From the IMG/VR virus record IMGVR_UViG_3300006919_000282, positions 1 to 29,496 of that record: 29,496 nt of DNA; one strand, given 5' to 3'. The notes beneath the pieces were generated by a model. That model had not been told where the DNA came from, made no database searches, and saw nothing but the letters and a program-made list of their open reading frames with translations. This document shows, piece by piece, positions 1 through 29,496 of the stretch (position 1 is the stretch's first letter; each line of letters opens with the position of its first letter). Source of the DNA: a virus. The position numbers and the translations under genes are program-made.

Positions 1-2
1 CA

Positions 3-1034
3 ATGAGTGGTATCTCATCTGTAGGTGGCGTCGGCTCTAGTGCAGTCGAAACCTCCTTCATTCAAATGTATCGGGAGGGCTTTGCCCAGCAATTCCAGCA
101 GTTCGACTCTCGCTTCATGCAAGTGTTCGACGTGGTTCGTCAGGCTTCTGAGTTTGACTACTATGATCGTATCGGACTCGCCGAGGAAATGGAAGAAGTC
201 ACGACTCGGTACCATGACAATCCCACGAGCGAAATCCCGCATGATCGCCGTAGAATCGGCCTTCGCGATTTCGAGCAGGGCAAATACATGGAGCCGAAGG
301 ATGTTATCCGTCTGGCTTCTGATCCGCGCAATGCCTACATTATGGCGTTCAAAGCTGCGGCTAATCGTAAAGTCGACCGGATTATCCTGGACCGCATTTT
401 TGATGTGGCTCACACGGGTAAGAAGGGCGAAGGTACAGTAGCTTTCGTCGGCACTAATGCTGACAAGGTGACTGTCGGAAATCTTTCTAAAGGTCATTCT
501 CGTCCTATCACGACTGCTGGCCGCTATGAGCTGGAAGCAGGCGATGTGGAAGGAATCGATGTCAATGTCTCTTATGACAAGACTGACACTGGTGTAGCGA
601 AAGGAATCACTCTCGATAAGCTCCAGGCGGCTCGCTTCACTATGGAGCGTCTTGAGTCTGTCTCTGAGGACGAGATTCTCGATTGTTGGATTACTTCATC
701 CCAGGCGGAGCAGCTCCTGAATATCGAGGAAATCAAGAACAGCGATTACGCGGTTCGCAAGGCGCTGGCGGAAGGATCTGTCACGACTTACATGAACTAC
801 CGTTTCCGCCGTTCCGAGTTGCTCAAGGGAGCAGGTACCGCTGGCGATCCTCGTCAGTGCATCATCGCCAAGAGCAATGCGGTGAAAGTGGCCGTTTCTC
901 AGAATATCGAGTTGGATATCTGGCAGGATACGGGTAAACGCAAGATCCCTTACATCTACAACAAGCTCGGCATGGATGCTGTGCGTATGTGGGGTGAGGT
1001 TACTTGCAAGCTGAACTGCCTCGATACCATCTAA
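3..1034 (+). CDS. Major capsid protein (HK97-fold type, podovirus family)
   Basis: This 343-residue protein should form the icosahedral shell. It resembles the phage capsid family whose members open with a short Ser/Gly-rich arm followed by a segment like FIQMYREGFAQQFQQ. They then carry the charged helix-rich stretch seen here around residues 50-130 (RRRIGLRDFEQGKYMEPKD, then DPRNAYIMAFKAAANRKVD). The C-terminal part has the VRMWGEVTC segment that closes these proteins. The order that follows (small protein, terminator, tail tubular proteins A and B) fits a capsid gene. The ATG lies at the window edge, so its ribosome binding site is not visible and a slightly longer N-terminus cannot be excluded. 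The assignment rests on family resemblance and synteny. Confidence 0.85.
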   Translation: MSGISSVGGVGSSAVETSFIQMYREGFAQQFQQFDSRFMQVFDVVRQASEFDYYDRIGLAEEMEEVTTRYHDNPTSEIPHDRRRIGLRDFEQGKYMEPKDVIRLASDPRNAYIMAFKAAANRKVDRIILDRIFDVAHTGKKGEGTVAFVGTNADKVTVGNLSKGHSRPITTAGRYELEAGDVEGIDVNVSYDKTDTGVAKGITLDKLQAARFTMERLESVSEDEILDCWITSSQAEQLLNIEEIKNSDYAVRKALAEGSVTTYMNYRFRRSELLKGAGTAGDPRQCIIAKSNAVKVAVSQNIELDIWQDTGKRKIPYIYNKLGMDAVRMWGEVTCKLNCLDTI

Positions 1035-1058
1035 TCTTAACGAAAGGAGAAATTTATC

Positions 1059-1502
1059 ATGGCAAGTTTCGAATATGCTACAGTAGACAAGATCGCACCT
1101 CTAGAGCGGATCAATACTGACGAAGACAAGTACATGGAGCCGAACGAAAAGTCGGCTCGCGTGCGAATCTCCAAGATTGAATTCGTAGCGGATGGAGCGC
1201 AGAGCGATGTCGTTGTTATTGGCCGTTTCGACGGTCCTGTGGAGCTGGTTGATCTGGTTCTCAATACCGATGACGACGGCGTTACCGTCAATTTGGGCGT
1301 GACTCCGCAGTCTGCTCCCGATGATGCCGACACTAGCTTGGGATCTGGAATTGTATTGGCCACAGACGTGACTTCTCGCGCTCCGTTGGCGATCAATTAC
1401 AAGGTCACAGAGCCTAGTTACATCACGATGAACCCATCTGTGGGCGACTTCGCTGACGCTTCCGTCACCCGAGGGTACATCTTGTACGTCGACAACAGCT
1501 AA
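1059..1502 (+). CDS. Small capsid-adjacent protein, possibly head decoration
   Basis: The 147-residue product is acidic, has no transmembrane segment, and looks mostly beta-stranded, with alternating Val/Ile/Asp stretches in the middle and a C-terminus ending in GYILYVDNS. I do not recognise a named family. A strong ribosome binding site (AAAGGAG, 1040-1046) precedes the ATG, which suggests high expression like the capsid gene. It sits between the capsid gene and an intrinsic terminator, so the two genes may form one abundant transcript. A decoration or capsid-stabilising role is inferred from position and size only; a minor virion protein is equally possible. Confidence 0.55.
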   Translation: MASFEYATVDKIAPLERINTDEDKYMEPNEKSARVRISKIEFVADGAQSDVVVIGRFDGPVELVDLVLNTDDDGVTVNLGVTPQSAPDDADTSLGSGIVLATDVTSRAPLAINYKVTEPSYITMNPSVGDFADASVTRGYILYVDNS

Positions 1503-1529
1503 TCGCTGTTGCCCCTTGAAATTTTAATA

Positions 1530-1560
1530 CTTCCCCCCTTTATTAGGGGGGAGGTTTTTT
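1530..1560 (+). terminator. Intrinsic terminator downstream of capsid genes
   Basis: A nine-base-pair stem (CTTCCCCCC with GGGGGGAGG, including one G-T pair) encloses a seven-base loop TTTATTA and is followed directly by six T residues. This is a textbook rho-independent terminator reading rightward. T7 has its main late terminator at the same place, just after the capsid gene, where it keeps capsid transcripts in excess of tail transcripts. Confidence 0.85.
1549..1554 (+). promoter_or_regulatory. Ribosome binding site inside the terminator stem
   Basis: GGGAGG, nine bases before the ATG at 1564, is the only good Shine-Dalgarno sequence for the tail tubular protein A gene. It is the same DNA as the 3' arm of the terminator stem. 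Read-through transcripts should therefore hide the site in the hairpin. Confidence 0.6.
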
Positions 1561-1563
1561 CGT

Positions 1564-2292
1564 ATGAGCACACTACTTGAAATAGTTAATAAGGCAGTTA
1601 TCAAGGTTGGTGAGTCTACTATCACCCAGAACGAGTTCGACAATAAGTTGACGAAGGTCGCGAAGGTGATGTCGGAGGCGTACGTTCAGGCGAAAAGCCA
1701 CCTCCTGCGCAGCTATAACTGGATGATTTCATCCAAATATGCTCGGTTGGAGGCTTATACTCAGACAGTGGCCGAGATTCAGGCTACTTATGGGATCGAT
1801 TTGACTGGGAAGACCAGCGAGGAGATCGCCGAGGCGCGTTTCCTTGTCACCGAGGGCGATCCTGATGTGTTCTACGTGATTTTGGATTATCGGTTCAATC
1901 GGAGTTTCGCGCTCCCCACTGACCATATCAATACGCTCCTGGTCACGGATATCTCGAATTACCTGTGGTCGTACATGCAGACGGGAAAATACATCCATTC
2001 CGACTGCGATGCAATATATCTTCAGTATACCCACGATGTGCTGGAGACGGATCTGGATGAATCCATTGTGGACGCTTTGGCGGCGTATCTGGCCAAAGAG
2101 ACTATTATCTGGCTTGGCGACAAGGAGGAGAAGCCCCGTCTGGATAATGAATATTTAATAGCATGGCGTTTTGCCAAGAGCATGGATGCCCAGCAGAACG
2201 GCTCCCGCTCAATGGAAGCTGTCGACTGGATCGGCGAAAGTCGCGGCGGCGGATTGCATAACGGTCGTACTCCTTATCCCCAACTAATCTAA
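1564..2292 (+). CDS. Tail tubular protein A (gp11-like adaptor)
   Basis: This 242-residue protein corresponds to T7 gp11 (196 residues), the ring that joins the portal to the tail nozzle. The N-terminus has the family layout: a helix with a conserved VGE turn (LLEIVNKAVIKVGE), then a long helix with AYVQAKSHLLRSYNW. The middle has the FALPTDHINTLLV strand typical of the family. The C-terminal part has helices (DALAAYLAKETIIW) and a tail rich in Arg and Gly. The gene order, directly before a tail tubular protein B gene with a TAATG overlap, supports the call. Its ribosome binding site lies in the preceding terminator. Confidence 0.85.
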   Translation: MSTLLEIVNKAVIKVGESTITQNEFDNKLTKVAKVMSEAYVQAKSHLLRSYNWMISSKYARLEAYTQTVAEIQATYGIDLTGKTSEEIAEARFLVTEGDPDVFYVILDYRFNRSFALPTDHINTLLVTDISNYLWSYMQTGKYIHSDCDAIYLQYTHDVLETDLDESIVDALAAYLAKETIIWLGDKEEKPRLDNEYLIAWRFAKSMDAQQNGSRSMEAVDWIGESRGGGLHNGRTPYPQLI

Positions 2293-5200
2293 TGGCGAGA
2301 TCCCATAGCCTCACGCAATTTGAATTCACGGGAGGCGAATTACCGCCTGCCAAGCTAGGTCGTACCGAAGATCCCTTGTATGCCGTGTCTCTGTCTGAGG
2401 TTAAGGATTTTATTCCCGATACGGAGGGTCCTATTCGTTCTCGACCAGGTACGCAGCGAATTACGGAGGAAGCGGCTTCTGTGACTAATGCTAGGCTTTT
2501 CCCTTTGGACGTAGCCCTTGGTGATGGCTATTTAGTGGAGTTTACGCCTAATCGTGTTCGAATAACAAAGCCTCAGGATTTCGGTACCTTCTATAGCGAA
2601 GTGGTTATATTGGGGGCAGGTCCTACTGCTTCTGGCGTTAATGGGGTATATACGTACGATGCTGGCGAGTCCATTCCCTATTCTAGAGAGGTATTCAAAA
2701 AGCAGATAGATGGTGCTCCTGCTGGCGATGTCTTTGAGCTTAAGCGAGAGACGACGAGCCCTACAAATTTTGTATTCACTACTCTAACGTCTCGTCAGGA
2801 CAGTAACGATTTGGTTGTTCCTTTGTTTATCAATACCGGAGGCGTGAGCCCAATATGGACGATTGTAGAGCCTTCAATCAATCCTGGAGATGAGCCTACC
2901 CAGACTAGGGAGATAGACGGCCCTCAGCAGGTAGGCTCCGCCGACAATATCTATGATGAAGGCGAGTTGGAGGATATTCGCGTTTATGTTACTGGATCGG
3001 TTATGTACGTAACTCATCCTAATCATGCTCCTGCCATTATTTATAGAGATGACTCCAATACGTGGGTGTATGAGGTGATTCCGTTCACAAATCCCGCGAT
3101 GAATCCGATTTCCGATAGGGATGCTCGAATTGACGTATCTGTAGCGGATTACCAGTATCGCGTATCTATTCAGAAAGATGGTGCGGATTTCAGTAATCCT
3201 CAGTATACCCCTGGGGTATGGATAGCGTATCAGCAATTAGACAATTATATACTAGCTGAATTTGAGGCGATAGATGGGGCGGATGATAGAGCTATCGTTA
3301 AGCCTGTGAAGCGAATCGTGACTGGAGTAGATCCCTCCGCTAGAGTAGAACTTCAGCCTACTTCTTCCTATGTGTATTTAGAGGATGTGGATGTCCCTAC
3401 CTTGAGTTCTAATTCAGCTATTTTCAGTAATGAGCTGGAAGGTAGTCATTTTCGTTTCATAAATATAGAATTAGATGGGCAGGGTCAGGATGTGTTCTGG
3501 GTGAAGTTAGGGCCTTATCTAGGAGTAGATCTAGCTACCTCAGGATTTTATGGAAAGGATCCTGCGGCTGAAGTAGATGTCATGAGAGTGGAAGAGTTTG
3601 AAGTAGGCCAGCCGCAGATATCTCATATAGACATTGGTCGTATAGATTCGTTTAGGGACACTAATGCAGCAGGTCAGCCACTTACTCTAACTCGTCTTAC
3701 ATCCACTTCACCTGTGTTTGACTTCGATAGTCGTCCTAATGATTCGGATACCCGAGATGCTGGAAGAGCAGTCCAGTTCGTAATAGATGATGTTGTATTG
3801 AACGGAGTGATACAGATAGATAGTAACAATAATCCGAATCAGGCTAGTATTTCTGTGGATGGGCCTCTTCCGTATTCGGAAAAGGAAGTCCCAATGAATG
3901 GAGGAAAAGTCGACACTTGGCGACTAGGAGCTTTCCATAATGGCAATTTCCCTCACGCTGTCACAATCTTCGATGCTCGCCTGACCTTTGGAGGAACTCT
4001 GTCCCATCCTCAGACGGTCTGGCACTCGCGCCTAGATCGATTCTTCGACTTCAGCCCAGTGGATCCAGACAACCGTGTTCTCCCAGATACGGGTTTTAGC
4101 ATCAGTCTTTATGGAAGAAAGCTTTCTCTTATCCGATGGCTTCACTCTGGCGATCAGCTTCTGGCTGGGTTGGAAAGCTCGATCTGGGCTTTATTTGGTT
4201 CAGAGGGGATCTATACTTTTTCTACCGCTATAGCTAGGCAGCAAGCGGAAATTGGCTCTATTCAGCAGCCTGTTCAGTTCGGATCTACTGTGATTTTGGT
4301 TCAGACCTCTGGAAGGTATCTTCACCAGATTCGCTTCGACGATAATGTGAACTCGTTCGAGATCGACGATGGTACAGCTATTCCTAATCATCTTTTCGAA
4401 GGCGAAGGCCATAAGATAGTGGACCTGGATGTCCAGCTTTTGCCTGAGGCGATATTGTGGATTGTGCGTGAAGACGGGCTTCTCTGTAGTCTGACTCCCA
4501 TTTGGGAGGGAAGAAATCGTAGGTACGCCATAGCGCAGCATACCATAGGAGCGCAGGCTACGTCAGTGACTCAGTTTATTATAGACGAGCTTGGCAATAG
4601 AGTTATCGACGAATTAGGAAATTACGTGGTAGCGGATACCGTAGGTATAGGCACTTCTCGAATTCCTCGCGTCCAGACCGTCGCTGCTCTTTTCAATTCC
4701 ACAGGATCCCGAGAAGATCTGTATTTGCTTACCTACAGAGGAAATTTCCGTCTGGTAGAGCGTATGCAGTTCAATTTCTTTCCCGAGTCGCCTAATGACT
4801 TCACTAATATGGTTCATTTGGATTCGGCTTCTAGAGCTAATTCCGATCCTCCTAAGACCGATTGGCCTGAATTCACGGGTTATGCGGGAGAAACGGTGAC
4901 TGTTTTAGCCGACGGCGTAAAAGTCTTGGAGAATTATTCTGTACCTAGCTCAGGCGTGGAACTTCCTGAAGAGAGTCCCGCTACTGAGGTGGTGATTGGT
5001 TATCAATATACCCCCCGTCTTCGTACGCTTCCCTACAGCATCACGCTGGTTGCCGGAAATTCGGGACACCAGAGTAGATTAGGCCGAGTGACTAGAGCTT
5101 TTGCTAGAGTCGAGAATACGCTAGGAATGGCTTTCGGCGATGATCCAGACGACGCGGAGAACTTCATCGAGGAGGATTTCGGAAACAATGACGATATCGA

Positions 5201-5342
5201 GAATGATACGGATCTTTACACAGGCGATCTGAAGCTTTCTTTTCATCAGACTCGTAATCGAGAGCTTCAGTTCTATATTGAGCAGCGTGAACCCTACCCT
5301 CTTAACCTTTTATCCCTGACGATTCAGGCGGAAATATCATGA
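2292..5342 (+). CDS. Tail tubular protein B (gp12-like nozzle)
   Basis: This 1016-residue protein is the tail nozzle that extends the tail tube; T7 gp12 has 794 residues. It opens with the family signature FEFTGGELPPAKLGRTEDP, followed by IRSRPGTQRI near residue 50. Around residues 550-600 it has the second signature, in which a Phe-Pro-His strand leads into RLTFGGTLSHPQTVWHSRLD and FFDFSP. Near residues 758-775 a short IDELGN unit is repeated twice in tandem. The start codon overlaps the preceding stop (TAATG). The extra length over T7 lies mainly in the N-terminal half and may reflect inserted beta domains. Codon use is more A/T-rich than in the capsid gene, consistent with lower expression. 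Confidence 0.9.
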   Translation: MARSHSLTQFEFTGGELPPAKLGRTEDPLYAVSLSEVKDFIPDTEGPIRSRPGTQRITEEAASVTNARLFPLDVALGDGYLVEFTPNRVRITKPQDFGTFYSEVVILGAGPTASGVNGVYTYDAGESIPYSREVFKKQIDGAPAGDVFELKRETTSPTNFVFTTLTSRQDSNDLVVPLFINTGGVSPIWTIVEPSINPGDEPTQTREIDGPQQVGSADNIYDEGELEDIRVYVTGSVMYVTHPNHAPAIIYRDDSNTWVYEVIPFTNPAMNPISDRDARIDVSVADYQYRVSIQKDGADFSNPQYTPGVWIAYQQLDNYILAEFEAIDGADDRAIVKPVKRIVTGVDPSARVELQPTSSYVYLEDVDVPTLSSNSAIFSNELEGSHFRFINIELDGQGQDVFWVKLGPYLGVDLATSGFYGKDPAAEVDVMRVEEFEVGQPQISHIDIGRIDSFRDTNAAGQPLTLTRLTSTSPVFDFDSRPNDSDTRDAGRAVQFVIDDVVLNGVIQIDSNNNPNQASISVDGPLPYSEKEVPMNGGKVDTWRLGAFHNGNFPHAVTIFDARLTFGGTLSHPQTVWHSRLDRFFDFSPVDPDNRVLPDTGFSISLYGRKLSLIRWLHSGDQLLAGLESSIWALFGSEGIYTFSTAIARQQAEIGSIQQPVQFGSTVILVQTSGRYLHQIRFDDNVNSFEIDDGTAIPNHLFEGEGHKIVDLDVQLLPEAILWIVREDGLLCSLTPIWEGRNRRYAIAQHTIGAQATSVTQFIIDELGNRVIDELGNYVVADTVGIGTSRIPRVQTVAALFNSTGSREDLYLLTYRGNFRLVERMQFNFFPESPNDFTNMVHLDSASRANSDPPKTDWPEFTGYAGETVTVLADGVKVLENYSVPSSGVELPEESPATEVVIGYQYTPRLRTLPYSITLVAGNSGHQSRLGRVTRAFARVENTLGMAFGDDPDDAENFIEEDFGNNDDIENDTDLYTGDLKLSFHQTRNRELQFYIEQREPYPLNLLSLTIQAEIS

Positions 5343-5827
5343 CGACGACTCTAGCACAGCATTCGATTATAGATCAGTTTGAGAGGGAAGCGTTGGATCA
5401 TCCTTCGCAGATGTACTATAAGCTCGACCACGAGTTCTTGCCCTGCGGTAATGGTCAGTACATTTACGCGCGCACGGCTCATGTTCCGAAAGGATGCCTC
5501 TTTAGTTCGCTAGAGCATAAAACTCTCCATCATTTCAACCTCAGTAAGGGGGTGAACCTTATCTATGGAACAGGTAAGGAGCCCATTCGTCTGATCGCTC
5601 CTTGTCGTGGGACTACTGAGCCGGGAACTCGCCGTCTTATTTTTGCCGAGGAGGATTCTATCATGACTACCTATCACTTGACTACAGAAACAGATCCTGA
5701 GGCTGTGTTGGCGGAGATAACAGCTCCAAGTAGAAACCCGTTATTATCTGAGGAAGATAAGCTCCGTATGCAGCAACATCGAATATCTATGCCTTCAAGT
5801 AGAGAGGAGTTACCATGTCCGGAATAG
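5339..5827 (+). CDS. Cupin-like conserved phage protein
   Basis: This 162-residue protein matches a small family found next to podovirus tail genes. The core, residues 38-118, reads as a double-stranded beta-helix: YIYARTAHVPKGCLFSSLEH, then LHHFNLSKGVNLIYG, then IRLIAPCRGTTEPGTRRLIF and an EEDSIMTTYH strand. The family usually has the same pattern of a His-containing turn, a SKG motif and EPGT(K/R)R. Its function is unknown. The position between nozzle and internal virion genes suggests a role in tail assembly or virion structure. The start overlaps the previous stop (ATGA) and the stop overlaps the next gene by 13 bases, so translation is probably coupled. Confidence 0.7.
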   Translation: MTTTLAQHSIIDQFEREALDHPSQMYYKLDHEFLPCGNGQYIYARTAHVPKGCLFSSLEHKTLHHFNLSKGVNLIYGTGKEPIRLIAPCRGTTEPGTRRLIFAEEDSIMTTYHLTTETDPEAVLAEITAPSRNPLLSEEDKLRMQQHRISMPSSREELPCPE

Positions 5828-6861
5828 GTGCAGGCATAGCTCTATTGGGAGGCTTTATGTCTAGTAAAGCCGCCAAGAAGAATGCTAGAGCCCAAGAGGA
5901 GGCGGCTCGCTATAATGCCGCAGCTACTTTGGCTAATGGCCGTATTCAAGGGGAGCTTACTCGTTTCGACGCGATAGGTCCGAAGTTTCAAGCATTGATG
6001 GATGCGGATTCTTCGAAGACTAATGCTAAGCTGATGTCTTTGAATTCCGATCTGGTAGCTATCCAAGGTAAGGTAGCGGCCGATCAGACTCTTCTACAGG
6101 CCAAGTATATAATGGCTGATGCGGCTGAAACTTCTGAATCTTTCGAGCTTCAGGCAATGGAGGCGTCTAATGAGCGCAATAAGGCTCATAACCAGTTCCA
6201 GCAGGACATCGACGATATCGAATTCGACAGTCGCAAGAAGAAGGCTTTGGCCAAGGTAGCGTACGCTTCGATGGGAGTAGCTATGAATTCCGGAAATGTG
6301 GAGGCTATCGATCTTGAGATAGTCAGCGAGACTGAAGAGGCGATTGGATCTGTGATGCTCGCCAAGTCTATTGAGAGCCGCTCCGCAGGGAAGGTTTACC
6401 GAGAAGCTAGAAAGAATTCAGAGAAAGCGACTGAGGAAGGTAGGCGGGTATCGTCCTCTGCGGATAATTCAGCTCAGATTGTTCGTTTGGAAGCTGAGAC
6501 GGAGGCGTTGAGGCTGGATAATGAAGCCAAGAATTTCATAGCTTCCGGAGAGTACATGAATTGGTATGCAGATTTTGTGGAGGAGTCTTCGGATCTTCGC
6601 GCTTCTCTGTTGGAGTCGGGCGCTCAGATTCAAGCTGACAGCGCATTTTCGGTGGCGATGGCTAATGCGGCGAATACTCGCAGACAGGGAACGGTCGCTC
6701 TGGTTAGCGGCATAGGACAAGGCATAAGCGGATTGGCTTCGGCAGGCGCGTTTAGCGGCGGCGGAGTAGGTAGCCCTACCGGATTAGGCGCTCCTCCTCC
6801 TTCAGGCACGCCAACGACTGTAGTAAGAGCCCCAACACGGGCGCAAACTAACCAATTTTAG
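5815..6861 (+). CDS. Internal virion protein (gp14-like)
   Basis: This 348-residue protein has the features of podovirus ejection proteins like T7 gp14. There is a hydrophobic Gly-rich N-terminus (MSGIGAGIALLGGFMSS) and a long Ala-, Glu- and Lys-rich helical body with coiled-coil character between residues 20 and 240. Within it lies the segment YASMGVAMNSGNVEAID, which resembles the conserved G(V/M)xxxSGS-type turn of this family. The C-terminus is low in complexity, rich in Gly, Pro, Thr and Ser. T7 gp14 (196 residues) forms a pore in the outer membrane during DNA ejection; this protein is longer. The start is supported by GAGGAG five bases upstream. Its neighbours are gp15- and gp16-like genes, as in T7. 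Confidence 0.75.
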   Translation: MSGIGAGIALLGGFMSSKAAKKNARAQEEAARYNAAATLANGRIQGELTRFDAIGPKFQALMDADSSKTNAKLMSLNSDLVAIQGKVAADQTLLQAKYIMADAAETSESFELQAMEASNERNKAHNQFQQDIDDIEFDSRKKKALAKVAYASMGVAMNSGNVEAIDLEIVSETEEAIGSVMLAKSIESRSAGKVYREARKNSEKATEEGRRVSSSADNSAQIVRLEAETEALRLDNEAKNFIASGEYMNWYADFVEESSDLRASLLESGAQIQADSAFSVAMANAANTRRQGTVALVSGIGQGISGLASAGAFSGGGVGSPTGLGAPPPSGTPTTVVRAPTRAQTNQF

Positions 6862-6869
6862 GAAGTACA

Positions 6870-9800
6870 ATGGCATCGAATAGACAAAGATCAGATATTT
6901 CGGCCCCGAGCTTAGGCGGAGGTTTTGGGCAGGTCACGCCTACGCCTCGGGTTTCTCCTGTATCGACTACTCGATCCGCCGCGCCTAGAGCTACGGCCCG
7001 AATAGGCTCGCTTCCGAATGCGCCTGCTAATGTTCGCGCTCCGAATATAGATACGTCCAGCGCCCAGATTGCGGGAATACTTGCGGATACTCTTACCAAT
7101 GTTCAGAAATCTAATCAGTTTTTCGCCGAAAAGGAGATTGCGGCTAACACGATTGAGGCTCGTCAGGATATCGCTCGGGATTATGCGATTCAGCTAGCTC
7201 AGTTCAAAGAGGGTTATAATGAGGGCCTGCTTAAGGGACAGATTCATTTAGGTGAGGGAGAGAATCCTTTTGGAGAATTCGCTAATACTACTATAGCTAA
7301 TCCAAAATGGGATGGTTATCAGAATAGCGCTGCTTTCAATAAGCTTCCTCAGGAGCAGCAGCAGATACTTATCAGGGAGTTCTCCTCAAGGGAGCTTGTC
7401 AAAGCGGCCAATACCGATGTCAAGGAGCGTATCGCATTTACCAATACAAAGTTATCTAATCAGATTGCTAAGGGAGATGCTGAGATATCTTCTATCAAGT
7501 TGATTCCGTCGGATGATGGTAACTCCTTGGTACGTGATGCAGAAGGCACTGATTCAGGTATTCTTGCTCAGAATAATGCGGAGATTCTATTTCACTCAGG
7601 AAACGTAAAGGCGGCTCTTCCCTCGATCAATAGGCGGTTCGTCAAGTTCGCTAACGACTACTATCATAATCGGGATCCCAATGAAATTCTTCCTCCTCCA
7701 GAGCATTTTAACGCTCTGGTGAAGGAGTTTATTCATCCGGAGTTCGGACAGCTATTGGATCCTAATGTCATCGCTTCCCAGAAAAGCAAGTATAGGGAGG
7801 CTGCGCTTGTGGAGCCGAAACGCCGATATAAGCAGCTTTCCTTTGATGCATCTGTTGCTGTAAAGAATATACCTAGTTTAGATGCGTCGCATTTGGGAAA
7901 TCCGGATATGATTGCGGATAAACAGAAAGCATGGGCTGCTCTGAAAGAGCAGGAAGTTCAGGCTGAGCGTATAGGGGCTGATTTCCCCGAGGAGCGACGC
8001 TTTAAGCTGATGGAGTTGGGCGTTCAGTTGGAGGTGGATCGGGATTTTGCCGTCTATATGGATCCTCGATTGTTTGTGGCTGCGTCTACTATGTTTCCTG
8101 GCGATTCCGATGAAGCCAAGCAGATGCGTATTCAGATGGTTACTAATCCGGATACGGGAGAGCCTTTTATAGGATTGCCGATTCCTGGTTTGGATAAGCC
8201 TGTGGATTTAGGTTCTATGCCTCCTCTTGCTCGACTTCCTTGGTTGACTCAAGCAGTTAGGTTAAATCAGAAGCAGCTTAGTTTGGAGAAGCCTGTTGGG
8301 AAGGAAGCGAAGGCTATTCATAGAAGACAGGCAATGTATTTCAACTATGCTTTGGAACTTTTAGATGCCGCTACGGATCCGAAGTCTAATGCGTATGTGG
8401 AATCCTTGTCTGATCGAATATTTTCTCCTGAGACTCAGGCTAAGCTAAATGCAGCACAGGGGTTTGCTTCGGAACAGGAGGCTGCACAGAGTCTATGGCA
8501 AGAGTTGGTGGTAGGGAGCCTATTGTTGCAGGATGGTATGAAGATCCCCGATTCATCCGTTCCGTTTCTTACGGAACAGATGATGTCTTTTCATAATAAT
8601 GGGGCGACTCCTCCAGGTATCAGTGATGTCAATACAATAGGCAATACGATGGCTTCTTTACTCAGGAACCATTTAGAGAGAGGGGATTACGAAACGGCGG
8701 CAAAGGTTGGATTTGGCGTGGAGATTGCAGGGCTTAACGCGGATTTGCAGCCTATCCGTGATGAGTTTCGTCCAAAGGATGCACCCAATATAGTTAGCCG
8801 TATGTTTGGTCTGGGAGGTTCCGCCAAATCTAGCGTAGGTCTTTTGAAGCGTGTTCAGGATCTCACGCATCACGAACTCAACCAGAATGACGAGTATTCG
8901 GGATGGGTTGCCACGTTCTTAGATCCTAAAAGCGAGCAGAAAGATAAGGATAATGCTTTAGTGAATATCCGAACCACGTTGACTGACGCGACGTTGGATA
9001 AGCTCGACAGGATGCAGCTAGAAGCCCCTAGCGGCGGTCCCTTGTACTTTAGAAAGGGAGCTTTTCGTGGCTTCAGCAAGTCTGAAGCCCAGGCTCTCCT
9101 TGATATGGGTCATAGCGTAGCCTCGAATTTCTTCATACCTACTGGGGTTAATCAGGCTTACTGGGAAGTATTCCAGTCGCAGGTAATCCAGACTCCTGTC
9201 GGAGTTCAGTTCAAGGGCTTTGACCCAGGCGCTGGGAAGGAATTCATAGACAGAATAGCGGCTATGCAGTGGACTCAAGGCGGTAGTAAGCTTCGAGATA
9301 ATCTGGTGTCGCATCTTCGGCAGTTTGAGGGGAATACGGGAAGGGTATTGGATGCGTTTGAACGCTGGAGGGCTGACTTTGCGCTTCCTGAAAATTCGGG
9401 CATTACTGTGAATAGTCGTGGATTTATGGTGGCTTGGTCGCTTATCAGCGGTAAGACCGACAATCGCGTATTAAGTCAGGAGCCGTTATCTCCTGCGGTT
9501 GTGACCTCCTACATGTCTGAGGCTGATATGACTCAATGGCGGGCGGGCGCTCGGAGTTATGATGAGGGATTCCCTTCCTCTACTTCTATGACGGATAAGT
9601 TGAGGTTTTTAGGCGATAGCATTAAGAATATATTTAACGTAGGTCCTGCTGGTTCTCAGTTTCAGCCTTTGGATATAGCTGATATCCCAAAAGCGCTTAC
9701 AGCTAAGCTTGATTCGATCGATTTTGTTCGGGATGGAGAGAGTGTCCTCGATGGCGGTGAGATGTACGAAGTAAAGGATGAAGAGTTTCACGCTATGCAG

Positions 9801-10328
9801 ATCACTGGTACGCTTGGCAGAGTCTTGAATGAAGAGGCTCTGGATGTAGGCATTCCTTTGGATTTCGATCCAAGCACAACGTCGGGGATCGAGTCTACTG
9901 CGTTACTAGGCCGCTGGATGGCTGCGAGGTTTACCGATAAGACTCCTGAGATGTTCGATCAGGATGAAAATAAGATGGAGATGTCCTCGACGCTTTATGA
10001 GCTGTATATGCAGAAGGTGACGGACGGAGACTTCGGTGATCAGCTCGATGAGGAGCTGCCTAAACTTTTCGATCAGTATCCTGGCGCTCAGCTTCGATTT
10101 TCCTCTATTTCCTATAATGTAGATACGCCTCATATGCGTGCTGAGGGTTTTGGATTGCTGACAGATACTAATGCTCTGAATCAAATCGATGACAGGAGGA
10201 CTGCTATATCGCTACATATTCGCGCAGAAGTATTGGATGCGGATGGAAATTTAGTATTCATTCTGGATAGTCCTATTAATGATCCTCAGATCCTAGATAG
10301 GTACGAGCAAGTGGAGGTTTCAAGATAA
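6870..10328 (+). CDS. Internal virion protein (gp15-like)
   Basis: This very large protein (1152 residues; T7 gp15 has 747) lies between the gp14-like and gp16-like genes, the place of the middle ejection protein. The first 65 residues are a disordered Ser/Pro/Ala/Arg-rich arm. A coiled-coil-like region with IEARQDIARDYAIQLAQFK begins near residue 93, and the rest is mostly helical and soluble-looking. I see no catalytic motif. The start has AGGAAG seven bases upstream. The identification is by synteny, size and composition, because this family diverges quickly. In T7 the protein helps build the periplasmic channel that carries DNA into the cell. Confidence 0.7.
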   Translation: MASNRQRSDISAPSLGGGFGQVTPTPRVSPVSTTRSAAPRATARIGSLPNAPANVRAPNIDTSSAQIAGILADTLTNVQKSNQFFAEKEIAANTIEARQDIARDYAIQLAQFKEGYNEGLLKGQIHLGEGENPFGEFANTTIANPKWDGYQNSAAFNKLPQEQQQILIREFSSRELVKAANTDVKERIAFTNTKLSNQIAKGDAEISSIKLIPSDDGNSLVRDAEGTDSGILAQNNAEILFHSGNVKAALPSINRRFVKFANDYYHNRDPNEILPPPEHFNALVKEFIHPEFGQLLDPNVIASQKSKYREAALVEPKRRYKQLSFDASVAVKNIPSLDASHLGNPDMIADKQKAWAALKEQEVQAERIGADFPEERRFKLMELGVQLEVDRDFAVYMDPRLFVAASTMFPGDSDEAKQMRIQMVTNPDTGEPFIGLPIPGLDKPVDLGSMPPLARLPWLTQAVRLNQKQLSLEKPVGKEAKAIHRRQAMYFNYALELLDAATDPKSNAYVESLSDRIFSPETQAKLNAAQGFASEQEAAQSLWQELVVGSLLLQDGMKIPDSSVPFLTEQMMSFHNNGATPPGISDVNTIGNTMASLLRNHLERGDYETAAKVGFGVEIAGLNADLQPIRDEFRPKDAPNIVSRMFGLGGSAKSSVGLLKRVQDLTHHELNQNDEYSGWVATFLDPKSEQKDKDNALVNIRTTLTDATLDKLDRMQLEAPSGGPLYFRKGAFRGFSKSEAQALLDMGHSVASNFFIPTGVNQAYWEVFQSQVIQTPVGVQFKGFDPGAGKEFIDRIAAMQWTQGGSKLRDNLVSHLRQFEGNTGRVLDAFERWRADFALPENSGITVNSRGFMVAWSLISGKTDNRVLSQEPLSPAVVTSYMSEADMTQWRAGARSYDEGFPSSTSMTDKLRFLGDSIKNIFNVGPAGSQFQPLDIADIPKALTAKLDSIDFVRDGESVLDGGEMYEVKDEEFHAMQITGTLGRVLNEEALDVGIPLDFDPSTTSGIESTALLGRWMAARFTDKTPEMFDQDENKMEMSSTLYELYMQKVTDGDFGDQLDEELPKLFDQYPGAQLRFSSISYNVDTPHMRAEGFGLLTDTNALNQIDDRRTAISLHIRAEVLDADGNLVFILDSPINDPQILDRYEQVEVSR

Positions 10329-13300
10329 TGTCTACTGTAGCTCAAAGACATTTCATTACTCCAGAACAGGAGAGCCAGCTGCGCAGTCATATCCAGTTCG
10401 GGAAATCTGCTATACATAAGAAAAATCCCGACGCTTTGGCTTCTATCGGAGCGCGTACTCTTAAGGGTCTTCAGGATACGTCTCCTGCGATTCTATGGGA
10501 TATCATGACTCGTCCTAGCACAGGAGATGAGCCTGTTCTTTCGGTAGCTGATCTATATAGAGAGTTTCGAGGGCAGGAATGGGATGAGCCCATGACTTAT
10601 CATCAGGCGCAGTGGCGAGTCCAAAAGAATAAGGAGCGAGCTGCTTTGGATACAATAATCGCGAATAGAGAAAAGGGTATGCTATCTACTAGCATAGGCG
10701 TCTTGTCTCAGTTCGTATCTGGCGCCGCTTTGTCTCCTGAAACTTACACTCCTCTAGTAGTCGGGAGGCTAATGACTGCTACCGCTGCCCGAGCGACTCG
10801 GCTACTTGCCGCAGGGCGCGCGGCTCCGATTTCAACTAGGGTAACTGAGATTGGGGCTAAAGTGATCCCTAGGAACTCGTTTGCTGCGGGTGTTGTCGAG
10901 GATGCGGTATTGGCCAGCGTACCTTACACTTTTGCGTATCACCATAGAGAGGATTTATTAAATAATCCTGCGTCAGCGATGAACTACTTTACGGATATTC
11001 TGTCGTCGGCTATGTTGGCGGGTACGTTGACTTCCACCGTCGGACGAATTTGGGATCCTCGTTCTCTTAAGGATGTCCTTGAGGCGCACGCTAGCGATTT
11101 TGCTGTGTTGGCTTCCGCTAGGGGAGATATGTCTCAGATATCTGCGCTGCGTGAGGCTCGGGTATTAGCTCTTGCTATCATGGAGCCTGTGAATGAATGG
11201 GTGGATACCCGTAATTTCGATGGCAAGGTCAAGTTGATTGATGATCCTGATGAGCCGACTATATCTTATTTCAATAAGGACGCGAATGAGATAATTCTGA
11301 ATACGCCTCATCTGAAGAGTCAGCTAGATGTCAAGAACCAGTTGGATCTCGCTAGGGCAGGCATTCATGAAAAGGTTAAGCTTCGTCCTGATCAAGTTCA
11401 GGATCTAGATAAGGCTATCGATGACGGTATTCAGGAATGGGTCGTGAAGACTAAGTTCACGGGTAAGATTCGGGAGTTTACCGATGCAGATGATCCGACT
11501 GTATCTAAGTTCGATAAGGAACGGAATGAGATAATTTTGAATAGGGCTCATCTGACTCGTAAGTCAGATGTGGCGGCTCGGCTGAATCTCGCTAAGTCCG
11601 GTGTCCATAGTAAGGCTCCTAGCACATTGAAATCGGATGTGGAGGTAGGAAAGGATGGCGTTACCGTTGGTCCTACGTTTACTGAGTTGTTTAGGGGACC
11701 GGGCGATCTTTCTACGCTGGGCGTTTCTGCTGGTCCTAAGGACCATGTAAGATTTAATCCTTCCAATTATACCAATGATTTTGTCATGAGGCAGGGGGAG
11801 CGCTTCGATAGGATGATTGAAGAACTTCCGGACACTCCTGAGGCATCGGCTGTGACCCAAGTAGAAAGTTTTTTTGAGGACAGCGATTACTCTTTAATTT
11901 TTCCTGACGGCGATTCCTTTCCTTCTTCGTTGGTGGATCAGCGTAACTTGGTTGAAAAAAAATTCAAAGAGGAACAGGCCGCTCGAACGGCCGCAGGAGA
12001 ACCGGAGTCCTTCAAGGTGCCATTCAAGGGGACTGGAGAGCACCATTCCATGGCGCAGGCGATAGACGACGCCGTTGAGATGGAGGTGACTAAAGCTCTT
12101 CGCGCGGAAAAGCTAGTCGCTGCTTTTTCTGAACATAGGGACAAGTATCGTAGATTCGATCAAGTTGCCGAAGATATGGAAGATACTCTGGGCCTAGAAT
12201 TTCTACGGGCTGCGGGTATCACTGAGCATGATGTATTAAAAAGCGGCTCGTTTCGCGTTAGCATTGAGGATGCGGTAATTCGTAGGTTTATCCGTAAACG
12301 GGTAATGCTTCGGGTACATAGGGAGATAGTTCAAAACGAAGCTAATGACACGGCTCGGGGCTGGGGTGTAAGGAAGGGTGTCCGTGCTAGAATTACAGCT
12401 TTTCTTGACGGTACTATTAAAGGAAAGAACTTTACTAAAGGCGGCGATAATCTGAATACTCGTATGCATGTTCTGGTCAATGAGATGTCGTCCTATATAG
12501 ATGCATCATTTACTCGTAATGGTGTATCCAAATTCCTGAACACGTATGATGATGAGGCTGCTGATTTCTTTACTGAAATAGATAGAGCGTTAGACGGCGC
12601 TATTGATGTTTCCAAAGAAGCGGCTGATGTGGCTAAGAGTATAGCTAAAGTAAATGAGCTTTTGCGTCGTAGGCTTAATGCTCAGGGAGCAGGCATAGAG
12701 AAGCTAGATGGTTATTTTTTCCGTCAGATTCACAATAGAGATCGTATCCTTAAAAATCAATGGGAGTGGGCGCGCGACCTGATGAAACATGAGAACGTGG
12801 ATTGGGCTCGTATGGGATACGCAGGCGCATCGGATCAAGATCGTTTGGATTTTATACGGGCTGTTGAGGAAGATATCGCCGCAGGTCATCATGTAACTGA
12901 AGTCGGCCTGGATCCAGAGGTTCATGGCGGCAAGAAGGCTCAGCAGTTTGCTCATAGCAGAGTTATCCATTTCCAACCTGGAAAGGGTGTGTGGTATAAC
13001 GACAAGTGGGGGCATCAGGATACTGCTAAAGAGCTGATGAATCAGGTGGCCTTGCGCTCAAAAGCGGTGGTGTTAACCGAATTGGCAGGTCCAGACTTCA
13101 AGGCGTTTTGGCGTAGTCTAGAGGATGTTCTGGAAATGAATCCCGAGACATCAGGTAAACAAGGTCTGTCGGAATCGGATGCCGATGACATCGTACCGAC
13201 CTCGTTTATCTCAGACATTCAGCTTATTCGGAACCACTGGGACCAGCTTACTGGAGAGGCTTCTATTCCTGAGAGTAAGCCTCTAGCTCTTTGGGGAGCG

Positions 13301-14548
13301 ACTTTCCGCAATTACGTCAAGGCCATGACTCTTCATGGGACGGGGATCACTACGCTGTTCTCCGATCCGGTGAATCAGATTATAAATCTTCGATCCTCTG
13401 GAATGTCTAATAGCATCATGGGAGCGACTATGGAAGTTATACGCTCCTATGGGCCTGCGATAGATCATATGCTTGGACTGAACAGTAATCAGGCGATTGC
13501 GTTCGCCGACGAGATGCTGCTCCCTCACGATACTAACCTAGCTGCCGCTAGAGCTGCGTTGGGCGATTCGTCGGCTGCTCTTAATGAGGGCCTTTCCAAT
13601 AAGATTTTCCAAGCTAGCGATCGTTTAAGTCAGGCGACGATCAAGTGGTCGGGAGCTGGGATCTTCACGAAGCTCAGTCAGCTTACTTCGATAATCGGCT
13701 CGCAGCGTCAGCTCGCGTATCTTTTGAAGAATTCAGGCGAGCGTAGTCCTGATTTCGAGCAGTATCTGAAAAGACACAAGATTTCGATGGCCGAGTTCGA
13801 TTCGCTTACGCCCTACATAATCGACGATCAGTTGTCGGTTTTCGATATTCCGGATGACGATTTGCGACGTAGATTCCAGAATGTCCTCAACGAGGGTATG
13901 CGTACGGGATCGCTTACTGCTGATCCCTATCAGACAGCTCTGGTTCACTGGGGAACTAAGGCAGGAACTGCTAAGGGCGAGTTTTCTCGTGGGCTTATGA
14001 TGTACGTGGCTCCTGCTGTGGCGATACAGCAGAAGCTTTACATGCGTATGGCTGTACTGGGCGGAAACGACGCGCATTGGACGAGTCTGTTTGAGAGGAG
14101 TCGTATCATTGAGACTGTTTCTGTTCTAGGTATGATGCTTGGATCTGCTGCCGTGATCATGACGGTAAAGGATGCCCTTAAAAACAAGGAGCCATTTTTC
14201 CTAGGGGACAAGCCATTCGCCGCTGATCATATGAAGCGCATTCTTCAGGTTTCAGGAGTTTTCCCTCTGATGTTGGAGACGATTGCCACTGCTGGAGGCG
14301 GTGCTTCTGGCGCTGCGTTTTCCGCCATTGGGCAAGCCTACGATACTTTGGATTCCTTTATCACTAAGGATAAGTGGCAAGGGCTCCACGATATGATGCA
14401 GCTATCCCCGTTCATCGCTACTAATTTCGGCCCAATGCCTACTATCTTGCAGACTATGATAGGGGCTGCGAGCGAGGAGTACCTTCGAGATACCATCATA
14501 CGACAGCGCCAGATTCGCTATATGACTGGTCAAGATAAGATTTTCTAG
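10328..14548 (+). CDS. Internal virion protein (gp16-like), large polyvalent ejection protein
   Basis: At 1406 residues this is close to T7 gp16 (1318 residues) and occupies the same position at the end of the internal-protein block. The N-terminal part contains helices and a hydrophobic stretch near residues 120-165. Residues 289-432 hold an internal duplication. The C-terminal third has several hydrophobic segments (for example around residues 1255-1280, VSVLGMMLGSAAVIMTV) and a GGGASGAA stretch, suggesting membrane interaction during ejection. Unlike T7 gp16, I do not see a lytic transglycosylase domain at the N-terminus. The start overlaps the preceding stop (TAATG), with GGAGG ten bases upstream. 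The family call is based on order, size and the membrane-like C-terminus. Confidence 0.7.
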   Translation: MSTVAQRHFITPEQESQLRSHIQFGKSAIHKKNPDALASIGARTLKGLQDTSPAILWDIMTRPSTGDEPVLSVADLYREFRGQEWDEPMTYHQAQWRVQKNKERAALDTIIANREKGMLSTSIGVLSQFVSGAALSPETYTPLVVGRLMTATAARATRLLAAGRAAPISTRVTEIGAKVIPRNSFAAGVVEDAVLASVPYTFAYHHREDLLNNPASAMNYFTDILSSAMLAGTLTSTVGRIWDPRSLKDVLEAHASDFAVLASARGDMSQISALREARVLALAIMEPVNEWVDTRNFDGKVKLIDDPDEPTISYFNKDANEIILNTPHLKSQLDVKNQLDLARAGIHEKVKLRPDQVQDLDKAIDDGIQEWVVKTKFTGKIREFTDADDPTVSKFDKERNEIILNRAHLTRKSDVAARLNLAKSGVHSKAPSTLKSDVEVGKDGVTVGPTFTELFRGPGDLSTLGVSAGPKDHVRFNPSNYTNDFVMRQGERFDRMIEELPDTPEASAVTQVESFFEDSDYSLIFPDGDSFPSSLVDQRNLVEKKFKEEQAARTAAGEPESFKVPFKGTGEHHSMAQAIDDAVEMEVTKALRAEKLVAAFSEHRDKYRRFDQVAEDMEDTLGLEFLRAAGITEHDVLKSGSFRVSIEDAVIRRFIRKRVMLRVHREIVQNEANDTARGWGVRKGVRARITAFLDGTIKGKNFTKGGDNLNTRMHVLVNEMSSYIDASFTRNGVSKFLNTYDDEAADFFTEIDRALDGAIDVSKEAADVAKSIAKVNELLRRRLNAQGAGIEKLDGYFFRQIHNRDRILKNQWEWARDLMKHENVDWARMGYAGASDQDRLDFIRAVEEDIAAGHHVTEVGLDPEVHGGKKAQQFAHSRVIHFQPGKGVWYNDKWGHQDTAKELMNQVALRSKAVVLTELAGPDFKAFWRSLEDVLEMNPETSGKQGLSESDADDIVPTSFISDIQLIRNHWDQLTGEASIPESKPLALWGATFRNYVKAMTLHGTGITTLFSDPVNQIINLRSSGMSNSIMGATMEVIRSYGPAIDHMLGLNSNQAIAFADEMLLPHDTNLAAARAALGDSSAALNEGLSNKIFQASDRLSQATIKWSGAGIFTKLSQLTSIIGSQRQLAYLLKNSGERSPDFEQYLKRHKISMAEFDSLTPYIIDDQLSVFDIPDDDLRRRFQNVLNEGMRTGSLTADPYQTALVHWGTKAGTAKGEFSRGLMMYVAPAVAIQQKLYMRMAVLGGNDAHWTSLFERSRIIETVSVLGMMLGSAAVIMTVKDALKNKEPFFLGDKPFAADHMKRILQVSGVFPLMLETIATAGGGASGAAFSAIGQAYDTLDSFITKDKWQGLHDMMQLSPFIATNFGPMPTILQTMIGAASEEYLRDTIIRQRQIRYMTGQDKIF
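11192..11623 (+). repeat. Internal tandem duplication in the gp16-like gene
   Basis: Two copies of a module of about 63 codons start 80 codons apart, at residues 289 and 369 of the protein. Both share an xEWV start, a DDPxxPT(I/V)S turn, a F(N/D)K(D/E)xNEIILN strand, an HL element, a second helix with SD- or LDV, and an end of the form LA(R/K)xG(I/V)H. DNA similarity between the copies is still obvious, so the duplication is not very old or is under constraint. Confidence 0.75.
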
Positions 14549-14570
14549 TATATTCAACCCCAAAAAGCTC

Positions 14571-17500
14571 ATGTCAGGTGAAATAAGAATCAAAGATAAA
14601 CCGGATCTAACTAGTTTAGATTCTACCGACCATCTCGGTGTGGACGGCTCCTCAGGCTTGCGCAGGTTCGATTGGACTTCCTTCGTCAATGCGCTGAAGT
14701 CCGGAGCCAAGGTAGCCATATCGACAATTCTGTTCCAAGACATCTCAGAGAAGGATCAGCCTCTTGGTTACGTAGGTCTGGATGCCCTCGGCAAGATCCC
14801 GCTGTCGACAATCCCATCGGATCTGAATTCGGCCTATGTGTTCCTTGAGCATGTGGCTATAGAGAATCAGCAGATTTTCATGACTCCAACACGTACTCCA
14901 GGCATTGATAACGTCGCGGTCTATGTGAATGGCTCGCGTCTGTTGGCTACGGATTTCGATAAATCCAATCCCGATAATGTGACACTGGATTGTCCGTTGA
15001 AAGCGGGCGATACGGTTCGCGTCGAGACTCTCCTTACTGCTGCCAAGACGACGCATGATCCTGTGACCATCGCGGCAGGTCTGGATTACATTTCAGTCAA
15101 TTCTCCAGGTCAGGAGCTTACCCTTAATCAGGTCCAGCTTGAGACTGATGTTGCTGGGAATCTTCCCGTCGCCAATTTAAATGGAGGCGACAATGCTAGC
15201 GGCTCTACTTTCTGGGCTGGCGATGGTACATGGAAGGAAGGACTCGGCGGCGTCGGCTCGGGCAATTCCGTCAAGGAATCCATATCTCAGACGGCTCACG
15301 GGTTCGTTGCAGGCGAAGTTATTTACTTCAGTTCTGGAGGTATGTGGGAATTGGCTTCTGCTGATATAGCCGATACAGCAGACGTTCTTGCTATCGTAGA
15401 ATCGGTAGAGAATGTGAATAGTTTCACGGCAGTATATAGCGGAAAGATTACTCTGCCTCCTACTCTTGTAGAAGGCTCAGTATATTATTTGGATGATGCG
15501 AATCCAGGCGCGTATACTGATGTTGCTCCTACTGCTGAAGGCGCTGTTCAAAAGCCGATATTCACCGCGATCTCCTCGACAGAAGCGGTTATGTATACCA
15601 TGCGCGGGTCCATTAATTCTACAGCTCCCTCTGTTGTGGATTCACTTAATGGACTGGTGGGTGATCTTTTTATAGCTTCCACGACTCCGACGATCACAGT
15701 TACTCCGTCTGGTTTTAATATAAACCTGACGCTTAATCCTGGAAATATCAATACAGCGGATCTTAACAACAACGCAGGATTCACTGATGACCAGACGCCC
15801 GCTGAAATAGAAACTGCATACAATACGCAAGTCCCTCAGGTATCCGGTACCGAGATTACAAATGGAACCGAGACTGCGATTCGTCGCTACTCCCCGAAGG
15901 ATGTAGCTGATATGGCTAATATTCACGGTGGCGGTGGCGCTAGTGGAGAAGCCAATACAGCGAGTAATCAGGGAACCAATGGCGTCGGGTTCTACGATAC
16001 TAAAAGCGTTCTAGATCTCCAGTTCCGTAACCTACATTCCACTACAACCGCTATTGGGGTTGCCCTGAATGTAGGTAATAGGGATGTGGAAATCACTTTC
16101 GTTCCAGGCAACGTCAATATATCGGAGCTTAATAATGATGCGGGATTCACAGGCGACCAGACAGGAGCCGAGATCAAAACCCTGTATGAGGCGGAGGCTA
16201 AAGCTTTTACGGATGCGCAATTTGACAAGCTTGCAACCGTCGACGCCAACGCTGACGAAACCAATACCGCCAACGTCGAAGCCGCAGGAGCGGTAATGGA
16301 TTCGGAGGTCGATCCAGATATCAAAACCCTGTCGCTCCCGCCGAGCACGGTTATTTCCACTTTCGGCAAGGATCTAATCGACGATGCCAATGATGCGGAG
16401 GCTCGCGCCACTCTTGGCGTCGATCCCGCAGGTACGAACAATTACACTCACCCTGACCATACTGGAGATGTCGCCTCTTTGGGCGATACGACTACAACAA
16501 TCCAGCCAGGCGTCGTCACAAACGCTAAGCAGGCGGATATGGTTCAGGATACCCTCAAGGGTCGAGCTACCGCTAGCACAGGCTCTCCAGAGGATCTGAC
16601 GCCCACTCAGGTCCGTACGATGCTCAACGTCGAGGACGGAGCTAACGACTACACCCACCCCGATCACACAGGCGATGTTACATCTACTGGCGATGCAGCT
16701 ACAGTTCTCGATCCCTCCGCCATCTCAGGCAAGCCGCTAGTTTCTGCGGCAGCTTCGGATCTGGTTCTGATATCGGATGTCTCGGACTCCAACAACCTCA
16801 AGCACGTACTAGTCAGCGATCTTGTCGGTGGTGGCGCTCCCGAGGGAACGGAAGTCTTGTCTACTGGGGAGTTTGGAGCGATCAAGTTCCTCCGAGAGGA
16901 TGGAGCAGGCGGCGCTTCATGGGAAGAGGTTCCCGCTGGCGGTTACACTCACCCTGATCATACTGGCCACGTAGAATCACTTGGCGATGGCGCTACTACG
17001 ATCCAGCCTAATGTCGTAGACGATACAATGCTGGTGGATGTGGGAGAGAATACTCTCAAGGGTCGCGTCAATGCGGGTACTGGAGATCCTACGGATCTCT
17101 CGCCTACACAGGTGCGCTCGATGCTCAACGTCGAGGATGGAGCCGATGTGACCAATACAGACTCTGTCACTGCGGCTGGCGCTGTCATGGATTCGGAGGT
17201 CGATGCTGACATCAAGACTCTCTCCCTTCCGGCCAACACGGATATTACCACTTACGGTAGGGATCTGGTAGGATCCTTCAATGCGGCGGCTGCTCAAGCC
17301 ACTCTTGAGGTAGATCCCGCAGGCACGAACAATTACACTCACCCCGATCACTTTGGCGATGTGGCCTCTTCTGGAGATGGGAACACTACGATCCAGTCAG
17401 GAGTGGTCACGTATTCGAAAATACAGAACGTCTCGATCACGAATCGTATTCTAGGCAATCAGGTGGGACCGAATTCTCCTGTTCAGGAGCTATCTCCTGC

Positions 17501-18248
17501 GGATGTGCGCACGATGCTCAATGTGGAGAATGGAGCTAACGCTTACGTTCATCCAGATCACTTTGGCGATGTTACTTCTAATGCCGATGGCGAGACGACT
17601 ATCGCCAATAAGACAGGCGATGCGGCTGGTATCTGCACAGGTATCTCCCCAGATACAGCTAACTTGGCTCGCTGGAACTCGGCAGGCAATCTCGTCGATT
17701 CGGCAATCAATTTCAATAATGTAGTCCAGACGACCACGCAGACGCTGGACTTCGTCCAGATTCCTGCGGCGGCCATGACTCCGAGGGAGACTGATGGAGC
17801 CGTACCTAATACGTTTGAGGGAGCGAATTTCAACATGACTGATGTCATGTCGTTTACCAATTTGTCTAAGACATGGGTTGTATTCGATTGGGTACTCCCG
17901 CCTAACTGGGTCAACAGTACCGTCAGGCTCCGTTACAATTGGGTAGGCTTCGCTGCTGCTGGCTCCGTGGAATGGCAATGCTACGCTTCGGCTGTAGCTC
18001 AGGGCCAGTCATGGGATCCTGCGATCTCCAGCCCTCAGGTAATCTCTCAGGTTATGTCTTCTGCGAATACCGAGCAGTTCTCGATCTCTCCTGCGCTGAC
18101 TATTCAGAATACTCCTGCCGCAGGCGAGGTGGTGAAATTCCATATAGCCCGAAATGTCAGCGGCACGGATGACTTAGGGACGGATGCGCAGCTTAAGAAT
18201 ATCCAGATAGAATATACGAAAACTCTAATCAACACGGGAGGCTTTTAA
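14571..18248 (+). CDS. Tail fibre protein
   Basis: This 1225-residue protein is built like a modular podovirus tail fibre. Residues 1-160 form an N-terminal region likely to attach to the tail, including a DKPDLTSLDSTDHLGVDG opening and an IPLSTIPSDLN element. Residues about 380-1030 form a repetitive shaft: two copies of an LNxxAGFT-DQT unit, five THPDHxGDV-like units and three VR(T/S)MLNVExGA units. The C-terminal region, about residues 1040-1225, is a beta-sandwich-like domain with FDWVLPPNW followed by Val/Trp-rich strands, found at the end of many phage tail proteins. The upstream region has no clear Shine-Dalgarno sequence, unlike most neighbours, so the start is less certain. It probably binds the host surface. 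Confidence 0.8.
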   Translation: MSGEIRIKDKPDLTSLDSTDHLGVDGSSGLRRFDWTSFVNALKSGAKVAISTILFQDISEKDQPLGYVGLDALGKIPLSTIPSDLNSAYVFLEHVAIENQQIFMTPTRTPGIDNVAVYVNGSRLLATDFDKSNPDNVTLDCPLKAGDTVRVETLLTAAKTTHDPVTIAAGLDYISVNSPGQELTLNQVQLETDVAGNLPVANLNGGDNASGSTFWAGDGTWKEGLGGVGSGNSVKESISQTAHGFVAGEVIYFSSGGMWELASADIADTADVLAIVESVENVNSFTAVYSGKITLPPTLVEGSVYYLDDANPGAYTDVAPTAEGAVQKPIFTAISSTEAVMYTMRGSINSTAPSVVDSLNGLVGDLFIASTTPTITVTPSGFNINLTLNPGNINTADLNNNAGFTDDQTPAEIETAYNTQVPQVSGTEITNGTETAIRRYSPKDVADMANIHGGGGASGEANTASNQGTNGVGFYDTKSVLDLQFRNLHSTTTAIGVALNVGNRDVEITFVPGNVNISELNNDAGFTGDQTGAEIKTLYEAEAKAFTDAQFDKLATVDANADETNTANVEAAGAVMDSEVDPDIKTLSLPPSTVISTFGKDLIDDANDAEARATLGVDPAGTNNYTHPDHTGDVASLGDTTTTIQPGVVTNAKQADMVQDTLKGRATASTGSPEDLTPTQVRTMLNVEDGANDYTHPDHTGDVTSTGDAATVLDPSAISGKPLVSAAASDLVLISDVSDSNNLKHVLVSDLVGGGAPEGTEVLSTGEFGAIKFLREDGAGGASWEEVPAGGYTHPDHTGHVESLGDGATTIQPNVVDDTMLVDVGENTLKGRVNAGTGDPTDLSPTQVRSMLNVEDGADVTNTDSVTAAGAVMDSEVDADIKTLSLPANTDITTYGRDLVGSFNAAAAQATLEVDPAGTNNYTHPDHFGDVASSGDGNTTIQSGVVTYSKIQNVSITNRILGNQVGPNSPVQELSPADVRTMLNVENGANAYVHPDHFGDVTSNADGETTIANKTGDAAGICTGISPDTANLARWNSAGNLVDSAINFNNVVQTTTQTLDFVQIPAAAMTPRETDGAVPNTFEGANFNMTDVMSFTNLSKTWVVFDWVLPPNWVNSTVRLRYNWVGFAAAGSVEWQCYASAVAQGQSWDPAISSPQVISQVMSSANTEQFSISPALTIQNTPAAGEVVKFHIARNVSGTDDLGTDAQLKNIQIEYTKTLINTGGF
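16264..17600 (+). repeat. Repeated shaft modules within the tail fibre gene
   Basis: A block of about 450 bases beginning near 16274 (AAGAVMDSEVD) recurs near 17165, about 890 bases downstream, with conserved order: AGAVMDSEVD, IKTLSLP, DPAGTNNYTHPDH, then LNVExGAN and a second HPDH unit. A half-block lies between them at about 16942-17160. The copies are similar in DNA as well as protein, consistent with shaft growth by unequal recombination. Confidence 0.7.
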
Positions 18249-18250
18249 TC

Positions 18251-18643
18251 ATGTCGTGTGAATATGCAGAAGTAAGAAATTCGGATTTCGCGATCCTTCA
18301 GAGGTTTTGCGTCGATGACCCTCACAATATCCCCGAGAAATTCGGAACCCATCCTTCGCTGGACTTCTCTCGGGCTGTTCCCGTGGTTCGCGGGACCGAT
18401 CCTGAGCTTCCGGACGACAATAGCACGTACGGAGATTTTGAATATAATATAGATCCTCCAGGCAACCCGACTCAGGTCGTAAAGACTCTGACAATCGATT
18501 CTCTCACGGCGCAGCAGATATCAGAGAATGATGCCATCGCAGAGGTCAAAGCAATGTATCCTGATCTATTGGCAGGCACCGCCTCTACTGCGGATGTTCA
18601 GAAAGCTATATTAATTCTAGCCCAGCTAGCTATTGGGGAGTAA
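18251..18643 (+). CDS. Hypothetical protein following the tail fibre
   Basis: I do not recognise this 130-residue protein. The N-terminal two thirds are polar with many Asp and Pro residues. The last 45 residues look helical and end in a hydrophobic helix (AILILAQLAIGE). The start is well supported: GGGAGG lies inside the end of the fibre gene, twelve bases before the ATG. The stop overlaps the next start as TAATG. Its position right after a fibre gene is where small fibre-assembly or fibre-associated proteins are often found, but nothing in the sequence proves that role. Confidence 0.6.
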   Translation: MSCEYAEVRNSDFAILQRFCVDDPHNIPEKFGTHPSLDFSRAVPVVRGTDPELPDDNSTYGDFEYNIDPPGNPTQVVKTLTIDSLTAQQISENDAIAEVKAMYPDLLAGTASTADVQKAILILAQLAIGE

Positions 18644-19416
18644 TGAGAATACGTAGACACAGACGTAAGTATCATAGCGGAGTAGACCTTCCTTCATTCC
18701 CAGAAGGGACTGACATCGTTATTGATGCGACGAATCCTGCGTACGTCACCGACGATGGTACGAATGTGTCTCAGATTCTGGATATATCCGGCAACGATAA
18801 TAATGTAACGGCTTCCGGAACCGAGCGCCCAACGCTAGGAGGTACGCCAGTTAATGGGCTTCAATCATTGGTTTTCAATGGCAGCTCAAACGTGATGAGG
18901 TCTGATTTTGATTTGCCGCAAGTGGGGTCCGATGATCTTTACGTATTGCTTGCGTTGTATGCTCAAGTTGGAACATCGAATCGCGTTTTCGCGGCTTGCT
19001 CTCAGGATACTGCGGCAGGCGTTACGCGCGGCGGTCCTTGGAAATGGACTCAAAGAAGTAGTATTGACCTTCGCATCCCTGTTACGGATGCGTTTAACGC
19101 AGCCGATACGGATCGCTGGGATGGGGCCTATACTTCCCCAAATCCCTATGTTTGGGGAATGACTATTGAGCGACTCACCTCAACTTCATACCGTCAAGAG
19201 ATTTATTCAAACTCGACTTCGGTGGGGGACAGCGTCGCGCGATCAGGAGATGGAAAGGGACCGCTTAACCTCACGGATCGGCTAACGATTGGCGGCGATA
19301 AAACGGCATTATTTCAACGAATGGACTTTTGCGAAATACGGGTCGCGAGCGGGCCTAATGTGCGCGACAATTTTATCGCTCAACTTGAAGGAATGCTCAC
19401 CAAATATAACGTATAG
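18643..19416 (+). CDS. ConA/LamG-like accessory virion protein
   Basis: The 257-residue product begins with a very basic leader (MRIRRHRRKYHSG). It continues as a beta-rich jelly-roll resembling concanavalin-type lectin domains seen in phage tails: a DATNPAYVTDDGTNVSQILD segment, DISGNDNNVTASG, then LQSLVFNGSSNVMRS, and a closing strand FCEIRVASGPNVRDNFIAQLE. The last segment is typical of LamG-like domains in which a strand is followed by a helix that counts out the C-terminus. Likely role: surface or sugar binding on the virion. The start overlaps the preceding stop (TAATG). Assignment is by pattern, so the fold is moderately sure and the ligand unknown. Confidence 0.6.
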   Translation: MRIRRHRRKYHSGVDLPSFPEGTDIVIDATNPAYVTDDGTNVSQILDISGNDNNVTASGTERPTLGGTPVNGLQSLVFNGSSNVMRSDFDLPQVGSDDLYVLLALYAQVGTSNRVFAACSQDTAAGVTRGGPWKWTQRSSIDLRIPVTDAFNAADTDRWDGAYTSPNPYVWGMTIERLTSTSYRQEIYSNSTSVGDSVARSGDGKGPLNLTDRLTIGGDKTALFQRMDFCEIRVASGPNVRDNFIAQLEGMLTKYNV

Positions 19417-19426
19417 GAGGATAATT

Positions 19427-19807
19427 ATGTCAATAGGATCACCAGACGATAGTAACCCTTTTAAGCTCGCTCGTAAAGCTACCGAGGACCTGGCGGTCTT
19501 TCCTACTTATACGAGCACTCCGGTCACGCCTTATAGTTTCCAGTTAGAGGACCAAGGTCGGATACTGGAATACCGAAATACAATCGCAGGCACTTGGACC
19601 GTTGAACCGATGAGTCTGGTTCCTTTCCCTGAGCTTACCTATATCAATGTGGTGCAAACCGATGTGGGAGCCGTCACTATCGTCCCTGGAGCAGGCGTCA
19701 CTTTTATCGGCGACGGCACTACGGCAGGTATAGGGCGAGGCATCACTCTATATCAATCGCCTTTCGGCGGATCCAATAACTGGGTTCTTGTAGGAGGTAT
19801 TCCTTGA
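19427..19807 (+). CDS. Fibre-tip-like small tail protein
   Basis: This 126-residue protein starts at the ATG at 19427, which has AGGAGG seven bases upstream; an in-frame upstream ATG at 19289 would run deep into the preceding gene and has no such site. The body resembles the small beta domain found at the ends of phage tail fibres: YSFQLEDQGRILEYRNT, a proline-containing strand, INVVQTDVGAVTIVPGAGVT, and a closing NNWVLVGGIP. Such domains usually trimerise at the fibre tip. Here it is a separate protein among other tail accessory genes, so it may attach to a fibre or work alone. Confidence 0.6.
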   Translation: MSIGSPDDSNPFKLARKATEDLAVFPTYTSTPVTPYSFQLEDQGRILEYRNTIAGTWTVEPMSLVPFPELTYINVVQTDVGAVTIVPGAGVTFIGDGTTAGIGRGITLYQSPFGGSNNWVLVGGIP

Positions 19808-19808
19808 T

Positions 19809-20645
19809 ATGTATAATCCCCTTCAAATAGGGATAAACAGTCTGGAGGTGGATACTGGTCCTCCTGCGTGCAAGGTAGAGCCATCGTTTTCGAACGTGGC
19901 TCTTCTTATGCATTGCGAGGGAGCCCATGGAGGAACGGTATTTACCGATAGCAGCAGCTATGCGCATTCCATTGTACGGCAGGCAGGCGGGACCATAGTA
20001 ACTAGTACAGCTGAGTCTAAGTTTGGCAGCTCCAGTTTAGCGTTCCCTGATCACACCAATCTCAATAACTTCCTTCGGGTAGCTCACCATAATATATTGA
20101 ACCTTGGTTCGGATAACCCGTTCTGTATAGAGTTTTTCGTAAAGTATCTTAATCCTCTTGGTTGTCCTACTTTATTTAATGCTGATATGTATTTCTTCCA
20201 TAAGGCGAATGCATGGGTTATCGGCATGAGTACGGAGTTCGGCGAGAACAATTTCGTGATGGCTGATGTTACCACAGGAACGAACAATCAGTTGGTCACT
20301 CATAATCCTATAGCTCTTGGAGGGATTCCCCCTGGTCACAATCACTGCGAATACCTTAATCCTCCCGACCCTAATGTTTCTACGGATTGGCGGCATATGG
20401 CTTTCACTTATGATGGAACGACCTATCGGATTTTCATGGAAGGGGTTCAGCTTTTAGCTCGCGTCGACACTCCTTGGATTCCTTCATCTACCCAAGAATT
20501 GTTTATAGGCGCAGGCACTAGAGCTTGGCGTGATTATCCTGATCAATCGCATAGCGGTTGGCTCGACGAGATCCGTATAGTCAACGGCGAGGCTGTCTAC
20601 ACCTGCACGTTCACTCCACCTACAGCCCCTCACCCAGATGCATAA
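19809..20645 (+). CDS. LamG-like jelly-roll virion protein
   Basis: This 278-residue protein is a LamG-type (laminin G-like) lectin fold. Signs are ALLMHCEGAHGGTVFTDSSS at residues 31-50, FGSSSLAFPDHTNLNNFLRV, an IEFFVKYLN strand, WRHMAFTYDGTTYRIFMEGV, and the closing pattern WLDEIRIVNGEAVYTCTFTP. These are the usual strands of the LamG domains found in many phage structural proteins. It probably binds carbohydrate or another host surface component. The first 15 residues (MYNPLQIGINSLEVD) are nearly repeated at the start of the next gene product. A GGAGG site lies 15 bases upstream of the ATG. Confidence 0.75.
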   Translation: MYNPLQIGINSLEVDTGPPACKVEPSFSNVALLMHCEGAHGGTVFTDSSSYAHSIVRQAGGTIVTSTAESKFGSSSLAFPDHTNLNNFLRVAHHNILNLGSDNPFCIEFFVKYLNPLGCPTLFNADMYFFHKANAWVIGMSTEFGENNFVMADVTTGTNNQLVTHNPIALGGIPPGHNHCEYLNPPDPNVSTDWRHMAFTYDGTTYRIFMEGVQLLARVDTPWIPSSTQELFIGAGTRAWRDYPDQSHSGWLDEIRIVNGEAVYTCTFTPPTAPHPDA

Positions 20646-20850
20646 TCCGTTACTTATAGGCATAACTAGCCAAGAGATGGGCGACACCTTGGGTCGCGTA
20701 ATAGATCTTTCTTTGTCGATCCTCGAACCAGACCCTGTGGTTACGGCACAAGAGGTCGATTTATCAGTTTCGATCCTCGAACCAGCCCCTGTGGTTACGG
20801 CACAAGAGGTCGATTTATCAGCTTCAATTCTAGAAACAGGAGATACATAA
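20638..20850 (+). CDS. Small repeat protein with a shared N-terminal tag
   Basis: This 70-residue protein has two parts. Residues 1-13 (MHNPLLIGITSQE) closely resemble the N-terminus of the preceding LamG protein. The remainder is an 18-residue repeat with the pattern DLSxSILEPxPVVTAQEV present twice and then begun a third time. No known domain is visible. It overlaps the preceding gene by eight bases and the next by one (TAATG). It could be a remnant or a short spacer that shares an attachment tag with the LamG protein. Coding status is supported by tight overlaps and by the repeat length being a multiple of three. Confidence 0.55.
   Translation: MHNPLLIGITSQEMGDTLGRVIDLSLSILEPDPVVTAQEVDLSVSILEPAPVVTAQEVDLSASILETGDT
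20716..20823 (+). repeat. 54-bp tandem duplication
   Basis: Two adjacent 54-bp units, 20716-20769 and 20770-20823, start with TCGATCCTCGAACCAG and differ at only about two positions. A third, partial and diverged copy follows. The unit keeps the reading frame. Near identity in DNA implies a recent duplication. Confidence 0.9.
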
Positions 20851-21719
20851 TGTCAGCTACATACGATCCCGTAACAGGAAGAGTCACTCTTGCTGGAGCC
20901 CCTACTCTTTGGTCTAGGACCAAGAACTTATTGCCCGTTGCTCCAGTGGGTTCAGATAGCGTAATATATATTATGCGTTACTGGCTTGATGAGTTGCCGT
21001 TGGATACTTTCAGCTTCGCCTTGAATTTCGGCCATGATAACGCGCAGCATATAGGATTCAATTTCTCGGAGAATCATCCTAATGGTCCTACGATAGCGGG
21101 GTTAGGCACTAGCGGATTTAGAGGAGTATATAATGATTTCTTTGGTTTCCTACAGTACCCCAATGAGACTGCGGGATTTAATGATGCCTACTTGTCTAGC
21201 GAGGATACCTTATCGGCTAAGCAAGATTACGCTATCTTCTCTGGGAATCCCGCGTCGGACCAATACTTTCAGGCTGTCCACTATGGCAATGGGGATTATC
21301 GGTTCTTAAGTTCTATGGGGGATTATAATTCCAAGCCAGATGATGATATGCCTTTTACCGTGCCTCGCGATGAGATCACTGGGCTCAATACTACCTATGT
21401 TTGGCAGGTCACATCAAGCGACGTGAACGAGTCGGTTTCAGCTCGCTGCTATGTCAATACCGACGGCATTGATTTGGATGCCATTAATTTGACTAGCGAT
21501 CTAGACCCCACGAATCCTGAGACTCTGATCCCCGTTAGCAATTCTTGGGATTCCTCTTGGTTTCAGGTGAATACCGATGCAGTAACTAGCACTAATTGGC
21601 GCCCTAGCGCGGGAGTTATGGGCTTTCCCGCGTACTTCAATGCGAGATATGCTCATGACAACTATGGGTTGATAATCGACTATCTTGGAGTACAGTACAG
21701 CAGCTTGTATACGCCATGA
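20850..21719 (+). CDS. Hypothetical virion protein, beta-rich
   Basis: I do not recognise a family for this 289-residue protein. It is rich in Asn, Asp, Tyr, Phe and Trp, typical of beta-sandwich surface proteins, with no signal peptide or membrane segment. The N-terminal TYDPVTGRVTLAG segment looks like a beta hairpin. The middle contains many aromatic strands such as GDYRFLSSMGDY, and the end reads LIIDYLGVQYSSLYTP. The start overlaps the preceding stop as TAATG with AGGAG about 11 bases upstream. Placement at the end of the accessory tail genes suggests a structural or host-binding role. Confidence 0.5.
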   Translation: MSATYDPVTGRVTLAGAPTLWSRTKNLLPVAPVGSDSVIYIMRYWLDELPLDTFSFALNFGHDNAQHIGFNFSENHPNGPTIAGLGTSGFRGVYNDFFGFLQYPNETAGFNDAYLSSEDTLSAKQDYAIFSGNPASDQYFQAVHYGNGDYRFLSSMGDYNSKPDDDMPFTVPRDEITGLNTTYVWQVTSSDVNESVSARCYVNTDGIDLDAINLTSDLDPTNPETLIPVSNSWDSSWFQVNTDAVTSTNWRPSAGVMGFPAYFNARYAHDNYGLIIDYLGVQYSSLYTP

Positions 21720-21734
21720 GTGAAGCCCTATTAA

Positions 21735-22085
21735 ATGTCAGACTCAGAAAGAATCACAAGACTTGAAGAACGATTTGAAAACATCCAATCGCTTTTTGAT
21801 ACTGCCTTAAAGCATTTAGAAACTTGGGTTGACTCTGAAAACGGAAACCATAAAAGACACATAACGGAGTTGCAAAAAGAGGTAGACAGGATCAAGGGCG
21901 ATTTTCGAAAGGCTGTCTATGGGGACAACGAAAACCCCGGCATGTTTGAGGAGGTCCGAAGTATCAAATCAGAGTTAAAGACTCAAGGTGGGCGGCAAAC
22001 TTGGATTATAACTTCAGTTATGGGCATTTTATATACATCCCATCAATTAGGCATAGGTGATTTAATATCCGCCTTTCTTAAATAA
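21735..22085 (+). CDS. Coiled-coil membrane protein, possible holin or lysis accessory
   Basis: This 116-residue protein has a helical, heptad-rich N-terminal part (residues 5-85, for example ITRLEERFENIQSLFD and ITELQKEVDRIKGDF) and one hydrophobic segment near residues 89-115 (TWIITSVMGILYTS and on to LISAFLK). An N-terminal coiled coil with a C-terminal membrane anchor is the layout of XhlA-like phage lysis proteins. It is the last gene of the late operon, a common place for a holin. No endolysin is adjacent, which weakens the call; a membrane-tethered structural or spanin-like protein is possible. The start has only a weak ribosome binding site. Confidence 0.5.
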   Translation: MSDSERITRLEERFENIQSLFDTALKHLETWVDSENGNHKRHITELQKEVDRIKGDFRKAVYGDNENPGMFEEVRSIKSELKTQGGRQTWIITSVMGILYTSHQLGIGDLISAFLK

Positions 22086-22088
22086 TGG

Positions 22089-22130
22089 CCGTTTTGCGGG
22101 CTCGGGAGCGCAAGCGCAACGAGAAAACGG
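22089..22130. other. Hairpin just after the late operon
   Basis: CCGTTTT at 22089-22095 pairs with AAAACGG at 22124-22130, and the interior holds a small GCGC-AA-GCGC hairpin (22108-22117). There is no T run after it on the plus strand, so it is not a clear terminator. It may protect the 3' end of the late transcript. Confidence 0.45.
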
Positions 22131-22156
22131 ACCAGAGCTGAAGCTTTGGAACACAC

Positions 22157-22190
22157 AAAAAAAGAGCCGCCCCGCTAAGCAGGACGGCTC
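22157..22190 (-). terminator. Intrinsic terminator of the leftward operon
   Basis: Read on the minus strand, GAGCCGTCC pairs with GGGGCGGCTC around a short loop and is followed by seven T residues. It ends the transcript that carries the replication genes, tRNA-like structures and HNH gene. A second, outer inverted repeat (GGAACACACA at 22148-22157 with TGTGTGTTCC at 22205-22214) surrounds it and could make a longer hairpin usable from both directions. Confidence 0.85.
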
Positions 22191-22234
22191 ATAGTGTGTG
22201 TCTGTGTGTGTTCCCAGAATCCAATCAGGAAATT

Positions 22235-22307
22235 TGGGTGCGGGAGAGGGTAACGCTCCCTCATGGTCCGGCTTATGAGACCGGATGCCGACTTTCGGCT
22301 TCCCGCC
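22235..22307 (-). tRNA. Degenerate tRNA-like gene, anticodon CAT (Met-like)
   Basis: The 73-base minus-strand sequence folds as a cloverleaf. The acceptor stem GGCGGGA pairs with TCCCGCA except for a G-A mismatch at the first pair, and a CCA end is encoded after it. The D arm is a five-pair hairpin (GCCGA-AAG-TCGGC) with a three-base loop. The anticodon stem is CCGGT/GCCGG around CTCATAA, which gives T at position 33 and anticodon CAT. The T stem is GAGGG/CCCTC with loop AGCGTTA. It lacks the GG of the D loop and the TTC of the T loop, so the usual D-T loop contact is impossible. An unpaired first acceptor pair is a known mark of initiator tRNA. It overlaps the HNH coding end. A defunct tRNA is an alternative. 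Confidence 0.5.
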
Positions 22308-22698
22308 TTAAAGTGTGAGGGTGTTTAGCTCCACATGACCGACTGCAATACATGCCCGTCTTGTTTTGCTTCAACCTCTTTCGATACTCGTAAGGAAGTA
22401 CACTAAATCGTTTTCCGCAAGAACATATGCATTCTATAAGGTCTGGCTTACGTTCTTTTTGATGCTGCGCGGTATGTTTTCGCACATGTAATGCTTCAAG
22501 ATTCTCAGGGCTATTGTTGTCCTTATTATGGTCAATGTGGTGTGCATGTTCATAAGTTTCCAGCAATCGGCCTAGCTTATTTTCGAGAACGACTCGATGC
22601 AGCGGATAGAGTCCTTTGGAATTTCGTTTCGGGTGCGGCGGATTTGTTCGGCAGTACATATAGCCGCCGCCTTTGCAGGTGGACAATATTTCAAACAT
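22273..22698 (-). CDS. HNH homing endonuclease
   Basis: The 141-residue protein is a free-standing HNH endonuclease of the phage homing type. Residues 32-80 carry the nuclease core: PLHRVVLENKLGR, then HHIDHNKDNNSPENLEAL, then KHTAQH. The C-terminal part has five cysteines (C90, C92, C94, C118, C122) in CICSCGKRF and YCSRSCG, probably a zinc ribbon used for DNA binding. Such enzymes cut DNA at one site and spread by repair. The gene lies between tRNA-like structures, and its TAA stop sits in the anticodon loop of the Met-like structure. No strong ribosome binding site precedes the ATG at 22698; an internal ATG at residue 14 is a possible start. Confidence 0.85.
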   Translation of the reverse strand: MFEILSTCKGGGYMYCRTNPPHPKRNSKGLYPLHRVVLENKLGRLLETYEHAHHIDHNKDNNSPENLEALHVRKHTAQHQKERKPDLIECICSCGKRFSVLPYEYRKRLKQNKTGMYCSRSCGAKHPHTLRREAESRHPVS

Positions 22699-22751
22699 TC
22701 ACACATGCTACACACTAGGTTATGAGTGTCAACTTTGACGGGCTAACAAAT

Positions 22752-22818
22752 TGGTGCCAGCCGAGGGATTTTCACCCCCTCGATCCCCTAAAGGACCGCC
22801 AGAATTAAATCGACCGGC
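22752..22818 (-). tRNA. Truncated tRNA-like structure lacking a D arm
   Basis: On the minus strand, 67 bases begin with acceptor strand GCCGGTC, which pairs with GGCTGGC (two G-T pairs), followed by A and an encoded CCA. A T-like arm is visible (GAGGG/CCCTC, or a shifted pairing with loop TGAAAAT). An anticodon-like stem GGTCC/GGATC encloses TTTAGG, which would give a TAG anticodon (Leu) if read as one. No D stem can be drawn between acceptor and anticodon arms. It lies two bases from the next tRNA-like structure. The short length and odd loops mean standard tRNA finders may miss it. Confidence 0.4.
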
Positions 22819-22820
22819 AT

Positions 22821-22899
22821 TGGCGTCCGAACATACAGGATTCGATACCTGTATTCCCTCCGTCTAGCGGAGATTCCTAACTTGAAAGAATGCTCGGAC
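22821..22899 (-). tRNA. tRNA-like structure with extended acceptor/T helix
   Basis: On the minus strand, 79 bases begin with GTCCGAG, which pairs with TTCGGAC, followed by G and an encoded CCA. The pairing continues for three more bases (CAT with ATG). The D arm has the normal 16-base length (TTCT/AGGA) but no GG in its loop. The anticodon arm TCTCC/GGAGG encloses GCTAGAC, so the anticodon could be TAG, but position 33 is not T. The T arm ACAGG/CCTGT has the near-normal loop TATCGAAT, one base too long. It starts 20 bases after the stop of the preceding minus-strand gene, as expected for a tRNA processed from the operon transcript. Confidence 0.45.
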
Positions 22900-22918
22900 A
22901 TGTTAGAGAGTGAGACAT

Positions 22919-23236
22919 TCAATCTGGTTTATCTTGGTCTTTTGTCAAAGATTTTTCATCGTCCTCCATCTCTTGGATTCGCTGTTCGAAGTGCAGAATC
23001 ATCATATCCGAGAGTTGCTTAAGAGACTTGTCGAAGTTCTCCATATTCGAAACCGTAATCATCCCTCGACTGTGCATATACAGCCGCGTCGCGGCAGCTT
23101 CCACTATGTCATGCAGAAAGGAAGATCCTAGACGCATCCCTACCTCCATTAGTGTGCGTCCCATCAATTGTTCGATCATATTTTCGTCGATCTTCAGGTC
23201 CTTGGGGTCTTCGTCGTCTTCTTTGTATCTGTACAT
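22919..23236 (-). CDS. Hypothetical 105-residue acidic helical protein
   Basis: I do not recognise this protein. It is rich in Asp, Glu, Met and Lys, looks helical, and has no membrane segment. Notable stretches are MIEQLMGRTLMEVGMRLGSS, an amphipathic helix, and FDKSLKQLSDMMILHFEQRI, which could form a coiled coil; the C-terminus is a charged tail. The start overlaps the stop of the SNF2-like helicase gene as TAATG, so it is probably made with that helicase. It is the last protein gene before the tRNA-like cluster. A helper of the replication enzymes is possible but unproven. Confidence 0.6.
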   Translation of the reverse strand: MYRYKEDDEDPKDLKIDENMIEQLMGRTLMEVGMRLGSSFLHDIVEAAATRLYMHSRGMITVSNMENFDKSLKQLSDMMILHFEQRIQEMEDDEKSLTKDQDKPD

Positions 23237-24654
23237 TATGATTGTCGTATCAGCGCCACCAGTTTGGTCAGCACCATTTTGCTTAGGTCTTCTTTGTTAT
23301 TGAGCGCCTCAAGGACCACCTCGTCGATGGTTCCAGGGCTCACTAGGTCTATATAGTGGCAGTTTTCTGTCTGTCCTATACGATGGATTCGGTCTTGCGA
23401 TTGGAGACGAGTCTCCAGTTGATATGTATTAGAGTAGTATACCATCGTACTTGCGCGGGTAAGGGTAATACCTTTAGCCCCAGCACTGGTGCATACGATA
23501 AAATCAGCTTCACCCTTCTGGAATTTATTTCTCGCATCGGTTCTGGCCTGCTGATCCATGCCTCCGATATACTCAACAACTTTGTCATCACCATATACCT
23601 CCGATAGAGCTTTGCTCACTTGTTTTACGTTTCTTCTGAAGGAGCAGAATACCACAAGCGGCTTGCTGCTGCGGGCAATCTGCAATAAAGCATGGATCTT
23701 GTTGCATGGCAACTCGTGCTCCTTGCCATTGTCGTCGACGACGAAGCCCGAGCAGATCTGCTGGAGCTTTATGATCGTCGTCAGAGGCAGCGTACTGGAG
23801 ACGGTCCCTCCGAACGACAGCTCGCTCAGAGCATGGTCCCGAAGCTCTTTATAGATCTTCTTCTGATCCGCAGTCATCTCAATGTGGATCGTTTGCCACA
23901 TCTTGTTTGGCAGATCGAGACAATCTCTCTTAGTAAGACGTAAAGTGAATGGTTTCAGTGTTTCGGTGAGTTGATCTAGATTCCGGTAGCCCACGATAGC
24001 GGTGAAGCTGCGCATTCCCGCGTATTGCTGCTCCTGAATCGCGTATTTGTTCTTGAATGCCGTCCACGTCCGACACCCAGGGGCCTTCTCGTGCAAGAAT
24101 TTCATCTGCGAGTACAGATCCAGCGGCCCCTGAGTCATCGGAGTTCCGGTTAGAATGAATCGTCTGTCGACCATCTCAGCGAGCTTGAAGCACGTTTTGG
24201 TCACTTGAGCCTTGGGGTTCTTGATGCAGGTGGACTCGTCGACCACTAATAAAGATTTCGTCCTGCTTCTTAAATAATGTATGCATGTAGCTAAGCCGTC
24301 TTTAGTACGGATGGCTTCTACGTTCATGAAAAGGAAGCTAGGAATACTGTTATCGAAAGTGTCTAAGAAGTATCGAAGAGTGTTTTTAGCTTTCTTGGAG
24401 GTGGGCTTTCCTTTCCAGTAGTAGGCGCAGTAGTCGTCTGGGAAGTGTTCAGGTGCCTCCTTATGATACCAATTGGCATGAAGCCCATTGGGAGCAAGGA
24501 CCAGAGTGTGTCGCGTCTGGCTGTTGGCTATAATATCGAGCATGATCTTGGTTTTGCCAAGACCCTGCTCCAGGAACAGCCCTCCATATTCCTCATATTG
24601 GAATCGGAGTACCGCATCGAGCTGATGCTGGTAGGGCTTTACCTTAAAACGCAT
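23236..24654 (-). CDS. SNF2-like SF2 helicase/ATPase
   Basis: From the chosen start the protein has 472 residues and the full set of SF2 motifs of the SNF2 type. These are Q-like KPYQHQLDA, Walker A GLGKT (31-35), Walker B as VVDEST (137-142), motif III LTGTPM (168-173), a motif V region with CTSAGAKGITL, and motif VI QDRIHRIGQ (420-428). Phage members of this family are thought to remodel or unwind DNA in replication or recombination. The ATG at 24654 is preceded by GGGAG; an upstream in-frame ATG at 24678 would overlap the small gene before it by 40 bases and has a poorer site. The stop overlaps the next start. Confidence 0.88.
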   Translation of the reverse strand: MRFKVKPYQHQLDAVLRFQYEEYGGLFLEQGLGKTKIMLDIIANSQTRHTLVLAPNGLHANWYHKEAPEHFPDDYCAYYWKGKPTSKKAKNTLRYFLDTFDNSIPSFLFMNVEAIRTKDGLATCIHYLRSRTKSLLVVDESTCIKNPKAQVTKTCFKLAEMVDRRFILTGTPMTQGPLDLYSQMKFLHEKAPGCRTWTAFKNKYAIQEQQYAGMRSFTAIVGYRNLDQLTETLKPFTLRLTKRDCLDLPNKMWQTIHIEMTADQKKIYKELRDHALSELSFGGTVSSTLPLTTIIKLQQICSGFVVDDNGKEHELPCNKIHALLQIARSSKPLVVFCSFRRNVKQVSKALSEVYGDDKVVEYIGGMDQQARTDARNKFQKGEADFIVCTSAGAKGITLTRASTMVYYSNTYQLETRLQSQDRIHRIGQTENCHYIDLVSPGTIDEVVLEALNNKEDLSKMVLTKLVALIRQS

Positions 24655-24839
24655 GTCTCCCGTCCTTTGTTCGTCCATTCGATGAATTTCTCTCGGTGAA
24701 AGTTAGGATACTCCCTGTCGAAAGCGATGGTTATTTCGGCTCGCACCAGATGCCACGCTAGTGTAGCTATCTCATCTTCTCTTGGGGGCCTCGCGAGCCG
24801 TAGGCTTTCGGCAACTACAATAAAATCTTTGCGTGTCAT
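24639..24839 (-). CDS. Small conserved phage protein of unknown function
   Basis: The 66-residue product resembles short phage proteins that open with M(T/S)RKxF and an (A/I)-rich helix and end in a pattern of the form NFxREKFxxW. Here the matching parts are MTRKDFIVVAESLRLA and REYPNFHREKFIEW. These proteins are common between replication genes in many phages and their role is unknown. The ATG overlaps the stop of the preceding gene as ATGA, and the end overlaps the helicase start by 16 bases, so it sits inside a translationally coupled chain. Confidence 0.65.
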   Translation of the reverse strand: MTRKDFIVVAESLRLARPPREDEIATLAWHLVRAEITIAFDREYPNFHREKFIEWTNKGRETCVLR

Positions 24840-25726
24840 TTTTTATAGAATTGGTCGTTCCAGCTCTTCCGTTTCGCGGGAGCTTTATTTTTGCTTATCA
24901 ATTTATCTAGAGCCTTGTCTAAAGCGTCTTGGTTTACGTCAGGCGCGGGGGGTTCGACAGTATCCCCGGTTCCATCCGTTACGCGAGGTAAAGTCACCGG
25001 TCGCCATACTCCAGTCTCTGGATCCTCTCTACGAATTGGCGGCGGATCTACGACCGTTTCAATAGTCTCTCTAGTGGTAGTATCATAAGTAATGTAAGTC
25101 TCATGATTCCCATCCGTCAAATCACCCGTACCGTCTACCGGATTATCTTGGGGATCGAGAGCTTCTAGCAGCATCTCATCTTCATGGGTGATCTGTTCTC
25201 TAGGGAGTCTGAATGCTCTTGGTAAAGTTATATTGTCGTCTACTTCGGCGGGTATCATGACGACGCCCGTGCGCGCTAGACCTGTTCTTATTCGGTTTGA
25301 AGCTCCTATATGGTCATCTATGCGAGTGGTAATATCAGGCCCAGACACATACTTATATCTATCGATTAGTTGATTATGCAGTATTTGTTGAGTTAAAAGA
25401 TCATCATACTCTGTATCCCTGTCTTGAGCACTAATGCCGAATCGTCTAGTATACGACGAACGAACACGCGTGGCTTCTGCCCCTATAACATACTGATACG
25501 AGCCGTATATAGTTATCAAAGGAATCATTTCCAATGGTCTATATATAATATTGTTTACGTTCATTATATGATATAATATAAGCCTAATGGTGGTCCTATC
25601 TAGACCACTTTGGATATTATATAATAGAGAGTGATGTTCGCGTCTTTCAGGGACATAGTATCTGACGTGCAGTAAATAGAATCCTAGATACTGGAAAACG
25701 TGGGCTTGTTTTAGTTCGCTTCTCAT
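24836..25726 (-). CDS. Orphan protein in the replication operon
   Basis: This 296-residue protein is unlike any family I can name. The first half is compact and rich in Tyr, Arg, Ile and Leu (FQYLGFYLLHVRYYVPERRE; MNVNNIIYRPLEMIPLITIYG). The middle is charged (RFGISAQDRDTEYDD). The last 100 residues are a disordered Asp/Thr/Pro-rich tail ending in KSWNDQFYKK. The start is fixed by an ATGA overlap with the UvrD-like gene stop; a longer frame to 25798 is open but would overlap that gene by 76 bases. Its codons are visibly A/T-rich with many ATA, unlike the two genes before it, suggesting a different origin or lower expression. Function unknown. Confidence 0.7.
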   Translation of the reverse strand: MRSELKQAHVFQYLGFYLLHVRYYVPERREHHSLLYNIQSGLDRTTIRLILYHIMNVNNIIYRPLEMIPLITIYGSYQYVIGAEATRVRSSYTRRFGISAQDRDTEYDDLLTQQILHNQLIDRYKYVSGPDITTRIDDHIGASNRIRTGLARTGVVMIPAEVDDNITLPRAFRLPREQITHEDEMLLEALDPQDNPVDGTGDLTDGNHETYITYDTTTRETIETVVDPPPIRREDPETGVWRPVTLPRVTDGTGDTVEPPAPDVNQDALDKALDKLISKNKAPAKRKSWNDQFYKK

Positions 25727-27237
25727 ATACTGGGGAAACTGTAATAGTTCTGGGTTAAGGGCTCCATCAGGAACAGGTTCTTCTTGGCGCGGGTGCATGC
25801 GACATAGAATGTCCTATGCTCCGCGTCTGGGTTCTCTTCGTATTCTTTCCAAGTAGTCCATGCCATATCAGGCAGCACTACTACGTTGTCGGCCTCCCGA
25901 CCCTTGGTCGCGTGGATCGTAGTGACCTCGATTCGGTCAGCCGCTTCTACGCCGCCATCCAAATTCATCAGCTTCACGGCAAGTCTCGTATCTATGCTGA
26001 AGGCTTCCCACCACGGCTCCGCAGTGATTAATCCGAAATCGTCTTTGAGCTGCTGATAGTCCAGCATCTCCCCGTCGTTGATCGAATCGAGCACGTTCTT
26101 GAAGCCCTTCTCCACCTTGGTTCCGGTCTTCAGGAAATTCCGATAGATCAGCTTGGCCTCGCGAGCCAGAATAGCCTCTCCTTTGTCAAGCTGCTCCCAC
26201 GCTTTTATGCACTCCACCAGATTATCGGGCAGCGCGCTATTGGAAAGCGACTTGAACAGCAGGCCACGGGATTTCAGAGAATCCTCGATGGCTTCGAGGA
26301 AGCAACGGTTGCGAGCTATGATCAGCCAATTGCCTTTGCTCATATCCAGCTCGTCGAGATACATGATATCCTTGATCGTACCCTCCGACGCATCGGGCTG
26401 GGCGCCCACGGTGTAGGCGGATTTGCTCTGGATACGCTCGGCTATCTTCTCGGCGTAATTAAGTATCGCGCGGGGCAGACGGTGGCAGGTTTCCAGAACC
26501 TCCCGATCACCCTTTCGATTGATTAGGCTGTCCGGACAGGCTCCAGAGAATTCGTAAATGGCCTGCTTGTCGTCGCCAGCGATATACATGCCCTTCACAA
26601 CCTCGCTCAGAAGCTCTAGGATCCGCCATTGGAGCTTAGAGAGGTCCTGGGCCTCATCCACGATCAAGTAGTCCACATCGAGCGTTCTGCCCGCTTTGAG
26701 GAAGTTCTCCAGCTGGTCGCCGAAGTCGATCTTGCCCGTTATTCGCTTGAATTCGCGATAAGTCTCGGAGAAATGACGCAGAACCTGCGGAGATTCCGCA
26801 AGATTAGGCTGCCGCTGACATACCTCCTCGAACGATAGCAACGCATTGCGGCGAAGATTCTCCAGAGAGAGCAGACGATTGCCTCGGCTCATCTGAACCA
26901 GAGCAGCTCCGCTATTGGCGCTGAACCCGCTGAATCCGGAAATCTTGTAGCCCAGAATCTCGCTCAGCTCATCGTAATCGAGCTTCCCGAGCATCGGACG
27001 CTGCGGGGCGTTGCGATAGCAGAGGCTGTGAAGCGTCCGGAAATGCTTGAACTGCTCAGGCAGGACGCTGGGGAACCTCTTACAGGCTCTATCAATGGCT
27101 TCATTGGCTCCAGCGTTAGTGTAGGTGGTGTAGATTATTCGTTCGGGCGGCGTATGCTTTAGAAGCTCTTCGAGTATATTCAAAAGAGCAGTCGTCTTGC
27201 CTGTGCCTGCGGAGGCTACTAGTATTTTGGGCGTCAT
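25723..27237 (-). CDS. UvrD/Rep-like SF1 DNA helicase
   Basis: The 504-residue protein has the SF1A motifs in order. These are Walker A ASAGTGKT (8-15), motif Ia TTYTNAGANEA near residue 37, TLHSLC near residue 68, Walker B DEAQD (194-198), motif III GDDKQAIYEFSG (221-232), motif V TIHATKGREAD (440-450) and motif VI YVACTRAKK (478-486). It lacks the large 1B and 2B insertions of full-length UvrD, so it is a compact phage form. It probably unwinds DNA at the phage fork together with the primase made from the gene just before it; the two are linked by TAATG. Confidence 0.9.
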   Translation of the reverse strand: MTPKILVASAGTGKTTALLNILEELLKHTPPERIIYTTYTNAGANEAIDRACKRFPSVLPEQFKHFRTLHSLCYRNAPQRPMLGKLDYDELSEILGYKISGFSGFSANSGAALVQMSRGNRLLSLENLRRNALLSFEEVCQRQPNLAESPQVLRHFSETYREFKRITGKIDFGDQLENFLKAGRTLDVDYLIVDEAQDLSKLQWRILELLSEVVKGMYIAGDDKQAIYEFSGACPDSLINRKGDREVLETCHRLPRAILNYAEKIAERIQSKSAYTVGAQPDASEGTIKDIMYLDELDMSKGNWLIIARNRCFLEAIEDSLKSRGLLFKSLSNSALPDNLVECIKAWEQLDKGEAILAREAKLIYRNFLKTGTKVEKGFKNVLDSINDGEMLDYQQLKDDFGLITAEPWWEAFSIDTRLAVKLMNLDGGVEAADRIEVTTIHATKGREADNVVVLPDMAWTTWKEYEENPDAEHRTFYVACTRAKKNLFLMEPLTQNYYSFPSI

Positions 27238-28769
27238 TAAAAGGGATCTGGGTTATCTATATGGGTTTCTGGAAGCTCGGGAACAGGCTCATACACGCTT
27301 TCATGCAGCTCCCAGCAACTAATCGTAGTGTTTCCAACATGCGGCTTCCGGAGCTTGCCCTTGTACTTCTTGCGCAGGAGCGCGCAGACATCCGTTCGGC
27401 TCATCTCCCTGAAAGCTCGTCGCTCCAGAAACTTCATCAGCGCGCTGCCTCGAAACAATACGCACTCGTTGCGAATGTAAGGCAGCTCCCTGCGAAGCAC
27501 TTCAGGATCGCCTTCCTGGGCCTGCGAAAGGTACTCGGACAACAGCTCATGGAAGATTCCAGTTTCAGTAAGCTCCTCGGGAACGTGGATCTTCTCGCAA
27601 CTCTGCATGATCGATCCGATATTCTCAAGCCACTCGCTCTGCTTGTAGGGCTGGAATACCGTGTTGAGCACTTCCATCGCCCGCTTGTTGAATTTATTGA
27701 AATTGTATAGCTCCTCGGTAGTGAGCTTCATCTCCTTGTCATCGATAGTAAGGTACCAGATGGGAGGATCAGTCTCTAGCTTGCGGAGACTGCGGTTCGA
27801 GGGGACGATCTCATCCTTGCCGATGCCAAAGGTCTTGGTCTTGCATACCCTAGCATTGCAATAGGAGCAAAGAGGCTGCTTAGAGCAGCTGTAGCGGTAG
27901 TCTTTGCGGGCATAGCTCTTCTTGATCACGCTTAGCTCGTTGTCCGTGAGCGGCGTCTCGAACATCTGATTGGCCTCATTGAGCTTGTCTTGCCAACCCT
28001 CGCCCACGGATTTTTTGAGATACACGGCCACGTTCGAAAGCGTGACGTTACGGGAGTCGTTCTCTTGGGTTCGCTCGGCGAAGATGTAGTTCAGGCAGGG
28101 AGGGCCGTTCGGAAACACTTCTCCCACCGATGGGACTGCCAATTCTCTAAATGCGGTGATAGAGAGTGTTCGCGCTCGGGCGTACTCTATAAAATCGGCG
28201 GCTCCAAGGGAGGAGCCTCCGTCATTAGTCGCATAGCGTAGCGAAGCTTCTCCATCGTAAGGCATGGACAGGGCGTTTCCGAAGTCCGAGTCGTTGTCAT
28301 TGCTGCCTAGCTTAACCTGTTTCGGAAATATCTCAGCGTCGCCTTGACCAAAAAAGGCCGCGAAGCCTTCCAACTTCGCGACCATGTCTTTGGCTAAGAC
28401 TTCCCGCTCCAGGAAAATATACAGATGGATTCCCCCTGACTTGGAGCGTCCCATTATGAAGGGAAGGGAATGCTCGGTTATCTTCCGCTGGATTTCCAGC
28501 CTGTCAACGGTACCGTCATAAGTATCGATGTCGACGGCTCCCCACGACACCATGTTGTTTGGCTTGATGGGGACGCAGCCGATGCTCTTTTCGCCAGAAA
28601 GGTGACGCTGCCAGACTTCGTCAGTCAGGTCTTCTTTGACGAACCACGTTCGGGAGTTGGCTTTGCCATTCTCGTCGACTCCAGCGAGGATATCAGTGCG
28701 GTTGTAGACATTCGGGTGGCTTCGGAAAAGCTCTTTAAACTGGGCAGCAAGAGTAGTGGTGTCGGGCAT
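27237..28769 (-). CDS. Archaeo-eukaryotic-type (AEP) primase
   Basis: The 510-residue protein carries the AEP catalytic pattern. AVDIDTYDG (residues 78-86) supplies the metal-binding Asp pair, SKSGGIHLY (109-117) is the conserved S-G-H loop, and EIFPKQ (146-151) with GNALSMPY (165-172) closes the core. A second region follows: PPCLNYIF near 223, a helical stretch, then four cysteines (C295, C301, C304, C309) in the pattern of the zinc- or iron-sulfur-binding region seen in many phage primases. It should lay down primers for phage replication. The ATG at 28769 is chosen; an in-frame GTG at 28784 would add five residues. A promoter-like sequence lies just upstream. Confidence 0.85.
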   Translation of the reverse strand: MPDTTTLAAQFKELFRSHPNVYNRTDILAGVDENGKANSRTWFVKEDLTDEVWQRHLSGEKSIGCVPIKPNNMVSWGAVDIDTYDGTVDRLEIQRKITEHSLPFIMGRSKSGGIHLYIFLEREVLAKDMVAKLEGFAAFFGQGDAEIFPKQVKLGSNDNDSDFGNALSMPYDGEASLRYATNDGGSSLGAADFIEYARARTLSITAFRELAVPSVGEVFPNGPPCLNYIFAERTQENDSRNVTLSNVAVYLKKSVGEGWQDKLNEANQMFETPLTDNELSVIKKSYARKDYRYSCSKQPLCSYCNARVCKTKTFGIGKDEIVPSNRSLRKLETDPPIWYLTIDDKEMKLTTEELYNFNKFNKRAMEVLNTVFQPYKQSEWLENIGSIMQSCEKIHVPEELTETGIFHELLSEYLSQAQEGDPEVLRRELPYIRNECVLFRGSALMKFLERRAFREMSRTDVCALLRKKYKGKLRKPHVGNTTISCWELHESVYEPVPELPETHIDNPDPF

Positions 28770-28800
28770 AGGATAAGTTCGCACTTTTGATTTTTAGGGA

Positions 28801-28830
28801 ATTATCGGTATTAGCTAGTATCTTTATCAA
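28801..28830 (-). promoter_or_regulatory. Candidate promoter for the replication operon
   Basis: On the minus strand TTGATA (28825-28830) and GATAAT (28801-28806) are separated by 18 bases, close to the bacterial sigma70 consensus. A start point near 28794 would leave a leader of about 25 bases to the primase ATG. The -10 element overlaps one TTATCGG repeat, which suggests that a repressor could cover it. Confidence 0.45.
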
Positions 28831-28996
28831 CAACTTACGTATTCCGATAACTTGAGTAGGTTTAAATTTTGTTACTTTAACATACTCTAAATAAACAAAA
28901 ATAAAGGTATCAAAGTTATCCAAATACGTAACTCGTTGATACTCTATAAGACTTATACCGATAATTTTGCTTTTTTGAAATTATCCAAATTATCGG
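28802..28996. repeat. Four TTATCGG elements (operator- or iteron-like)
   Basis: Four exact copies of the heptamer lie in the 277-base gap before the primase gene: 28802-28808 on plus, 28844-28850 and 28958-28964 on minus, and 28990-28996 on plus. The outer copies face the inner copies. The last two sit in a perfect ten-base inverted repeat (AAATTATCGG with its complement). Multiple copies at an operon start are typical of protein-binding sites for repression or origin recognition. Confidence 0.65.
28818..28942. repeat. Long imperfect inverted repeat around an AT-rich core
   Basis: The 17-base segments at 28835-28851 and 28915-28931 are inverted copies with 15 matches (ACGTATT and GATAAC kept). 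Outer flanks match too: GTATC and CAAC near 28818-28831 against GTTGATAC at 28935-28942. The core, about 28861-28905, is almost all A and T. This arrangement resembles a replication origin or a large operator. The gap holds no convincing gene. Confidence 0.55.
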
Positions 28997-29028
28997 AAAA
29001 GCCCGATTCAGACTCCCTGAATCGGGCT
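28997..29028 (-). terminator. Intrinsic terminator after the SSB-like gene
   Basis: Read on the minus strand, a perfect twelve-base stem AGCCCGATTCAG/CTGAATCGGGCT with a five-base loop is followed by TTTT. It separates the SSB-like gene from the primase operon. The short T run suggests partial termination. Confidence 0.7.
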
Positions 29029-29046
29029 GTATTGGTGTTTCCCTTG

Positions 29047-29496
29047 TTAGAATGGCGTTTCTTCAGATCCCTCTGAAGTCGACGCTTCCGCTAACGCTGG
29101 TCGATCCACTGGATCCGCCGACGGGAGGGATTCCACTGCATCAGTATGGGCAGCTTCCGCCTGATTCAGCAGAGCTTCATCTTTCTTGAAATCCAAGATT
29201 CTCGGCTCGGATACTTGAAAGTTGAAGTATTCTTGTCCCGCGCCGTTCTTTTCAGTCTTGGTGGTCAGCTTGAATGAACGAGCGAAGATTGGGGGTTTAG
29301 CGGCAATCTTAGGCCACTTGAAGGTAGCGATCTGCTTTGCCAGATCCCTTGAGACTCGGAGCTGGGTGCTCGTCATGGCTAGCATTCCGCGATGCCATTC
29401 CTTGTCCTGAAGATACAGAATCATGATGTACGTCGTGTACTTCAGCTCGTTTTCGCCGAGCCACTCGTCGTACTTCTTTTTCCGTCCCTTCTCGTA
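29047..29496 (-). CDS. SSB-like single-stranded DNA-binding protein, N-terminus outside window
   Basis: The frame is open to the window edge, so only the last 149 residues are visible; an internal ATG at 29424 is unlikely to be the real start because the coding sequence continues upstream. The C-terminus is a flexible Ala/Ser/Glu-rich tail that ends in SEGSEETPF. Bacterial and phage SSB proteins end in an acidic tip followed by PF, which binds partner enzymes. The body has aromatic and basic strands (YTTYIMILYLQDKEWHRG, IFARSFKLTTKTEKNG, YFNFQVSEPRIL), as expected for a nucleic-acid-binding domain. It precedes the primase operon and is followed by a terminator. The SSB call rests on the tail and the context. 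Confidence 0.5.
   Translation of the reverse strand, partial: YEKGRKKKYDEWLGENELKYTTYIMILYLQDKEWHRGMLAMTSTQLRVSRDLAKQIATFKWPKIAAKPPIFARSFKLTTKTEKNGAGQEYFNFQVSEPRILDFKKDEALLNQAEAAHTDAVESLPSADPVDRPALAEASTSEGSEETPF

Follow-up and report, generated by a model that had tools for sequence, protein, structure and literature searches.

A probable phage tRNA cluster at the end of a replication operon, with a predicted member of a widespread viral tRNA(CAU) family carrying a rewired elbow

The window analyzed here, a 29,496-nucleotide stretch of viral DNA (IMG/VR record IMGVR_UViG_3300006919_000282), in all likelihood carries a phage tRNA cluster that ends a replication operon and is arranged as t3, t2, an HNH endonuclease gene and t1, with t1 belonging to a widespread viral tRNA(CAU) family with a rewired elbow (probability about 0.8). 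In t1, the contact between the D and T loops is predicted to consist of A18-G55, in place of G18-U55, and an unchanged G19-C56. The cloverleaf of t1, its CCA end, its family membership and the covariation of its stems and elbow can be read from sequence comparison.

Genomic context of the cluster

The 29.5-kb virus record represents a podovirus-like phage whose capsid and tail genes lie on the plus strand; on these, a minus-strand operon encoding an AEP-type primase, a UvrD-like helicase and an SNF2-type helicase converges (Pfam and PHROG assignments). Past the last genes of this operon lie, on the minus strand and in this order, t3 (22821–22899), t2 (22752–22818), an HNH endonuclease ORF (22273–22698; Pfam HNH_3, E = 1.4e-8; PHROG 14913, E = 1.5e-16), t1 (22235–22307) and an intrinsic terminator with a 12-pair stem and a T tract (22164–22190). 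The original prediction had placed three minus-strand segments at exactly these coordinates, with t2 and t3 two bases apart and directly after the operon, and the gene order bears this out. Phage tRNA clusters are usually built in this way, with a homing-type endonuclease among the tRNA genes. A candidate promoter, recognized as a consensus match (TTGACA-16-TAGCAT, 22705–22732, minus strand, 10/12 matching positions), precedes the HNH ORF and t1.

The final 11–12 codons of the HNH ORF overlap t1, and its TAA stop codon (22273–22275, minus strand) consists of the last anticodon base and the next two loop bases of the tRNA. A group I intron around this ORF was considered and rejected: no Rfam intron model matched up to E = 10 within positions 22100–23000, and t1 is contiguous. 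The terminator between the converging operons is flanked by a perfect 10-nt inverted repeat, GGAACACACA/TGTGTGTTCC (22148–22214), and an operon protein of 320 aa (24836–25798, minus strand) has no Pfam or PHROG match.

Among phages sharing this gene order, Podoviridae sp. ct3Et533 (MW202510) is the closest; no structures like t1, t2 or t3 were found at the same place in it, the tRNA cluster being absent. No comparable cloverleaf was detected in 80 primase-bearing relatives, nor any ARAGORN tRNA in those scanned; MCP relatives (L086–L088, 69% identity) end short of the t1–t3 region, and no close relative of the stretch was found. Sought in related phages, the structures were recovered for t1, as the family described below, but not in MW202510, in the primase relatives or as relatives of t2 and t3.

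Folding and detection of the three structures

The minimum-free-energy folds of t1, t2 and t3 are all cloverleaf-like with the 3′ CCA tail unpaired, and the acceptor stem followed by CCA that had been predicted for each was confirmed, with six of seven positions paired in t1, 7 bp in t2 and 7–8 bp in t3. Compared with dinucleotide shuffles, the fold z-scores were −4.15 for t1, −2.53 for t2 and −4.26 for t3, and none of 200 shuffles reached the stability of t3. A blind cloverleaf-plus-CCA descriptor with a 4-nt tail matched t2 and t3 and nothing else in the window, against about 0.8 weaker matches per shuffled window, and t1 was found as well once a 5-nt tail was also allowed. With that wider setting, the window and 1.1 Mb of related phage loci together contained only five distinct matches at or below −24 kcal/mol, three of them being t1, t2 and t3. 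Standard tools gave no call: ARAGORN reported no tRNA gene in the window, Rfam reported no tRNA at the gathering threshold, and under permissive Rfam settings a tRNA-family match at E ≤ 10 was absent even for short stretches searched alone. We regard the three structures as very probably real phage tRNA genes.

t1 as a tRNA(CAU)

Read from 22307 to 22235, t1 begins with the acceptor strand GGCGGGA, paired to TCCCGCA except for the G1×A72 mismatch, continues with the D arm GCCG-AAAGT-CGGC, the anticodon loop CTCATAA with the anticodon CAU at 22275–22277 and the T arm GAGGG-AGCGTTA-CCCTC, and ends with C73 and an encoded CCA. Apart from the 1:72 pair, it has the general tRNA layout: a cloverleaf with CCA, an acceptor of seven positions, 5/7 anticodon and T arms, and U33. 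The canonical D-loop GG and T-loop TTC are absent, and their places are taken by AG, read as A18 G19 (22292–22293, minus strand), and by GC in the T loop (22251–22257, minus strand; G55 at 22256, C56 at 22255). The claim that no D loop of the three has GG and that two T loops lack TTC stood for t1 and t2, but t3 has a GG in its D region, off the canonical loop position, and a TTC that is interrupted.

When t1 was compared by blastn with 50,697 phage records, most of the matches were annotated tRNA-Met genes. It aligns without gaps over the tRNA body of the tRNA-Met of Bacillus phage BSP14, and the Bacillus phages BSP14 and 010DV004 share its anticodon arm CCGGTCTCATAAGCCGG and a comparably short D arm. 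The tRNA-Met/tRNA(CAU) genes of these phages and of Vibrio phage PG07 have D-loop GG and T-loop TTCGA and are detected by ARAGORN, whereas t1 has AG and AGCGTTA. Judged from its sequence, t1 is a tRNA(CAU). The suggestion of functional minimal tRNAs can thus be kept for t1, as a member of a covarying tRNA(CAU) family, but t2 and t3 are tied to no family.

A large viral family with covarying stems

IMG/VR was scanned with two patterns. With the t1 anticodon arm as query, 80 loci were listed, nearly all visibly tRNA(CAU); about one third of the short excerpts had no ARAGORN call, and the D-loop and T-loop dinucleotides seemed to shift in step. The second pattern, which combined TCTCATAAG with a subsequent T loop of the class RGCRNTA, gave at least 119 stretches, nearly all of them cloverleaf tRNA(CAU) with D-loop AAG, and a few (e.g., L250, L253, L273 and L300) resembling chance matches; among the matches listed, ARAGORN called 10 of 119 excerpts. 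This pattern preset the anticodon loop, together with the greater part of the T loop, and left the D loop, the stems and the 1:72 state free, so the uniform anticodon and T loop of its matches are no evidence, both having been fixed by the search.

A covariance model (R2) was built from 22 viral sequences with the window left out. Run against the window with filters off, it matched t1 at 59.7 bits (E = 7e-13, roughly calibrated), the next best match scoring 9.4, and did not match t2 or t3. The family signature, D-loop AAG with T-loop RGCR, is present in t1 as AAAGT and AGCGTTA. Covariation was counted on relatives from about 90 viral contigs, both in the model alignment (110 distinct sequences; the 112 matches include other isotypes) and in a gapless subset. 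In the model alignment, two-sided changes were found in 20 of 21 stem pairs and 94.7% of cells were paired, compared with 37–43% for slid partners and 64.6% for shuffles, the alignment itself leaning towards structure. The gapless subset was 96.3% paired, with two-sided changes in 12 pairs, equalled by none of 500 shuffles. Compensatory stem changes in other phages, named in the original prediction as support for function, therefore do occur in the t1 family. These data place t1 in what appears to be a large, mostly unannotated viral tRNA(CAU) family.

A t1-type pattern, slightly different from that of the viral scan, was also run on 84,980 bacterial and archaeal genomes and yielded 13 stretches, of which 7 are tRNA-like and the remaining ones resemble chance. 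As far as pattern matches indicate, viruses, and perhaps other mobile elements, are clearly where the t1 type is concentrated. The seven tRNA-like cellular stretches, of the tRNA(CAU) type (L331, L332, L333, L336, L337, L338 and L339), are located within or next to tRNA arrays in MAGs of Acidobacteria and Planctomycetes (Planctomycetaceae) and have no encoded CCA.

Coordinated replacement of the D–T loop contact

A descriptor without sequence constraints on the D and T loops (17/17 stem pairs, U33 and CCA) retrieved 921 unique viral tRNAs from 259 loci, and 1 from shuffled sequence. The elbow test set, with 16 or 17 pairs plus CCA, comprised 1379 unique sequences, or 992 after dereplication at 80%. 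In these 992 sequences, where the dinucleotide motif was sought anywhere in the D loop, not position by position or as structural proof, and where relatedness is reduced, not removed, T loops with U55C56 were accompanied by D-loop GG in 750 of 762 cases and those with G55C56 by AG in 98 of 101 (GG in 12). The rarer combinations followed suit, namely U55U56 with GA (24/25), U55A56 with GU (6/6), G55A56 with AU (2/2) and G55G56 with AC (2/3). Altogether, the predicted D-loop dinucleotide was present in 133 of 139 non-UC tRNAs, against a mean of 70 (maximum 90) with random D loops and a mean of 100 (maximum 112) when D loops were reshuffled among non-UC tRNAs only. The counts indicate a switch of 18-55 between G-U and A-G, with various Watson-Crick pairs at 19-56. 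A correlated loss of the contact had been proposed; the correlation holds, since positions 18-19 and 55-56 switch together, but nothing is lost, and correlated replacement is the better description.

At loci that had not been chosen by their T loop, 35 of 514 non-CAU tRNAs were of the GC type and 17 of the UU type. GC-type elbows were found with 34 anticodons, in ordinary tRNA clusters and with U33, which the descriptor required. A second elbow class combines the T loop TTTRA (U56) with D-loop GA, giving A19-U56 for G19-C56 (L100, L125, L157, L207 and others). The 54-58 pair also varies in the viral set: U-A in 1152, A-U in 132 (e.g., ATCGTTA), G-G in 35 and A-A in 32.

ARAGORN recovered 1118 of 1156 UC-type tRNAs (97%) and 46 of 152 GC-type tRNAs (30%). 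On the viral contig L222 (33–11869), 19 of 20 detected tRNAs, covering many isotypes, have a non-UC T loop or an altered T54, and ARAGORN reports 15 genes there. Microcystis phage Mwe-JY26 (PP438418, L356) carries four unannotated GC-type tRNAs, Pro UGG (5297–5370), Thr GGU (7884–7960), Asn GUU (8456–8533) and Glu UUC (8991–9067), next to 16 annotated neighbours. The named phages KEY and KKP_3711 were dropped as rewired examples, their T loop being normal.

The rewiring may stem from neutral compensatory change or from escape from host factors that read G18, U54 and U55. Neutral compensatory evolution, bringing the phage no advantage, has in our estimate an even chance: several alternative pairs coexist with normal elbows in the same clusters, and the tolerated elbow pairs all look structurally exchangeable, yet 19 rewired tRNAs out of 20 on one contig go beyond what independent drift would suggest, although common ancestry may explain them.

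Initiator or other role of t1

The acceptor of t1 has G1×A72, with no Watson-Crick pair at 1:72, followed by G2:C71, C3:G70 and G4:C69. Of the 22 sequences in the gapless family alignment, 15 have no pair at 1:72, and G2:C71, C3:G70 and G5:C68 are invariant. A 1:72 pair is missing in 60 of 161 CAU tRNAs, a set that partly consists of the same family, compared with 26 of 1218 others. The mismatch, the three following pairs and the anticodon loop CTCATAA are shared with bacterial initiator tRNA-fMet, from which t1 differs by U31oG39, C73 and the A18-G55 elbow. Its anticodon stem contains G29-C41 and G30-C40 but not the third initiator G-C pair, U31oG39 standing in its place, and for this reason membership of the initiator class is not claimed; on the acceptor features, t1 is probably of initiator type.

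A less probable reading, though one with real weight, is that t1 serves as an elongator tRNA-Met or a lysidine-modified tRNA-Ile for AUA and that its 1:72 mismatch is tolerated drift. AUA is used at 16.4 per thousand in the window and makes up 29% of Ile codons, which is compatible with a tRNA-Ile2 role, and 1:72 is paired in about half of the t1 family; however, the mismatch is uncommon in other phage tRNAs and, within the family, accompanies the invariant G2:C71 and C3:G70. E. coli lysidine synthetase is aided by the pairs C4-G69 and C5-G68, and both are reversed in t1. Lysidine is carried by a vibriophage tRNA(CAU) (PMC13191261).

The cluster makes up the 3′ end of the replication operon on the minus strand, which the intrinsic terminator closes. 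Host RNase P would most likely cut t1 out of the transcript. As it already carries CCA, it would then be charged, probably with methionine, and supply the phage with a CAU tRNA.

t2 and t3, and readings of the cluster other than as tRNA genes

Read from 22818 to 22752, t2 has a 7-bp acceptor, a 13-nt D region without a stem, a 5-bp anticodon stem with the 8-nt loop CTTTAGGG, a 1-nt variable loop, the T loop TGAAAAT, A73 and CCA. It passed a 17/17-pair descriptor with an 8-nt anticodon loop, a setting picked after t2 had been seen, with no match in shuffled sequence. Its T loop (G55A56) predicts A18U19 and its D region contains AAT, a weak fit to the elbow rule because that region is A/T-rich and stemless. 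Read from 22899 to 22821, t3 has a 7–8 bp acceptor, three hairpins, the 8-nt T loop TATCGAAT, G73 and CCA, with C33 in either reading. By register, the anticodon would be UAG or UUA in t2 and UAG in t3. In phages, blastn gave no useful match for either, and no relatives of t3 were found; local matches of t2 in L103 and of t3 in L262 were antisense to ordinary tRNAs and were dropped. From their modeled folds, t2 and t3 probably add two tRNA genes to the cluster, both more degenerate than t1. Given the stemless D region, 1-nt variable loop and 8-nt anticodon loop of t2, and the C33, 8-nt T loop and lack of relatives of t3, either could be decaying.

For the cluster as a whole, decaying pseudogenes with stems kept by chance or recency are improbable: t2 and t3 do deviate at several sites and have no found relatives, and MW202510 is without the cluster, but the stems of all three are essentially complete and unusually stable, and the loop changes of t1 recur as the consensus in a large family whose stem changes compensate each other, a pattern that decay cannot produce. 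Similarly doubtful are non-decoding tRNA mimics, acting either as decoys that draw off tRNA enzymes or nucleases of defence systems, or as signals for processing the operon transcript, roles to which the location at the operon end, the abnormal anticodon loop of t2 and the missing U33 of t3 would be suited, but against which stand the CTCATAA loop (part of the search pattern) and CCA retained in the t1 family and the spread of GC-type elbows over 34 anticodons within ordinary clusters, with the U33 that the descriptor required. The decoy and processing-signal ideas of the original prediction gained no support, as the t1 family keeps its stems, its U33 anticodon loop and CCA.

Comparison with known tRNAs

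In PMC7609411, tRNA-Pyl is described with traits resembling those of t1, namely a short D loop without GG, a T loop without TTC and a single base between acceptor and D stem. However, t1 has CAU instead of CUA, a variable region of 4–5 nt and a distinct, covarying replacement contact. Identity with tRNA-Pyl was rejected for all three structures, as none has a CUA anticodon (CAU in t1, UAG/UUA in t2, UAG in t3). Metazoan mitochondrial tRNAs of types II and III likewise lack the conserved D- and T-loop bases, and t2 resembles the D-armless form. In type II, the D–T interaction is absent, according to PMC7609411, whereas the viral tRNAs exchange the contact by covariation. In animal A54/A58 tRNA-Ala, as in the viral elbows, a conserved tertiary pair of the T loop has changed naturally; PMC7566577 describes changes at 54-58 and 15-48, while in the viral tRNAs 18-55 and 19-56 change as well.

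Reviews treat U55 as universally conserved and G19-C56 as the flat side of the elbow, recognized by the ribosome and by many other partners (PMC4810234; PMC7912444). Neither phage tRNAs nor an A18-G55 exchange is mentioned in the searched passages of three reviews, covering non-canonical tRNAs (PMC7609411), the elbow (PMC4810234) and the T loop (PMC7912444), or of a study of unusual tertiary pairs (PMC7566577). A direct search of openly licensed papers found no description of an A18-G55 elbow exchange.

Implications for phage tRNAs

Suppressor tRNAs in which the D and T loops are altered have reportedly been selected in the laboratory by the Steinberg group. Natural two-sided elbow switches occur in about 12% of non-CAU viral tRNAs at loci not chosen by their T loop, and viral tRNAs thereby offer a ready-made natural mutagenesis of the tRNA elbow, as well as alternatives for orthogonal tRNA work. 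As a sequenced isolate with four unannotated GC-type genes, Mwe-JY26 makes the class testable at the bench.

A survey of viral tRNA genes relied on ARAGORN (PMC6409571), a tool that misses most GC-type tRNAs, and with recoveries of 97% for UC-type and 30% for GC-type genes, phage tRNA counts would be too low. The tRNA-Pyl calls made by ARAGORN in 44 of 55 mycobacteriophages in that survey might be rewired-type tRNAs without GG and TTC instead of genuine tRNA-Pyl. The class to which t1 belongs appears, from the sequences compared, to be a large and poorly annotated group of viral tRNAs with a covarying alternative elbow, usually missed by standard gene finders.

PMC12851939 cites phage tRNAs that evade anticodon nucleases; an immune nuclease described there touches the T arm. 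A tentative and rather unlikely proposal is that tRNAs of mobile elements have adopted the rewired elbow, A18-G55 plus any Watson-Crick pair at 19-56, as an adaptation that escapes host readers. If it is true, the L shape would be kept while G18, U54 and U55, which host tRNA-modifying enzymes read, are removed, and tRNA-directed immune nucleases would possibly lose the same sites; phages would carry entire rewired sets, such as the 19 of 20 on L222, and an initiator-type tRNA among them could give phage translation starts an advantage.
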